NCBI GenBank assembly: GCA_020050435.1
Contig: JAGVKQ010000023.1
Coordinates: forward strand, 1-64,000
From: Candidatus Caenarcanales bacterium
Lineage (GTDB): Bacteria > Cyanobacteriota > Vampirovibrionia > 2-02-FULL-35-15
Direction: 5' to 3'
Length of the DNA stretch: 64,000 nucleotides
Shown here: piece by piece, positions 1 to 64,000 of the stretch
Layout of the letters: each line of letters opens with the position of its first letter
Position numbering within the stretch: the stretch's first letter is position 1
Notes under the pieces: model-generated
Database searches by the model: none
Seen by the model: the letters and a program-made list of their open reading frames with translations, nothing else
What the model was told of the DNA's origin: nothing
Translations under genes and position numbers: made by a program

Positions 1-1
1 A

Positions 2-163
2 ATAATGCGACATATAGCATACGGGAAAGTTCCTAACATAATTTTAAGATATATTACAAAAAGGATAAGCAAAACCTTGACAATAACTCTATATTATCTG
101 AAGCGAAAACCAGTGAGACTAAGAAGATATATCAAAGATATAAAAAGTAAAACAAGAACATAG
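2..163 (+). CDS. Partial CDS, C-terminal end of an unidentified basic protein
   Basis: The frame starting at base 2 is open from the window edge to a TAG at 161-163, about 53 codons. The product is rich in Arg, Lys and Tyr, with basic clusters such as LKRKPVRLRRYIKDIKSK. A positively charged tail like this is often seen after the last membrane segment of glycosyltransferases or other inner-membrane proteins, but no family motif is visible. There is an ATG at base 5, so it could also be a short complete frame, or chance. The rest of the stretch up to base 304 shows no gene; an AGAGG at 291-295 serves the next gene. Confidence 0.35.
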   Translation: MMRHIAYGKVPNIILRYITKRISKTLTITLYYLKRKPVRLRRYIKDIKSKTRT

Positions 164-304
164 AAGTAAAAACTTTCGTCTGTAAAAGAAAGCTCAATAA
201 TATCCATGGAGATATTAGAGCTTTAAACTCAGCTAATATAAAGGAGTTAATTGTCTAATTACTGGGTATTACTTAAAATAAGTTATTGATAGAGGAAAAA
301 AAAA

Positions 305-1039
305 TTGAGTAAGATACTTTTAGTTGATGATGATAAGTCAATCGTTGAATTGGTTAAAATAAACCTAGAAATTCAAGGTCATGAGATTGTTATTGCAAAC
401 GATGCAATAACAGGCATTGCCTTAGCTAAGCAAGAAATACCTGACCTAATTATTTTAGATTTAATGATGCCTGAAGTCGATGGATTTACAGCCTGCCAAA
501 GAATTAGACAAGATGAAAAGACAGAAAATATCCCTATATTAATGCTTACAGCATTATCTAGAACTGATGATAAAGTATCAGGATTCAATGCTGGAGCTGA
601 TGATTATCTAACAAAGCCTTTTGAATTACCAGAATTATATGTAAGAGTAAGAGCTCTTCTTAGACGCGCAGGAAAAGCTACGACAGTAATGAGTCTTCCC
701 GAAATATTACACATAGGCGAATTAACTCTTATACCTGAAAGTAGAGAAGTTAAGATTAAAGATAATTTAGTAAGATTAACACCGATCGAATTTGAGGTAA
801 TACATTGCCTAATGCAACACCATGGTCAAACAGTAACAACAAGTAAGTTGCTAGAAGAGGTTTGGGGATATTCACCTGATGATGATGTTGATACGATAAG
901 AGTACATATAAGACATTTAAGAACAAGAATTGAAGCATTCACCAAGAAGTATATTAAAACAGTCTATGGTGGCGGCTATCAACTAATCCCTGAAGGTTTT
1001 TCAGATAAGTCAGAACAACAAGAAGCCCCTCCAGGATAG
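305..1039 (+). CDS. OmpR/PhoB-family response regulator
   Basis: This is a two-component transcription factor of 244 residues. The N-terminal receiver domain (about 1-120) has the acidic pocket DDD at 8-10, the phospho-acceptor D52 in LDLMMP, T82 and K104 in LTKPF. A winged-helix DNA-binding domain follows (about 135-230), with the typical [12 protein letters not shown] and the C-terminal YGGGYQL wing. The start is TTG, chosen because the conserved N-terminus begins there and AGAGG lies 9 bases upstream. The tail after the wing (SEQQEAPPG) is variable. No histidine kinase gene is adjacent, so it is an orphan regulator here. It resembles cyanobacterial RpaB-type regulators in general form, but the target is unknown. 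It lies about 22 kb from the kdp operon, and there is no direct evidence that it is KdpE. Confidence 0.93.
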
Positions 1040-1081
1040 TAAAAGATTGATAGAATAATTTAGCTAGATTGCTTAGAAATA

Positions 1082-1131
1082 TAGCTTATTGGCAGAAAAG
1101 AGGATTTGTCCAATTTATTTGGCAAATCCGA
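1082..1131 (-). repeat. Structured 50-bp element, copy 1 (next to tRNA-Val)
   Basis: The 50 bases align without gaps to 34682-34731 (39 of 50 identical by hand count). The core folds as an outer 7-bp stem (1102-1108 with 1123-1129), a bulged T (1109) and an inner 4-bp stem (CCAA 1110-1113 with TTGG 1119-1122) around a 5-base loop. Read on the minus strand, the stem is followed by TCTTTTCTG, which makes it terminator-like for transcription from the right. Three stem pairs differ from the second copy and all are compensated. The flanking TAGCTTAYTGGCA is also conserved, which a plain terminator would not need. Confidence 0.7.
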
Positions 1132-1187
1132 GCAAACGGTGCACTTGATAGCAAAGTATTTTAGCTTGTCTAAAATCCAATACAAAT

Positions 1188-1263
1188 GGACGCTTAGCTC
1201 AGTTGGTAGAGCACCTGTTTGACGTACAGGTGGTCAGAGGTTCGAATCCTCTAGCGTCCACCA
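1188..1263 (+). tRNA. tRNA-Val (anticodon GAC)
   Basis: A full cloverleaf can be drawn. The acceptor stem GGACGCT pairs with AGCGTCC (1253-1259). The D stem is GCTC/GAGC. The anticodon stem CCTGT/ACAGG holds the loop TTGACGT with GAC at 1221-1223. The T arm is AGAGG-TTCGAAT-CCTCT. The discriminator is A1260 and CCA is encoded at 1261-1263, unlike the tRNA-Glu in this window. GAC reads the valine codons GUC and GUU. Confidence 0.97.
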
Positions 1264-1284
1264 TTAGTAAATCACAAAAAAAAA

Positions 1285-2079
1285 TTATAACTTGGAGCTA
1301 TTAATAAATTTTAGCAATGCAAGAAAAGATATTAATAGTACAACTAAAATAGTCCAGGGTAAAAAGTTGAAGTCTTTTTTATAGGAGAAAGGATTGCTAT
1401 TAGTATTGAAACTTTCTTTTGATTGTTTATTATAAATAAGATCATCTTTATTCAAGATATCATCATCAATAGTAGAGTCAAGAGTATTTGAATGTTCACT
1501 TAAACCATCATGAACATCAGTACTTTTATAAGTCTTTGTCCCAAAACGACTGGCATCATCTTCATCAGCTAATAACATTGATTTAGAATGATTTTTAGGG
1601 CTATTTATCTCTTTAATTTCTAACTCTTTAATTTTTATTTGTTTGTTAACAACTTTAGCTGAGGGGTTTACACTATTTAAAGGAATAATACTCTTTATAG
1701 GTAGAGTATTTTTTATGGGAGTAAAACTTTTTACTGGGCTAGCAGTTTTTATGGAAGCAGCAACTTTTACTGCGCTACCAGTTTTTGATGGACTAGCAGC
1801 TTTCACAGGACTAACAGTTTTTACAGCAACAGCAGCTTTCCCTGAGATAGCAGTTTTTTCTGGCTTTACAGTTCCTAAAGGCACAATCTTAGAATCAGTT
1901 AAATTAACTTGATCCTTAACAGATGACATATTTAAATAATTTGAAATAGTAGATAAGGAAAAAATGTTATCGTTAGAGTCAACAAAAACTGGAAGCTTTC
2001 TATTATTCATAATTAAAAATGAGATGAGTAATAATACTACAATTAGAATTAAAATCAACAATTTCTGTTTATTACGCAT
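1285..2079 (-). CDS. Hypothetical bitopic membrane protein with lysine-hexad repeat
   Basis: The family is not recognised. The 264-residue protein has a membrane helix near each end (about 6-24 and 240-258) and a long hydrophilic middle. Residues 75-129 carry lysine at every sixth position without a miss (75, 81, 87 and so on to 129), in units such as TASPVK, SFTPIK and NTLPIK, a tandem hexapeptide of type xxSPxK. After it comes a Lys/Glu-rich stretch, then an Asp/Ser-rich acidic stretch (about 170-225). The basic repeat and acidic segment between two anchors suggest a tethered, disordered linker; what it binds is unknown. It is divergent from sppA with 77 bases between the starts. Confidence 0.75.
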   Translation of the reverse strand: MRNKQKLLILILIVVLLLISFLIMNNRKLPVFVDSNDNIFSLSTISNYLNMSSVKDQVNLTDSKIVPLGTVKPEKTAISGKAAVAVKTVSPVKAASPSKTGSAVKVAASIKTASPVKSFTPIKNTLPIKSIIPLNSVNPSAKVVNKQIKIKELEIKEINSPKNHSKSMLLADEDDASRFGTKTYKSTDVHDGLSEHSNTLDSTIDDDILNKDDLIYNKQSKESFNTNSNPFSYKKDFNFLPWTILVVLLISFLALLKFINSSKL

Positions 2080-2156
2080 ATTTTTTAAGAAGGATAATAT
2101 TTAGAACAGTTCCAGAAGATTCACTAAATTGCTTATATAATAGTAACGGTAATCTT

Positions 2157-3164
2157 ATGAACAATAAAAACATTTCTTTATTAATAATTTTTATATGTCT
2201 AACATCACTTTTTGTTGGAATTATAATGCCAAAATCAAATTCTAGCCAGGAAGAGCTAGAAACAAACGATAACATTTCATATAATTCCATTAAGTCATTT
2301 GGCTCACCTTTTAAAGGATCAAAAATAAAAGCAATTAAATTAGAGGGTATAATTACAGATTCAGAAGGGTCATCATTTTTTAAGAACACTACATCAAGTA
2401 GTGCCGTATTGGAACAGATTATAAAAGCGACAAAAGATACCACTGTAAAGGCTATTGTTTTAAGAATTAATAGTCCAGGTGGAACCGTAGCTGCCAGCCA
2501 AGAGATCTACCAAGCATTAATTAGAGCTAGAAAAAAGAAACCCATAGTAATAACAATGGGAGACGTAGCAGCTTCAGGAGGATACTATATAGCCTCTGCT
2601 GGAAATTCAATTTATGCTAATCCTGGAACACTGACTGGGAGCATTGGTGTTATAACTTCATACTTAAATTTTACAGACTTATTCAAAAAATTTGGAGTTG
2701 AGGGAGTCACTATAAAATCAGGGAAATTTAAAGATATTGGTAGTTCAACCAGACCACTAACAGAAACAGAAAGAAAAATACTACAAGCGCTACTTGACAA
2801 CTCATACAAACAATTTATTGGTGATGTAGCCAAAGGTAGAGGCGTACCATATGAAAACATATCAATGATTGCTGAAGGATTAATTTATACAGGAGAACAA
2901 GCTCATAAAATAGGGCTAGTTGATCACCTCGGAGATTACTCAAAAGCCCTAGCTCATGCTCAAAAACTTGCAAAAGAAAAATTCCCCGAAATAGGGAAAA
3001 AATATGGAAACAAAGACTTGCCAGTAGAAGAAGAATGGAAAAGCTCATCAGTATTGGAAAGCTTTATTTCATCCTCTATTGGGAAAAATGAAAAGTTTGA
3101 GGCTTTCTTCCCACAAAAATTTATATCTCAATCCAAATTTCAACCTCTTTGGATAGTAGAATAA
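2157..3164 (+). CDS. sppA: Signal peptide peptidase SppA, S49 family
   Basis: This is a membrane-anchored serine protease that degrades leftover signal peptides. The 335 residues begin with one membrane helix (about 6-24), followed by a single S49 domain. The Ser-Lys dyad is clear: S140 in VAASGGYY and K192 in KSGKFK, the 52-residue spacing also seen in the short Bacillus-type SppA. RINSPGG and GTLTGSIGVI are further family motifs. At this length it is the short single-domain form, not the 600-residue duplicated E. coli form. A TATAAT lies at 2136-2141, only 15 bases before the ATG, too close to be a normal promoter for this start. Confidence 0.93.
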   Translation: MNNKNISLLIIFICLTSLFVGIIMPKSNSSQEELETNDNISYNSIKSFGSPFKGSKIKAIKLEGIITDSEGSSFFKNTTSSSAVLEQIIKATKDTTVKAIVLRINSPGGTVAASQEIYQALIRARKKKPIVITMGDVAASGGYYIASAGNSIYANPGTLTGSIGVITSYLNFTDLFKKFGVEGVTIKSGKFKDIGSSTRPLTETERKILQALLDNSYKQFIGDVAKGRGVPYENISMIAEGLIYTGEQAHKIGLVDHLGDYSKALAHAQKLAKEKFPEIGKKYGNKDLPVEEEWKSSSVLESFISSSIGKNEKFEAFFPQKFISQSKFQPLWIVE

Positions 3165-3190
3165 CTGTCTGTTAAACACAAATAGACTTA

Positions 3191-3901
3191 TTAACTTACA
3201 GAATCTTTAGGAACAATATTATAAGATTTAGGGAATTTCTTTAACTCTTTAATTTTTTTAAGAACAATTTCTCTAACTTTTTTTTGTTGGATGTTTATAG
3301 GCAAAGTAGCATCTATAACAGTAAAGCCAAATTCTTCAATCATTTTTTCATATTCTGACAAAATCTTCTCCTGAAAAAGCTTAAATGATTCTCGAATATC
3401 TGAAGAAAGCCCAATATCCATACCTGCTTCATAAAATTTAATCTCAGCTCGATTCCCTAGAATACGATCCAAGGCAACATCTAATGGCACCTTAAAATAA
3501 AATGGTATGGTAGGTTCAACAGCAAAACGATAAAGTTTTCTAACCCACTTAGGATCTACACCACGAGCAACATCTCTAGCAAATGCAGTATAGAAATATC
3601 TATCAGCAAGAACTACAGCACCAGCTTTTAATGGTGGGATTATTTCATTTTCAATTCTGTCAGCAAAATCCGTAGCATGAATTAAACTAAATGTTGTGGG
3701 AGTTAGCAATTGATTAGATTTACCATGTTTTGTTGTAGCCTTGACTAGAGGAGATGAATTCCACTCACTAAGAAAAACACCATATCCATCATGTTGAAGC
3801 CATTGATGTAAAAGTTTTAATTGTGTACTTTTACCTGATCCATCAATACCTTCTACAATAAAAAGCTTTCCAGGATAATTATTTTCTAAAAACTGTGCCA
3901 T
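3191..3901 (-). CDS. tmk: Thymidylate kinase-like nucleoside monophosphate kinase
   Basis: Probably phosphorylates dTMP to dTDP with ATP. The P-loop GIDGSGKST is at 18-26, and a DRY motif occurs in LADRYFYTAFARD. The stretch LTPTTFSLIHATDFADR fits the helix region that contacts substrate. At 236 residues it is a little longer than a typical Tmk (about 210), with a Lys-rich tail. The sequence after DRY (ARDVARGVDPKW) looks like a divergent thymidylate-kinase-like subgroup rather than the textbook enzyme, so dTMP as substrate is likely but not certain. It faces sppA tail to tail and is divergent from gpsA. Confidence 0.85.
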   Translation of the reverse strand: MAQFLENNYPGKLFIVEGIDGSGKSTQLKLLHQWLQHDGYGVFLSEWNSSPLVKATTKHGKSNQLLTPTTFSLIHATDFADRIENEIIPPLKAGAVVLADRYFYTAFARDVARGVDPKWVRKLYRFAVEPTIPFYFKVPLDVALDRILGNRAEIKFYEAGMDIGLSSDIRESFKLFQEKILSEYEKMIEEFGFTVIDATLPINIQQKKVREIVLKKIKELKKFPKSYNIVPKDSVS

Positions 3902-4025
3902 ATTTTTAATTATAAACCGTCATATGATAATAAATAAAAAATAATGTATAAATTTACTGTCATTATAAGTAATTTTAAAGAAATTTAGAAAAAATACAAT
4001 AAAATATAGAGGGTCTAAATAACAA

Positions 4026-5048
4026 ATGCAATATAAAAATAAGAAAAATTTAAATATATCAATATTAGGCGCTGGAAGTTGGGGTGGAACTCTTGCTTGT
4101 CTTTTAAGCAAGAAAGGAATTTCTGTTAATCTTTGGACACCAAATAAAGAAGAATATCTGGCAATTAAAAATACAAAAACACTTACAAAACCAAAAAAAT
4201 ATAAGATAAACAAAAATATCCATATAACCATGGATTTAAAAAGTGTCGTAGATAACAGCAATATTTTAGTTATTGCTGTACCTACAAATGCATTTAAAGA
4301 TGTAATAAACAAACTTAAAGTATTAAAGATCAAAAAGAATGTTATTTTACTTAGTGCCACAAAAGGGATAACAACAGATGATCATAAAAGACCCTCAAAA
4401 ATAATGAAAGAGGTACTTCCGAATAATCCTATAGCAGTTCTTTCAGGACCTAACATAGCATTGGATGTAATATCAAACACACCAATAATTTCAGTTATTG
4501 CATCTAAAAATATTAAAGCAGCAAAATTACTTCAAGAAATGTTTTCATCAGAGTATTTTAGAATTTATACAAACAATGATGTAATCGGTGTAGAATCTGC
4601 TGGAGCATTAAAAAATGTTATAGCCATAGCGGCGGGTATTTCTGATGGGCTAGGATTCAGCATCAGTACAAAAGCAGCACTAATCAGCAGAGGATTAATA
4701 GAAATTGCAAAAGTAACTGTAAAAGAAGGTGGCAAGCCTAAAACACTACTTAGTGCAGCTGGAATTGGTGACTTAATAGCGACATGCTGTAGCACAAATA
4801 GTAGAAATTACAGAGTAGGATATGCTTTAGCCAAGGGTAAAAAACTTGAAACAATATTAAAAGAGTTAGGTCAGGTAGCTGAAGGTGTTGAAACAGTAAA
4901 ATCAATGGTAAGTCTAGCTAAAAAGTATAAACTTGATCTGCCTATAGCTAACTCTGTTTATAAAGTTTTAGTACATGGGAAAAACACAAAATCAGTTCTT
5001 AAAGACCTTATGAATAGACCACTTATAGGACATGAGCTTGATTTTTAA
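4026..5048 (+). CDS. gpsA: Glycerol-3-phosphate dehydrogenase [NAD(P)+]
   Basis: Reduces dihydroxyacetone phosphate to sn-glycerol-3-phosphate for phospholipid synthesis in the cytosol. The N-terminal Rossmann motif GAGSWGG is at 15-21. ATKGI and SGPNIA follow in the family order, the catalytic lysine is about K196 in GALKNV, and GDLIATC with NYRVG lies in the C-terminal helical domain. The length (340) is normal. It converges with atpD across a 73-base gap filled by an AT-rich hairpin. An FAD-dependent enzyme for the reverse step (glpD) lies elsewhere in the window. Confidence 0.96.
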   Translation: MQYKNKKNLNISILGAGSWGGTLACLLSKKGISVNLWTPNKEEYLAIKNTKTLTKPKKYKINKNIHITMDLKSVVDNSNILVIAVPTNAFKDVINKLKVLKIKKNVILLSATKGITTDDHKRPSKIMKEVLPNNPIAVLSGPNIALDVISNTPIISVIASKNIKAAKLLQEMFSSEYFRIYTNNDVIGVESAGALKNVIAIAAGISDGLGFSISTKAALISRGLIEIAKVTVKEGGKPKTLLSAAGIGDLIATCCSTNSRNYRVGYALAKGKKLETILKELGQVAEGVETVKSMVSLAKKYKLDLPIANSVYKVLVHGKNTKSVLKDLMNRPLIGHELDF

Positions 5049-5102
5049 TTAACAATTGAAAATTGAGAATTGAAAAATAAAGAAATTCCTTAATTGTTAA
5101 TT
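5047..5102. repeat. AT-rich inverted repeat between convergent gpsA and atpD
   Basis: AATTAACAATT (5047-5057) is exactly complementary to AATTGTTAATT (5092-5102). The loop contains a direct-repeat-like run with AATTGAGAATTGAAAA (5061-5076) and the 11-mer AATTCCTTAAT (5084-5094). The same 11-mer lies in the loop of the hairpin at 35615-35686, and the 16-mer recurs inverted at 14132-14147. It could act as a bidirectional terminator for both genes. The sharing of words with other gaps points to a repeat family. Confidence 0.6.
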
Positions 5103-5121
5103 ATCAACTGTCAATTTTAAA

Positions 5122-6579
<1,458 letters not shown>

Positions 6580-6673
6580 CTACAATAAAATGTTATCATG
6601 CATGCAAGCATTTAGTAAAAGAAATATAAGCAACAGGATAGAGCTTCACTCTCAATCTATACGTTATACGCTA

Positions 6674-7375
6674 TTACTTATAAAGATCTGAATCAGGAGT
6701 AGCAATAACATTTTCATCAGCAGATTCAATTTTCGCACTTACATCTTTTGTAACTTTTTTCTCAGCTAGTATAGAAGTATCCAAGAGTTTAAGATTCCGA
6801 TTAATAACAATGTAATTTATATTTGCATCTTCATCATGACAAATAAATTTTACGGAAGACGGGACTTGAGTAATTTTATTATCGACTAATACATATAAAG
6901 ACAATGCTTCTGCCGGATAAATAATATATGTTTTTACTGGAGATAAAATCACATCATCATCAGATATTCCTGGTGATTTATTTCTTAAACTAATACCACG
7001 AATAGCAGTACTAGCTACAGATTTAGCAACTGCACCAAAAGCTAATGATGCAGCTCCAGCAGTAAGATTTAATACAGCAAGTTTTTTATTTCCACTTGCC
7101 ATAGAAGCAGAAGCTATTTCCTGCAAAGTTGTATACTTAACTCCTAAATCAATACTATATCCTGGAATAGAAAAAGCCTTTTCTGATCTGTTTTCTAAAT
7201 ATATTTCATACAAGTTATATCTTGATGATATATAATTCCCCAACACATTAGAATCCAAATTTCTAACAACATACTCAAGCCCATCTACCTTTTCTACAAA
7301 TGAATAAGCAGCTTGATTACTCAAGATTAAAAACAATAAAAGAAAAATTATAGTAATTTTCAATTTAATTAACAT
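6674..7375 (-). CDS. Hypothetical exported protein
   Basis: The family is not recognised. The 233 residues start with Lys residues and a strong hydrophobic core (about 7-24), then a possible signal-peptidase site near AAYS, so export is likely. A second hydrophobic, Ala/Gly-rich stretch (about 105-125, LTAGAASLAFGAVAK) could be a glycine-zipper-like membrane helix. The rest has no cysteine cluster or catalytic motif that I can see. It is upstream of atpD on the same strand with a 121-base gap, so co-transcription is possible but not shown. Confidence 0.7.
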   Translation of the reverse strand: MLIKLKITIIFLLLFLILSNQAAYSFVEKVDGLEYVVRNLDSNVLGNYISSRYNLYEIYLENRSEKAFSIPGYSIDLGVKYTTLQEIASASMASGNKKLAVLNLTAGAASLAFGAVAKSVASTAIRGISLRNKSPGISDDDVILSPVKTYIIYPAEALSLYVLVDNKITQVPSSVKFICHDEDANINYIVINRNLKLLDTSILAEKKVTKDVSAKIESADENVIATPDSDLYK

Positions 7376-7463
7376 CCTACACTCTAATGTTTATAAGGGT
7401 TACAGAGCACCTAAAAGTCATAGGGCTACACTCTATTAGTACCCAATAATCATTAAAGACTAT

Positions 7464-8450
7464 TTAAAGGGGGAAGTTAAGACTGTATTCATTATCTACT
7501 TTTTTACCTTCAGCATAAGTTTTAATTGACTTTTCAGAGGACTGAGGAATAGATTTAGCAAAATCAGACTCAATAAGATACTTTTCTGCCTTTTTTATAA
7601 TGCCCTTTAATGGGATTTTAACTGTTCTAACAGAAAGAGACTTATCTGATATTTCAAAAATTCTAAACGTACATGGATAAGCTAGGATACTTGAGGTTAA
7701 GGCAAACACTGTTTTCCCAGACAATTTCAACCTGTTTGCAGAAGTATTTCCAGAAGCAACAAGCCTAATATTCGGGTTTTGTTTAATTAACTTATAAAGT
7801 TTTAATGCATATTTATTACTTATTATTTTGCCATCAGTTTGAACAATTGAATCATGCATAAATAAAACAACGTTTTTATTTTTATTTTCAGCTAAGAGCT
7901 TTGATAGCCAATTAAGCTGTTTAACAGATTCAGAAGCACTAACGAAAAATAATGAGCTATTTAATCCAACAAAAATTAAATTATTTTCAGGAACAGCATA
8001 CATCCACCAGGTTTCACTAGAGTTTACTCCAGTAGACTTTATAACCCTAACAAGATCGTTCGCGCTTTTTGATTTCATTTCATTTCCGCCAGAAACAATA
8101 AAGAATGAAGCTTTAATCTGGCTAGCCATATCTAAAAGAAGCTGAAGGAGATCATCAGAAACTGAGGAAGAAAAATCAGCAACATTATTACCACCAAAAA
8201 CAACAAAGTCAGGATTAATTTTCAAATTAACATAACTTATCAAGTCTTGAAAAACAGCTTGAGACTCATGAAATAAAAGTCCTTTTTCTTTTTCTAACTT
8301 TGATTTAGTTCTTATATTTGAAGCTGGTGTAGGATAAAGATTTAAATCAGGAATATAAACAAATTTAATAGTATGAGGATGAGGAGAAACAAAAGAATAA
8401 TTAAAATTCAAAAGAATCAGAAAAGATAAAAATAATAGGATTAATCTCAT
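7464..8450 (-). CDS. Exported metallophosphoesterase-like protein with degraded metal motifs
   Basis: The order of motifs follows the calcineurin-like phosphoesterase fold, but most metal ligands are replaced. IPDLN stands where DxH is expected, FGGNNV where GDN is expected, SGGNE where GNHE/D is expected, and SGNTSAN where GHxH is expected. Only the H in FMHD looks like an intact ligand. The protein is therefore probably not a normal hydrolase. The chosen ATG at 8450 places a signal peptide (MRLILLFLSF) right at the N-terminus; a TTG 21 bases upstream keeps the frame but has no ribosome site. It is divergent from the M16 protease gene. The role is unknown. An intact relative lies at 49938-50831. 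Confidence 0.72.
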   Translation of the reverse strand: MRLILLFLSFLILLNFNYSFVSPHPHTIKFVYIPDLNLYPTPASNIRTKSKLEKEKGLLFHESQAVFQDLISYVNLKINPDFVVFGGNNVADFSSSVSDDLLQLLLDMASQIKASFFIVSGGNEMKSKSANDLVRVIKSTGVNSSETWWMYAVPENNLIFVGLNSSLFFVSASESVKQLNWLSKLLAENKNKNVVLFMHDSIVQTDGKIISNKYALKLYKLIKQNPNIRLVASGNTSANRLKLSGKTVFALTSSILAYPCTFRIFEISDKSLSVRTVKIPLKGIIKKAEKYLIESDFAKSIPQSSEKSIKTYAEGKKVDNEYSLNFPL

Positions 8451-8515
8451 TATTACAGGATAACAACTCAAAAGAAATATGGCTTGAAGAGTTCCCTGGT
8501 AGTATTATAAATTAA

Positions 8516-11245
8516 ATGTGGCAGAAAAAGAAAATATTAATAATTGTAGCTTTGACGGGTTTAAGCTTCACAATTTCAAATCAAGTAAGTGCAAATATAA
8601 ATGGAAGAAATATGACAAATTATCCGAAGCTAATAAATAACTTAAACGGTATAAAAGAATATGAATTAAAGAATGGATTAAAAATAATACTAAAGCAAAA
8701 CCATAATATCCCACTAGTAACTTTTTCTATATGGTACAGAGTAGGCTCAAGAAATGAATATGATGGAATCAGAGGAATTTCTCATTTTCTTGAACACATG
8801 ATGTTTAAAGGTACAAAAAAATTAAAAAAAGGAGAAATAGCAAGCACAATACAAAAATATGGAGGCACATTTAACGCCTTCACATTTACTGATGGAACGG
8901 CTTACTATGAAACAATACCTCCTAAGTACTTAGAAAAAGCAATCCAAATAGAATCAGACAGAATGAGGAATTCATTAATTGATCAAGATGAATTAAACCT
9001 GGAAAAAAATGTTGTTTTATCAGAACTAGAAGGTGATCAAAACAATCCTGCCGTCACATTAGATGAAAAAATAAAGTTTACTGCTTTTAATAATAGTCCT
9101 TACAAACATCCAGTTATAGGCTATAGAGAAGATATAAATAAAATCAATTCTAAAATAATGAAAGATTACTACTTGAAGTACTATGCACCTAACAATGCTT
9201 TTATTGTTCTATCTGGTGATTTTAAAGAAGCAAATGCACTTAGCCTTATAAAAGCATATTTTGGTGAGATTAAACCAACAGGAAAAATAAATCAAGAAAC
9301 AGAAAAAGACACCAATCAAATAAAAGAAAACAGAATAAAAGTAAAGAAATCTGGAACCTATAAACTGATTCAACTTTCATATCACATCCCGGAATTTAAA
9401 AATGAAGACCTATATGCATTGAATGTCATTGAAGAAATACTTTTCAAGGGGAAAAGAAGCCCTTTATATAAAAAACTTATTGATAATGGCTTAGCAACAG
9501 AGATTTCAGGAGGAAGCGATACAAGTCTTGATCCAGGACTATTTAATATAGTAGTTTCCTTAACACCAAAAGCTACGCACAAGCAGGTTGAGAAAATTAT
9601 TACAGATGAAATTAATAGTTTCATAAAAACTGAACCCAAAGAGAAAGAAGTCACAGCAGCAAAAAATAGAATTAAAGCAAATTATTTTTATGGGCTTGAT
9701 GGGTCATACTCAGAGGCAGTGAATCTTGGCTACTATGAAATCATAGACAACTGGACGACTTCACAAGAATTAATAAAAAGAATAAATAATGTTTCAAAAA
9801 CTGAACTTCCTAAAATTGCTAAAAAATACTTAAAAAAAGAAAACAGAACGATTGGTTATTTTATCCCAATTTTAAGAGAAGGGGAAAAGTATAAAAACGA
9901 ATCAATAAATGTATCAAAAACACAACACTATAAAAAGACCTCACAAATACAATCAAAGACAAAAAAACTAGAGTACAAAAAAAAGATTTTAAATAATGGC
10001 TCAGTACTTTTACACTACAACAATATAGACCTTCCTATTACATACCTTTCAGGGATAATCCCTGGTGGAAGCAGTCTATTACCCAAAGATAAAGAATGGC
10101 AAAGTGAATTAATAACAAGAATAATTAGTGATGGAAGTGAAAATTATTCTAAAAAAGATATTGAAGAGTTTTTAGATAATACAGGATCTATTATTAATTT
10201 TGCTTGTACAGATGAAGGGTTTAAATTTGACATTGTTTCATTAAATGAAAATCTAGATAGAACAATAGAGCTATTTAATGACATTATCACTAATCCTAAA
10301 TTTAAAGAGAATGAAGTAAAAAATGAAAAAAATAAAATCATTGCGGAATTAATAGAAAGCAAAGATGATACAAATGAAATAGCAAGAAGAAAAATGTCTC
10401 AGATAATTTACCCAAAAGATCACCCATACTATATAGACAGCTTTGAAAATGAAATTAAAGCTATAAAAAAAATCAAAGCAAATGATTTATACAAAACTCA
10501 CAAAGAACTCATAAATGGTACGGCAATAGTTTCATTAGTATCAAACATAAAAGGAAAAGAATTAGAGAATACGATAAGAGGGTTAAACCTTGGTATAGCA
10601 TACGATAAAAAAGTAAAATCAAGGGAAGCCAACATTCCAAATGTTCAGCTCAGAGATATACCGAAATTTGAAAATGTATTTATAACAGATAAAGAGCAAT
10701 CTGACGTATACCTTACTCACATCTCAGAAGTAAACAGATTACATCCAGATTTTTACAAGATGAATATTGCTAATTATATTCTAGGGGGAGGCACATTAAA
10801 TAGCAGATTATCCACAAAAGTAAGAGATCAATCAGGTCTTGTTTACACGGTATATTCCTATTTATCAGGTTCATTTGGAGTAGGGGAGTTTGGAATTTAT
10901 TTTGGATCGAATAATAAAAACGTTGATAAAGCTATTGAAATAATAAATAAAGAGCTTAAAATATTTACAGAAAAAGGTATAACAGAAAAAGAATTAGCAA
11001 AGACAAAAATATCACTAGTAGATTCATTCACCTCAAAGTATTTGTCATCATACAGATCAATTGGAAGTACTATTCTTGCTGTTGAATTTTACAAATTAGG
11101 AAATAACTATATAAATGACTATCCTAGAATAATTCATTCATTAAAATTAAGCGACGTTAATAAAGCTATTAAAAAATATATACTGCCTACAAAACTAAAT
11201 ACAGTTGTAGCAGGTGAGTATAAAACAACAAAACCACGAGACTAA
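8516..11245 (+). CDS. M16 family zinc peptidase, two tandem M16 units
   Basis: A zinc protease of the pitrilysin / processing-peptidase family, probably acting outside the cytoplasm: residues 1-26 are a signal peptide ending near VSA. The first half has the inverted zinc motif HFLEH at 90-94 and the distal Glu in ELEGD. The second half (from about 480) has the M16 fold signs (ITRIISDGS, and the RDQSGLVYTVYSY loop that binds substrate) but no HxxEH, the usual inactive partner. The length (909) matches two-unit bacterial M16 proteins. No clear ribosome binding site precedes the ATG. The substrate is unknown. Confidence 0.92.
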   Translation: MWQKKKILIIVALTGLSFTISNQVSANINGRNMTNYPKLINNLNGIKEYELKNGLKIILKQNHNIPLVTFSIWYRVGSRNEYDGIRGISHFLEHMMFKGTKKLKKGEIASTIQKYGGTFNAFTFTDGTAYYETIPPKYLEKAIQIESDRMRNSLIDQDELNLEKNVVLSELEGDQNNPAVTLDEKIKFTAFNNSPYKHPVIGYREDINKINSKIMKDYYLKYYAPNNAFIVLSGDFKEANALSLIKAYFGEIKPTGKINQETEKDTNQIKENRIKVKKSGTYKLIQLSYHIPEFKNEDLYALNVIEEILFKGKRSPLYKKLIDNGLATEISGGSDTSLDPGLFNIVVSLTPKATHKQVEKIITDEINSFIKTEPKEKEVTAAKNRIKANYFYGLDGSYSEAVNLGYYEIIDNWTTSQELIKRINNVSKTELPKIAKKYLKKENRTIGYFIPILREGEKYKNESINVSKTQHYKKTSQIQSKTKKLEYKKKILNNGSVLLHYNNIDLPITYLSGIIPGGSSLLPKDKEWQSELITRIISDGSENYSKKDIEEFLDNTGSIINFACTDEGFKFDIVSLNENLDRTIELFNDIITNPKFKENEVKNEKNKIIAELIESKDDTNEIARRKMSQIIYPKDHPYYIDSFENEIKAIKKIKANDLYKTHKELINGTAIVSLVSNIKGKELENTIRGLNLGIAYDKKVKSREANIPNVQLRDIPKFENVFITDKEQSDVYLTHISEVNRLHPDFYKMNIANYILGGGTLNSRLSTKVRDQSGLVYTVYSYLSGSFGVGEFGIYFGSNNKNVDKAIEIINKELKIFTEKGITEKELAKTKISLVDSFTSKYLSSYRSIGSTILAVEFYKLGNNYINDYPRIIHSLKLSDVNKAIKKYILPTKLNTVVAGEYKTTKPRD

Positions 11246-11265
11246 CCTAATAAAGGATTGGTTAG
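11242..11265. terminator. Hairpin overlapping the M16 stop codon
   Basis: CTAACC (11242-11247) pairs with GGTTAG (11260-11265), and after one bulged base AAT pairs with ATT. It sits between the M16 gene and the convergent ileS gene. There is no clear T run on either side, so termination is only a guess. Confidence 0.3.
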
Positions 11266-11272
11266 ATACGAT

Positions 11273-14104
11273 CTAAGACCTAGAATCCACAGCCTCAGCG
11301 CAGTTTAAACATATAGTTTTATGCTTTATATGACTACCAATATCAGTGCATGATTTCCAACATCTAGGGCACTTTTCTCCATTTGCAAGGAATACAAAAG
11401 CCTCGCAAACATCACTAGAAGCAGAAGATAAAACCTGAGAAGAATCAATATTAGACTTTTGCGATAAATCAACCTGTGAAACAATAAAAATAGTAGGCAA
11501 TTCAGATTCATATTTCTTCAATAAATTAAAAACATCACTACTCTTAAGAACAATTAAAACTTTAGCCTCTAAAGATTTTCCGATTTTCTTCTCAGCTCTT
11601 GAAATTTCAAGTGCTTTATTAGCCACTTCTTTAACAAGAAGAATTGATTTATAATCATTAATTAAATTTTCAGACATATAAGATTTATTTACAGATGAAA
11701 ATTTTAAAAAAAGTGCAGACTCATGATTTTTAAGCAGTCCTTTTGGGAAAGATTTCCAAATATCTTCAGCAAGATGAGGCAAAACAGGAGCTAAAATGGG
11801 TAACAAAGAGCTTAGTATTTCTTTTAAAACAAATTGAACAGCATTTCTAGAAGCTGGACTTCCTGCATAAAGCCTATCCTTTACAATATCAAAATAAAAG
11901 CTGGACAAATCAACAGAGCAATAGTTTTGAAGGATTTGATAAAACTTATAAAATTCAAAAGAGGTAAACGATTTATACACCTCATCCTTCACTTCCTGTA
12001 GCCTATGAAGTGCATACTTATCTATAGACCAAAGGTCATCATATGTAATTTTTATATTAGCTTCATCGTAATCATATAAATTACCTAAAACAAATCTAAT
12101 AGTATTTCTAACATTTCTATATACATCAGCTAGCTGCTTAAGCATATTCTGACCTATTTTCATGTCAGAACTATAATCTGTACTAGCGACCCAAAGCCTT
12201 AAAATATCTGCACCATATTCAGATATAACCTTTTCAGGGTCTACAACATTCCCTAAAGATTTAGACATTTTACGTCCATTTTCATCTAGTACAAAACCAT
12301 GAGTTAAAACTGTTTTATATGGAGCAACACCGTTAATAGCCACAGAAGTAAGCAATGAAGATTGAAACCATCCTCTATGCTGATCACTACCTTCTAAATA
12401 CATTACATCAGAGATATTAGCCAAATCAGGATTTTGTTTTACTACAGAATAATGAGTAGAGCCAGAATCAAACCAAACATCCATAGTGTCTGTTTCTTTT
12501 TTAAAGTTGGAACTGCCACAATTACATTTATAACCATTCGGCAATAAATCCTGGGCTTCTTTTTCCCACCAAATACTGGATCCAGATTTTTTTACAATTG
12601 ATGAAACATTATTTATAATTTCAGAGTTTAGATGCAAAGCATTACAATCAATGCAATAAAAAGCCGGGATTGGAACACCCCATATTCTCTGCCTGCTAAT
12701 ACACCAGTCAGTACGAGACTCAACCATAGAATAAATTCTATTTTCACCAACAGCAGGTATCCATTTTACTTTTTTAATTTGATCTAATGCCTGAGTTCTA
12801 AAATCTCTTACACTGCAAAACCATTGATCAGTTGCTCTGAATATTATCGGTGTTTTTGATCTCCAACAATGAGGATAACTATGCAAATAATCCTCTTGTT
12901 TAAGTAAAGAACCATTTTCAGAAAGGATTTCAATCACTTTCAAATTAGCACCTTTATGAACATAAAGTCCTTTTAAAACAGGTGAAGCTTCTTCTGTTAA
13001 AAGCCCCTTAGAATCAACAGGAGAAATAGATTTCAATCCATATTTTTGACCTACAGCAAAATCTTCAAGACCATGTCCCGGAGCAGTATGAACACATCCA
13101 GTACCAGCTTCTAAAGTAACGTGATCACCTAAAATAATCGGGCTTTCTCTATCAATAAAAGGATGACTACAAACGGAATTCTCAAGACTCTTTCCAGAAA
13201 CAGTTTCCAAGATAGAGAATTCTTCTTCAAGTTTCTTAGAGAATTCAGACAACATTCCTTCAGCCAGCAATAAGTGACCAAACTTATTAGACTTAACAAC
13301 AACATACATAAATTTTTCATTCAAACAAACAGCTAGATTCCCTGGCAAAGTCCAAGGGGTAGTAGTCCAAATAACAGCTTTTAAGTCTTTGTATTTTTCT
13401 AGAGATTTAGAATCATTAGAAAACTTTAAAAAATTAAACCCTACATAAATACTCTGTGACTTATAATTCTCTACATACTCTACTTCAGCTTCTGCTAATG
13501 CAGTCTGACAGGTCGGACACCAATAAACAGGTTTTAAGCCTCTATAAATATACTTGGCATCAACCATCTTTCCAAAAAGATCTAACTGAGCAGCTTCAAA
13601 CTCTGGATAAATAGTCATATAAGAATTATCCCAGTCACCTAAAACACCGAGTCTTTTAAATTTAACTTCCTGAGATTTTCTATTCACCATGACAAATTCA
13701 GTACACTCTTTTCTTAACTGAACAGGATCAAGGGGGAGATTTGAATCCTTTTTTTTATCTTTAGAAATAGCACTTTCAATAGGTAAGCCATGACAATCAA
13801 AGCCTGGTACATATGGAGAATAGAAACCTTGTAAAGTCTTATACTTCACAACTATATCTTTTAAAATTTTATTTAAAGCTGTTCCTATATGGATATTAGG
13901 TGAGCTTAAATATGGAGGTCCATCATGAAGCAAAAAGCTACCAATGTTAGTTTTTTTTCTCTCTTCTAAAACTTTTTTATAAATATCACTTTCAAACCAG
14001 AATTTCTGAATTTCAGGTTCACGCTTAGGTCCATCACCTCTCATAGGAAAATCTGTTTGAGGTAAGTTTAAAGTATCTTTGTAATTAACTGTCTCTTCTA
14101 GCAC
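11273..14104 (-). CDS. ileS: Isoleucyl-tRNA synthetase
   Basis: Charges tRNA-Ile with isoleucine. It is a class Ia synthetase of 943 residues, the normal bacterial length. The N-terminal DFPMRGDGPKREPEIQKFW region, the KMSKS loop (GRKMSKSLGN), the CP1 editing insert (TTPWTLPGN) and a C-terminal zinc site (CPRC then CLNC) are all present. The ATP motif usually written HIGH reads HIGT here (NIHIGTALNK), the one deviation I see. There is no T-box leader in the 45 bases upstream; that gap instead holds a copy of the AATTGAGAATTGAAAA repeat. It follows argB on the same strand and may be co-transcribed with rnc and argB. Confidence 0.97.
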   Translation of the reverse strand: MLEETVNYKDTLNLPQTDFPMRGDGPKREPEIQKFWFESDIYKKVLEERKKTNIGSFLLHDGPPYLSSPNIHIGTALNKILKDIVVKYKTLQGFYSPYVPGFDCHGLPIESAISKDKKKDSNLPLDPVQLRKECTEFVMVNRKSQEVKFKRLGVLGDWDNSYMTIYPEFEAAQLDLFGKMVDAKYIYRGLKPVYWCPTCQTALAEAEVEYVENYKSQSIYVGFNFLKFSNDSKSLEKYKDLKAVIWTTTPWTLPGNLAVCLNEKFMYVVVKSNKFGHLLLAEGMLSEFSKKLEEEFSILETVSGKSLENSVCSHPFIDRESPIILGDHVTLEAGTGCVHTAPGHGLEDFAVGQKYGLKSISPVDSKGLLTEEASPVLKGLYVHKGANLKVIEILSENGSLLKQEDYLHSYPHCWRSKTPIIFRATDQWFCSVRDFRTQALDQIKKVKWIPAVGENRIYSMVESRTDWCISRQRIWGVPIPAFYCIDCNALHLNSEIINNVSSIVKKSGSSIWWEKEAQDLLPNGYKCNCGSSNFKKETDTMDVWFDSGSTHYSVVKQNPDLANISDVMYLEGSDQHRGWFQSSLLTSVAINGVAPYKTVLTHGFVLDENGRKMSKSLGNVVDPEKVISEYGADILRLWVASTDYSSDMKIGQNMLKQLADVYRNVRNTIRFVLGNLYDYDEANIKITYDDLWSIDKYALHRLQEVKDEVYKSFTSFEFYKFYQILQNYCSVDLSSFYFDIVKDRLYAGSPASRNAVQFVLKEILSSLLPILAPVLPHLAEDIWKSFPKGLLKNHESALFLKFSSVNKSYMSENLINDYKSILLVKEVANKALEISRAEKKIGKSLEAKVLIVLKSSDVFNLLKKYESELPTIFIVSQVDLSQKSNIDSSQVLSSASSDVCEAFVFLANGEKCPRCWKSCTDIGSHIKHKTICLNCAEAVDSRS

Positions 14105-14131
14105 TCAATTTTCCTCATTTTCAACTTTTTA

Positions 14132-14147
14132 TTTTCAATTCTCAATT
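14132..14147 (-). repeat. AATTGAGAATTGAAAA repeat word between argB and ileS
   Basis: On the minus strand this reads AATTGAGAATTGAAAA, identical to 5061-5076 in the gpsA-atpD gap. The neighbouring bases are made of similar words (TTGAAAAT, AATTGAG). In so AT-rich a genome a single 16-base match could be chance, but both copies lie in intergenic gaps. Confidence 0.45.
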
Positions 14148-14149
14148 AC

Positions 14150-15034
14150 CTACTTAACTATCATAGTCCCAATACCTGAATCTGTAAGTATTTCAAAAAG
14201 TATAGAGTGTTTTTGACTACCGTCAATTATATGTACCGCTGAAACTCCCTTTTTTATAGCGGAGGAGGCAGATTCTGTTTTTGGGATCATGCCACCTGAA
14301 ATAACTTTTGATTTAACAAGCTTATTTACTTCAGATATTGTAAGTTTAGAAATTAAAGATGAAGGATCTTTGTGTTTTCTTAAAACACCTGGCGTATCCG
14401 TCATTAATATTAATTTATAGGCTTTAATAGCTGTAGCAATTTCACAAGCCACGGTATCAGCATTAATATTATAGTTTTGTCCTTTTGAATCAGCACCTAC
14501 AGAACTAATAACAGGAATAAAACCTTTTTCAATGAGAGTCAATAAAATAGAAGTATCAACTTTATTCACATCACCAATAAAACCAAATTTTTTCATTTTA
14601 GGTATAGGCTTAGCATCAAAAAGCTTTCCATCTTTACCACAAAGACCAATAGATTTCCCACCAGAAACATTAATCAAATTAACCAGATCTTTTTGAACTT
14701 TGCCGACTAGAACCATTTCAACGATTTCCATGGTTTTAGAATCTGTAACTCTATGACCATCAACAAACTTTACTGGCAGATTTAGCCTTTTTGACATTTC
14801 ACTAATTTCAGGTCCACCACCATGTACAATTACAATTTTTATTCCAACACAACTAAGTAAAACAAAATCTCTAATAGTAAGTTTTTTTAGCGTGCTATCA
14901 GTCATAGCAGCACCACCATATTTAATTACAAAGATTTTGTCTTGAAATTTTTGTATGTACGGAAGTGCCTGAGATAAAACTTCAACTCTTGACAATGAAT
15001 CCGTTTGTTGTGTTTTAGACTTTGATGTTGACAT
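14150..15034 (-). CDS. argB: Acetylglutamate kinase
   Basis: Phosphorylates N-acetyl-L-glutamate, the second step of arginine synthesis. The amino-acid-kinase signatures are visible: KYGGAAM near residue 39, VHGGGPEIS, GLCGKDG, NINADTVACEIA and a C-terminal GTMI. The length (294) is normal. The extra N-terminal helix (about 1-30) is of the type found in arginine-inhibited hexameric enzymes, so feedback control is possible. The gene overlaps rnc by 20 bases; AAGGA stands just before its ATG inside rnc, which supports this start. No other arg gene is nearby. Confidence 0.95.
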   Translation of the reverse strand: MSTSKSKTQQTDSLSRVEVLSQALPYIQKFQDKIFVIKYGGAAMTDSTLKKLTIRDFVLLSCVGIKIVIVHGGGPEISEMSKRLNLPVKFVDGHRVTDSKTMEIVEMVLVGKVQKDLVNLINVSGGKSIGLCGKDGKLFDAKPIPKMKKFGFIGDVNKVDTSILLTLIEKGFIPVISSVGADSKGQNYNINADTVACEIATAIKAYKLILMTDTPGVLRKHKDPSSLISKLTISEVNKLVKSKVISGGMIPKTESASSAIKKGVSAVHIIDGSQKHSILFEILTDSGIGTMIVK

Positions 15035-15743
15035 ACGATTCCTTTTGATTACTTTTTAAAAATATCATTGCATTTCTTGCTGCATCTTGGCTAGCTTCTT
15101 TTTTTGTTTTTCCTTTACCTCTTGCCAACTCATTATTATTCAATAAAACAGCAACTTCAAATTCCTTGATATGATCAGGTCCGGTTTCAACTATAGTCTT
15201 GTACACAGGTAAACCTAACTTCTGACCTTGTGTGTGCTCCTGCAAAGAAGCTTTAAAGTTATCTTTTTCTTTGTCCTTATCAGCAAGTTCAATATAACAG
15301 CCCCAATTGTCTAGAATAAAATCCTTTGTTATTTTAGAGCCACATTCATAGTAAATAACAGCAAGTAATGCTTCAACAGAATCAGCAATTATAGAAACTG
15401 GCGGGGATTTTTTTTCATTTTTTCCCATCAAAAGATACTTTTTCAAATTTAATTTATTTGCTACGTGAGTTAACACTTTTTCACTGACAACAAATGCTCT
15501 TAATTTACTCAATTGACCTTCAGCATAATCAGGGTATTTTTGCATTATATACTCACTGACATAAAGCTTCAAAACAGCATCACCAAAGAATTCCAACCTT
15601 TCATTATCTAAAAGTTTCTTTTTTGAATTTTCCTTAACATAAGACCCGTGTGTTAATGCAGTATTTAAAAGTTTAATATCTTTTATATTCAAACCTAAAG
15701 AGTTTGAAAACAGTATTAATTCTTTTTTTCTATCCTCTTTCAT
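15015..15743 (-). CDS. rnc: Ribonuclease III
   Basis: Double-strand-specific endoribonuclease for rRNA and mRNA processing. The N-terminal catalytic domain has ERLEFFGDAVL with the metal-binding Glu and Asp, and the second acidic helix DSVEALLAVIYY. The C-terminal dsRNA-binding domain (about 165-235) has GKGKTKKEASQDAA. At 242 residues the length is normal. The Lys-rich segment LGKNEKKSPP looks like a surface loop. It is first gene of the rnc-argB-ileS run and divergent from ybeY. Confidence 0.96.
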   Translation of the reverse strand: MKEDRKKELILFSNSLGLNIKDIKLLNTALTHGSYVKENSKKKLLDNERLEFFGDAVLKLYVSEYIMQKYPDYAEGQLSKLRAFVVSEKVLTHVANKLNLKKYLLMGKNEKKSPPVSIIADSVEALLAVIYYECGSKITKDFILDNWGCYIELADKDKEKDNFKASLQEHTQGQKLGLPVYKTIVETGPDHIKEFEVAVLLNNNELARGKGKTKKEASQDAARNAMIFLKSNQKESYVNIKV

Positions 15744-15832
15744 AATTGAATGTAAGCCCTACTTTTTTTTAAGGAATTAATATTTTAAGCCAACAAGCTA
15801 AAAGATATTAAGTAAATGCTAAGATAAAAACT

Positions 15833-16297
15833 ATGAATAATCAATTTGAAATATTAATTAGAGAAAAATCAGACATTAAGTCAAGACAGTGGTGGAAGAA
15901 GGAAATATTAAAAGGACTCAGCTATATATCCAAAACGCTACCGAAAAAAACAGTTAATTCATCAAAAAAATGCTCATTTACACTATTAATTACAGGTGAT
16001 AAAGAAATACAAAATCTAAACAAAGAATTTAGAAAGAAAAATAAAGCAACAGATGTCTTATCATTTCATCTAAGAAAAGATTTACAGATAAAAAACAATT
16101 ATCTAGGAGATATTGTTATTTCTAGTAATACAGCAATAAAACAAGCTAAAGGAAAAAAGATTCCCATCGAAAATGAATTAATATTACTTTTTATACATGG
16201 ATACTTACATCTTTTGGGATATGATCATATTAAAAAAAAAGATGCAAAAGTTATGTTTAAATTTCAGAATGGAATCATGAAAGAGCTTATTTACTAA
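15833..16297 (+). CDS. ybeY: Endoribonuclease YbeY
   Basis: Metal-dependent RNase for 16S rRNA 3' end maturation and ribosome quality control. The zinc signature HGYLHLLGYDH is exact (HxxxHxxxxxH). Upstream motifs KATDVLSFHL and LGDIVIS belong to the same family. Length 154 is normal. Its stop overlaps the cysS start by one base (TAATG), so the two genes are translationally linked. Confidence 0.95.
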   Translation: MNNQFEILIREKSDIKSRQWWKKEILKGLSYISKTLPKKTVNSSKKCSFTLLITGDKEIQNLNKEFRKKNKATDVLSFHLRKDLQIKNNYLGDIVISSNTAIKQAKGKKIPIENELILLFIHGYLHLLGYDHIKKKDAKVMFKFQNGIMKELIY

Positions 16298-17682
16298 TGA
16301 AAAGTATAAAACTTTATGACTCACTAAAAAAAACGCAGCTCGATTACGACAGCTGTGGGAGAAGCACTATAAACATTTATAGCTGTGGTCCAACTGTATA
16401 TGATCACTCACATATTGGACATGCAAGGTCATCAATAACCTGGGATTTTATAGTTAGGTTTTTAAGATCAATTGGATACACAGTAGTTTGGACAAGAAAT
16501 ATTACAGACATTGATGACAAAATAATCAACAAGTCAAAAGATTTAAAAATGCATCCAGATAAGGTGGCAAGGATATATTCACATTCATACCATGAAGACA
16601 TGATAAACCTTAATGTAGACTGGCCAGATTATGAACCTCATGCTACACAATACCTCTCTCACATGTATAGCTTTATAGAGAAGTTAATTAAAAAGGGAGC
16701 TGCTTATGTAATTGATAGTGATGTATATTTTTCAATTGCATCATTCAAACATTATGGATGCTTAAAAGGTCAACCAGTAGAAGAATTAGAAAAAGGATTT
16801 GGAAGAGTAGAACCAAATCCTAGGAAAAAACACCCACTTGACTTTGCTTTGTGGAAAGGTGTAAAAGAAGAAAATGAGTATTCTTTTGAAAGTCCATGGG
16901 GAAAAGGCAGACCAGGATGGCACCTTGAATGTTCAGCTATGTGCGACTCTTTATATGGCACCAATTTAGATATTCACTGCGGAGGAGATGATTTAATTTT
17001 TCCTCACCATGAAAATGAAATAGCACAATCAGAAATGGCATCAGGTCCATTTGCAAGGTATTGGCTTCACAATGGAATGATTATGGTAAATGGGAAGAAA
17101 ATGGCAAAATCAGATGGGAATTTTATAACTATAAAAGAAGCATTAAAAACGACTTCAGGAAATGCAATTAGATTTTTTGTATTAAACAGCCATTACAGAA
17201 TGCCTTTAAACTATACAGAAGAAGGGATTCAAGCTGCACAAAATGGAATAAACAGATTATCAGAAGCACTATCTGATATAAACTTTAATCCCTATTTAAT
17301 TACAAGTATTGAAAATGATTTCATAAAAGAATTTAATGAGGTTTTATCAAATGACTTTAATAGCCCTCAAGCACTAGCAATTCTATTTAAAATTACAGAT
17401 ACAATCAACATAGAAAAGAATAAAAATAAAAAAGAGGAGCTACAAAAAACATTAATAGTCCTATCAAAAATATTAGGATTCAACCTGATTGATAATAATG
17501 ACATATCCCTAAAAGAAAATACTCTCAGTAAACTTATAGACAAATTACTAGGATGGAGAAGTGACTATAAAACTAAAAAAGAATTTGAGAATGCTGATAA
17601 AATTAGAAATCTTTTAAAAGACAGTAATATAGAGATAAAAGATCTTCCTAACAATCAAATCAAATGGCAAATAAAACTATGA
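16297..17682 (+). CDS. cysS: Cysteinyl-tRNA synthetase
   Basis: Charges tRNA-Cys. Class Ia synthetase of 461 residues with YSCGPTVYD (first zinc cysteine), HIGHARS, GWHLECSAM, the GGDDLIFPHHENE motif carrying zinc ligands, and KMAKSDGN in place of the usual KMSKS. The C-terminal helical anticodon-binding region has the common ending of the family. It is joined to ybeY by a one-base overlap and to the next gene by an ATGA overlap. Confidence 0.97.
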   Translation: MKSIKLYDSLKKTQLDYDSCGRSTINIYSCGPTVYDHSHIGHARSSITWDFIVRFLRSIGYTVVWTRNITDIDDKIINKSKDLKMHPDKVARIYSHSYHEDMINLNVDWPDYEPHATQYLSHMYSFIEKLIKKGAAYVIDSDVYFSIASFKHYGCLKGQPVEELEKGFGRVEPNPRKKHPLDFALWKGVKEENEYSFESPWGKGRPGWHLECSAMCDSLYGTNLDIHCGGDDLIFPHHENEIAQSEMASGPFARYWLHNGMIMVNGKKMAKSDGNFITIKEALKTTSGNAIRFFVLNSHYRMPLNYTEEGIQAAQNGINRLSEALSDINFNPYLITSIENDFIKEFNEVLSNDFNSPQALAILFKITDTINIEKNKNKKEELQKTLIVLSKILGFNLIDNNDISLKENTLSKLIDKLLGWRSDYKTKKEFENADKIRNLLKDSNIEIKDLPNNQIKWQIKL

Positions 17683-18530
17683 AAAAACAAACATTAACAT
17701 CCTTACTAGCACTGATTTTATTTCTTAATTCATCCATAGCCTTAAGTGCCAATGGAAAAGTAGAAGAGATCATTCCAAGAGAAGCCATCTTAACGAATTT
17801 AAGCAACCTCATCCTAAATAAAGATTGTGCTGAAGATATAACTAAGCTAGAAGAAGTTTTAAAAGTAAGAAGACCTAGAAATGTTTTTATAGAACATTGG
17901 ATCGTACAAGAATCGACAAATAAAAAACTATTAAAAGAAATAAGAAAAGTAACAAATAAATATAATTCAAAATTGTATTTTGTCACTGGAAAAAATACAT
18001 GGTTTGGTCAAAGAGCTGCTGAACATCTCATCCCGCTCTATAAAGAATATGGTAAATATATAGATGGCATTGTTTTAAGAATTGAACCAAATAGAGTAAA
18101 TATTTGGAGAGAAGATGATGACTCTATGAAAGTTCAAGTATTAAATCAGATGTTAGATGGATATGCCGCAGTTTATTCATTTGCAAAAAAAATTGGAAAA
18201 AGCTTTATTGTTGAGTTTCCATTTTGGTTAACTGACTTTCAAGGCCCAAAAAGAACATTTCCTGATGATGCCTGCATCTATGCTGATAAAGTTATTTTTC
18301 TCATAGATAATGAAGAAAAATTAAATACTATAAACATTCCTTGGAATGACATTACATGCCATTATCTTATTAATTTAGGGAAAAGGGCTACAAGACAAAA
18401 TGATGAAAAAATCAAAGAAATTTACCAAACCTTAAATAAAAAATTGATATTAAATTCAACTTTTAGTGGTTACATTATAGACTCAGACTCAAGTCTAGAT
18501 AATAAGATTGAAACGGATTCAGAAAACTAG
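17679..18530 (+). CDS. Hypothetical exported protein, possible TIM-barrel fold
   Basis: The family is not recognised. The start is placed at the ATG at 17679 because it overlaps the cysS stop as ATGA and begins directly with a signal peptide (MKKQTLTSLLALILFLNSS). The mature part alternates strands and helices, with acidic ends such as DGIVLRIEP and FIVEFPFW, reminiscent of barrel glycosidase-like proteins; this is only an impression. A basic segment LKVRRPRNVFIEHW is notable. The tail is acidic. Translational coupling to cysS is visible; any functional link is unknown. Confidence 0.72.
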   Translation: MKKQTLTSLLALILFLNSSIALSANGKVEEIIPREAILTNLSNLILNKDCAEDITKLEEVLKVRRPRNVFIEHWIVQESTNKKLLKEIRKVTNKYNSKLYFVTGKNTWFGQRAAEHLIPLYKEYGKYIDGIVLRIEPNRVNIWREDDDSMKVQVLNQMLDGYAAVYSFAKKIGKSFIVEFPFWLTDFQGPKRTFPDDACIYADKVIFLIDNEEKLNTINIPWNDITCHYLINLGKRATRQNDEKIKEIYQTLNKKLILNSTFSGYIIDSDSSLDNKIETDSEN

Positions 18531-18543
18531 ACAGTAAACTTAA

Positions 18544-18570
18544 TGTAACCCATTCAAAGACTTGGTTACA
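18544..18570 (+). other. Inverted repeat after the exported-protein gene
   Basis: TGTAACC (18544-18550) pairs with GGTTACA (18564-18570) around a 13-base loop, 14 bases after the stop codon. No T run follows, so it may be a weak terminator or an RNA-stabilising hairpin. Confidence 0.35.
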
Positions 18571-18602
18571 AAACCTACCCTTAGGGAATAAAGACTCTAT
18601 CT

Positions 18603-19091
18603 ATGAATAGAATCTTTTCATTTATTTTGCTATTAATAGCAGTAAGCATGCCAGCAAATGCTTCAATTTTAGCTCTTCCACAAGAAAAGAATATCTCTAT
18701 AAAAAGTAGCTTTACGGGGAAATGGAAAATGAAGACTATTGTCACTTCATCAAGCTGCCCAGATATCTTAGTAGGAAGCACAACAGAATCAAAATTAATA
18801 ATAGGACCTGCAATTAAAGGACCTTCAAACCACATTAAAGCCTTATGGAAAGGTGGGGACTGGAAGCAAAGTAATGGAGTCTTAAAGCTATTAAATGACA
18901 AAGAAGCAATTACAGAAAGAATAACAAAGATAAAAACAAAAAAACATGAAGAATGGGAAGCGGTGTTAATTGACCACTTGAATCTTGATGAGAAAAACAC
19001 CATTCACACTGAAAGCATAGTAATACAATATAAAAATGGTGAGATTGTAGGGGAATATAAGACTTATTCAATTTTAACAAGAGTTAAATAA
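18603..19091 (+). CDS. Hypothetical exported protein
   Basis: The family is not recognised. The 162 residues begin with a signal peptide (MNRIFSFILLLIAVSMPANA). The mature protein looks like a small beta-rich domain: FTGKWKMKTIVTSS opens it and KNGEIVGEYKTYSILTRVK closes it, which could suit a lipocalin-like barrel. It has one cysteine in SSCPDI. It lies between the cysS-linked gene and kdpF on the same strand. Its role is unknown. Confidence 0.7.
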   Translation: MNRIFSFILLLIAVSMPANASILALPQEKNISIKSSFTGKWKMKTIVTSSSCPDILVGSTTESKLIIGPAIKGPSNHIKALWKGGDWKQSNGVLKLLNDKEAITERITKIKTKKHEEWEAVLIDHLNLDEKNTIHTESIVIQYKNGEIVGEYKTYSILTRVK

Positions 19092-19149
19092 AGATTAATA
19101 GTTAGAACACACTTAAAGATCTAAATTTATTTAAAATAGTAAGGTATAT

Positions 19150-19260
19150 ATGGAATTATTTCTAAAATTACCTTTACCAAATCTTGCATTGTTTGTATCA
19201 ATTGCATTGATGTTTATTTATTTAACAATAGCTTTATTTTTTCCGGAAAGATTTTTATAA
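19150..19260 (+). CDS. kdpF: KdpF, small stabilising subunit of the Kdp K+ pump
   Basis: A 36-codon gene directly before kdpA. It encodes a single membrane helix and ends with the KdpF-like PERFL. Its TAA (19258-19260) is followed with no gap by the GTG of kdpA. AAGG lies 6 bases before the ATG. In other bacteria KdpF packs against KdpA and stabilises the complex. Its length, membrane helix and place in the operon fit; the sequence itself is too short for proof. Confidence 0.85.
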   Translation: MELFLKLPLPNLALFVSIALMFIYLTIALFFPERFL

Positions 19261-20952
19261 GTGATAGAAGTCATCCTATTTATTGGAATTATATTAATGC
19301 TGGTAATACCAAGTGCATATTACTTAGGCATATTTATAGCAAAGACATTCAATGAAGAAATCTTTCCAGATGATATAAAATCTAAGGCTTGTTTACTATT
19401 TGAATCAATAGAAAACCCTATATATAAATTATGTGGCATCAATAAATCCCAAGAGATGACTGCAAAAGAATACTTTTTCACAATATTTTATACAAATATT
19501 TTATTATGCATATTTTCATTTTTAGTACTGTATTTTCAGACTAGTTTGCCATTCAAAGGAAATATTAATTTCCAGTTAGACATACCGATAATATTACACA
19601 TGCTTTCATCTCAAATAACAAACACTTGCCAAACCCACCATATTCCAGAACAGCACCTTACTCCACTCTCAAATTATTTCATTATGCCGCTTTTAATGTT
19701 CTATTCAAGCGCATCTGGAATTGCTACAGGAATTGTATTTATGAGAGCACTAATCTATGGAAAAATAGGAAACTCTTATGTAGATGTTATAAAAGCAATG
19801 ACAAGAATTCTCTTTCCTTTATCAATTATTTCAAGCATAGTTTTTGTCTCACTAGGAACGCCAAATACATTCACTTCATCAATAACGTATGAAACACTTG
19901 AAAAAGTCAAGGAAACATTACTATTAGGTCCTATAGCTTCATTTGAAGCAATTAAGCTCATAGGAGAAAATGGACTATCATGCTTAAATGCTAATTCAGC
20001 TCATCCTTTTGAAAGTCCGTCTTATTTAAGCAATTTTATTCAAGTATTTTGTATCTTACTTATACCAACATCATTACTTATAGTTTTAGGAATTTACTTA
20101 AAGAACATAAAACAATCAATAACAATAATTTCAGTTTTATATATTGTATTAATTTTTGAAATCCTCTTAATTAGTTTTTTTGAATTAAAAGGAAATGTAG
20201 AAATAAACAATATTATAGGACTTGATGCACCAAACTGGATTGGGAAAGAAACAAGATTTGGAATTGCAGGGGCGTCAATTTTTACAGCTCTGGTTTCAAA
20301 TGTTAGTGGATCAGCAAATTCTTCATTTGATGCATTCAACCCCATAGCTATTGCTTTAGCTTTATTCAACCTTTCAAATCAGTCATTTTTTGGCGTACAA
20401 GGTTTTGGATTAGTTTTTACTATAAATTTTATTATTTACACAGCATATTTAATTGGCTTAATGTTAGGTCGTACACCTGAAGTATTTGGAAAAAGAATTG
20501 AAAAAAAGGAAATAATTTTAAGCTCAATACTTATACTAATAAACCCAATACTTGTATTAACTTCCGTTGCGTTTACTCTAATAATGTTTCCTGAGAACGG
20601 GGGAAGCACTTTTGATCACATTCACTATTACACAAGAGTTTTCTATGAGTTTGCATCTGGTGCAGCTAGTAATGGCTCTGGATTAGAAGGACTTGATGAC
20701 AATAATGCATACTGGAATCTAAGCCTAGCTATTGTTATGTTTGTGGCAAGGTATGCAGCAATGTCATCAATGATTTTTCTTGGAGCCTCATTTGTAAATA
20801 AACCAACTATGCCAAGCGGAGTAGTAACGTTAAAAACAGACAATTTTTTATTTGGAACTGTATTTTTATTCTTTTCAATAATATCTACAGTTTTGACTTA
20901 CTTCCCTTTTATAATCTTAGGTCCAATTTCTGAAATATTAGCAAAGAATTAA
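19261..20952 (+). CDS. kdpA: Potassium-transporting ATPase subunit A, divergent pore loops
   Basis: Channel-like subunit of the high-affinity K+ pump KdpFABC in the inner membrane. The start is GTG, abutting kdpF. Family landmarks are ASGIATGIVFMRAL, LGPIASFEAIK, NANSAHPFESP, GKETRFGI and the closing GPISE. The four pore-loop regions differ from the usual consensus: loop 1 has TNTCQT where TNTNWQ is usual; loop 2 has ENGLSCLNANSAHPF where TNGGGFFNANSAHPF is usual; loop 3 has VSGSANSSFD where NGSVN is usual; loop 4 has GAASNGSG where AANNNGSA is usual. The length (563) is normal, so this is a full subunit with an altered filter, not a fragment. Confidence 0.93.
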   Translation: MIEVILFIGIILMLVIPSAYYLGIFIAKTFNEEIFPDDIKSKACLLFESIENPIYKLCGINKSQEMTAKEYFFTIFYTNILLCIFSFLVLYFQTSLPFKGNINFQLDIPIILHMLSSQITNTCQTHHIPEQHLTPLSNYFIMPLLMFYSSASGIATGIVFMRALIYGKIGNSYVDVIKAMTRILFPLSIISSIVFVSLGTPNTFTSSITYETLEKVKETLLLGPIASFEAIKLIGENGLSCLNANSAHPFESPSYLSNFIQVFCILLIPTSLLIVLGIYLKNIKQSITIISVLYIVLIFEILLISFFELKGNVEINNIIGLDAPNWIGKETRFGIAGASIFTALVSNVSGSANSSFDAFNPIAIALALFNLSNQSFFGVQGFGLVFTINFIIYTAYLIGLMLGRTPEVFGKRIEKKEIILSSILILINPILVLTSVAFTLIMFPENGGSTFDHIHYYTRVFYEFASGAASNGSGLEGLDDNNAYWNLSLAIVMFVARYAAMSSMIFLGASFVNKPTMPSGVVTLKTDNFLFGTVFLFFSIISTVLTYFPFIILGPISEILAKN

Positions 20953-20965
20953 AGGTAACAATCAG

Positions 20966-23014
20966 ATGGTAATAGCAAGAGATAAAAGAAAACACACTAT
21001 AAAAATAGACTACTCAGAAGTAGCTTTTAAAGCTTTTTTAGAATCAATTAAAAAATTAAGCCCTCATACACTGGTAAAAAACCCTGTAATGTTTTTAATA
21101 TGGATGTGCTCTTTCATCGGAATAGTATTAAGTATTAAACCCAATATTTTTGGACCTACAGAACTATCTCAGATAGATAACCTAGTAATTACATTGATTT
21201 TAATACTTACAATTTTCTTTTCAAACATGGCTGAAAATATTGCAAAAGAGATGGGCAAAGCACAAACAGACAGTCTAAGAATAGTACATGGTGACGTAGA
21301 AGTAAAAAAAATAAACGATGATGGAAGTATAGAGTATGTTTTCTCCTCCAAACTTGAAAAAGGAGACATGATAAAAGTACAAGAAGGTGATTTAATACCA
21401 CTTGATGGTGAAATAGTTGAAGGGATAGCAACTGTTGATGAATCAGCCATTACAGGGGAGTCATCTGTTGTATTAAAAGAACCAGGCACAGACACATCAA
21501 CCTCAGTAACAGGTGGAACAAGAGTAGTTAGTGATTGGTTATTAATAAAAATTACTGCTGAGCAAGGAAATACCTACATTGATCAAATGGTAAATATTGC
21601 AGAAAGCATTGAAAGGAAAAAAACACCAAATGAAATAAGTTTAAATGCATTGCTTATTGCTTCCACTATAAGCTTTTTATTAGTTGTAACTGTAATCCCA
21701 GTAATCCTCCACTACTTACATATAAAATATGAATATATTTATATAATTGCTCTTTTAAGCTGCTTAGCTCCGACTACTATAGGAGGGTTAGTTAAACCTA
21801 TTACAATTTCTGGCTTTGATAAAATCAATGCATTTAATGTTCTTGCTTTAACAGAAGATGCTATTGAAAAAGCAGGTGATATAAATGTGCTTTTCCTAGA
21901 CAAAACAGGGACAATAACCATTGGCAGCAGAATGGCAATAGAGTTTATACCAACAGGACATAATTCAATTCAAACTGTAGCAAAATCTGCTTTTCTTGCT
22001 AGCTTTTATGATCATACACCTGAAGGTAAATCAATTCTAAACCTTGCAAAAAGATATGTTGAAGATGTAGAGATAAAAAAAATAATTGGAAAGCCAATAG
22101 AATTTAGTGCTCATACAAGAGTAAGTGGCATAGACTTGGAAAACGGTGACATCCTTAGAAAAGGGGCAAGTGATGCTATAAAAAAAATAGTACAAAGTAA
22201 AAATGGTAAGATTTGGGAAAATACTGATCAGCTTGTAGATAATATTGCTTTACAAGGAGGCACGCCTCTTTTAGTTTCAAAAAACAATGAAGTAATTGGA
22301 ATAATTCACTTAAAAGATATTATTAAACCTATTATTAAAGACAAATTTAAAGAATTAAATTTAATGGGCATTAAAACTGTCATGTGTACAGGAGACAACA
22401 ATTTAACAGCTAAAGTAATAGCAAAAGAAACTGGCGTTAATGAATTTATTGCTCAGGCTAAACCAGAAGAAAAAATTAATCTAATTCGAGAATATCAATC
22501 AAAAGGTATGATTGTAGCAATGTCAGGTGATGGTACAAACGATGCACCAGCACTAGCACAAGCTGACGTAGCATTAGCGATGAACACTGGCACAGTAGCA
22601 GCAAAAGAAGCCTCAAACATGATTGATCTTGATTCAGATCCTACTAAAATAATAGAGATTGTAAAAATCTGCAGACAGCTTCTAATGACAAAAGGAGCAT
22701 TAACAACATTTTCAATTACTAATGATATATCTAAATACTTTGCGATTTTACCCAGCATATTTCCAATTAGTGGGCTTGAAGTTTTAAATATAATGCGCTT
22801 AGAATCCAGCCATTCAGCAATTATTTCTACATTAATATTTAATGCTATTTTAATTCCTTGTGCCACACCCATAGCAATAAGTGGTGTAAACTACTCAGCA
22901 AATGACCCAAACAAACAATTAACGGTCAATCTGCTAAGATTTGGAATAGGTGGCTTAATCATCCCATTTCTTGCAATAAAAATTATTGACTTAATAGTAG
23001 GGAGATTCATCTAA
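20966..23014 (+). CDS. kdpB: Potassium-transporting ATPase subunit B (P-type ATPase)
   Basis: ATP-hydrolysing subunit of KdpFABC. Phosphorylation Asp is D312 in DKTGTITIG. The dephosphorylation motif TGES is at 163-166; its Ser matches the inhibitory phosphoserine site known in E. coli (Ser162). The hinge GDGTNDAPALAQADVA and the class-specific MNTGTVAAKEASNMID follow. Length 682 is normal. It is 13 bases after kdpA and overlaps kdpC by one base (stop TAATG). Unlike kdpA, the catalytic motifs are conventional. Confidence 0.97.
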   Translation: MVIARDKRKHTIKIDYSEVAFKAFLESIKKLSPHTLVKNPVMFLIWMCSFIGIVLSIKPNIFGPTELSQIDNLVITLILILTIFFSNMAENIAKEMGKAQTDSLRIVHGDVEVKKINDDGSIEYVFSSKLEKGDMIKVQEGDLIPLDGEIVEGIATVDESAITGESSVVLKEPGTDTSTSVTGGTRVVSDWLLIKITAEQGNTYIDQMVNIAESIERKKTPNEISLNALLIASTISFLLVVTVIPVILHYLHIKYEYIYIIALLSCLAPTTIGGLVKPITISGFDKINAFNVLALTEDAIEKAGDINVLFLDKTGTITIGSRMAIEFIPTGHNSIQTVAKSAFLASFYDHTPEGKSILNLAKRYVEDVEIKKIIGKPIEFSAHTRVSGIDLENGDILRKGASDAIKKIVQSKNGKIWENTDQLVDNIALQGGTPLLVSKNNEVIGIIHLKDIIKPIIKDKFKELNLMGIKTVMCTGDNNLTAKVIAKETGVNEFIAQAKPEEKINLIREYQSKGMIVAMSGDGTNDAPALAQADVALAMNTGTVAAKEASNMIDLDSDPTKIIEIVKICRQLLMTKGALTTFSITNDISKYFAILPSIFPISGLEVLNIMRLESSHSAIISTLIFNAILIPCATPIAISGVNYSANDPNKQLTVNLLRFGIGGLIIPFLAIKIIDLIVGRFI

Positions 23015-23571
23015 TGACAGGTATCAGAGTTTGTATAATTACAATTTTACTAACATGCTTATATATTGTGTTTTCTGTAGGAGTAAGTTCAATACTATTC
23101 AACCAACACTCAAATGGATCGATAATAACTAAAAATGGAAAGATCGTAGGCTCAAGACTAATAGGACAAGAATTTACTAGCAACAACCATTTACACTCAA
23201 GACCATCTGCAAACAACTATAAAAATAATTTTTCAGGAAATTCAAACTATGCTTACAAGTCAGAAGATTTAAGAACTTACATTAAAAATAAATACAATAA
23301 CTTTAAAACAATAAATAATAATAGTGGTGATTTAAATATACTTTCAGAATCAGCATCAGGACTAGATCCTCATATAACCTATGAAGGGGCTACAGCTCAG
23401 ATAAAAAGAATATCATCCTCATCTAAAATAAGTGAAAATGAAGTGAGGGGATTGATAGATAAACATGCAAAGCCAAGGATAATTGGTTTATTTGGTGAAA
23501 AAATAATAAATGTAGTTGAGTTAAATTTAGATTTAAATAAATTGAGTAATAAAGATGCCAAAAAGACTTGA
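23014..23571 (+). CDS. kdpC: Potassium-transporting ATPase subunit C
   Basis: Single-span subunit that helps KdpB bind ATP. The N-terminal helix is at about 7-26. Family motifs GSRLIGQEF, HSRPSANNY and SASGLDPHITYEGA (usual LDPHISP) are present. The middle region after SRPSA lacks the usual YNP/ASGGSNLGP wording and reads SGNSNYAYKS. Length 185 is normal. It overlaps the following KdpD-like gene by 17 bases. Confidence 0.94.
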   Translation: MTGIRVCIITILLTCLYIVFSVGVSSILFNQHSNGSIITKNGKIVGSRLIGQEFTSNNHLHSRPSANNYKNNFSGNSNYAYKSEDLRTYIKNKYNNFKTINNNSGDLNILSESASGLDPHITYEGATAQIKRISSSSKISENEVRGLIDKHAKPRIIGLFGEKIINVVELNLDLNKLSNKDAKKT

Positions 23572-25771
23572 ACCAGATGAAATCTTAAAACAAATAGTTA
23601 AACTGTCAACAGGGAGACATAAAATTTACCTTGGCATGGCTCCAGGTGTAGGAAAAACTTGTAAAATGCTTGAAGAAGCTAGGGACTTGAAAAAAAAAGG
23701 TATCGATATTGTAATTGGTTATATTGAGAATCAAGGAAGATCTGACAACAATACCTTAATAGGTTATTTTGAATCCATCCCGAAGAAATGTTTTAAAATT
23801 AATGGCAAAGATTTTTTCGAGCTAGATGTAGAGGCTGTTATTGAAAGAAGACCTGCAACAGTAATAATAGATGAGCTGGCTCATTCAAACATACCAGGGT
23901 CATTGAATCAAAAAAGATATGAAGATGTTCAAGAAATATTAAAAAATGGAATTAGTGTTTTATCTACACTTAACATTCACCATTTAGAAAGTATTGCTCC
24001 TATTATAGAAAAAAATCTTGGAATTAAAATAAATGAAACCATTCCAGACTGGGTATTAAATCAGGCTAATGAAACGGTTTTAATAGATATTCCTATTGAT
24101 GATTTGCATGAGAGACTTAAATCAAAGAATATTTACAGTCAAGATCAGTTAAAACATGCTTACAAAAACTTTTTCAAAAGAAGTAATCTATTCCTATTAA
24201 GAGATTTAGCACTTAATGTACTTGCTGAAAGAGTAGACATTGAAGTTGTTAGCGAGAAACTAAAAGCAAAAATAAAAGACAGAATACTTGTAGCTTGTAA
24301 ACCTGAATTAAACTCAAATAGATTGATTAAACATGCTGGGATAATAGCCTCCATTACTCATGGAGATCTAGATGTTCTTTGCATTTTAAATGAGAAAGTT
24401 GAAGAGTCTATTACAACCTCTCTTAGAGAATCAACAAAAGAGTACAAAGGAAACTTTTTCCTTATTAAAGATTTAAAAAAAAGCATAGCTGACGAGCTTG
24501 TACATTTTGTTAAATTAAACAGAATTACTCAAGTCGTAATGGGACATCAAAAAGAGAAAAAAATTAAAGAATTATTTTCAAAAACAACACTTTTTGATCT
24601 TATGGGAAAAACAACAAACTTAGATATTCTTATAGTTGGAAGCAATGAAGAAGAAGGTTTCAACATCTTAAATAAGATTAGCGATGAAAGCACTATACAA
24701 AAACAAGAAAAACATAATTTTGGTAAATTAAAAATTCATATAGGAATGGCTCCTGGAGTAGGGAAAACATATAAAATGCTTCAAGATGCAAGAGCCTTGC
24801 ATGATCAAGGAAAAAATGTGTTACTTGGTGTCATAGATACTCACGGGAGACCAGAAACATCTCAAATGATGGCTGAAATGCCACTACTGCCACAAAAACT
24901 TATTCAACACAAAGAAAAATATATGCAGGAGTTTGATCTTGAAGGAGCAATACTTGCAAAGCCAGAATACATTCTAGTAGATGAGCTTGCACATACAAAC
25001 GTACCAGGATCTATAAACAACAAAAGATACCAGGATGTACAGTACTTACTTAGAGCAGGAATAAATGTTATGTCCACTGTTAATATTCAACACATAGAAA
25101 GCTTAAATGACATTGTAGAACAGGTGACTGGTATTAAAGTTAGAGAAACCGTACCTGATTGGATAATTTCTCATGCAAGTGAAATTGTACTAATAGACTT
25201 AAGTCCCGAAGCTTTACAAGAAAGATTAAAAGCAGGGAAAATATATTCACTAGACAAAATAGAACAAGCTCTTACACACTTTTTTCAAAAAAGAAACCTT
25301 ATAGCATTAAGAGAGCTTTCACTTAGAGAAGTAGCAGAAAGTGTTGAGCATGAACTTTATCCTAAAAATAAAAAGGGGAAGATTCTAAGCTTGATAGACA
25401 TAAATTCTGACACCTTAAGACTAATCAGAAAATCTGCAAGATTAGCCAGCAGACTACAATCAGAACTTATAGTAATGCATATAATTAAAGAAATGAAAAA
25501 GCTTAGCGAAGAAAAAAAGATAGCCATAATTGAACTTGAACAACTTATAGTAGAACTGGGTGGAGATTTCAGACTGGTAGAAAGCGAACATATTGTAGAT
25601 GAAATAGTAAATGCAGAAAAGAAAATAAAGCCAAGCTATGTAGTAATTGGCGAACCTACAAGAGATTCAAAATCAATTTTCACAGAATCAATAACTAAAG
25701 AAATTTTAAAGAGAATATCAAATCCACACATTTGGATCGTGGGGGATTTCACAAGAGAAAGTAACGATTAA
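23555..25771 (+). CDS. Tandem KdpD N-terminal domain / Usp protein without histidine kinase
   Basis: This 738-residue protein is two KdpD sensor modules in a row. Each has a KdpD nucleotide-binding domain with Walker A GMAPGVGKT (first with its Met at 28, second at 398) and a DELAHSN / DELAHTN Walker B, followed by a Usp-like domain (about 245-370 and 610-730). No four-helix membrane domain, GAF domain or histidine kinase follows. Kinase-less short KdpD proteins are known in cyanobacterial kdp operons, and the Usp domain of some KdpD proteins binds c-di-AMP. The doubled form here is unusual. It overlaps kdpC by 17 bases, so it is in the operon and probably senses K+ status or c-di-AMP for the pump. 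Confidence 0.9.
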   Translation: MPKRLEPDEILKQIVKLSTGRHKIYLGMAPGVGKTCKMLEEARDLKKKGIDIVIGYIENQGRSDNNTLIGYFESIPKKCFKINGKDFFELDVEAVIERRPATVIIDELAHSNIPGSLNQKRYEDVQEILKNGISVLSTLNIHHLESIAPIIEKNLGIKINETIPDWVLNQANETVLIDIPIDDLHERLKSKNIYSQDQLKHAYKNFFKRSNLFLLRDLALNVLAERVDIEVVSEKLKAKIKDRILVACKPELNSNRLIKHAGIIASITHGDLDVLCILNEKVEESITTSLRESTKEYKGNFFLIKDLKKSIADELVHFVKLNRITQVVMGHQKEKKIKELFSKTTLFDLMGKTTNLDILIVGSNEEEGFNILNKISDESTIQKQEKHNFGKLKIHIGMAPGVGKTYKMLQDARALHDQGKNVLLGVIDTHGRPETSQMMAEMPLLPQKLIQHKEKYMQEFDLEGAILAKPEYILVDELAHTNVPGSINNKRYQDVQYLLRAGINVMSTVNIQHIESLNDIVEQVTGIKVRETVPDWIISHASEIVLIDLSPEALQERLKAGKIYSLDKIEQALTHFFQKRNLIALRELSLREVAESVEHELYPKNKKGKILSLIDINSDTLRLIRKSARLASRLQSELIVMHIIKEMKKLSEEKKIAIIELEQLIVELGGDFRLVESEHIVDEIVNAEKKIKPSYVVIGEPTRDSKSIFTESITKEILKRISNPHIWIVGDFTRESND

Positions 25772-27072
25772 ATTTTACTTCTTAAGGAAGTAAAGTAGTA
25801 AATAGGTATACCAGCCAAAAGCATTCCAAGAGGAATTAGTAGACTAACTGATTGAGAAGTTGAAATCAACGTAAATATTGTCATGGAGAAAATAACTAGA
25901 AAAGCTAAAGATATGGTCAAGTACAGACCCAATTTACCAAATGGAATAATAAAAGTATCTTTTATAAGAGCATTTCTCCTTCTAAATATAAGAAGGGCAA
26001 TAATCTCTAAAGACATAGCAATAAGATAAAAGAAAACATCAAAGACTATAAGATTTTCAAAGTCAAAAAGAACTAAAATGCTATAAATAAAACCACAAAA
26101 TAAAATAGCCAAATGTGGAGTATGGAACTTAGGGTGTATTACAGAAAAGAAGTTAGGTAGTAGTTTATCTTTAGACATTGATGAAAGGATTCTAGTGGAA
26201 GAAAGCATTAAAGAATTAAATATTCCCAGACACATAATCATTCCACCAAGTGTTAAAAATACACTCAAAAGAGGAAACCCCATCGTTTGAGCAATAAATG
26301 AAAATTCACCGAATTTCCAAGTAGCCGAACTATCATGAATACAAACTCCTATCAAGACAGGGAAGAAATAGAAAAAGACAATAATAGGAATAGTGAGAAA
26401 AACTGCTTTTGGATACGTTTTATGAGAGTCATGAATTTCTTCTAAAACAGGCGTGGCATTATCCCAACCTATAAAATTCCAAAATGCAAGAGAAAGCCCA
26501 TATATAAGATGATGGGGAGAAAATGAAGATTTTTGTAAAAATACAGGGCTAAAATCAAAATTTATATAAAAGAGTCCAAGAAGGATAAAAACAAAAAAGG
26601 CTATCAAAATAAATAATTTAAAGATTCCTAGAATCTCACCCACAGATTTTATACCTTTGATATTTATATAAACAGAAACCCAAATAACTAATAGATTTAC
26701 AAGATATAAAGTTATATGATTCATATCTGGATAAAAGATCTTTAAATATGAAGTAAATAAAATAGGATATAAAGACAAATCAATAAGTGTATATAAAGTA
26801 CTCCAATAGCCTTCCATAAATCCCCAAAAACGACCCATAGTCATTTGAACCCACTTATAATAACCACCTTGGATAGGGTAATTACTAGAGAGTTCAGAAA
26901 CAATTAAACATTCTGGAATTGTCCAAATTAAAGGAATTAAAAGGATTAATAATAAAGTAATCCGAGAACCGACAGATGAAACAATTTCTTCCAGACCATA
27001 AGGTCCACCACTCACAGAGAAGAAAATAATTGGTATTAAAGTTAAAAGTTTTGCTTTTTTCGTATTATCCAT
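25768..27072 (-). CDS. APC-family amino acid / polyamine permease
   Basis: Inner-membrane transporter with about 12 hydrophobic helices over 434 residues. The first helix carries GGPYGLEE, the glycine-rich substrate loop of APC carriers; this wording is typical of the polyamine/amino acid PUT-like branch. The stretch LAFWNFIGWDN in helix 6 also fits. It converges with the KdpD-like gene, overlapping by 4 bases, and is divergent from lysA by 52 bases. The pairing with lysA suggests lysine or a diamine as cargo, but this is inference from position only. Confidence 0.9.
   Translation of the reverse strand: MDNTKKAKLLTLIPIIFFSVSGGPYGLEEIVSSVGSRITLLLILLIPLIWTIPECLIVSELSSNYPIQGGYYKWVQMTMGRFWGFMEGYWSTLYTLIDLSLYPILFTSYLKIFYPDMNHITLYLVNLLVIWVSVYINIKGIKSVGEILGIFKLFILIAFFVFILLGLFYINFDFSPVFLQKSSFSPHHLIYGLSLAFWNFIGWDNATPVLEEIHDSHKTYPKAVFLTIPIIVFFYFFPVLIGVCIHDSSATWKFGEFSFIAQTMGFPLLSVFLTLGGMIMCLGIFNSLMLSSTRILSSMSKDKLLPNFFSVIHPKFHTPHLAILFCGFIYSILVLFDFENLIVFDVFFYLIAMSLEIIALLIFRRRNALIKDTFIIPFGKLGLYLTISLAFLVIFSMTIFTLISTSQSVSLLIPLGMLLAGIPIYYFTSLRSKI
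25774..25794. terminator. Inverted repeat at the convergent kdp / permease ends
   Basis: TTTACTTC (25774-25781) and GAAGTAAA (25787-25794) form a perfect 8-bp stem with a 5-base loop. It lies inside the last codons of the permease gene and 3 bases after the stop of the kdp operon. It could fold in both transcripts, but neither strand has a clear T tract after it. Confidence 0.35.
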
Positions 27073-27124
27073 ATTTCAAGTATAATAATTTATGCTTACA
27101 AGTAAACAATAATAAGACAAAAAC

Positions 27125-28456
27125 ATGGAAGATACAATAGAAAATATTAAACAACTAGAAAACTTTAATCTATTTCCAACAAGCTGTGAAATAAATGAAA
27201 AAGGGCATCTAACTATAGGTAAAATCGATTGCATAGAACTGGCAAAGCAATATGGAACACCTTTATATATAATAGATAAAAAAACACTTACAGGTAGAAT
27301 AAACCAATACGTTACAAGCCTAAAAAAGCATTATGAGAAGTCCTTAATACTTTATGCCTCAAAATCATTTACCTGTACTGAAGTGTTTAAAATAGCAAAT
27401 GATTCCGGATTAGGGATAGATGTAGTTTCTGGTGGAGAGTTATACACGGCATTAAAAGTTAACTATAAAAAAGAAAATATTTACTTCCATGGAAACAATA
27501 AGTCTGAAGAAGAAATAGCTATGGCTATTAAAAGCGGCATAGGTAAAATTATTTGTGATAATTTTAATGAATTAGAAATAATTCAAGAAACCGCAAAAGG
27601 ACTAAATAAGACCCAAGAAATCCTAATCAGACTTACTCCTGGCATAGAATGTCACACTCATGAGTATATTAAAACGGGGCACTTAGATAGCAAGTTTGGA
27701 TTTGATTTAGATTATATAGACGAAGTTCTCGAAAAAATAAAATCAAGTACGAATATAAAACTAAAAGGGATGCATGCCCATATCGGATCACAAATATTTG
27801 AATTAAAGCCATATTCAGACGTAGTAGAAATATTATTAGAACAATTTGCTTATGCTAAATCTAAATATGGATTTGAGCTAGATGAGTTAAATATAGGTGG
27901 AGGAATAGGAATTTCTTACACCACAAACGATGATCCGATATTAATAGAAGATTGGGCAAAAACAGTCTCAACATCCATTAAAGAATGCTGCAAAAAATAT
28001 AATTTAAATGAACCTAAACTAATATGCGAACCAGGTAGAAGTATTTCTGGTCCAAGTGGGATTACGCTTTATAAAGCTGGTTCATCAAAGCAAGTACCAA
28101 ATGGTAAGAAATATATTTCTGTAGATGGTGGAATGGCAGACAATCCAAGACCTATAACCTATCAAGCCAAATATGAAGCTGTCGTAGTAAATAAAATGCT
28201 AGAAAAGAAAAAAGAAAAAGTAACCATTGCTGGAAAATATTGTGAAAGCGGAGACATTTTAATTAAAGAGATTGAGCTGCCATCAATTTCAAAAGGTGAC
28301 ATTATTGCAGTTTTAAATACAGGTGCTTATAACTACAGCATGTCATCAAACTATAACATGATGCCAAGACCAGCATGCGTAATGGTAGATGATGGAAAAG
28401 CAGAAGTGATTATAGAGAGAGAAACATTCGAAGATTTAATTAGGAAGCATAAATAA
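27125..28456 (+). CDS. lysA: Diaminopimelate decarboxylase
   Basis: Makes L-lysine from meso-diaminopimelate with PLP, the last step of the pathway. PLP Lys is K80 in YASKSFTC. Further family motifs are FHGNNKS, HAHIGSQI, LNIGGGIG for phosphate binding, CEPGRSI, and CESGDIL with the catalytic Cys from the partner subunit. Length 443 is normal. No lysine riboswitch fits in the 52-base upstream gap. It ends 21 bases before the convergent glpD, with a palindrome in between. Confidence 0.96.
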   Translation: MEDTIENIKQLENFNLFPTSCEINEKGHLTIGKIDCIELAKQYGTPLYIIDKKTLTGRINQYVTSLKKHYEKSLILYASKSFTCTEVFKIANDSGLGIDVVSGGELYTALKVNYKKENIYFHGNNKSEEEIAMAIKSGIGKIICDNFNELEIIQETAKGLNKTQEILIRLTPGIECHTHEYIKTGHLDSKFGFDLDYIDEVLEKIKSSTNIKLKGMHAHIGSQIFELKPYSDVVEILLEQFAYAKSKYGFELDELNIGGGIGISYTTNDDPILIEDWAKTVSTSIKECCKKYNLNEPKLICEPGRSISGPSGITLYKAGSSKQVPNGKKYISVDGGMADNPRPITYQAKYEAVVVNKMLEKKKEKVTIAGKYCESGDILIKEIELPSISKGDIIAVLNTGAYNYSMSSNYNMMPRPACVMVDDGKAEVIIERETFEDLIRKHK

Positions 28457-28460
28457 CTTT

Positions 28461-28490
28461 TGCAGAGACGTAGCGCGCTACGTCTCTACA
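28461..28490. repeat. 30-bp palindrome forming the end of glpD
   Basis: An almost perfect 30-bp palindrome centred on GTAGCGCGCTAC; only one symmetric pair (28463 with 28488) fails. It is much richer in G and C than its surroundings. Its right arm supplies the last glpD codons (V-E-T) and the TAG stop, so the gene end has been shaped by it. I recall similar AGAGACGT...ACGTCTCT palindromes as abundant repeats in filamentous cyanobacteria; this is from memory and needs a search. Confidence 0.8.
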
Positions 28491-29929
28491 AGCAGACATT
28501 GGCGCAATGACACAGTCTTTTCATATTCATCTACTTGCTTTTTAATCTCATCATCACTATAACCATATTTTTCTTTCAATGCATTAGATAATTTCTCTAC
28601 AGATGGCATGCCAAGGTCAGGATTTAATCCTAGGAAACTTCGCCTTAAAAGAACATCAGAAACTGTGTAAGCATAATCTGGTTCGCTTAAGCATAAGTTC
28701 TGATTACCAATAAAAGGTATTTCCATGGTCATACATTCAACTTTCTTTCTACCAAGTTTTTTAAATAAAAGATCAGTAGCCTGCTCAGATAAATTTCTAT
28801 AAGTAGTAAGCTTCCCACCAATAACAGAAATCAAATTAGATATTCCTTCATCTTTATGGTCAAATATAATATGTTTTCTAGTAATAGCTCCTGGCTTAGT
28901 ATTAGAAATATAAGGTAACGGCCTAATTCCAGAGTAAGTATATAAAATATCTTTCTTCTCCAACTTATAACCAGGAACAAGACTATTAGCTTCACTAAGC
29001 AAATAATCGACTTCAGATTTAGATGCACTTATGGAATCCAGATCTTCATCATAATGAATATCAGTAGTGCCAATTAAAATCAAATCATTCCACGGGATTA
29101 TAAAAAAAGGTCTATTGTCAGATTTAGCAGAAGAGTAAACAGCATGAGTTGGAGCACCAGGAAATTTATTTACGATAATATGGCTTCCTTTCGTACCACC
29201 GATTTTTCTTTTAATATCATTACTAGCTAAAGAACAAAGCTTATCAACCCAAGGACCGGACACATTTATAATTTGCTTTCCTTTAACTGTAAACTGTTTA
29301 TCAGACAGTCTATCCAGAAAAGTAAGACTAGTTATTTTTCTTAATTCATTTTTTAAAGTTATTACTTCAGCATGATTTATCACCATAGCAGAAGCCTGAG
29401 CTGCCATAATGGCATTTTCTACACAAATTCTCTCTGGATAAGTAACTTGAGCATCATAATAAATAGCAGCACCAACTAAATTATCAGAGTTAACTCCTGG
29501 CTCAAATTTAATAAACTCTTCCTTAGACATCATCTTATGACAAGGCAAGGTCTTATCAAAAGACAATAAATCATATAAAAGCATTCCCGCTTTAATTTCA
29601 AAAAAAGACCTTTTATCATTTTTATAGATAGGAATGCACAACTCTATTGGCTTTACCAAATGAGAAGCATTTTTCAATAACAACTCTCTCTCTATAAGTG
29701 ACTCTCGAACTAATGAAAATTCAAAATATTCTAAATATCTTAAACCACCGTGTATAAGCCTTGTGGAAGCACTAGTACAACCATATCCAAAATCTTCTTT
29801 TTCTAAAAGTAAAACTGATAGTCCACGAAGAGCAGCATCTCTGGCAATTCCACAACCATTAATACCACCGCCTATGATAATTACATCAAATTCTTTATTT
29901 AAATCTGATTGAGTAAAACGATTTATCAT
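28478..29929 (-). CDS. glpD: FAD-dependent glycerol-3-phosphate dehydrogenase
   Basis: Oxidises glycerol-3-phosphate to dihydroxyacetone phosphate and passes electrons to quinone at the inner membrane face. FAD motif VIIIGGGINGCG lies near residues 16-27, followed by the family signatures STRLIHGGLRYLE and TYSGIRPLP. At 483 residues it is slightly short compared with E. coli GlpD (501). The C-terminal helical domain ends early at a palindrome that provides the last codons and stop. No glpK or glpF is adjacent. Together with gpsA it gives both directions of glycerol-3-phosphate metabolism. Confidence 0.94.
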   Translation of the reverse strand: MINRFTQSDLNKEFDVIIIGGGINGCGIARDAALRGLSVLLLEKEDFGYGCTSASTRLIHGGLRYLEYFEFSLVRESLIERELLLKNASHLVKPIELCIPIYKNDKRSFFEIKAGMLLYDLLSFDKTLPCHKMMSKEEFIKFEPGVNSDNLVGAAIYYDAQVTYPERICVENAIMAAQASAMVINHAEVITLKNELRKITSLTFLDRLSDKQFTVKGKQIINVSGPWVDKLCSLASNDIKRKIGGTKGSHIIVNKFPGAPTHAVYSSAKSDNRPFFIIPWNDLILIGTTDIHYDEDLDSISASKSEVDYLLSEANSLVPGYKLEKKDILYTYSGIRPLPYISNTKPGAITRKHIIFDHKDEGISNLISVIGGKLTTYRNLSEQATDLLFKKLGRKKVECMTMEIPFIGNQNLCLSEPDYAYTVSDVLLRRSFLGLNPDLGMPSVEKLSNALKEKYGYSDDEIKKQVDEYEKTVSLRQCLLVET

Positions 29930-29982
29930 AAAATTATTATAGCTGTTCTCTCTAAGATATAATAATAAAAAAGGAGCCTATC

Positions 29983-31212
29983 ATCGAACGCTTTACTGGA
30001 ATTATTGGAATTATAGTAATTTTGCTTCTAGCATATATACTTTCAAACAATAAAAAACTAATTAACTATAAACAAGCTGTACTCGGACTAGCATTACAAG
30101 CACTAACTGGCATATTTATATTAAAAACAGCAATTGGAAAAAAAGTCTTTGAATTTTTGGCTAGTGGAATTACAGCATTACTAGAATTATCCAGGGAAGG
30201 TGGTGGCTTTGTTTTTGGGGCATTGGTTAAAGAAGAATTACTTAGTAATACTTTTGGAAAAGGAAATGGATTTATATTTGCCTTTCAGATAGCTTCCACT
30301 ATAATTTTTATCTGTGCACTAGTATCTGCTTTATATTATTTTGGAATATTACAATGGATCACTAAACAATTTGCATTTATATTTAATAAACTACTAGGAG
30401 TAAGTGGTGCAGAAGCGCTGGCAAACACTTCAGTAGTTTTAGTAGGTCAGGTAGAATCTGCCATTGTAATTCAACCATATCTGCCTAAAATGACAAAGTC
30501 AGAACTATTAACGATCATGACAGGTGGAATGGCATGCATTTCTGGCTCACTTATGGCTATATATAGTAGCCTGGGAATAAAACCTGAGTTTTTACTGGCA
30601 GCTAGCTTTATGGCAGCACCAGGAAGCTTTGTTTTATCTAAAATTATTTATCCAGAAGATTCTATTCCTGAGACTAGAGATTCAGTACATGTAGATTTTA
30701 AGTCAAAGGATAAAAGTTTAATAGAAGCTATCCTGGATGGCGCTTACAGTGGAGCTAAAATAAGCGTAGGAGTTATAGCCATGCTGATCGCTTTCATTAG
30801 CTTAATTGCTATGATCGATAAAATTATTGGGCTATTAGTTCATGGATTAAGTTTGAAAATAATTCTTGGCTATATGTTCATGCCGCTAGTATATATTTTA
30901 GGAGTACCAAAACAAGATATCTTACAAGTAGGACAATTATTAGGGACAAAGATTTCCCTAAATGAATTTATAGCTTATTTAGATTTAACAAAACTAATTG
31001 CAGAGGGTATACTAACTCAAAAATCAATAATCATTTCATCTTTTATACTATGTGGATTTGCTAACTTTGGAAGCATAGCCATTCAGGTAGGTGGATTAGC
31101 TCAAATGGCACCAGAAAGAAAATCAGATTTAGCGGAACTAGGATTAAGAGCCATGTTATGTGGTGCACTTACTTCTCTTATATCTGGATGCATTGCAGGG
31201 ATATTGGTTTAA
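29983..31212 (+). CDS. CNT-family nucleoside transporter (NupC-like), probable ATC start
   Basis: Concentrative nucleoside uptake across the inner membrane driven by an ion gradient. The transport core is clear: VLVGQVESAIVIQPYLPKM, the MTGGMACISGSLMAIY region and the C-terminal CGFANFGSIAIQVGG. The first ATG/GTG/TTG-type codon is TTG at 30022, but conserved coding goes further up: ERFTGIIGIIVILLLAYILS matches the usual CNT N-terminus, where Met would fall on ATC at 29983. AAGGAG at 29971-29976 lies 6 bases before that ATC. I therefore place the start there (409 residues) and treat it as a rare ATC start or a sequence error. It overlaps the convergent CYTH gene by 4 bases. Confidence 0.85.
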   Translation: MERFTGIIGIIVILLLAYILSNNKKLINYKQAVLGLALQALTGIFILKTAIGKKVFEFLASGITALLELSREGGGFVFGALVKEELLSNTFGKGNGFIFAFQIASTIIFICALVSALYYFGILQWITKQFAFIFNKLLGVSGAEALANTSVVLVGQVESAIVIQPYLPKMTKSELLTIMTGGMACISGSLMAIYSSLGIKPEFLLAASFMAAPGSFVLSKIIYPEDSIPETRDSVHVDFKSKDKSLIEAILDGAYSGAKISVGVIAMLIAFISLIAMIDKIIGLLVHGLSLKIILGYMFMPLVYILGVPKQDILQVGQLLGTKISLNEFIAYLDLTKLIAEGILTQKSIIISSFILCGFANFGSIAIQVGGLAQMAPERKSDLAELGLRAMLCGALTSLISGCIAGILV

Positions 31213-31862
31213 GGATTTTCTAGTGCTTTTCGTGCAGCAAACGTTGAACCAGCTGATGAGTCAAAGACCGGTAGCGATCCTAATATATCTGCAGGGACAC
31301 CATTTAAGGCTAATTTTTGATTTTTTAATGCTTTATTTTTAGATACATCTTCTCCAAACCAATCTGGAGGATTGAAAGCATCACAAGCTTCTTGATTAGG
31401 AAATTCAACTTCTACTACTGTGAGTGGAGCTAAATCACCCTGATAAACATCATATTCAAAAACCAACCCATTAGGTCCAGGAATAGGATATCGATTTTTT
31501 TGAATAACATTTCCAATATGAGAAGGAAACAAGCTGTCAAATAGCCCTTGAGTAATTGGAATTTCTTCTTCTGGTCTAGCTGTATCCGAACCAGAATATT
31601 TAGTAGTTTTCGTATATTCTACATTTTCACCTTGTTGACTTCTTCTAATTCTAATTTCTTTATCAGCAGTAATTTCCAAGTAAGCTTGAGTAATTTGTTT
31701 ATGTAATAAATCATCAGGAATAACAGGTTCAGATTTTACTAAAAACTTTCTTTCAACTTCTAATTTTGCACCAGAAGAAGGACCCGTAACACTTACAGAA
31801 GCCGCCGCAGCTGCCACAGCAATGCCTGAATGTGCATTTGGAGTTAAGAATACTTTAAACAT
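31209..31862 (-). CDS. CYTH-domain (triphosphate tunnel) protein
   Basis: The signature EVERKFLV (ExExK, near residue 35) opens a CYTH domain, followed by strands with EIRIRRS, VEYTKTTK, PEEEIP and VVEVEFPNQEA, and a closing WFGEDVSKNKALKNQ. Family members hydrolyse inorganic triphosphate or act on nucleotides (class IV adenylate cyclase, thiamine triphosphatase); the ligand-binding Lys and Arg residues appear intact. The first 30 residues are Ala/Ser-rich and unlike other CYTH proteins. AAGGAG lies before the ATG. It follows the HD-domain gene with a 99-base gap on the same strand, so the two may form an operon. Confidence 0.88.
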   Translation of the reverse strand: MFKVFLTPNAHSGIAVAAAAASVSVTGPSSGAKLEVERKFLVKSEPVIPDDLLHKQITQAYLEITADKEIRIRRSQQGENVEYTKTTKYSGSDTARPEEEIPITQGLFDSLFPSHIGNVIQKNRYPIPGPNGLVFEYDVYQGDLAPLTVVEVEFPNQEACDAFNPPDWFGEDVSKNKALKNQKLALNGVPADILGSLPVFDSSAGSTFAARKALENP

Positions 31863-31961
31863 ACATCTCCTTGATAATTTAACAACCTAGCCATTTTATA
31901 TTCTTATACAGCAACATTCAAATTAATTTTTTCTAATAATACATATTTCAGAGATTTTAGT

Positions 31962-34484
31962 TTAAGTTGCAACTAGAGCTGGCACTTCTCCAGAATTGAC
32001 CACAGCTTGCTCGTGAATAGAAGATGGCTCTATACGAGAATCTCTAACTTTAGTTTTCTTGCTAAAATCATCCACCCCAGAGACTAGCGTGTATCTTTCA
32101 ACAAATTTCTTAGCTGATTGAAGTCCTTTAATACGAGTCATTGCTGCAGAATATAAAGCAGAACTATTGTTAGCTAAAGAGTCTGGATCCTTCTTTAAAT
32201 ACTCACCTAAAGACATATGAGAACCATCATCCATTACCACATCTAGAACTCTATCAGGAACTGCATCTGAATAACCATCTTTATGTTCACCACAAGAATA
32301 TCTCCATGTCTCCTGACTAAACGAAGTCCCTGGCAATTTATCATATAAAGCAGTAGCTCTGTCAAATAACTCAGGCTCTGATTTAGTTTTTAAATCTTGC
32401 AAGCTTAAACCTGATTTTTGAAGAATATACTGAACCAATTTAAGAGGACCTTCCACAAGTGGGTGCTTATTAGTTACACCATGATGAAGTGTAATGTCTG
32501 AGTAAATAAACAATGCTGTTAGTGCACCTTTGGGAGAAAAACCAGTTTTAATTACACCATTTTCATCTTCAAACAGTCTTATTTCATTTATAAAAGACAT
32601 AACATCTTCTAAATCCCATTTTGGGAATCCTCCAGTAAACGTATGATCCCCAAGTCTATTATATTCAACATAATCTCCAAGAATTTTCAACAAATGATAC
32701 CCAAAATTCTGCTTACCTAAGATATCTTGAATTTTCAGAATTTCGCTTTCAGCTTTTTCTTCACCAAATTGATTCACTAAAACTTGTTTTATTTCAGAGC
32801 CTTTTTCTTTTAAAATTCTCATAGAACCTTCATTGTTCTTAAATCCAGATTTAACTTGTTCAGAGAAATGACTAAAAGCAAGATGTCCATAATCATGGAA
32901 TTCTCCTGTAAGCGGAAGAGCATATTTCATTTCCTCCAAAGCTTTTTGAATTCTTGGATTTTTAGTATTTTGATTAAGTTGATGAAGCAAAGGTAACATT
33001 AATGCTGAAACAGCTCTACAGTGTTCTTTTCTATTCTGGTTATATCTATCACTTCTATCTTCATTAAATGGTGTGGATATACCTGTTTGTGTAACTGTTG
33101 CAATATATTGATTTATTTTAGTTTCATCAAGTGCAGCATAAATTTTTCTTAAATCATTGTTACCATACTCGCTAATAAACTCCTCATAAGGAAATGATTG
33201 AAAACTTTCAGGTCTATCAGCCATCATACCTTTAATATACGGGAATAATGTTTTTGAAGCTTTATCCATATCTAATTTATATTCAATATGCTCTTCATGC
33301 TTAGAGCCAAGTTTATCTGGTCTTATAAAATTTTGTAGAGATTGAAACTTAAATCCTAAAAATGCAAATCCAGCACCAACAGCTCGGAATCCCATAGCAA
33401 GGTTATATACAGCACCACCCATTTCTACACCTAAACCCTTTACCGCTAACATGACGTTATTTAGTCCTAAAATAGGTGCAGCAATTCTCTTCAACCATCC
33501 CTCTGCATTCATTAAAGGTTCTTCATATTTTTTTCTGGAACCGAACTCGCGAGCACGCTGGAGAACACTACTTCCATCTCTAAATAGAGAGACTTGGTTA
33601 ATACCTGAGAGAATTGCATAGGGGAAATAAGCCATTGATTGAACTCTTTCTGATATAAAGTTTTGAGCAACTGACATAGCAGTTAAAATAGATCCACCAC
33701 TTATTAAATGTCCACCAACTGTTTGAAATGCAGTAAAAGGTTCTTCTTTAAAAAGTAAACTAGTATTATTCCAATTTTTTATAGAACTAATAACACCTTG
33801 CTCAAGTGGAGCTAAAAACTTAAGAAAAGGGATATTACCAATTATAGGCTTATGAACATCTGAGACAGATTCAAACTCTCTTCTTCTAGCATCACCCATG
33901 CCAAGAGACTGAGTACCATCAAAAATTGAAAACAAACCTAAACCAAAAAACTTTTTAAAATCAAGTGTTGCACTTACAGCAGACATTCCTAATGCACCAG
34001 CAAACCACGTCAAACTATCCTGAGAAAGACCAGTTAAAGCTCCCCCTATGCCTGAAAAAAGATAAGATCTATTTAAACCTTTATATTCTTCCTCATTTTC
34101 TGTACCACTAAATGAATTAGACAAAAGTTTTCCACCTGAAGAAAAAAGAGAAACAGCACCTAATAAATCAAATAATACAGCTCCACCAGTAGCAACTCCA
34201 CGCATAACTTTTTTTCTTTTTAACTTCCCAGTGTCCTCAATTTTATGATTAATTACTTCTAATCCATACTCTTTACATTCTTCAGAGAAAGCACTTAGAT
34301 TAGAGTATTCAATTACTCCTTCATTTTTCAAACGGTTTACATTAATTCTTTTAGAAATTGTTGGTGGTAAATTATCGTAATCTACGCATGCTGGTAATTC
34401 TTCACCTTTAAACTTATGCTTAACTCCATACACACTTCCCCCATTATTTACTCGTGATGCCACATTGGAGGAGGCTGGAGTCAT
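31962..34484 (-). CDS. Large HD-domain phosphohydrolase with hydrophobic N-terminal half
   Basis: The C-terminal half holds an HD hydrolase domain: an upstream His in RKEHCRAVSALM, the doublet H530-D531 in TGEFHDYGHLAFSHFSEQ, and later conserved residues. The HDxGHxxFSH wording is like dNTP triphosphohydrolases of the dGTPase/SAMHD1 type. Residues about 90-390 are rich in glycine and hydrophobic stretches (GGAVLFDLLGAVSLF, LFSGIGGALTGL and more), suggesting several membrane helices or a membrane-inserting region; I do not recognise that part. The length (840) is about twice a usual dGTPase. It is upstream of the CYTH gene on the same strand. The substrate is unknown: a nucleotide is likely. 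Confidence 0.82.
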   Translation of the reverse strand: MTPASSNVASRVNNGGSVYGVKHKFKGEELPACVDYDNLPPTISKRINVNRLKNEGVIEYSNLSAFSEECKEYGLEVINHKIEDTGKLKRKKVMRGVATGGAVLFDLLGAVSLFSSGGKLLSNSFSGTENEEEYKGLNRSYLFSGIGGALTGLSQDSLTWFAGALGMSAVSATLDFKKFFGLGLFSIFDGTQSLGMGDARRREFESVSDVHKPIIGNIPFLKFLAPLEQGVISSIKNWNNTSLLFKEEPFTAFQTVGGHLISGGSILTAMSVAQNFISERVQSMAYFPYAILSGINQVSLFRDGSSVLQRAREFGSRKKYEEPLMNAEGWLKRIAAPILGLNNVMLAVKGLGVEMGGAVYNLAMGFRAVGAGFAFLGFKFQSLQNFIRPDKLGSKHEEHIEYKLDMDKASKTLFPYIKGMMADRPESFQSFPYEEFISEYGNNDLRKIYAALDETKINQYIATVTQTGISTPFNEDRSDRYNQNRKEHCRAVSALMLPLLHQLNQNTKNPRIQKALEEMKYALPLTGEFHDYGHLAFSHFSEQVKSGFKNNEGSMRILKEKGSEIKQVLVNQFGEEKAESEILKIQDILGKQNFGYHLLKILGDYVEYNRLGDHTFTGGFPKWDLEDVMSFINEIRLFEDENGVIKTGFSPKGALTALFIYSDITLHHGVTNKHPLVEGPLKLVQYILQKSGLSLQDLKTKSEPELFDRATALYDKLPGTSFSQETWRYSCGEHKDGYSDAVPDRVLDVVMDDGSHMSLGEYLKKDPDSLANNSSALYSAAMTRIKGLQSAKKFVERYTLVSGVDDFSKKTKVRDSRIEPSSIHEQAVVNSGEVPALVAT

Positions 34485-34681
34485 TATCTACCCTGCTTCT
34501 TTTTAAACAACCTACTATATTTAGTGCTTAAATGTGTCATAAAATTTCAATTACACTATATATACTAGGGTAAAAAAATGTTAAATTCAAGTTTTTAAAT
34601 TATAATTTTATATTCACAAAATATAGTATTTACGACCTTAACCTAATTGAAGAAATTTGTATTGATTTTTAGAGAATTATC

Positions 34682-34731
34682 TAGCTTACTGGCAAATAAA
34701 AGGATCCGTCCGATTTACTCGGCGGATCCGA
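34682..34731 (-). repeat. Structured 50-bp element, copy 2; terminator-like for tRNA-Glu
   Basis: Same layout as 1082-1131: outer stem GGATCCG/CGGATCC (34702-34708 with 34723-34729), bulged T709, inner stem CCGA/TCGG (34710-34713 with 34719-34722), loop TTTAC. On the minus strand the stem is followed by TTTTATTTG, so it can end transcripts coming from the tRNA-Glu gene 60 bases away. Three base pairs differ from copy 1 in a compensating way. The conserved outer word is TGCCARTAAGCTA on the minus strand. Confidence 0.75.
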
Positions 34732-34754
34732 TAAATAGTTACTTTCAGCAATAG

Positions 34755-34779
34755 GAGGCTTCAACTTGTTTGAAGCCTC
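34755..34779 (-). terminator. Strong hairpin just after tRNA-Glu
   Basis: GAGGCTTCAA (34755-34764) and TTGAAGCCTC (34770-34779) form a perfect 10-bp stem with a 5-base loop, starting 13 bases downstream of the mature tRNA end on the minus strand. No T tract follows directly; the U-rich element at 34682-34731 comes next. It may guide 3' processing, pause polymerase, or be the first of two terminator hairpins. Confidence 0.55.
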
Positions 34780-34791
34780 ACAAATGAAATC

Positions 34792-34864
34792 TACCCCCAA
34801 CCGGATTTGAACCGGTGTTACCGCCGTGAAAGGGCGATGTCCTAGGCCACTAGACGATGAGGGC
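34792..34864 (-). tRNA. tRNA-Glu (anticodon TTC)
   Basis: Read on the minus strand, the gene begins GCCCTCATCGTCTAGTGGCC and has an anticodon stem/loop with CTTTCAC, so the anticodon is TTC. The T arm is ACCGG-TTCAAAT-CCGGT. The acceptor 3' strand TGGGGGT pairs with GCCCTCA including G-U pairs at 1-72 and 5-68, then discriminator A. CCA is not encoded (GAT follows). GCCCxCA...TGGGGGTA ends are the cyanobacterial/plastid style. Two hairpins follow downstream. Confidence 0.96.
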
Positions 34865-34868
34865 ACTC

Positions 34869-34930
34869 CTAGAAACTAGAGAATTAGATACTAGAAAACT
34901 AGAATCAAATACTAAGCACTAGAGATTAGA
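34869..34930. repeat. Low-complexity ACTAGA-type intergenic repeat
   Basis: The word CTAGA or a close variant occurs about six times in 60 bases (CTAGAAACTAGAGAATTAG, ACTAGAAAACTAGAATC, ACTAGAGATTAG). The units are irregular in length, so it is not a clean tandem array or CRISPR. It lies upstream of the tRNA-Glu start and the next exported-protein gene. No function is evident. Confidence 0.4.
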
Positions 34931-35033
34931 AAAGATTTCCAACCTTTAAGATTGTAGATTAAGACTTAAAATTAAGCAAGGTAAATAATATACATTGCAT
35001 GAAATACCATTACTTAAAAGCTACAATTTTCCT

Positions 35034-35612
35034 ATGAAAAATTTATATACGGCTCTGGTATTTACAGCACTAATATTTTTAAGTGTAAATAACTCTTTTG
35101 CCCAAGAAGAGAAAAAAGAAAATACCAATGTTCAAGAAGAAAACAAGATTGAAGAAAATCAAGAAGAAAAAAATAAAAAAAATGAATCAGAAAGCGTACA
35201 GGAAGATACAAAAAATGAACTTGGATTAATTTATTCAGCAAAGAAACTAGAAGAAGCCAATAATTTAATAAAAGAAAATAAATATCCTGAAGCAGAGAAA
35301 TTAATTATACCTATTAAAGAATGGCTTACAGAGTCTACAGAAATGCACTATTCTGTTTACCAAATATATAATAAACAAGACAAACATACTTCACAAGAAT
35401 ACGGAAAAGTAGAAAGAGCTCATGCTATAGATTTTGGTCAATTAAGGGATCAATCCTATTATCTATTAGCTAAAGTATATATAGCTCAGAATAAAATAAA
35501 AGATGCAGCAAGATTATTGGTTTTTATAATCAAGTCAGAACCAAACACTGGCTTAGGAAAAGAATCTTACAAACTGCTTCAGGATATAAGATTTTCGGAC
35601 AGAATAAAATAG
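35034..35612 (+). CDS. Hypothetical exported protein with TPR-like helices
   Basis: Not recognised as a named family. The ATG at 35034 is preferred over a TTG at 34995 because it places a clean signal peptide at the start (MKNLYTALVFTALIF, cleavage near SFAQ). The next 45 residues are almost entirely Glu, Lys, Asn and Gln and are probably disordered. The C-terminal part (about 65-192) has helix pairs like KLEEANNLIKENKYPEAEKLI and YYLLAKVYIAQNKIKDAARLL, which fit tetratricopeptide repeats. It probably scaffolds other periplasmic or surface proteins. It ends 3 bases before a long hairpin. Confidence 0.75.
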   Translation: MKNLYTALVFTALIFLSVNNSFAQEEKKENTNVQEENKIEENQEEKNKKNESESVQEDTKNELGLIYSAKKLEEANNLIKENKYPEAEKLIIPIKEWLTESTEMHYSVYQIYNKQDKHTSQEYGKVERAHAIDFGQLRDQSYYLLAKVYIAQNKIKDAARLLVFIIKSEPNTGLGKESYKLLQDIRFSDRIK

Positions 35613-35614
35613 CT

Positions 35615-35686
35615 GATGGTTGATAGCTAATGGTTGATGGTAAGAATAATTCCTTAATACCATAAACCATTCAACCATAAACCATC
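35615..35686. repeat. Long hairpin between convergent genes
   Basis: The arms GATGGTT (35615-35621) and AACCATC (35680-35686) close the structure. Further in, AATGGTTGATGGTA pairs with TACCATAAACCATT except for one mismatch. The loop holds AATTCCTTAAT (35648-35658), the same 11-mer as in the gpsA-atpD hairpin. It fills the whole gap between the exported-protein stop and the permease stop, so it can serve as terminator in both directions. ATGGTTGAT-like words repeat within it. Confidence 0.7.
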
Positions 35687-36522
35687 TACTCCTTAATACC
35701 AGTCATTGAAATCCCCTGAACAAACGTCTTTTGAGCTAAAAAGAAAATAGCAATAACAGGCAAAACTATCATAGTGGCTGCTGCCATAAGAAGTGCCCAC
35801 TCAGTACCACCATGCTGTGCTTTAAATTGTTGGAGAGCAAGTGAAAGGGTATATTGATTTTGATCTATGAGATAAATAGAAGGCTTGAGTAAATCATTCC
35901 AAGTGAATAAGAACTGAAACAAAGCCACAACAGAAAGTGCAGGGATAGATAATGGTAAGTAGATTTTTCTATAAATATCAAATTCATTACAACCATCCAA
36001 ACAAGCTGCTTCTCTCAAATCTTTAGGCACTGTAAGAAAAAACTGCCTAAGAAGAAAAATATAAAAAGCATTTCCACACATAGATGGTAATGTCAAAGGT
36101 AAAAGGGTCCCATACATGCCTAGCTTTTGGAAAAGAATAAACTGCGGCACTAATGTAACCATGTCAGGGAGCATCATTGTAGCTAAAGTTATATAGAAGA
36201 AATACTCTCTATACTTCCAATCAAGGACAGCAAATGCATAAGCAGCCAAACTAGACGCAACAACTACACCTAAAACATTTAGAAAACATAAGAAAAAAGT
36301 GTTTTTAAAGGCATTGAATAAATTTACATACTCAATAGCTCTTATATAATTCTCAAAGACAATAGGATTAGGAATCCACTGAACTTCAGGAGTAAATAAC
36401 TGCTCTGGACTCTTTAATGAAGTTGATATCATCCACAAAAGAGGAACAAGAAAAAAGGCAGAAAAAAGTATCATAAACATTTGAGTAAGAATCTTTAGAA
36501 GATTTTGTTTAATGAAATTCAT
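35686..36522 (-). CDS. ABC sugar transporter permease, MalG/UgpE type
   Basis: Inner-membrane permease with six helices. The cytoplasmic EAA loop that docks the ATPase is visible (EAACLDGCNEFDIYRKIYLP). WMISTSLKS near the N-terminus and the closing AQKTFVQGISMTGIKE are typical of the MalG-side subunit. Length 278 is normal. It is the last gene of the minus-strand operon, 1 base after the PilM-PilN fusion. A MalK/UgpC-like ATPase is in the same operon, but the MalF-side permease and the binding protein are not in the window. Confidence 0.92.
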   Translation of the reverse strand: MNFIKQNLLKILTQMFMILFSAFFLVPLLWMISTSLKSPEQLFTPEVQWIPNPIVFENYIRAIEYVNLFNAFKNTFFLCFLNVLGVVVASSLAAYAFAVLDWKYREYFFYITLATMMLPDMVTLVPQFILFQKLGMYGTLLPLTLPSMCGNAFYIFLLRQFFLTVPKDLREAACLDGCNEFDIYRKIYLPLSIPALSVVALFQFLFTWNDLLKPSIYLIDQNQYTLSLALQQFKAQHGGTEWALLMAAATMIVLPVIAIFFLAQKTFVQGISMTGIKE

Positions 36523-36523
36523 A

Positions 36524-38056
36524 TTAAGTTTTGGATTGTTCTTGTTTATTTAGAGCTTGATTTTCAACATTTGCTTTATCAGGAATAGGATCATGGGTCT
36601 TTGCTGATATTTGAAATTCTATAATATCAATTCCTTCTTCTTGAAATTTTCTAAGTGAAATAATCTGAGCATTATTTAGAAATTTAGAGTTATAGTTTAA
36701 GTTAATAGAAAAGTTTGCAACAGAGTCCACTGTTAAAGCCCGACCAAATACATCGACACTAGCATTCTTTACTTCAAGTCTATCTATCCAAAGACCACGA
36801 GGAGTCATATTGCCAATTTCCTGCAAAATACCTGACCAGGACTTTCTCTTATCAATCAATTCAGAAAGATATTGAGTTTTTATATTTAATACTTTATTTG
36901 TTCTATCTAAACTTTGGACTTTTTTTAAATGTGCTTCAGAAAGAGCAATTCTACTGGAATATGTAGACTGGTCCGTAGAAACTGAAGGCAGAAGAACACT
37001 ACTTATGTATATCTGAGCAAAAATAGTAAATGCAAGAATTAAAGCTGAAGGAACTAAGAAATTCGCTAGAGAAGAATCTAGATTTAACTTGCCAGACCTC
37101 GATAATTTAGAGAAATCTTTTCCTCCAAAGAGTCCCTTAGACTCAGACTTTCCATCGGAAGACAATAAAAGATTAGGAGCAGAAAAAGGAGTATTTCCAC
37201 TGGCAGACAGTGCTATACCAAGCGATGTTACCAACTCTGGCAAAGCAACATGCTGAAGGACCTTACCCATATCAAGGAAATTAGGTGGCAATGAAATAAA
37301 CTGAAGATTATATGGCAATTGGCTTAGGTTTGTCTCTTTAACAAAGGGTCCAGTTAAAAACATATTTGAAATTTGAGTCCCAGGAAGCTGGGAAATAAGA
37401 TAGGTTAATGACTGTGTAACTTGTTCGTTTAACTGGTGGGTTAAAAATAAATGCTCATAAATAGGCTCTTTACCTAGCCATACAATAAGCTCACTTCGAA
37501 TGTGAGATATCCAAAGAGTAGAAATAAGATTATTAGCACCACGCTGCTCCAAATAAGAACCTAATCCTAAAAATGAAGGGGTTACAGAGGTTAAATTTAA
37601 ACCACATTTGGCTGTAATCATTTTAACAACATCAATCAATGCTTTAGACATCGACATTCCAAGAACATCAAATCTAAAAACACCATCAGCATCCTGGCGT
37701 TGAGTACTATATAAAGGCAAAAAAGCTAGAGAGTCTGCACTTAAGTCAACGTTAGACTCCTGAGCAATGATAGATGAAATCTCAGATTCTGGAATAGTTT
37801 TAGGAATAGTTACAGGAGAAAGCTTAAAATACTGCATGGAAAGTCCAACAGCACAATCTCTGGTTTTCATATTAGAAGCTTTTAATGCTTGCTTAAAAAG
37901 CTCCACTGTATGAGTTAGATTTTGAAAAACAGGAAGGTTTAATCTGAAACCACCAAGAATATTAATGCTGTTTTTTGTAAATTGGATTTCAACTGCAATA
38001 ATATTATTTTCTGCAATTTCTATCCCAATAATTCTATTTAATGTTTTTGTAGCCAT
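36524..38056 (-). CDS. PilM-PilN fusion protein (type IV pilus / type II secretion assembly)
   Basis: Residues about 8-290 look like PilM, the actin-like cytoplasmic ring protein: GIEIAENNIIAVEI at the start, IPESEISSIIAQE, and VTPSFLGLGSYLE in place. A linker (about 300-335) leads to one membrane helix (about 340-362) and then a PilN-like periplasmic part: coiled coil, RKSWSGILQEIGNMTPRGLWIDRLEV and GRALTVDSVANF. In most species these are two genes, and PilN contacts PilM through its short N-terminal peptide; here the linker replaces it. The tail is Lys/Gln/Asn-rich. It lies next to a prepilin peptidase, which supports a pilus or pseudopilus role. No PilO or PilQ is adjacent. Confidence 0.83.
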   Translation of the reverse strand: MATKTLNRIIGIEIAENNIIAVEIQFTKNSINILGGFRLNLPVFQNLTHTVELFKQALKASNMKTRDCAVGLSMQYFKLSPVTIPKTIPESEISSIIAQESNVDLSADSLAFLPLYSTQRQDADGVFRFDVLGMSMSKALIDVVKMITAKCGLNLTSVTPSFLGLGSYLEQRGANNLISTLWISHIRSELIVWLGKEPIYEHLFLTHQLNEQVTQSLTYLISQLPGTQISNMFLTGPFVKETNLSQLPYNLQFISLPPNFLDMGKVLQHVALPELVTSLGIALSASGNTPFSAPNLLLSSDGKSESKGLFGGKDFSKLSRSGKLNLDSSLANFLVPSALILAFTIFAQIYISSVLLPSVSTDQSTYSSRIALSEAHLKKVQSLDRTNKVLNIKTQYLSELIDKRKSWSGILQEIGNMTPRGLWIDRLEVKNASVDVFGRALTVDSVANFSINLNYNSKFLNNAQIISLRKFQEEGIDIIEFQISAKTHDPIPDKANVENQALNKQEQSKT

Positions 38057-38079
38057 AGAACAAATAATTTTTTATTAAT

Positions 38080-39216
38080 TTATTTAAATACCATCATTAT
38101 AATAAAACAAGCCAAAGCAATGAAAGGTACAAAAGGTATAAATTGTGAAACTATTTTATCTTTAAACAGCATTTTGGCTACTGATATCCATATTAGAGCT
38201 AGTATTGATGATAAAAATAAGGCAAAAAATGCTCTTATAGAACCCAAATAGACTGATATTAATGCAAAAACCGTTATATCCCCGCCACCAAGAACTATAT
38301 TACTTTTATCCAAAGCTTCCATATCAGAAGACATATCTTTTCCAGAAGAAAAAAATAAAGAAAGAAAATATAAAAGAACCTCACAAATAAGATAAACAAT
38401 CCCTATCCCAGAAAATAGAATAGCAAAAGATGGAAAATCAAAATCTAAAAGAATAAACTTTATAAAATAAAAAAGAGTAAGAGAAATTAAAACAAGCCAT
38501 AAAAGAGCATTAATTAAAGATTTTTTAATCTCAAATCCATAAAGAGTAAGTAATAAAGAAATAATAGAAATTAAAAATGCCCACAAGATGTTGTGTAAAA
38601 AAAAGAAAATAAAAGACCAGATCAAAACTGGGAGAAGAACATTGTTATACTCAAGTTTTTGCCTTTTAAAAAGTTGAAGAAATATATAAATGGAATCCAT
38701 AAAGAAGAAAGCGATTCCAATATGTTTCATAGGAGAAAGATGAGACTCATTTGTAACCATAAAATATAATAAGAAAAAAATTATTGAAGAGTATGTAATT
38801 TTATGAGGAATAATTCTATGCTGAAAATCAAAGACAGATAGCCAGGTCATAATTAAAACAAAAAGCACTCCAACTACGCCTGTTAAAAGACCAGATTCAG
38901 AACATTTTCCAGAAGTTAAAAAAAACAAATAGAAGGCTACACTAAAGACTCCTGTTAATAGCTCACACAGGAAACTATAAAAATCAATTTTCACGCTACA
39001 CTCTGCACACTTCCCCTTTAAAAATAAATAACTAAATACGGGGATATTATGGAGCCAGGCTATATTCTTTTTACAGGAGAAACAATAAGACGGCTTAAAA
39101 ATAACAGAGTCTGACGTAGAGTACCTATCCACAGTTAGCTTAAAAAAACTACCAAAAGAAGCACCAAGCATGAAAACAAAAAATGGAATAAAAGCATTTT
39201 GTAAAGAAGAAGTCAT
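38080..39216 (-). CDS. Prepilin peptidase (PilD/GspO family), enlarged
   Basis: Aspartic protease that cleaves and usually N-methylates type IV prepilins at the inner membrane. The N-terminal domain has GASFGSFFKL and two zinc pairs (CFSC, CAEC) in the usual NIPVFSYL setting. The two catalytic Asp positions are present: FDFQHRIIPHKIT (normally D...IPD) and GGGDITVF (normally GxGDxxL). About 130 extra residues of hydrophobic helices separate them, making 378 residues against the usual 250. It overlaps the ABC ATPase gene by 4 bases. Peptidase activity is likely; what the added helices do is unknown. Confidence 0.86.
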   Translation of the reverse strand: MTSSLQNAFIPFFVFMLGASFGSFFKLTVDRYSTSDSVIFKPSYCFSCKKNIAWLHNIPVFSYLFLKGKCAECSVKIDFYSFLCELLTGVFSVAFYLFFLTSGKCSESGLLTGVVGVLFVLIMTWLSVFDFQHRIIPHKITYSSIIFFLLYFMVTNESHLSPMKHIGIAFFFMDSIYIFLQLFKRQKLEYNNVLLPVLIWSFIFFFLHNILWAFLISIISLLLTLYGFEIKKSLINALLWLVLISLTLFYFIKFILLDFDFPSFAILFSGIGIVYLICEVLLYFLSLFFSSGKDMSSDMEALDKSNIVLGGGDITVFALISVYLGSIRAFFALFLSSILALIWISVAKMLFKDKIVSQFIPFVPFIALACFIIMMVFK

Positions 39217-40319
39217 ATAGTAATTCTTTGAGTATCCATGGAGTTAAACAAATGGGAACTAGAAACATCTAAATAAAGCGTAATCTCATTTCCTCGCAAA
39301 TAACTACAATGCCCATGTAATCTTACAGAAATCAAACTTCTTTTAGAGAACGTATCATCCAATCTTACATATAAGAGATATTCATTACCAAGCATTTCTA
39401 TTAGCTCAATTTTTCCAGAAAGCATTAAAGAAGAGGTTGATTTAATATTTAGATTTTCAGGTCGAGCACCTAGTATTAAATCTTTATTTATAAGATATTT
39501 AGACATGAGTCCTGAGTAAGTATCCTGAGGGGTAGAGAACTTAAATGGTTTGCCATTTAATACAATGTTATTTAAATCAATTATTTTAAAATCCAAGAGA
39601 TTAATCGAAGGGCTACCAATAAAAGATGCTACAAAAATATTATTAGGGGTGTTATAGACTTCCTGTGGTGTTCCAATTTGCTGTATTTTCCCTTGGTTTA
39701 AAACTACAATTCTATCTCCCATCGTAAGTGCTTCAATTTGATCATGAGTAACATAAATAATGGTATTTGAAAGAGATTTATGTAATCTAAGTAATTCAGC
39801 ACGCATTTGAGTCCTAAGTTTTGCATCTAAATTACTAAGAGGTTCATCCATTAAAAAAATCTTAGGCTTTCTAATAATTGCTCTTCCTAAAGCAACCCTT
39901 TGTCTTTCTCCACCAGAAAGTTCTTTAGGTTTTTTACTGAGATATTTTTTTATACCAAGCATTTCAGAGACTTCATTAACAGTAGACTCTATAATAGTTT
40001 TATCAATATTTTTAATTTTAAGAGGAAAAGCCAAATTCTCATATATTGTCATATGCGGATACAATGCATAATTCTGAAACACCATGGCTATATCACGATT
40101 TTTAGGCAATAAAGTAGTAACATCCTTCTCATCAATATAAATATTTCCAGAAGAAGGGGAATCCAATCCAGATATTAATCTTAAAATTGTAGATTTACCA
40201 GAGCCAGAAGGTCCGACAAGAATAATAAATTCTCCATCTTTTACAGATATATCAACACTATCTAGTATTTTCGAATTTCCAAAAGTCTTTGAAAGATTTT
40301 TTATTTGTAGTTTTGCCAT
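39213..40319 (-). CDS. Sugar-type ABC transporter ATPase (MalK/UgpC)
   Basis: Powers sugar or glycerol-phosphate import by MalFG-like permeases. Walker A GPSGSGKST, Q-loop MVFQNYALYPHM, signature LSGGERQRVALGRAI, Walker B FLMDEPLSNLD and the switch His in THDQIEA are all there. A C-terminal OB-type TOBE domain (about 235-360) matches the MalK class; such ATPases often serve several permeases. It sits in the operon between bioF and the prepilin peptidase. Confidence 0.95.
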   Translation of the reverse strand: MAKLQIKNLSKTFGNSKILDSVDISVKDGEFIILVGPSGSGKSTILRLISGLDSPSSGNIYIDEKDVTTLLPKNRDIAMVFQNYALYPHMTIYENLAFPLKIKNIDKTIIESTVNEVSEMLGIKKYLSKKPKELSGGERQRVALGRAIIRKPKIFLMDEPLSNLDAKLRTQMRAELLRLHKSLSNTIIYVTHDQIEALTMGDRIVVLNQGKIQQIGTPQEVYNTPNNIFVASFIGSPSINLLDFKIIDLNNIVLNGKPFKFSTPQDTYSGLMSKYLINKDLILGARPENLNIKSTSSLMLSGKIELIEMLGNEYLLYVRLDDTFSKRSLISVRLHGHCSYLRGNEITLYLDVSSSHLFNSMDTQRITI

Positions 40320-40357
40320 GGTTAGATAATAATTTTATTCATCAATTATCATACTAT

Positions 40358-41557
40358 TTAAGTACTTAAAAAAGCCGGCTCAACTTTTAAATCTTTTGAT
40401 AAGAAATCAACAGCTCGAATAACATAATCAATATCATCTTCACTATGAGTAGATATAGGAGTAAAACGAATTCTTGGTTCTTTTACAGTAGGGGGTCTTA
40501 TAGCTGGTGCCCATATATGACATTCATTAAGGAGCCTATTAGAAAAAATCATAACGTCATCAATATTTTTAAAAGTTAGAGTAATAATAGGAGTTTTAAA
40601 GTTATTAACTGGTAATTTATAAATTTTCTTTAATCCTGTATGTAATTGTTTTGCATTTTGCCAGAGTTTCTCTCTTCTCCAACTACCATCTTTTAATAAC
40701 TCCAAAGATTTAAGCACCCCTCCAACAATAGCAGGACTGGGACTAGTAGAAAACATAAATGATCTAGCTTTGTTTCTTAAAAACTCTATTACATTTTTAG
40801 GACCACTACAAAACCCACCTTCCAGACCAAAAGCTTTTGAAAAAGTCCCAATCTTAATAGGATAAAAATTATTTAATCCTAAATCTGAGACTAAGCCACT
40901 ACCATCACTAGAAAAGACTCCTGTAGCATGAGCCTCATCAACAATAGTTATACAATCATACTTCTGGGCAATTTCCCCAATTTCAGCAAGTGGTGCAATA
41001 TCACCATCCATACTAAAAACAGTATCAGTGACAATAAAGCTTCTTCTAAATTTGGTAGAATTTTCTAAAATCAAAGATTCTAAATGGTTTACATCAAGAT
41101 GCTTATATATAAACTTCTTAGCACCTGAAAATCTTATCCCATCAATAATAGAAGCATGATTATATTCATCAGAATAAACAACATCTTCTTTACCAATTAA
41201 AGAGGATAATATACCTATATTTGTAGAATATCCAGAACTAAAACAAATTGAATCTTCAGAAGATTCAAATTTTGCTATCACTTTTTCCAATTCAGAATGT
41301 AATTCAGAAGAACCAGAAAGAAGTCTAGATCCAGTACTTCCTGCCCCAAATTTTGAAGCAGCAGATTTAATAGAATTGATAACATCAGGGTGGCTAGAAA
41401 GTCCCAAAAAATTATTAGAACCAAATTGCAAAACTCTTTTCCCACAAGTAAGCTCAACCCATGGACCATTAGCTGTTTTTACCGTTTTTATTTCTCTCTT
41501 TAGATTATTTTTTTCTAAAAGCTCAAGTTCTTCATTTATAAAATCAAAATTATTCAT
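40358..41557 (-). CDS. bioF: AOS-family PLP synthase, probably 8-amino-7-oxononanoate synthase
   Basis: Condenses an amino acid with an acyl-CoA. In the biotin pathway this is L-alanine with pimeloyl-ACP/CoA. The start ATG at 41557 overlaps the ubiX stop as ATGA; the longer frame has no ribosome site. PLP Lys lies in GTFSKAFGLEGG, the aldehyde-contacting DEAHATG is present, and FGSNNFLGL, GAGSTGSRLLSG and SGYSTNIG are AOS-family motifs. BioF, glycine C-acetyltransferase (kbl) and 5-aminolevulinate synthase are close relatives. No other bio gene is here, so the exact reaction is not certain. Confidence 0.85.
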   Translation of the reverse strand: MNNFDFINEELELLEKNNLKREIKTVKTANGPWVELTCGKRVLQFGSNNFLGLSSHPDVINSIKSAASKFGAGSTGSRLLSGSSELHSELEKVIAKFESSEDSICFSSGYSTNIGILSSLIGKEDVVYSDEYNHASIIDGIRFSGAKKFIYKHLDVNHLESLILENSTKFRRSFIVTDTVFSMDGDIAPLAEIGEIAQKYDCITIVDEAHATGVFSSDGSGLVSDLGLNNFYPIKIGTFSKAFGLEGGFCSGPKNVIEFLRNKARSFMFSTSPSPAIVGGVLKSLELLKDGSWRREKLWQNAKQLHTGLKKIYKLPVNNFKTPIITLTFKNIDDVMIFSNRLLNECHIWAPAIRPPTVKEPRIRFTPISTHSEDDIDYVIRAVDFLSKDLKVEPAFLST

Positions 41558-42222
41558 AATAAAGTGAGAGTATCTCTTTTTGCTTTTTCCCACCTTTTAA
41601 AAAGTTCATGATCAATACCAATAAGATCTAAAACCTTACCTACAACAAAATCCACAGTGTCAGAAAGGTTTTTAGGACTGTGATAAAACCCCGGACAAGC
41701 AGGAGCGACAATAGCCCCTTCTCTACTTAGCTTTAAAAGATTTTCAAGATGTATACTGCTAAAAGGCATTTCTCTTGGGACAAGAATTAGTTTTCTTCTT
41801 TCTTTCAAACAAACATCAGCAGCTCTGGTTAAGAGATTGTCAGATGTACCTGAAGCTATGGCACCAATAGTACCCATACTAGCTGGAACAACAATCATGC
41901 CCTGTGTTTTATATGAACCACTAGATATAGAAGCAGCGATGTCATCATATGACCATACTGTTAGATTTTCTGATTTAGAAATACGGCAATAGGATAAGAC
42001 TTGTTCTTTAAGGAGTACAGGTTCAGTTGATAGAGCTAGGTTTAACTCATTTATAGCAACTTTAGAAGCACTTTCAGAAATAACCAAATCTACTCTATAA
42101 TTATTCTGCAAGAGGAATTCTAAGGTTCTTAAACCATAAACTGTTCCACTAGCTCCCGAGATGCCAATTACGATTGGAAGATTTTCTAAATTAAAATTGT
42201 TTAGATTTTTAGATGTCATCAT
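41554..42222 (-). CDS. ubiX: Flavin prenyltransferase UbiX
   Basis: Makes prenylated FMN, the cofactor of UbiD-type decarboxylases. Motifs: GISGASGTVYG for FMN phosphate, SGSYKTQGMIVVPASMGT, and VPREMPFSSIHLENLLKL with the Glu and Arg that handle dimethylallyl phosphate. The length (222) is normal. A second Met directly follows the first. No ubiD is in the window, though UbiX often acts at a distance. First gene of the minus-strand operon; only a short gap separates it from the divergent radical SAM gene. Confidence 0.94.
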   Translation of the reverse strand: MMTSKNLNNFNLENLPIVIGISGASGTVYGLRTLEFLLQNNYRVDLVISESASKVAINELNLALSTEPVLLKEQVLSYCRISKSENLTVWSYDDIAASISSGSYKTQGMIVVPASMGTIGAIASGTSDNLLTRAADVCLKERRKLILVPREMPFSSIHLENLLKLSREGAIVAPACPGFYHSPKNLSDTVDFVVGKVLDLIGIDHELFKRWEKAKRDTLTLL

Positions 42223-42243
42223 TTAATTAATATTATAGTGCTT

Positions 42244-45081
42244 ATGAATAATACTGTCGTTAAAAACAAAGTAGAACCTAACAAAAAAGTAGATATTTAC
42301 TTAAAACTAATAAATGATTACTTATTGAAAGTTCAAAAGCCTGGTCAATATTTAGGTATTGAGTGGGGACACTTAGTACAAAAAGCCATAAATGGATCCA
42401 CAATAAACGGCACTAGCGACCCACAGGTTAAACACTGGGATAAAGTAAAAGCCAGACTAGCCATTATTTATCCTGACTTGTATGAACTAGGAATGTCTAA
42501 TTTTGGGACAAAAATTTTATATCAAGTAATAAATAAACATTCAGATTATCTCTGTGATAGAGCTTATGCCCCAATGAGTGACATGGAAGAAATCTTGAAG
42601 AAAGATGGGACTTCTCTTTGGGGATGGGAAAGCTTTAAACCACTTAATGAATTTGACTTGTTAGGATTTTCACTTTCCTATGAATTAAATTATACAAACG
42701 TATTAAACATGCTTAAACTTTCTAAGCTTGCACCGCTTTCTGAAGAAAGAAAAGAAATATTTCCACTAGTTTTTGCTGGTGGACCAGCCACATTTAATCC
42801 AGAGCCCACAGCTGATTTTATGGATTTTTTTATTATTGGAGATGGAGAAGAGATATTAATAGAGATATTAGATACCATAAAGGGATTTAAAGAACAAATT
42901 GCCGAGGGTAGGGGCTTGTTGCAACAAGCCCTTACAACGCCTTCAAAGGACGAGCTTCTCTTACGCCTCACCCAAATAAAAGGCATTTATGTCCCTAAAT
43001 TTTACACTCCAGATCCAGAGGAAAACTATTTACCTAAGCCAATAAAAAAAGAAATTACTATAAAGCAGCCTGGATCAAATATAGATATCACTTTTAAGAT
43101 CCCAGAAAAAATCGAAAAAAGAGTAGTTAGCTTAACTGAACAAAACCAACCAACCACTGGACCAGTACCCTATTTAGCTTCTGTTCAAGACAGGCAGGTT
43201 CTTGAAATAAGAAGAGGATGCGACAGAGGATGCAGATTTTGCCAGCCAGGATATGTTTATTTGCCCGTCAGAGAAAGAACACCAAAACAATTAGTTCAAA
43301 TTTCCAAAGAAGCATTGGAAAATACTGGATATGATGAGTACTCGCTACTTTCACTTTCAGCCAGTGATTACACGAGACTTCATGAATTAGCACTTACATT
43401 AAACAATACTCACTCAAGTAAAGGGATTTCTCTTTCAATGCCTTCTCAAAGAGCGGACAGATTTGATATAGAAATTGCAAATGAGCTAAATACAGTTAGA
43501 AAATCAGGAATCACTCTTGCTCCAGAAGCAGGAACAGAAAGACTGCGTGAAGTTATAAATAAGGGACTTAAAGAAGATCAAATTAGAAAAGCAATAGAGA
43601 ATGTATACGATAGTGGTTTTAACCATGTAAAACTTTATTTTATGATTGGGCTACCGACGGAAACGACAGAAGATTTAGAAGGAATAATAAGCCTTTTAAA
43701 ATGGGCTACAGATTTGTCAAAGGTAAAGAAAAAAAGAACCATTGATATCACCTGCACTATTTCTACTTTTGTACCAAAATCATTTACACCTTTTCAGTGG
43801 TTCAGCCAAGATTCGACTAAAGAATTTAGTATTAAAATCAATTATTTAAGAAATAGAATTAAAGAATTAAAACTCAGAACAGTAAAATTAAATTGTACTG
43901 AACCTAAAATTGCACTTCTTGAAGCTGTAATAAGCAGAGGTGATAGAAGAATATCAAAGCTTGTATATAGAGCATTTCAAAAAGGGGCAAGATTTGATGC
44001 TTGGGATGAGCATTTTAATTTAGACACTTGGAGAGAAGCTGGAAAAGAATTAAACATTGATTTAGATGAAGAAGTAAAAAAACATAGAGAGGTTGGATCA
44101 ATAAATCCTTGGGATGTAATAGATTCAGGGCTCTTGAATAAGTTTTTAATTGATGAGTGGAATAAAGCAGTAGCAGTAACTGAAACAGCAGCTTGTACAG
44201 AAAATACTTGCCATGCATGTGGTGTTTGTTTTGAACTTGATGTATTAAATGAAGTAACAGAAGATAAATCAGACAAAAATAAATTTGTTAAGGTAATAGA
44301 AAGCAAGGAATTGATTGAAGAAAACCCTGTTCAAAAACCCGAATCTCGCACTTCAAATTCAAAAAGCTACATAATGAAATCTGCTCAAAAACTTGAAATA
44401 ATTCATACCAAGACTGGCGACTTAAGATTTATATCTCATCTTGATTTACAAAAGTTATTTGAAAGGGCACTTAGAAGGGCAAAAATACCCATAGCCTTTA
44501 CAGAAGGCTTTAACCCTAGACCAAAAATGCAATGGGTAATGCCACTTCCTCTATATTATGAAAGCAATCATGAGCTTATGCACCTTGATATTGGTGAAGT
44601 TCTTGATGAAAATGATATTAAAACCCGCATAAATAAACAGTTACCAGAAGAGTTGCAGATAACAAGTCTAAAGAACATGTCATTACCAAGTAAACTCCCT
44701 AATCCAGAAAATATAATAATTATATATAAAGTTTTGACATATGACCCCAACTTGTGGGAAAAATATAGATGTGAGCTTAAATCTGCTTCTAGCAGTTTTC
44801 TAAAAAAAGATTCTCACTATATAAAGATACAAAAGAAAAATCAAAATAGTGAAAAGCTCCTAGATTTAAGGCCCAGTGTAGAGAATATAGAAATAAAAGA
44901 TTTACCCACCTTAGAACTAGAGCTAACCATAAAAGGAAACTTAAGAGCAGAATTAATTTTAGATGGATTACTTGGAATTGCTAAAGAGCAAATACAAAGT
45001 AAAGAAATACCAGATATTTCTAACGGTTGGCAAAATATTTGGAAAGTTAAAAAAGAACAGGTACTTGGAATTAGAAATTGA
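42244..45081 (+). CDS. Fused radical SAM (TIGR03960-like) and DUF2344 (TIGR03936-like) protein
   Basis: The protein has about 945 residues. The N-terminal B12-binding-like region ends near GDGEEILIE. The radical SAM domain has the cluster motif CDRGCRFC near 326-333 in RRGCDRGCRFCQPG, then the TIM barrel with APEAGTERLR and KLYFMIGLPTET. CTENTCHACGVC marks a small Cys cluster, and the C-terminal domain (from about 715) starts LEIIHTKTGDLRFISHLDLQ. This fusion is common next to RNase E/G genes, as here; its substrate is not established. The ATG at 42244 is preferred over a GTG 6 bases upstream. A palindrome lies in frame in codons near 222-231. Confidence 0.92.
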   Translation: MNNTVVKNKVEPNKKVDIYLKLINDYLLKVQKPGQYLGIEWGHLVQKAINGSTINGTSDPQVKHWDKVKARLAIIYPDLYELGMSNFGTKILYQVINKHSDYLCDRAYAPMSDMEEILKKDGTSLWGWESFKPLNEFDLLGFSLSYELNYTNVLNMLKLSKLAPLSEERKEIFPLVFAGGPATFNPEPTADFMDFFIIGDGEEILIEILDTIKGFKEQIAEGRGLLQQALTTPSKDELLLRLTQIKGIYVPKFYTPDPEENYLPKPIKKEITIKQPGSNIDITFKIPEKIEKRVVSLTEQNQPTTGPVPYLASVQDRQVLEIRRGCDRGCRFCQPGYVYLPVRERTPKQLVQISKEALENTGYDEYSLLSLSASDYTRLHELALTLNNTHSSKGISLSMPSQRADRFDIEIANELNTVRKSGITLAPEAGTERLREVINKGLKEDQIRKAIENVYDSGFNHVKLYFMIGLPTETTEDLEGIISLLKWATDLSKVKKKRTIDITCTISTFVPKSFTPFQWFSQDSTKEFSIKINYLRNRIKELKLRTVKLNCTEPKIALLEAVISRGDRRISKLVYRAFQKGARFDAWDEHFNLDTWREAGKELNIDLDEEVKKHREVGSINPWDVIDSGLLNKFLIDEWNKAVAVTETAACTENTCHACGVCFELDVLNEVTEDKSDKNKFVKVIESKELIEENPVQKPESRTSNSKSYIMKSAQKLEIIHTKTGDLRFISHLDLQKLFERALRRAKIPIAFTEGFNPRPKMQWVMPLPLYYESNHELMHLDIGEVLDENDIKTRINKQLPEELQITSLKNMSLPSKLPNPENIIIIYKVLTYDPNLWEKYRCELKSASSSFLKKDSHYIKIQKKNQNSEKLLDLRPSVENIEIKDLPTLELELTIKGNLRAELILDGLLGIAKEQIQSKEIPDISNGWQNIWKVKKEQVLGIRN
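42908..42935. repeat. 28-bp palindrome inside the radical SAM gene
   Basis: GTAGGGGCTTGTTG is followed by CAACAAGCCCTTAC, a palindrome with one mismatched pair. It is read in frame as RGLLQQAL and neighbours, between the B12-like domain and the conserved LTQIKGIYVPKFY. The bases from about 42902 to 42966 are far richer in G and C than the rest of the gene, so the inserted piece may be longer than the palindrome. In relatives, as I remember them, this is a variable loop. Confidence 0.75.
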
Positions 45082-45179
45082 AAAGTTTTTATAAGGATTA
45101 GAGGTTAAAAAAATAATTGACATTGAGAATGTTTATATTATTTTTTCAAAAAATTACCAAAAGAAAGGGGAAAATTTAA

Positions 45180-46847
45180 ATGAGATCACTAATAATATCT
45201 GAAAAAGATAAAATTGCAGCAATAATGGAGGATGATAAAGCCATTGAGTTTTTCATCCATAAAGGGGATTTAATACTTGGAGATATATATACTGCAAAAG
45301 TAGAAAATATAATGCAAAGTATTGATGCTGTTTTCGTAAACCTAGGAAATAACAGAATGGGATTCTTACATGCCAGTGACATTCCTGGAAGCGGAAGTTT
45401 ACATGACAGAGTTCAACCAAATCAAAAGTTAATGGTTCAAATTGTTAAAGAACCAACTAGTAACAAAGGACCAAGAGTAAACACAGCAATTAGTTTACCT
45501 GGTAGATTTTTAGTTTTAACCACAGAGAATACAAATGTTTCAGTAAGTAGAAAAATAGTAGACTACCAAGAAAGAAACAGGCTCAAAGCAATGGTCTCAT
45601 TAATGAAACCACCTGGAGTAGGTATTGTAGTTAGAACAGAAGCTGAAAGCAAAGATGATTACGATTTAGAAGAAGATTTCAAAACACTTTGGGACAAATG
45701 GAAAGATATAGCTGATAAGCATGAAAACCATAAGTATCCAGGATTAGTCTATAGAGATTTAGACTTTATTTATAGAGTAATTAGAGATGCTTATACTTCT
45801 GAAATTGATGAATTGGTTTTAGATACTACACAAGGACAGTTAAAAGCTCAACAGATTCTAAAAAACTGGACAGGGAAAGATGTAGAAATAATAGTTCACA
45901 AAGAAGGTAATATTCTCTCTGCAAGAGGAGTTGAAAAAGAATTATTAAATTCTCTTCAAACAAAAGTAGAATTACCAAGTGGTGGATATTTATTTATTCA
46001 AACAACTGAAGCCTTGACAGTAGTAGATGTAAACTCCGGAAGATTTACCAGCTCAAGAACACTTAGAGAAACAGTTCTAAAGACCAATTTAGAAGCCACT
46101 CATGAAGTTGGTAGACAGTTAAAATTAAGGAATATCGGTGGAGTTATAGTTGTAGATTTCATTGATATGGATGATAGAAAAGATCAAATATCCGTATTAG
46201 AAGCATTTGAAAATGCTTTAATGAATGACAGAGCAAAACCACAAATTGGTCAATTTAGTGACTTAGGACTCGTTGAATTAACAAGAAGAAGACAAGGTCA
46301 AGCACTTCAAGAAATATTCAGTCATCAATGTAACAATTGTGGCAATGGAGTAATTTTTGAAATTGCTTTAACTGGAGAAGTCAGAAAACCTAGACAAGAA
46401 GGACAAGACGATAGAGACACTAGAGGTCAAGACAGAGGGCAGGATAGAGGAGATTGGCGTAACAATTCAAGAAATAATCCTAGACGTGGACGTGACAATC
46501 GCGACAGTAGAGACAGTCGTGATAACAGACCAAGAGACAGATATCAGCAACAGCCACAACAACAGGAATCTCCTGAAGAAAAAACTGAAGAAAATACTGA
46601 GCTTAGAATTCCTCAAAATGAAGAAGTTCCAGAACAAGTAATCAATAGCAATCCTGAAGAAGAAACAGAAAATGACAATGAGTTTGAAAATGAATTTGAT
46701 GAGTATGATGAAAATGGTGACGATTCTGAAGATGAACAAGATGAAGAATCCTCAAACTTTAATCAAGACTCAAAATACAATGTAAAAGCAGACGATGTGT
46801 CAGGAGTCTTCACTCTTACACCTAAAGAAGCTCAGGAACGTGAGTAG
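45180..46847 (+). CDS. Ribonuclease E/G
   Basis: Endoribonuclease for mRNA decay and rRNA/tRNA processing. S1 domain about 35-115; RNase H-like and DNase I-like parts follow, with catalytic Asp in VVDVNSGRF and VVDFIDM, and a CNNC zinc link that joins dimers. After about residue 410 there is a basic Arg/Asp/Asn-rich stretch (RGQDRGQDRGDW, RDSRDSRDNRPRDRYQQQ) and then a strongly acidic tail. The tail may bind RNA and partner enzymes, as in RNase E, but it is short. GAAAGGGG lies before the ATG. It follows the fused radical SAM gene, the common order in many phyla. Confidence 0.95.
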   Translation: MRSLIISEKDKIAAIMEDDKAIEFFIHKGDLILGDIYTAKVENIMQSIDAVFVNLGNNRMGFLHASDIPGSGSLHDRVQPNQKLMVQIVKEPTSNKGPRVNTAISLPGRFLVLTTENTNVSVSRKIVDYQERNRLKAMVSLMKPPGVGIVVRTEAESKDDYDLEEDFKTLWDKWKDIADKHENHKYPGLVYRDLDFIYRVIRDAYTSEIDELVLDTTQGQLKAQQILKNWTGKDVEIIVHKEGNILSARGVEKELLNSLQTKVELPSGGYLFIQTTEALTVVDVNSGRFTSSRTLRETVLKTNLEATHEVGRQLKLRNIGGVIVVDFIDMDDRKDQISVLEAFENALMNDRAKPQIGQFSDLGLVELTRRRQGQALQEIFSHQCNNCGNGVIFEIALTGEVRKPRQEGQDDRDTRGQDRGQDRGDWRNNSRNNPRRGRDNRDSRDSRDNRPRDRYQQQPQQQESPEEKTEENTELRIPQNEEVPEQVINSNPEEETENDNEFENEFDEYDENGDDSEDEQDEESSNFNQDSKYNVKADDVSGVFTLTPKEAQERE

Positions 46848-48039
46848 CTCTAACAAGCGTAGCTCTAGAGAAAGAGTAGATTTAGGACTTGAAAGGATTT
46901 GTGGATTTCTAAGTTATATTGGAAACCCACAAGATTCTTTTAAATCTGTAATAATTGGCGGAACGAATGGAAAAGGATCCGTTACTTTCTACCTATCTAA
47001 TATTGCAAACAAACTAACTAAACTAAGAACAGGAAGATATACTAGTCCACATTTAATTAGAATCACTGAGAGATTTGTAATAAATGAAGAAGAAGTGGAT
47101 GAAGAAAGATTAAATAAAACATTAACTTTCATCAAAAAACAAGTAAGTGAATATGAAAGCAATAATAACTTAAAAGAAAAACTAACAGAGTTTGAAATAT
47201 TGACAGCAACGGCATTTAAACTTTTCCAAGAAGAGGGCATAGAACTGGCTTTTATTGAAGTAGGTCTTGGAGGAAGACTAGACGCAACAAACGTAATAAA
47301 TAGTGAAAACACTCTCTGTTCAATAATTACAAATGTTTCTTTTGACCATATGGATTATTTAGGGAATACCATTTCAGAGATTGCATATGAAAAAGCTGGA
47401 ATCATAAAAGAGAACAGCACAATTCTCACAGCAGCAAAAGATGATGCATTTGAGGTAATTAATAAAGTAGCAAAAGAGAAAAATGCAGATTTAGTTAAGA
47501 TTGAATTTGACGAGGATATAGACTACAAAGATTTAGCCATAGAAATAGCATTAAATAGTTGGGATATTATTAAAGAGAAACTTCAGTTGTTAACAGAACT
47601 CAGCATAGACAAAAGAAGATTTTTAAGAAGTTTACAATTTGATGGTAGATTTCAGTATTTCAAAGAAGAAAAAATATTAATGGATGGTGCTCATAATGAA
47701 GCAGCAGCTAAAGAATTAAAAAAACTATTAGACGCAACTTTTAAGGATAATAAAAAAATATATATTATTGGCTTTCTAGATAAGGAATATAAAAAAATAA
47801 TTGATGCTTTAGAAATAAAAGATGAACTAGTAATATGTACTGAACCTAAATCAGATAGAGCCACACAGAAAGAAAACATATCTACATATCTAACTTCTAT
47901 AGGAAAGAAAAACATCACTTCTCCAGATATAAAAGATTCAATATTAAATGCAAGAAAAGAAAAACATGACTTGATCGTAATAACAGGTTCTTTATATCTT
48001 CTTGGTGAAGCACTAGATATAATCAAAAGGGCTAAATAA
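46840..48039 (+). CDS. folC: Folylpolyglutamate / dihydrofolate synthase
   Basis: Adds glutamate to dihydropteroate and folates with ATP. Motifs: GGTNGKGSVTFYL (P-loop), GLGGRLDATNVI, SFDHMDYLGNTISEIAYEKAGI and DGAHNEAAA. The start is placed at GTG 46840, which overlaps the RNase E/G stop by 8 bases and has CAGGA just before it; an ATG at 46795 lies deep inside the RNase gene. With that start it has 399 residues, near the short end for FolC, and the C-terminal domain is compact. The adjacent uppS starts 4 bases after its stop. Confidence 0.92.
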   Translation: MSSSNKRSSRERVDLGLERICGFLSYIGNPQDSFKSVIIGGTNGKGSVTFYLSNIANKLTKLRTGRYTSPHLIRITERFVINEEEVDEERLNKTLTFIKKQVSEYESNNNLKEKLTEFEILTATAFKLFQEEGIELAFIEVGLGGRLDATNVINSENTLCSIITNVSFDHMDYLGNTISEIAYEKAGIIKENSTILTAAKDDAFEVINKVAKEKNADLVKIEFDEDIDYKDLAIEIALNSWDIIKEKLQLLTELSIDKRRFLRSLQFDGRFQYFKEEKILMDGAHNEAAAKELKKLLDATFKDNKKIYIIGFLDKEYKKIIDALEIKDELVICTEPKSDRATQKENISTYLTSIGKKNITSPDIKDSILNARKEKHDLIVITGSLYLLGEALDIIKRAK

Positions 48040-48043
48040 ATTT

Positions 48044-48784
48044 ATGGAAAAAGTAGTAAATAAAAAAAACGAGTTAAGCCATCAAGAAAATGTTATTCCA
48101 AAACATGTAGCCATAATAATGGACGGAAACAGGAGATGGGCTTCAGCCAAGAATACACAGCCATCACTTGGTCACAGAGAAGGCGTAAAAGCATTAAAGA
48201 AAATAGTAAAGTACTCTCACAAGATCGGGGTAAAGTATTTAACAGTATATGCATTCTCAACAGAAAACTGGAACAGAAAAAAAGATGAAGTAGAGTTTTT
48301 AATGTTTTTAGTTCAAGATGCCCTCAAAGCAGAGATAAATGAATTACATTCTGAAAATATAAAACTTAAATTTATAGGTTTTCATAAAGAACTTCCTGGT
48401 TCATTACCAGAGTTTTTAGAGTCTGCAATAAATAAAACAAAAGACAATACCGGACTAAACCTACAAATAGCTTTAAACTATGGCAGCAGATTAGAAATAA
48501 CTCATGCCGTAAAAGAAATAGTTAAAAAAGTGAAGAACAATGAATTGAGTGTTGAAAATATTAGTGAAGAAACAATATCAAATCATTTGTTTACAGCAGG
48601 GATACCAGAACCAGATCTAGTAATAAGAACAGGCGGAGAGTTCAGATTAAGCAACTACCTACTATGGCAAAGTGCATATTCAGAGTTTTATTCCACAGAA
48701 ACACTTTGGCCTGATTTCAATGAAAAAGAATTAGATAAATCAATAGAAGAATTCAATAAAAGACATAGAAGATTTGGGGTATAG
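48044..48784 (+). CDS. uppS: Isoprenyl transferase (undecaprenyl diphosphate synthase type)
   Basis: Builds the C55 (or similar) lipid carrier for peptidoglycan and other glycans by adding isopentenyl units in cis. IIMDGNRRWA carries the catalytic Asp; YAFSTENWNR and LVIRTGGEFRLSNYLLWQ bind diphosphate (usual SGEQRISNFLLWQ). Length 246 is normal. It ends the plus-strand run and converges with prfA across 14 bases. Confidence 0.95.
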   Translation: MEKVVNKKNELSHQENVIPKHVAIIMDGNRRWASAKNTQPSLGHREGVKALKKIVKYSHKIGVKYLTVYAFSTENWNRKKDEVEFLMFLVQDALKAEINELHSENIKLKFIGFHKELPGSLPEFLESAINKTKDNTGLNLQIALNYGSRLEITHAVKEIVKKVKNNELSVENISEETISNHLFTAGIPEPDLVIRTGGEFRLSNYLLWQSAYSEFYSTETLWPDFNEKELDKSIEEFNKRHRRFGV

Positions 48785-48798
48785 GTACAATTCAAGTC

Positions 48799-49875
48799 CT
48801 AAACAATTGATTGCAATTTTTGCCTTTGATCTTCAGCAACACAAGCATCTATCATTTGATCAATTTCACCCTCGAGAATAGGACCTAAGCTGAAATTCAT
48901 ATTTAGCCTATGATCTGTCACTCTACTATCTTTAAAATTAAAAGTTCTAATTTTTTCACTTCTATCTCCAGTACCAACCTGTACTTTTCTTTTATCGTAG
49001 ATTTCTTTTTGTTGCTTTTGGATTTCAATATCATATAACTTTACTCTTAGGATTTGCATTGCTCTTTCTTTGTTTTTAAGTTGACTTCTTTCTTCTGTAC
49101 AGTGAACTTGGATACCTGTAGGTAAATGCATTACTCTAACAGCAGTCTCAACTTTATTTACGTTTTGACCACCCTTACCACCAGAACGCATTGTACTTAT
49201 ATCTAAATCTTTATCATCAATCTGAACATCAACCTCTTCAACCTCAGGCATAACAGCAACAGTAACAGTACTGGTATGAACTCGCCCTGAAGCCTCAGTA
49301 AGAGGAACTCTTTGTACTCTATGTACTCCAGATTCAAACTTTAATTTACTGTAAACATTTTCACCAGCAATTTCAACAATAACTAACTTATAACCACTAA
49401 TATCACCAACATGTGAATCAATAATTTTAGAAGTCCAACCCTGCTTATCAGCATATCTTGTATACATTCTAAGTAAATCACCAGCAAAGATAGAAGACTC
49501 TTCTCCACCAGCGGCTGCTCTTATTTCAAGCATAATATCTTTTTCATCATTAGGGTCTGTAGGTAAAAGTAAAACCCTCATCTTTTCTTCAAGTGGGGCA
49601 ACATCAGGCATCAACTCCTCAATTTCAGCTCTAGCAAGTTCAATAATAGATGGGTCTGATTCATTTTTTATTAAAGCCTTAGCTTCATCAATCTGTTTAG
49701 TTATATTTTTATATTTTCTAAAACAATCGGTAACTTCTTGAAGTGTTTTTTTTGCTTTGTTGATTTTTTTCAACTGGTCCTGGTCGCCATAAACAGCAGG
49801 ATCTTCAAGCTTTTTATCGAGCTCATTATAAGTATTTTCTACATCTTGCAATTTTTGTAAAAGGATTACATCCAT
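48799..49875 (-). CDS. prfA: Peptide chain release factor 1
   Basis: Ends translation at UAA and UAG. The peptidyl-hydrolysis GGQ is at 235-237. The stop-codon-reading tripeptide is of the PxT class ([10 protein letters not shown]; usual PAT), which marks RF1 rather than RF2 (SPF). Length 358 is normal. The glutamine methylase gene prmC, often beside it, is not here. Confidence 0.96.
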
Positions 49876-49937
49876 ATACTTTATTTATAGCAATTTTTAA
49901 TAGACTTTAAAAGGTATATATAATGGCTTGCTTGTTA

Positions 49938-50831
49938 TTATTTCAGCAAGGAATACCTATCTACAAGCTTTCCATCTATAGAGTAAGACTCAAAATCCAT
50001 TTTCCCCGTATCTACTTTAACTAAAACCGCTCCATAATTTGAACTATATCGAACTAGGCTTTCAGGAATTACATTTTTAAATTCTCTAAGGCTTCTCCCA
50101 CCATTTCCAACAACGAAATAAGGAAAGTCATCTACTGAAATTCTTTCATACTCATGATCATGTCCACTTAGAACAACATCAGCTCCCCACTCTTTAAAAG
50201 GCCACTGAAGAACTATCGTATTTCCATGCTCACCTGAAGTATAAGGAGCATGATGAAAGTAGACAACATTAAATTTTGAAGCAGATTCTGAGAGCTTATT
50301 TTTAAGCCAAACTGCCTGATTAGAAGCACTCGTAATTCCATCGGGTTCATTTTCATCACTATCTAAAACAAAAAAATGAACATTTTCGACAACATAGTCA
50401 TAGTATCTTTCATTCCCTGGTAATGTAAAATACTCTAAATAAGGATTTGCTTTAGTCATTGAATACCAGTCATGATTACCAAGACAGGGGAAAAATCTAT
50501 TCTCAGGAGAACCCTCACCATAAACTCCCATATAATTACCAATATATTCATGATAGTATTTTCCAATATTTTTATCTATGCTTTCTGACTCACCATGTTC
50601 ATAATTATTATCACCTACCGTAATAATGAGATCAGGATTCCAGCTTTTTACAAGGTTCGCAACTGCAAGCTCGTTTTCATTATCAGCACCATAGTCACCT
50701 ATAACTGCAAAGGTTATGGGTATGGAGTTCTGCTCCGGTAAAACTTCCTGCTTAGAACAGGAAAACGAAAACAACAAAAATAGAGTAGATAAATAAATTA
50801 GTTGTTTAGATTTTAGAAACAAAAGGAGCAC
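49938..50831 (-). CDS. Metallophosphoesterase, possibly a lipoprotein, purple-acid-phosphatase-like
   Basis: All calcineurin-fold ligands are present: GDYG, VGDNNYEHG, LGNHDWYS, HHAPYTSGEHG and SGHDHEYER. An N-terminal hydrophobic helix ends in FSFSC, a poor but possible lipobox, so the enzyme is probably exported and acyl-anchored. The GTG at 50831 is close behind a GAGG; a TTG 9 bases on has a better spacing. It is last in a small run with a 97-residue membrane protein and a nitroreductase gene. Phosphate scavenging is a reasonable guess. Contrast the degraded homologue at 7464-8450. Confidence 0.88.
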   Translation of the reverse strand: MLLLFLKSKQLIYLSTLFLLFSFSCSKQEVLPEQNSIPITFAVIGDYGADNENELAVANLVKSWNPDLIITVGDNNYEHGESESIDKNIGKYYHEYIGNYMGVYGEGSPENRFFPCLGNHDWYSMTKANPYLEYFTLPGNERYYDYVVENVHFFVLDSDENEPDGITSASNQAVWLKNKLSESASKFNVVYFHHAPYTSGEHGNTIVLQWPFKEWGADVVLSGHDHEYERISVDDFPYFVVGNGGRSLREFKNVIPESLVRYSSNYGAVLVKVDTGKMDFESYSIDGKLVDRYSLLK

Positions 50832-50832
50832 C

Positions 50833-51126
50833 TCAATTGGTTTTAGGATTTTTCATAGCCCACTTATGGAGGCAAAACCATATAAAAAACAGTAGAAGTG
50901 AAACCAAAAACAAATTCAATGAGCTTTTATACTTTAAAAACATTAACTCCATAAAAGACATTACAACAAGTATCGTGATACCAATCCAAAGACAAACCAC
51001 TGATAAGCTTAAAAACGGTCTCTGGACAAATGCACTATCGTATTCACTTTGAGGATTCTGAATAGTCTTTTTCATCAAGGGATGAACAGTATTTAAAGGT
51101 GTATTTTTAATATCTTTATTTGTCAT
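50833..51126 (-). CDS. Small membrane protein of unknown function
   Basis: The 97-residue frame starting at ATG 51126 fits between the nitroreductase stop (4 bases away) and the phosphoesterase start. An upstream extension would run into the nitroreductase gene. It has a basic N-terminal part (residues 1-40) and two membrane helices (about 43-62 and 70-88), ending with KWAMKNPKTN. No family is recognised. Confidence 0.65.
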   Translation of the reverse strand: MTNKDIKNTPLNTVHPLMKKTIQNPQSEYDSAFVQRPFLSLSVVCLWIGITILVVMSFMELMFLKYKSSLNLFLVSLLLFFIWFCLHKWAMKNPKTN

Positions 51127-51130
51127 AATT

Positions 51131-51751
51131 CTAAAAAGTGTTTTTAATAACCACTTCATCATAAGGTAGCTGACCAGCACGAACCCTAGCTGGCTGAATA
51201 GCTTTACCAACAGTAATCATCATAGTAATAATATGATCAGAAGGTAATTTTATAATTTCACCGACTTTTTTAGGATCAAACCCTACCATTGGGCAGGAAT
51301 CATATCCCATAGCTTTAGCAGCCAGCATAATAGTCTGTCCAGCAATACCGCATGAGCGCATAGCCTCATCTCTCTGAAGAGGCAAATTGTCCTTATAGAA
51401 CTTTACTATCATTGGTACTAAATAGCCCTGAACTTCTTTAGGAGCATCTTTCCAATAACGCTCTGGGCTTTTTTCATGAGCATTTAAATCAGCACATAAA
51501 GCAACTAAAAGCGAACAGTCTTTAATCTGGCTTTGATTCCATGATGCTTTGCATATTTCTTCTTGAATTTTTTTATCAGTAACAGCTACAAATCTCCAGT
51601 TTTGAATGTTAAATGACGTAGGAGAAAGCAAAGCTAGTGACAATAGTTTTTTTATCTCATCTTCAGACATTTGGTGATTTGAATCAAAGTGTTTAATAGA
51701 TCTTCTTTGTTCAATTGCAGAAAAAGTATCAAGAATTGTAGTACTTAACAT
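51131..51751 (-). CDS. Nitroreductase-family flavoprotein
   Basis: FMN-dependent NAD(P)H oxidoreductase. AIEQRRSIKHF and LALLSPTSFNIQNWRFV are the flavin-contacting segments of the family, and CGIAGQTIMLAAKAMGYDSCPM is the dimer-core helix. The start is set at ATG 51751, which has GGAGAT directly upstream; the longer frame from 51763 would contain its own ribosome site. Length 206 is normal. The substrate (quinones, nitro compounds, others) cannot be told from sequence. Confidence 0.92.
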   Translation of the reverse strand: MLSTTILDTFSAIEQRRSIKHFDSNHQMSEDEIKKLLSLALLSPTSFNIQNWRFVAVTDKKIQEEICKASWNQSQIKDCSLLVALCADLNAHEKSPERYWKDAPKEVQGYLVPMIVKFYKDNLPLQRDEAMRSCGIAGQTIMLAAKAMGYDSCPMVGFDPKKVGEIIKLPSDHIITMMITVGKAIQPARVRAGQLPYDEVVIKNTF

Positions 51752-52012
51752 AAATATCTCCATTTAACGATTTAAAGTATATCCCTAATATATTAACAAA
51801 AAAAGCATATAAGAAAACCCATTTTCAATAGAAAGGGGTAGAACTAAGAGTTTTGAAATGTACAAGCATTAGACATAACCCTAATATAAATAAAAACATA
51901 TTATATAGATTTATAAAATAGTTTATTAGTGAGAAATGTCACAATAGACAAATATTAAATGGGTATACTTTTAGTAAGAAAGAACAAAGAATGTTAGTTA
52001 AGGAGAGACACC

Positions 52013-52255
52013 ATGAAAACATCAAATTTCAATAATTACATATTAATTACACTACTATCATTAATATCTTCATTAAGCTATCCAGCATTAGCCCAAAATG
52101 TCTGCCCCCCTAACACAGGAAAAGTAAATGGCTCAGAATGTGCATTTATAGACTGTGAATGTGCTAGCGACGTCTGTGTAAACGGAACGTGCGTACAGTG
52201 TGCAGTAGACTCAGACTGTGGGGCAGGACATTGTGTAGACAATAGCTGCCATTAA
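52013..52255 (+). CDS. Small exported cysteine-rich protein
   Basis: An 80-residue product with signal peptide (about 1-27, cleavage near ALAQ) and a 52-residue mature part holding 10 cysteines. The spacing, with CxxDSDCGxGHCxDxxC at the end, resembles disulfide-rich modules found in many exported bacterial and animal proteins. It would need an oxidising compartment, so it works outside the cytoplasm. AAGGAGAG lies 8 bases before the ATG, and TATACT at 51964-51969 is a possible -10. A terminator follows. The 249-base gap upstream shows no other gene. Function is unknown. Confidence 0.8.
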   Translation: MKTSNFNNYILITLLSLISSLSYPALAQNVCPPNTGKVNGSECAFIDCECASDVCVNGTCVQCAVDSDCGAGHCVDNSCH

Positions 52256-52263
52256 AAATAAAA

Positions 52264-52291
52264 CCAGGTCTATAAATTAATACAGACCTGG
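52264..52291. terminator. Bidirectional rho-independent terminator
   Basis: CCAGGTCT (52264-52271) pairs with AGACCTGG (52284-52291). On the minus strand the stem is followed by TTTTATTTTT, a strong terminator for rbp. On the plus strand CTTTAAAA follows, weaker, for the Cys-rich protein gene. It sits between the two convergent genes. Confidence 0.88.
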
Positions 52292-52332
52292 CTTTAAAAT
52301 TGGAATAGCTTAGCTATAGCTAAATTATAGAA

Positions 52333-52638
52333 TTAATATCTATTTCTTCCGCCGCCGCCACCTTTAAATCCACCACCACTTCTATCATCAGTTCTTTCCT
52401 TAGCAACGCTTACATTAATAGCTCTGCCTTTTACTTCAGAACCATTTAAAGCATCAATAGAACTTTGAACAGCATTTTCTGAGTTCATCTCAACGAAACC
52501 AAAACCTCTTGAACGGTTTGTATCTCTATCAAGAATCACTTTAGCTGAAGATACTTCTCCATATTGCTTGAAAAGATCTTCAAGATCAAAATCTGTAACT
52601 TCAAATGATAAATTACCTACGAATATTTTCTTTGACAT
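52333..52638 (-). CDS. RRM RNA-binding protein, glycine-rich tail
   Basis: One RNA recognition motif: RNP2 KIFVGNL (4-10) and RNP1 RGFGFVEM (about 44-51), followed by GRAINVSVAKER and a Gly/Arg tail (GGGFKGGGGGRNRY). It matches the form of cyanobacterial Rbp proteins, several of which are induced by cold. Length 101 is normal. Its 5' leader has a stem that covers the ribosome binding site (see 52646-52684). A strong terminator ends the gene. Confidence 0.95.
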   Translation of the reverse strand: MSKKIFVGNLSFEVTDFDLEDLFKQYGEVSSAKVILDRDTNRSRGFGFVEMNSENAVQSSIDALNGSEVKGRAINVSVAKERTDDRSGGGFKGGGGGRNRY

Positions 52639-52645
52639 TATTTTT

Positions 52646-52684
52646 CCTCTTTCATTATCGGTACTTGAAAACTTGCGAAAGAGG
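52646..52684 (-). promoter_or_regulatory. Leader hairpin covering the rbp ribosome binding site
   Basis: On the minus strand CCTCTTTC (52684-52677) is exactly complementary to GAAAGAGG (52653-52646), 8 bp with a 23-base loop. The 3' arm includes the GAGG of the ribosome site, whose first base pair is 7 bases before the ATG. The fold would block translation and could open under some condition such as temperature or protein binding. Upstream at 52717-52739 the minus strand has TTTGAGAAGAG twice with a 12-base period. A TGACTA/TAGTCA inverted repeat lies at 52766-52783. Confidence 0.6.
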
Positions 52685-52854
52685 ATAAAAATAACTAATT
52701 AAATAAAAAATTAATACTCTTCTCAAATCTCTTCTCAAAATCACAAACACCATTTTTCCTAATCGTGACTATTTTACTAGTCAATGCAAATATACCACAA
52801 AGATAGAAGTCAAAATCGGTATAATTTATTAATATTTCAACAAATCAACAAATA

Positions 52855-53124
52855 ATGAGAGAAAAGCATCAAATCTGGCAAGTTTATATAATCAAAACGG
52901 GTAATGGAAAGCTGTACACAGGCATTACAACTGACATTAAAAGAAGGTTTAAAGAGCATCAAAATAGAAAAGGTGCAAAGTATTTTAGACTTGAGACCCC
53001 TGAAAATATAGTTTTTTTAGAGGCTCATGAAAATAGATCTAAAGCCACAAAAAGAGAAATTGAAATTAAGAAGTTAAACAGAAAAGAAAAATTAAAGCTA
53101 ATAAAAGCAATTAGTCTGACATAA
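52855..53124 (+). CDS. GIY-YIG nuclease-fold protein (YhbQ/UPF0213 type)
   Basis: The 89 residues are a lone GIY-YIG domain: WQVYIIKTGNGKLYTGIT (GIY-YIG strand pair), then IKRRFKEH with the catalytic Arg and His, and a Glu in FLEAHENR. Small proteins of this type are linked to DNA repair or nicking in some bacteria, but their role is mostly unsettled. The tail is a basic helix. It is 28 bases upstream of the U32 peptidase gene on the same strand. Confidence 0.88.
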   Translation: MREKHQIWQVYIIKTGNGKLYTGITTDIKRRFKEHQNRKGAKYFRLETPENIVFLEAHENRSKATKREIEIKKLNRKEKLKLIKAISLT

Positions 53125-53152
53125 AGAATAAGCTAAAATAGTAAAAGTAACC

Positions 53153-54586
53153 ATGAATACAGACCTAGAATTATTAATGCCAGGTGGCAGTTTAGAAAAA
53201 ATTAAATATGCCGTTGCATATGGAGCAGATGCTATTTATGCTGGTGTACCAAGATACAGCCTAAGAGCAAGAGAAAATGAATTTTTTGAAGCAGAAAAAG
53301 TAAAAGAAGCCGTAGATTATGTACACTCCTATGGAAAGAAGATTTATCTTACCTGCAATATTTATGCTCACAATAATAAAATAAATGGATTTATGGAAGC
53401 TATGGCTGACATGGTAAAGCTAAAACCAGATGCTTTTATAATGACTGACCCAGGTTTAATAGCACTTACAAAAGAAAAATTTCCTGAAGCTATCATTCAT
53501 CTATCTACCCAGGCAAATAATACAAACTGGGCTCAAGTAAAGTTTTGGAAAGATTATGGAGTAGAAAGAGTAATTTTAGCCCGTGAATTAAATATAAAAG
53601 AGATTAGAGAGATTCATGAAAAAGTACCTGATATTGAATTAGAAGCATTTGTTCATGGTTCTATATGCATGGCTTACTCTGGACGCTGCTTGTTATCAAA
53701 TTACTTTAGTTACCGTGATGCAAACCAGGGCACTTGCTCACATAGCTGCCGTTGGGGATTTAAAGTTTATGCAAACGATGCCTTAAAAGAAAAAGAACTA
53801 GGCAAATTTGAAGCTGACGATGTAATGGCTGACTACATACCCTTGGAAGGTGATTTTTATTTAGAAGAAGGTGAAAGAAAAAAAGAATTCCTACCTATAG
53901 ATGAAGATGAATATGGCACTTATATAATGAACTCAAAAGACCTATGTGCTGTGGACTATTTAGAAGAATTAAAAGATGCTGGGATAACTAGCTTTAAAGT
54001 AGAAGGTAGAAATAAAACAGAATACTATGCATCACTTGTAGCCCGTGCCTATCGAAAAGGAATTGATGCTATGAAAAATGGCTCAAAGATCTCTGATGAA
54101 TTAAAAGAATGGATGCTTAAAGAAGTATCTTCTACGACTAACCGCGGATTCATACCAGGATTTTATGCAAGAAACCCTAAAGCAGAAGCTCAAGAATTAA
54201 GCCAAAGACATGCCATACAAACACATTTATATGCAGGTAGAGTGGTTTCATATGATTCAACAAGTAATATCGTTGAGATGGAAGTAAAAAATCGCTTAGA
54301 CAAAGGAGATAATATAACTTTTATAACTCCTGAGAATGAACAAGAAGTAACAATAAATGAAATGTATTATTTTGGACACCCTAAATCTGAAACTCTAAAG
54401 ACCTATACAAAAAAAGAAGTAAAACCTACAGAACATGCTCATCCAGGAGATAAAAATATTTTTATAGAATTACCATTTAATTTAGGCAATGACTGGGATA
54501 AAGCCATTGTTAGAATGACTTATAAAGAAGCCATTAGTCTAAAGACTAGAAAAGATGAAAACTCTAAAATTTTAACCCTTCAATAA
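53153..54586 (+). CDS. trhP: U32 family protein, TrhP-like (tRNA hydroxylation)
   Basis: Starts with LELLMPGGSLEKIKYAVAYGADAIYAG, the U32 hallmark. The FVHGSICMAYSGRCLLSNYF motif and the GTCSHSCRWGF cysteines are conserved. Proteins with this architecture (YegQ/TrhP) hydroxylate U34 of tRNAs with prephenate as donor in E. coli and B. subtilis; older annotations call them collagenases. At 477 residues it has the C-terminal barrel domain of TrhP. The assignment to TrhP over other U32 branches is from length and motifs. Confidence 0.88.
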   Translation: MNTDLELLMPGGSLEKIKYAVAYGADAIYAGVPRYSLRARENEFFEAEKVKEAVDYVHSYGKKIYLTCNIYAHNNKINGFMEAMADMVKLKPDAFIMTDPGLIALTKEKFPEAIIHLSTQANNTNWAQVKFWKDYGVERVILARELNIKEIREIHEKVPDIELEAFVHGSICMAYSGRCLLSNYFSYRDANQGTCSHSCRWGFKVYANDALKEKELGKFEADDVMADYIPLEGDFYLEEGERKKEFLPIDEDEYGTYIMNSKDLCAVDYLEELKDAGITSFKVEGRNKTEYYASLVARAYRKGIDAMKNGSKISDELKEWMLKEVSSTTNRGFIPGFYARNPKAEAQELSQRHAIQTHLYAGRVVSYDSTSNIVEMEVKNRLDKGDNITFITPENEQEVTINEMYYFGHPKSETLKTYTKKEVKPTEHAHPGDKNIFIELPFNLGNDWDKAIVRMTYKEAISLKTRKDENSKILTLQ

Positions 54587-54734
54587 GTTTTAATAAGCAA
54601 ATTCTGTATACAAAATTAATATCAAGAGAAAACACTAAGTTTAGCTAGGACAACTCTTATATAAAGAATTTACACAAAAAGAAGTGAGTTAATATTAATA
54701 GTATAAATAAAAGTTAAAAAAAAGGAGTCTTACT

Positions 54735-55511
54735 ATGAACTTTGACTATGTAAAAAAGAATAAAGCTGCTGTTGTAGTAGCGACAATAGCAATTTTGGTT
54801 TCAGGTGCTGTAATTTTTGCTCAAATGGACAATAATCCAAATAATGATATTACTGCGGCTCTCAGTAAAAAAGTTACATTACCACCAGGTAGTGCAATAA
54901 ATGGAACTCTAGACACCACAGTAAGTTCAGCCTCAAGCAATGTAGGTGATGTTGTTTCAGCAAGTATTAATTCACCCATAATTATAGAAGGTACATCTTC
55001 AATACCTGCTGGAAGTAAACTCATAGGTAGGGTATCAAGTCTTGAGCGCGCCAATAATGCTAGTCAAGGAAGTATATCACCAGGTGCATTAGCTTTAGAT
55101 TTTGATAAGATCCAAATACCAAATGGAAGTCAAATCCCTATTAGTGCTAGCGTTGGAGTTCAAAGAGGAGTTGTTTCAAATAAAACAACTGCATACACTA
55201 CAGGCAATACTGGTAGATCAAACCTTGCTATGGGAGTAAAAGATACAGTAATTGGTGCTGGTGCTGGTGCTCTTTTCGGAACGGCAGTAGGTGCTATAGC
55301 TGGTGGAATGCCAGGACGTGGTGCATGGTCAGGAGCAGCTATCGGTGGTGGACTAGGAGCTACAAAAGGAATTTATTCAGCTGTTAAAAACAAAGGAACA
55401 ACTACATATAGCACTAAAACTGTTGGTGAAGATGTAACCTTGAGAAGTGGCACAAATGTCACAGCAGTCTTAAATCAACCAATGAAAGTAGCAGCAAACA
55501 TACTACCTTAG
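54735..55511 (+). CDS. Exported protein with glycine zipper, TrbI/VirB10-like core
   Basis: Not firmly identified. Signal-like helix at about 10-29. The middle (LPPGSAINGTL..., SIPAGSKLIGRVSS, IPISASVG) resembles the beta-domain of TrbI/VirB10 outer-membrane channel proteins, where surface properties and a stable core meet. Residues about 170-215 are a long Gly/Ala run (GAGAGALFGTAVGAIAGG, GAAIGGGLGATKG), a double glycine zipper that would insert in a membrane. A second copy of the beta motif closes the protein. AAAAGGAG lies before the ATG. It converges with the glucan synthase gene over 14 bases. Confidence 0.7.
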   Translation: MNFDYVKKNKAAVVVATIAILVSGAVIFAQMDNNPNNDITAALSKKVTLPPGSAINGTLDTTVSSASSNVGDVVSASINSPIIIEGTSSIPAGSKLIGRVSSLERANNASQGSISPGALALDFDKIQIPNGSQIPISASVGVQRGVVSNKTTAYTTGNTGRSNLAMGVKDTVIGAGAGALFGTAVGAIAGGMPGRGAWSGAAIGGGLGATKGIYSAVKNKGTTTYSTKTVGEDVTLRSGTNVTAVLNQPMKVAANILP

Positions 55512-55525
55512 TTATTGATTAACTC

Positions 55526-58500
55526 TTACCCCAAGACAACCTTAATTATATGAGTTTGCTTGTCATCAATTAAAGGAATACCATTTTCAACAGGAATAAT
55601 AGACTTACCATCTAGTTCTATTATTTTCACGCCACCTGAAACTGAATTAGGATTCTCAACAGAAATTTCATACTGTGTAGATTCATGTTTGTAGGAAATT
55701 GTAAAACCTTGCCAGTAGTCTGGAATGGACGGATTGATCCGCAAAATATTTCCTTCTAAATTTAGTCCTAGAATCCATTCTATCCCTGCTCTATACATCC
55801 AGCCAGAAGAGCCTGTATACCAGGTCCAGCCACCTCTTCCAACATGAGGAGGTTCTGAATAAATATCTGCTGCAATAACATATGGTTCAACCTTATACCG
55901 GTGAACACCAGCACGGCTATTAGCATGGTTAATAGGATTTAAAATGCTAAATAATTCATAAGCTTTATTTCCATTTCCCAACATATTAAAAGCAATTACA
56001 TTCCAGATTGCAGCGTGAGTATACTGACTACCATTTTCACGAATACCAGGCAAATAACCTTTTATATAACCTGGATCAAGAGGGGTTTTATCAAAAGGTG
56101 GAGTAAATAAAAGACTAAGATTATCACCCGGTCTAATTAAATATTTTTCCACAGATTCCATAGCTTTTAAGGATCTCTCCTTATCAGCGGCTTTTGAAAT
56201 AACACTCCAAGATTGAGCAATAGAATCGATTCTACATTCAGCACTTGAAGCAGAACCAAGTGGAGTACCATCATCAAAATATGCTCTTCTATACCATGCA
56301 CCATCCCAGGCTTCTTTTTCAAGAGATTTCTTTAAATTGTCAGCATGTTTAATCCACGTTTTAGCACTTTCATTTTCATTTAATTTTTTAGCGATATCAG
56401 AGAATTTAGTTAATGTTGAATGGAGGAACCACCCCAACCAAACACTTTCTCCTAGTCCTTGGTGTCCAACTCTATTCATTCCATCATTCCAGTCACAGCT
56501 ACCAATAAATGGTAATCCATGAGCACCAACTTTAAGACTTCTATCTAAAGTTCTCTTACAATGTTCAAAGAGTGTAGCGCTCTGCTCTGAAATTGTTGGT
56601 TGGTAATAAGCACTTTCTTCTTCAGGTGAAAGCATTCTCCCCTCTAGAAACGGAATAGTTTCATCAAGTATTTTATAATCACCGGTTACTTTCACATACT
56701 GATGAACCACATAAGGAAGCCATAAACTATCATCAGAACACTTGGTACGAACTCCTCTATCAAGAGGAGGATGCCACCAATGCTGAACATCACCTTCCAC
56801 GAATTGGTGTTTTGCTGCTTTTAAGATATGCATTCTTACAAGAGCTGGTTGAGAAATAAGAAGTGCCATTACATCCTGAAGCTGATCACGGAAACCATAG
56901 GCGCCACCAGCTTGATAAAATGCAGTACGCGCCCAATAGCGACAAACTAAAGTTTGATATAAAAGCCATCTATTTAACATTAAATCTGTTTTTCGGTCAG
57001 GGGTTTTGACCTGAACTTTAGAAAGAATATTATTCCAATTTTCTTTGACTTTATCTAACACTATATTAAGATCACATTCTCTATATTTATTAATTAATTT
57101 ACGAGCAATCTCTCTATCTTCTACCTGACCCAGAAAAAAGAATAATTCAATCTTTTGACCAGGAAGTATTTCCAGAATTACATGCTGTGCACAACATGGA
57201 TCAAGTCCAGCACCAACATTTCCACTAAGCTTATCTCCATTTACTAATGATGCTGGCTGCTCCAAAGTTCCATTACGCCCTACAAACTCTGTTCTATCAC
57301 CTGTCCATGAAGTTTGCTTTTTACAAAAATCTGCAAAAGCAACTCTCTTCCCAAATTCTAGATTCCAATGATTATAAGCAAACATTGCATTAGTATCTTC
57401 ATCAATTTCTGTAACAATAAATGGTGCATTAGCTGAGCGTGAAGACCCAAGAATCCATTCCACATAAGCAGTTACTGAAATTTGTCTTATTCTTTGAGAT
57501 TTATTTTCTAACGTAAGATGTGAAATTTTAATAGGGTCATCAAAGCTTACATACTGAACAAGTTTACTTTCTATGCCATGAGAAAGATGCTCAAAACAAC
57601 TATATCCTTGACCATGTCTAGCAATATAAGTAGTATTTTCAAAACGAATTGGTGATGCCGTAGGAGTCCACAACTCACCAGTTTCTTCATCACAGATATA
57701 AAAGACTTCTGAACTAGGATCACTAACAGGATCATTAGACCATGGAGTAAGCTGATTTTCTCTACTATTTAAAGACCATGTATAACCTGAACCAGATTCA
57801 GAGACTAGAAATCCAATTTCATTGTTAGCAATTACATTAATCCACGGAGCTGGTGTATATTGTAGTTTTCCAAGAATAATAACGTATTCAGATCCATTAT
57901 TAGCAAAACCACCAAGACCATTAAAGAATTCAAGATTTTGATTTACTGTTGGCAAGTTATCACTAAAAGAATCACGAATACGGTGATTAGTTTGATAAAC
58001 AGGTTTATAAGCATTTCGTTTAATACGAAGAATTTGTTCAGAAAGACTTCCTTCCTTACAAGACATAACTGATCGCGCTGCTGTCTCTAAAAGTTCTTTT
58101 TCCTGTTGTGTAAGTAAATCTGATCTTAAGACAAAGATTTTGCCACTGTTTTCATTTGCATTACTTCCTGACATTCTAAGACTTGCTCTTACCATAGTCT
58201 CAAGAAGAACCTGAAGATCCTGAACATAAGATGTAGCTTTTTCATTAATAATAACTAAATCAACTACAAGTCTTTTCATTCTCCAATATTCATGAGCACG
58301 TAATAATTGTTTAATTGTAGCTTGATCATCTGCATTATCAATATGAACAACAAGAATTGGATTATCACCTGAGATTTGATAAGGCCACAATCCTGAAACA
58401 CTTAAAGTATTTCGTTTAAGAATTTTACTGGATGGGCGCATTGAAGGATTTGAATAAATAATACGATTTGCAAGATGCTGAAAGAAGTTTGCTTCCATGC

Positions 58501-61500
58501 TATCAATGCCAAGGTAATATAACTGAACCTGAGCATGAGTCCAGGCCAAAGTAGAAGCACGTTCAAATGTTGCAGGGTCATGATACTTATCTGCCAGATC
58601 AAGGATTTCATCACGCGAATGAGCAACTATAGTAGAAAAAGAAACATGCTTGGTAACACCAGGAGGGATACGAATACGAGTACGTAAACTTACAATAGGA
58701 TCCAATACAGCTCCAACTGTATTAGATAAAGGATGTCCTTCTACTACGGAAACAGCTTTTCTAATAGAATTTCCACGTCCAAGAAAACGTGCTCTATCTG
58801 TTTCATATTCAATACCTGCATCGACATCTTCTTCAACTGCTATAACATGAGCCATCCATACAGGAGTTTCCTCCAAAGAACGCAAACGTCTCGTGGCAAT
58901 CAAAGCAGTAACTTCAGGGATATATTCTGTTTGCACAAAAAGATTTGAAAAAGCAGGGTGCATAATATCAGCCCCCTGTGGAGCTAAAACAACTTCACCA
59001 TAAGAAGTGATTTCTATTTCCCTGGTATACAAACCAGTGTTCCGAAGTGACACACGTCTAATTTCTGCATTATCTTCTGCAGATACAACAACTTCTAAAC
59101 TTGTTGTAATACCACCATCTTCTCTAACTATTCTTGCTCTGTCTTCAGAAAAAGTAGCTTCATAATAGTCTGGCTTAACCCCTGTTGGCTGATACCCAGC
59201 AGACCATAATTTTTTACTTTCAGTATCATATAAAAAGATATAACTCCCCCACATATCAGATGTAACATCTTCACGCCAACGAGTAACAGAAAGATCATCC
59301 CAACGGCTATATCCAGAACCAGCAGAAGTAAGCATAACCGTATAATGTCCATTTGATAGAAGATGAGTGGAGGGAACAGGAAGATGTGGCAAATTAAAAC
59401 GCCGAAGTGGAGGTTCAACAATATTTTTTATATCATCAACCTCTAAACGCTCAACTTTTGAATGGGTGACAGCAATATTACGCGGAGTTCTTTCCTGAAG
59501 TAAAAGTTCAGCAGATCTCATTTCTGGAACATTATGGAAACGATGGCGCATTATGCCATCATGCAACACATTATCCAATGCTACTAGCGACATGCCCTGA
59601 TGATGAGCCATATAAGTGCGCACTATTACAACTTTTTTATTTTCAGGAAGCCTTGTAGTGGTAAAGTCTAAAGCTTCATAAAAACCATAGGATCCAAAAG
59701 TTTTCATTTCTTTAAGTAGTTTAAAATTTTCTTGAGCATCCTTTGGAGAGTACATTGCAGCAAGCGCTGTAGAATATGGAGAAATTACTAAGTTTTGACC
59801 AAGCCCTCTTTTTAAACCAAGCCCAGGCACCCCAAAACTAGAATATTGATAAGTAAAATTTAGATCTCTAATATTATATGCTGACTCTGAAATTCCCCAT
59901 GGAACACTACGTTCAGATCCGTATTTTACTTGTTTTTGTACAATAAGACGACAGGTTCTGTCTAAAAGACTTCCTCTGGGAGTATACATAACCAGTGATG
60001 GCATAAGATATTCAAACATTGAGCCCGACCAAGATAAAAGTGCAGCACCATTACCAACAGGGGTAAGAGCACGACTTAGAGAAAACCAATGTGAGGTTGG
60101 AACTTCACCTTTGGCAACTGCAACAAAGCTAGCAAGCCTTGCTTCAGAAGCAAGCATATCGTAATATGATGGATCAAGAGAGTTATCAGAGACGTTAAAT
60201 CCTATAGAAAAAAGATTGCGAGTAGAGTCAAAAAGAAATTTAAAATTCATTTCATTAAATAACTCGCGTGAAAGCTCAGAAATATTTACCAAACGTTGAA
60301 TTAATAATTCACAGGCATACAATGATATTTCTAGAGCATGAATCAGTTTATTAATGTAGATTTTGCCCTCTTCTGCACTAAGACTTTTTAAAGATTTTAA
60401 AATTTCCTGATAATAAGAACACAAATCAGTAAGTGAAAATTCTAAGGTTTTCTTACTGTTTAAAAGATCAATTTGCTTTTTCTCATCATCAGTAAGATCA
60501 GGAGGTAAGCTGTACTTATCAAGTAGATTAGCCCATGAAAATATTTTATTATAGTCACGCAAATGACATTTAACATCTGAATGAACTTCAAGAGCCCAAA
60601 ACAACACTTCACTATTATTAACTTCTCCGCGTTCCTGTGCAACAGTTTTTGCAATATCAAAAACTGTATCTGCAGCAGATTGAAGTTCTTCCCACCTTAA
60701 AATAAACTCAAAAGGTTTTTCTGGAAAGTCTTTCAAGAGCTCTTCAAGTTCGCTTACAGCACTTTGCAATTGTTCAAGATTATTTATTATGCTTCGTCTT
60801 TTATCACTAACATTTAGCAAGGATTCTTTTAGAAGTTTTAGAGTGTCTTGGATACCTTCAATCCTAGAAACTGCTAACAATGGAAAGTTCAATGATTCCT
60901 TGCAAGTCTCAGACACAACAAGTAAATGCCCTGCAAAATTCCCACTATCAACAGAAGAAATATATCTTGGCTCTAATGGCTGCTTTGTGCGAGATTCATA
61001 CCAATTATAAAAATGTCCTTTATAACGAGGAAGATCTTTCAACACTTCTAAGGTAGACTCAAGTCTATTTGTCATTTCTCCAATACCAATCCAACCAAAA
61101 TCCTTTGCAGCAAGGATGGAGAGAAGATAAAGTCCAAAATTTGTAGGTGAAGTACGATGTGCCAGAGTAGGTTCTGGATCTTCCTGGAAATTGTCTGGAG
61201 GTAGGAAACTGTCTTCTTCTGTCACAAAAGTAGTAAAGAATCTCCACGTTTTACGAGCAATCAAGCGAAATGAACTTATTTCATCTTGAGTTAAAGTCTC
61301 GACAGGATCAACTATAGGGGGCAAGCTTACAAACCAGGAAATAGCTGGTGACAATATCCACAAAAAGATAAAAGGAGCAGCAAGCATTGCTGAGTTATCA
61401 GCTTTAAATAATAAGAATGAAGCACCAAGAGCCACAGCAAAAACAACAGACATCCTTTGTCTTTTAAAAAAATAATTCAAATCAAGATTACTACTATTTT

Positions 61501-64000
61501 TTTCCTGAGCAACAGTAACCCATTTAAGGAGATTACTTTTACTAATTGTTAATCGATATAAAGTACGCAAAATGGAATCGCACATAAGAGTGGCATGATA
61601 GAGAAGCAATGAAAGCAATAAAAGAGTCTGCTGAAAACCAACTAAGAAATCATAAGTAAGACTAATACGCAGCTGGCTAAGATTTCTCTTACTACCCTGA
61701 TGAGAAATAAATCCAGAAAGAAAAGGAAGAAACGAAGGAAAGACAAGAGCAGTTAAAATAAAAGCAGTCCAACAGACATAAGGTGTCTGGGGTAGAAACC
61801 AACCTAATATCAAAGTAAGAATCATTGCAGGAGCTGAAAGAGTACGTCTTAAATTATCGATCATTTTCCAGCGACCAATAAAAGGAATAGATTTACCTCT
61901 ACTACCACAAATCCAAGGTAAAAGCTGCCAATCCCCTCTTGTCCATCGATCCATACGTGAAGCAGACACTTCAGTATGAGAGGGGAAATCTTCAAAGAAT
62001 TCAAGATTACTTACAAAACCACATCTAACAAAGATTCCTTCAAAAAGATCATGACTTAGTAGTGCATTCTCTGGTGTTCGCCCTTTTAATGCTGCTTCAA
62101 AAACATCTACATCATAAATTCCTTTTCCTGCATAAGTAGCTTCTTCAAATAAATCCTGATAGATATCAGACACAGCAAAAGTATAAGGATCAATTCCACA
62201 GGGACCAGAAAATAATCTTTGGAAAATAGAGCTATTTGATCTAGACGGAAGAGAAGACATAATTCTTGGTTGTAATATTCCATATCCGTCAACAACACGA
62301 GAAGAGCCTGAATCAAAACGAGGTCTATTTAATGGATGAGCCATTGTGCCAACTAAATGATTTACCATGCCTATAGGCATTCTAGTGTCTGCATCAAGAG
62401 TGATTACATATTTAATATTTTGTGGGATGGCAAGCTCTTCTTCATTATTTAAGAAAATATGAGTAGTGTTTGTAGCCCCACGCAAAAGACAATTAAACTC
62501 ATGAAGTTTTCCCCTCTTACGCTCCCATCCCATCCATTTCTTTTCACTTGGATTCCAATTACGTTCTCTATGGAAAAGAAAAAAACGTTTTTTTCCATTC
62601 TGCAAATGACCATACCGAAAATTTAATTTTTCAATTCCTTGAGCTGCCACATCAAGTAATTCAGAATCTTCAGGACAATTTTGTTTATCTGAATCTTTCC
62701 AGTCTGAAAGTAGGGCAAAATGTACAACCCCATCTGGATTTGAAAGATAATGGACTTCAAGCTGATCTAAGTGCTCTTCAACAGTTGCTTTATTAATTAG
62801 AAGAATAGGAACGACTACAAAGGTACTCAACGAATCAGGGACACCATTTGATAATTTAATTCTTGGCAAATAACGCGGTCCAACAATAATAACTACAAAC
62901 CTATTTAAGAAGGCAACAACAATATCAGATGCAGGGAAAAATGCAGATATTGAAAGAAGGATAAGCCCCCAGAGAGTGACATTAGACTGCCAACTTACAA
63001 AAACAGGAACAGCCAATAAAGCAAAAGTAAGAACTAGGATAGTGCTAATATAACCAATCTTTGCATGTGAAATATAAAAATCTAGAAATCTTCGCCTAAA
63101 GGTTGGAGTGAAATTTATTTCATCTTCTAATATCCGTCGACCTGAAGAAATGAGATAATAACCTGGATCAGCTTTTTTTTCATTAAAAGATTTATCCGTT
63201 AATTGTGAAGTAGTTTTATATTTTTCCGTTTTTGAAATTACAAGTTTTGCTATATCTAATTCTGTATAATTTGAACCTTTTGCAAGTTCTTCAATAGTAT
63301 GGCGATAATAATCCTGAGTAGTAAAGTCAACAGTAGCAAAAACAGGATTAGATCTTAGTATAGAGTCAACCAAACTAACTGAATCAAAGAAAGCACGCCA
63401 GTCAAAAGCAGAGATTAATCTCATACTAGTAATAATATTTCTAACTGTTACATTAGCTGCTGACTGATTATTATGTTCAAGTGCAACAATTTCATCTGAA
63501 GTCACACCCATTCCTAAAAGCTTTTCATTTAGCCAGGATAAAGCAGGTGTTACAGAAGGATCTTGATATCGCAAACGTTGAATAAGTTGTACTAAAAAAG
63601 GTTTTCTTAATTGTTTTGATCCAAGACTATGCAAAAAAGCTTCAGCAACCTTAGGATCACCGCCATCTAATCCTAATAATTCATCGGCTATTTTATCTGC
63701 AGCCTTACGTGCCTGCAAAGAACTCACAATGCCAGCACTTAAATGTCTTAAATTTTCAATTAATATCACACGAAGGGTAATTGCTATTGCCCAAAGTTCA
63801 CCAATAGTTAGAGGCTGAATATTTTGATAAGAACGAACAAACTGGGTTAGTAACTCAGGGTCAAAACGACTATCAGTATGAGCAACAAAAGCCCACGATA
63901 AACCATATACACGCGGATAGCCTTTTAAATAACCTTCAGCAAGTTTTGGCAGTTCTCTATAAAACCCTATGGGAAGGTGCTCACTTATATCTCTTAATTG
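55526..64000 (-). CDS. Cyclic beta-1,2-glucan synthase, N-terminus beyond window
   Basis: A giant multi-domain enzyme that makes and closes cyclic beta-1,2-glucan at the inner membrane for export to the periplasm. The frame is open to the window edge: the stretch above 63769 translates as IGFYRELPKLAEGYLKGYPR and continues in family style, so a GTG there is not the start. At least 2824 residues are visible. In order: the N-terminal soluble part, membrane helices with a GT84 transferase core (DADTRMPIG, MDRWTRGDWQLLPW), a glucoamylase-like region, two beta-sandwich domains and a GH94 phosphorylase-like end (SCDWNDGMNRVG, GGWTWYTGSSGW). Chain-length control and cyclisation are the known jobs of these parts in NdvB/Cgs proteins. 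Confidence 0.95.
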   Translation of the reverse strand, partial: QLRDISEHLPIGFYRELPKLAEGYLKGYPRVYGLSWAFVAHTDSRFDPELLTQFVRSYQNIQPLTIGELWAIAITLRVILIENLRHLSAGIVSSLQARKAADKIADELLGLDGGDPKVAEAFLHSLGSKQLRKPFLVQLIQRLRYQDPSVTPALSWLNEKLLGMGVTSDEIVALEHNNQSAANVTVRNIITSMRLISAFDWRAFFDSVSLVDSILRSNPVFATVDFTTQDYYRHTIEELAKGSNYTELDIAKLVISKTEKYKTTSQLTDKSFNEKKADPGYYLISSGRRILEDEINFTPTFRRRFLDFYISHAKIGYISTILVLTFALLAVPVFVSWQSNVTLWGLILLSISAFFPASDIVVAFLNRFVVIIVGPRYLPRIKLSNGVPDSLSTFVVVPILLINKATVEEHLDQLEVHYLSNPDGVVHFALLSDWKDSDKQNCPEDSELLDVAAQGIEKLNFRYGHLQNGKKRFFLFHRERNWNPSEKKWMGWERKRGKLHEFNCLLRGATNTTHIFLNNEEELAIPQNIKYVITLDADTRMPIGMVNHLVGTMAHPLNRPRFDSGSSRVVDGYGILQPRIMSSLPSRSNSSIFQRLFSGPCGIDPYTFAVSDIYQDLFEEATYAGKGIYDVDVFEAALKGRTPENALLSHDLFEGIFVRCGFVSNLEFFEDFPSHTEVSASRMDRWTRGDWQLLPWICGSRGKSIPFIGRWKMIDNLRRTLSAPAMILTLILGWFLPQTPYVCWTAFILTALVFPSFLPFLSGFISHQGSKRNLSQLRISLTYDFLVGFQQTLLLLSLLLYHATLMCDSILRTLYRLTISKSNLLKWVTVAQEKNSSNLDLNYFFKRQRMSVVFAVALGASFLLFKADNSAMLAAPFIFLWILSPAISWFVSLPPIVDPVETLTQDEISSFRLIARKTWRFFTTFVTEEDSFLPPDNFQEDPEPTLAHRTSPTNFGLYLLSILAAKDFGWIGIGEMTNRLESTLEVLKDLPRYKGHFYNWYESRTKQPLEPRYISSVDSGNFAGHLLVVSETCKESLNFPLLAVSRIEGIQDTLKLLKESLLNVSDKRRSIINNLEQLQSAVSELEELLKDFPEKPFEFILRWEELQSAADTVFDIAKTVAQERGEVNNSEVLFWALEVHSDVKCHLRDYNKIFSWANLLDKYSLPPDLTDDEKKQIDLLNSKKTLEFSLTDLCSYYQEILKSLKSLSAEEGKIYINKLIHALEISLYACELLIQRLVNISELSRELFNEMNFKFLFDSTRNLFSIGFNVSDNSLDPSYYDMLASEARLASFVAVAKGEVPTSHWFSLSRALTPVGNGAALLSWSGSMFEYLMPSLVMYTPRGSLLDRTCRLIVQKQVKYGSERSVPWGISESAYNIRDLNFTYQYSSFGVPGLGLKRGLGQNLVISPYSTALAAMYSPKDAQENFKLLKEMKTFGSYGFYEALDFTTTRLPENKKVVIVRTYMAHHQGMSLVALDNVLHDGIMRHRFHNVPEMRSAELLLQERTPRNIAVTHSKVERLEVDDIKNIVEPPLRRFNLPHLPVPSTHLLSNGHYTVMLTSAGSGYSRWDDLSVTRWREDVTSDMWGSYIFLYDTESKKLWSAGYQPTGVKPDYYEATFSEDRARIVREDGGITTSLEVVVSAEDNAEIRRVSLRNTGLYTREIEITSYGEVVLAPQGADIMHPAFSNLFVQTEYIPEVTALIATRRLRSLEETPVWMAHVIAVEEDVDAGIEYETDRARFLGRGNSIRKAVSVVEGHPLSNTVGAVLDPIVSLRTRIRIPPGVTKHVSFSTIVAHSRDEILDLADKYHDPATFERASTLAWTHAQVQLYYLGIDSMEANFFQHLANRIIYSNPSMRPSSKILKRNTLSVSGLWPYQISGDNPILVVHIDNADDQATIKQLLRAHEYWRMKRLVVDLVIINEKATSYVQDLQVLLETMVRASLRMSGSNANENSGKIFVLRSDLLTQQEKELLETAARSVMSCKEGSLSEQILRIKRNAYKPVYQTNHRIRDSFSDNLPTVNQNLEFFNGLGGFANNGSEYVIILGKLQYTPAPWINVIANNEIGFLVSESGSGYTWSLNSRENQLTPWSNDPVSDPSSEVFYICDEETGELWTPTASPIRFENTTYIARHGQGYSCFEHLSHGIESKLVQYVSFDDPIKISHLTLENKSQRIRQISVTAYVEWILGSSRSANAPFIVTEIDEDTNAMFAYNHWNLEFGKRVAFADFCKKQTSWTGDRTEFVGRNGTLEQPASLVNGDKLSGNVGAGLDPCCAQHVILEILPGQKIELFFFLGQVEDREIARKLINKYRECDLNIVLDKVKENWNNILSKVQVKTPDRKTDLMLNRWLLYQTLVCRYWARTAFYQAGGAYGFRDQLQDVMALLISQPALVRMHILKAAKHQFVEGDVQHWWHPPLDRGVRTKCSDDSLWLPYVVHQYVKVTGDYKILDETIPFLEGRMLSPEEESAYYQPTISEQSATLFEHCKRTLDRSLKVGAHGLPFIGSCDWNDGMNRVGHQGLGESVWLGWFLHSTLTKFSDIAKKLNENESAKTWIKHADNLKKSLEKEAWDGAWYRRAYFDDGTPLGSASSAECRIDSIAQSWSVISKAADKERSLKAMESVEKYLIRPGDNLSLLFTPPFDKTPLDPGYIKGYLPGIRENGSQYTHAAIWNVIAFNMLGNGNKAYELFSILNPINHANSRAGVHRYKVEPYVIAADIYSEPPHVGRGGWTWYTGSSGWMYRAGIEWILGLNLEGNILRINPSIPDYWQGFTISYKHESTQYEISVENPNSVSGGVKIIELDGKSIIPVENGIPLIDDKQTHIIKVVLG

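What the first reader, a model, noticed from the sequence alone, without database searches (positions are those of the whole stretch)
23555..25771. Tandem KdpD receptor modules with no kinase at the end of the kdp operon
The protein has two full KdpD-N plus Usp units in a row, each with an intact Walker A (GMAPGVGKT) and DELAH box, but lacks the membrane, GAF and histidine kinase parts. Kinase-less KdpD stubs are known in cyanobacteria; a doubled one is to my knowledge unusual. It may sense K+ or c-di-AMP and act directly on the pump or through an unlinked regulator.
Basis: partly seen in the sequence, partly recalled or inferred. Interest (0 to 1): 0.65.

Follow-up and report, generated by a model that had tools for sequence, protein, structure and literature searches.

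The report
Doubled serine-kinase brake on potassium pump
This gene encodes two fused copies of the small enzyme that switches off a bacterial potassium pump by phosphorylating it; the doubling is conserved across one bacterial family that has lost the signal molecule (c-di-AMP) known to control a single-copy version elsewhere, so what controls it is an open and testable question.

Summary
Window 23555-25771 encodes 738 aa with two complete KdpD-N + Usp units (38% identical) at the end of a kdpFABC operon. All 11 genomes held from the same family carry the doubled layout (unit 1 frame-broken in one); no other genome in class and phylum draws does. The reading needs changing. KdpD-N is an atypical serine kinase that phosphorylates the TGES serine of KdpB and shuts the pump (PMC11018627), so this is a doubled kinase lacking only its histidine-kinase part. 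Walker A, Walker B and the adenine arginine are kept in both units. c-di-AMP control is unlikely: diadenylate cyclase is missing from 11/11 family genomes but present in 270/278 others of the class. KdpE and a KdpD-type membrane kinase were not found. Unit 2 is orthodox. Unit 1 has fixed changes at about nine otherwise near-invariant positions, so it looks specialised. Ten of 11 genomes have two KdpBs and a single KdpD. The window's KdpA has a changed selectivity filter. Three relatives lost kdpF, kdpA and kdpC but kept kdpB plus the tandem. I file it as a new variant of the short KdpD serine kinase. Activity, target per unit and input are untested.

The parts
23555..25771 (+). tandem KdpD: two KdpD-N(serine kinase)+Usp units in one 738-aa chain
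23609..24235 (+). unit 1 KdpD-N (serine kinase) domain; Walker A at 23633-23659, DELAH (Walker B) at 23870-23884; about nine fixed unit-1-specific changes
   Evidence: 270 bits; model
24275..24637 (+). unit 1 Usp domain, least conserved domain (52% mean identity in the family), c-di-AMP motif not matched
   Evidence: NF038185 coverage; 7ji4 fold match
24638..24721 (+). inter-unit linker, not conserved (19% mean identity)
24722..25345 (+). unit 2 KdpD-N (serine kinase) domain, orthodox sequence; Walker A at 24743-24769, DELAH at 24980-24994; most conserved domain (87%)
   Evidence: 300 bits; 2r8r match
25379..25720 (+). unit 2 Usp domain
   Evidence: PF00582, stretch 609-722; protein E 6.6e-08
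19150..19260 (+). kdpF, 36 aa
   Evidence: by position and the LFxPERF-type ending shared with relatives, no family search run
19261..20952 (+). kdpA, divergent paralogue with altered selectivity-filter segments (GTG start)
20966..23014 (+). kdpB; keeps DKTGT and TGES (the serine that KdpD-N phosphorylates in E. coli)
23014..23571 (+). kdpC, overlaps the tandem gene by 17 bases

Best explanation
The protein is a stand-alone, doubled KdpD-type atypical serine kinase that brakes Kdp potassium pumps after translation. When K+ is plentiful it transfers phosphate from ATP to the serine of the TGES loop of KdpB and stops the pump. Unit 2 is an orthodox kinase unit. Unit 1 keeps the ATP-binding and catalytic residues but carries a fixed set of substitutions at positions otherwise near-invariant in KdpD, so it has taken on a different task; the favoured guess (about 0.35) is that the two units serve the two different KdpB proteins that 10 of 11 family genomes encode, since the tandem is the only KdpD. 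The input is not c-di-AMP, because the family lacks the cyclase; the Usp domains must read something else or only position the kinases. Shown: domain content, catalytic residues kept in both units, conservation of the doubling, absence of cyclase, KdpE and KdpD-type membrane kinase, two KdpBs per genome. Inferred from the E. coli and Deinococcus geothermalis enzymes: the kinase reaction, its target serine and its inhibitory effect. Guessed: one unit per pump, and the nature of the input.
For: KdpD-N alone phosphorylates KdpB S162; Walker A, D109/E110 and W39/R190 are needed, and a short KdpD/Usp protein from D. geothermalis phosphorylates E. coli KdpB (PMC11018627). In the tandem G36, K37, D109, E110 and R190 are kept in both units of all relatives aligned; T38 is kept or S (once); residue 39 is Y (F once; C in unit 1 of the window). 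KdpD-N1 and KdpD-N2 are the most conserved parts (76% and 87% mean identity, against 67% for KdpB, 52% and 65% for the Usp domains, 19% for the linker), with low dN/dS where it can be estimated. The TGES serine is kept in all 21 family KdpBs. The layout is in 11 of 11 family genomes, and the gene follows kdpB or kdpC in every one. It is the only KdpD in the genome. Short KdpDs without a histidine kinase go with absence of KdpE (PMC11018627), as here. Units 1 and 2 each form one clade at 100/100. 10 of 11 genomes have exactly two KdpBs, whereas other class genomes with kdpA show one apiece apart from split fragments.
Against: No kinase activity was measured. TGES is kept in most cation P-type ATPases for another reason, so its presence is weak support. 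One genome (G035, 94% complete) has a single KdpB but both units. The aromatic adenine residue is Cys in unit 1 of the window, which may weaken ATP binding there. Tandem, two pumps and cyclase loss all sit in one clade, so they are a single coincidence. In G045 unit 1 is broken by a deletion with frameshift (MAG; may be an error).
Confidence: 0.72

Rival explanations
1. Built-in dimer or regulated kinase: unit 2 does the phosphorylation, and unit 1 is a covalently attached regulatory partner (nucleotide sensor, docking arm or autoinhibitor) rather than a second kinase with its own target.
For: Unit 2 is orthodox and the most conserved; unit 1 has fixed changes H63Q, T68N, Q145H, H146Q (H in the window), P184I/V, G194K, A217L/M, E220D and R224N/S (E. 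coli numbers) at positions near-invariant in 31 reference KdpDs and kept in unit 2. The window's unit 1 has C instead of the adenine-stacking aromatic. G035 has both units with one KdpB.
Against: Unit 1 keeps every residue shown to be needed for catalysis in E. coli except the aromatic in the window's own copy; a purely regulatory unit would be free to lose Walker B. The full-length model is too poor to show an interface (pLDDT 60, pTM 0.36).
Confidence: 0.35
2. c-di-AMP sensor: c-di-AMP binds one or both Usp domains and activates the kinase, as in D. geothermalis KdpD.
For: The closest characterised relative by layout, short KdpD/Usp from D. geothermalis, is activated by c-di-AMP (PMC11018627). 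The Usp domain of unit 1 has as its best Usp fold match the c-di-AMP-bound KdpD Usp 7ji4.
Against: Diadenylate cyclase (PF02457) is absent from 11 of 11 family genomes (8 of them at least 90% complete) while the same search finds it in 270 of 278 other class genomes. The (A/G/C)XSXSX2N motif (PMC8214093) is not matched in either Usp; this is weak evidence because D. radiodurans short KdpD does not match it either.
Confidence: 0.05
3. Transcriptional control: the tandem acts through an unlinked histidine kinase or response regulator to control kdp expression.
For: In Anabaena and Deinococcus a separate two-component system controls kdp while the short KdpD stays in the operon (discussed in PMC11018627). 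The genome has 5 OmpR-type regulators.
Against: None of the 5 reaches the KdpE cut-off (about 138-165 bits against 325). The KdpD-type membrane domain DUF4118 is absent from all 11 genomes. No mechanism is known that links KdpD-N to a regulator without its own histidine kinase.
Confidence: 0.08
4. A decaying duplication without function.
For: Unit 1 is broken in G045 (L102) and the Usp 1 domain drifts fast.
Against: Both kinase domains show little amino-acid change relative to synonymous change, and the layout is kept in 11 genomes of 8 genera.
Confidence: 0.03

Closest known systems
Short KdpD/Usp atypical serine kinase (D. geothermalis KdpD Q1J2K3; cyanobacterial and Deinococcus short KdpDs; NCBIfam NF038185)
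   Same: Each half has the same KdpD-N + Usp layout, catalytic residues, position after the pump genes, and absence of the histidine kinase.
   Different: Two units in one chain; unit 1 has its own fixed substitutions; the family lacks c-di-AMP synthesis; one kinase chain stands against two KdpB proteins.
E. coli KdpD (tandem serine/histidine kinase of KdpDE)
   Same: KdpD-N with Walker A G-X5-GKT, Walker B DE and R190; Usp domain.
   Different: No DUF4118, GAF, DHp or CA domains and no KdpE; 'tandem' in E. coli means serine plus histidine kinase, here it means two serine-kinase units.
KdpD-N crystal structure 2r8r (Pseudomonas syringae) and KdpD Usp:c-di-AMP 7ji4 (Staphylococcus aureus)
   Same: Fold of unit 1 domains: TM 0.95 and 0.76 by target length.
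   Different: 38% and 20% sequence identity; c-di-AMP motif not matched.

Membership tests
KdpD domain family (PF02702) | KdpD-N domain with Walker A G-X5-GKT and Walker B DE | tested here: met
   Two copies, 270 and 300 bits against cut-off 26.1; residues
KdpD atypical serine kinase (short KdpD/Usp) | KdpD-N + Usp, no DUF4118/GAF/DHp/CA | tested here: met
   but the unit is doubled
KdpD atypical serine kinase (short KdpD/Usp) | catalytic residues K37, T38, aromatic 39, D109, E110, R190 | tested here: met
   Kept in both units across the family; exception: in the window unit 1 residue 39 is Cys
KdpD atypical serine kinase (short KdpD/Usp) | phosphorylates KdpB TGES serine and inhibits the pump | not testable with these tools
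   Target serine present in all 21 family KdpBs; activity needs an assay
c-di-AMP-controlled short KdpD | diadenylate cyclase in the genome | tested here: not met
   0 of 11 family genomes
c-di-AMP-controlled short KdpD | c-di-AMP motif (A/G/C)XSXSX2N(Y/F) in Usp | tested here: inconclusive
   Not matched in the window, but D. radiodurans short KdpD does not match it either
KdpDE two-component system | histidine kinase domains and partner KdpE | tested here: not met
   No HK domain; DUF4118 0 of 11; no KdpE
NCBIfam NF038185 KdpD_non_kinase | whole-protein score at least 550 bits | tested here: met
   690.6 bits, reached only by adding the two halves; each half scores 338-364 bits as a genomic match, and single-unit cyanobacterial matches also stay under 550

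The most novel reading that the evidence does not exclude
The tandem kinase and its KdpB neighbour form a regulatory pair that can exist without its own pump. In three genomes (G006, G018, G024) kdpF, kdpA and kdpC have gone while kdpB and the tandem stay; two of these KdpBs have also lost D583, which transport needs in E. coli, yet keep TGES and DKTGT. The left-over KdpB might be a non-pumping phospho-target or an exchange subunit for the second pump, with unit 1 specialised for one KdpB and unit 2 for the other.
Probability: 0.2. Interest if true: 0.78.

Novelty: new variant of a known kind. Interest (0 to 1): 0.56.

Why it matters
Short KdpD kinases were proposed to be run by c-di-AMP. Here is a whole family that keeps, doubles and strongly conserves the kinase while lacking the cyclase, so the kinase must have another input or none. 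It also gives a natural comparison of two kinase units with different substitutions against two KdpB targets, which would show which KdpD residues choose the substrate. The pump in the same operon has a changed KdpA selectivity filter, and three relatives keep KdpB without KdpA at this locus, which bears on what KdpB can do outside its own pump.

Tried and rejected
Assembly duplication: rejected (38% identity between halves, 11 genomes). c-di-AMP riboswitch in the window: Rfam at gathering scores gives only two tRNAs. Whole-chain AlphaFold model: too poor to read an interface. Joining of units 1 and 2 as sisters: unresolved (79/42, long branches), so in-lineage duplication versus fusion of two different KdpDs stays open. 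Independent tandem cases: none among 386 phylum genomes, among the class draw, or in the best 25 plasmid hits, which all span about 1.1 kb; other phyla were not surveyed. Genome-collection scan by peptide patterns found one single-unit cyanobacterial relative only. CBS-domain genes next to the second kdp operon: present in the window's genome but not conserved beside it in relatives. dN/dS values are rough, since synonymous sites are near saturation.

Full report
Observation. The ORF at 23555-25771(+) encodes 738 aa with two full KdpD-N + Usp units. The halves are 38% identical. The gene overlaps kdpC by 17 bases and follows kdpF (36 aa, 19150-19260), kdpA, kdpB and kdpC. It is the only strong KdpD in the 2.49-Mb, 96.6% complete genome. 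Unit 1, whose Usp domain Pfam misses, was modelled with 29 sequences (mean pLDDT 80) and matches KdpD-N 2r8r and KdpD Usp 7ji4.

Distribution. All 11 genomes held from the same family, in 8 genera, have the two-unit gene with an open frame of about 740 aa, except G045 where unit 1 is broken by a deletion with frameshift. In 289 genomes of the class and 386 of the phylum, no other genome shows two units in one frame; most cyanobacterial relatives have single units in frames of about 360-450 aa, and other families of the class have single units in frames of about 400 or 650-920 aa. Unit 1 and unit 2 each form one clade with full support, so the doubling is older than the family's split; whether the units are sisters is unresolved. 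The organism is probably a non-photosynthetic member of the cyanobacterial phylum: one regulator passes the cyanobacterial RpaB cut-off and the only named relative found is an uncultured cyanobacterium; the class is my inference.

What the domain does. Silberberg et al. 2024 (PMC11018627) showed that KdpD-N is an atypical serine kinase that phosphorylates KdpB S162 in the TGES loop and inhibits KdpFABC, needing Walker A, W39/R190, D109 and E110, and that short KdpD/Usp proteins carry only this activity; that of D. geothermalis is stimulated by c-di-AMP. So 'no kinase' is a misreading: what is missing is the histidine kinase. In the tandem the catalytic residues are kept in both units throughout the family, with T38 as S in one unit 1, and residue 39 as Y, once F, and C in the window's unit 1. 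The kinase domains are the best conserved parts: 76% (unit 1) and 87% (unit 2) mean identity, against 67% for KdpB, 52% and 65% for the Usp domains and 19% for the linker.

Asymmetry. At positions near-invariant in 31 reference KdpDs and kept in unit 2, unit 1 carries fixed changes (E. coli numbering): H63Q, T68N, Q145H, H146Q (H in the window), P184I/V, G194K, A217L/M, E220D, R224N/S. Unit 2 differs at two such positions (D54, R101). This is not decay, since unit 1 itself is conserved across genera. It suggests a changed partner or role.

Input. Diadenylate cyclase PF02457 was not found in any of the 11 family genomes, 8 of them at least 90% complete, while the same search found it in 270 of the other 278 class genomes. 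c-di-AMP control is therefore unlikely here. The Usp motif for c-di-AMP is not matched, but D. radiodurans short KdpD does not match it either, so the motif alone decides nothing. KdpE and the KdpD membrane domain are absent, in line with the finding in PMC11018627 that kinase-only KdpDs go with absence of KdpE.

Two pumps. Ten of 11 genomes have a second, orthodox kdpABC elsewhere (window genome: contig 14, L104); in the window's genome it has no KdpD of its own. The pump in the window is a divergent paralogue found, within the class draw, only in this family. Its KdpA keeps the central filter glycines G232, G345 and G468 but changes N114 to C, Q116 to T, T230 to E, G233/G234 to L/S, loses C344, and has E370 as Q; in E. 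coli, Q116 and G232 changes alter affinity or selectivity (PMC12629597). In G006, G018 and G024 kdpF, kdpA and kdpC are gone from this locus while kdpB and the tandem remain side by side. D583 of that KdpB is lost in G006 (S) and G018 (N) but kept in G024; D583 changes abolish transport in E. coli. TGES and DKTGT are kept in all.

Explanation. The best-supported reading is a doubled serine-kinase brake on Kdp pumps. One kinase chain against two KdpB proteins suggests that the units divide the targets, but G035 has both units and one KdpB, and all these traits are shared by one clade, so this is a guess at about 0.35, on a par with unit 1 being a regulatory partner of unit 2. No activity has been shown for this protein.

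Literature. Searches for a doubled KdpD and for KdpD in Melainabacteria gave nothing; the sections read of PMC11018627, with its survey of 5495 species, do not mention it. Subscription papers and UniProt architectures were not searchable.

Noticed in passing
window 19261-20952; relatives L094, L097, L099-L102: KdpA paralogue with altered selectivity-filter segments (N114C, Q116T, T230E, G233L/Q, G234S, C344 deleted, E370Q; G045 differs further), central glycines kept; family-specific within the class draw.
   Followed up: partly
L093 5676-7691(-), L095 5599-7611(-), L096 5922-7973(+): kdpB next to the tandem gene with kdpF, kdpA and kdpC lost; D583 lost in two of three.
   Followed up: partly
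11 family genomes: Whole family appears to lack diadenylate cyclase, which nearly all other genomes of the class have.
   Followed up: yes
L102 4716-6841: Unit 1 of G045 has an internal deletion (roughly 35-40 codons) with frameshift; unit 2 is intact. Could be a MAG error.
   Followed up: partly
L104 11775-13019: Two CBS-domain proteins directly after the second kdpC in the window's genome; not conserved there in relatives.
   Followed up: yes
L113 6806-8567(-): Second-locus kdpA of G050 is split into two frames.
   Followed up: no
L115, L116, L118, L120: Single-unit KdpDs of other phylum members carry an extra N-terminal stretch of roughly 130-190 residues, possibly receiver-like.
   Followed up: no
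window 17664-18530 and 18603-19091: Two proteins without any Pfam match; similar-sized genes with similar starts sit upstream of the kdp locus in relatives.
   Followed up: no
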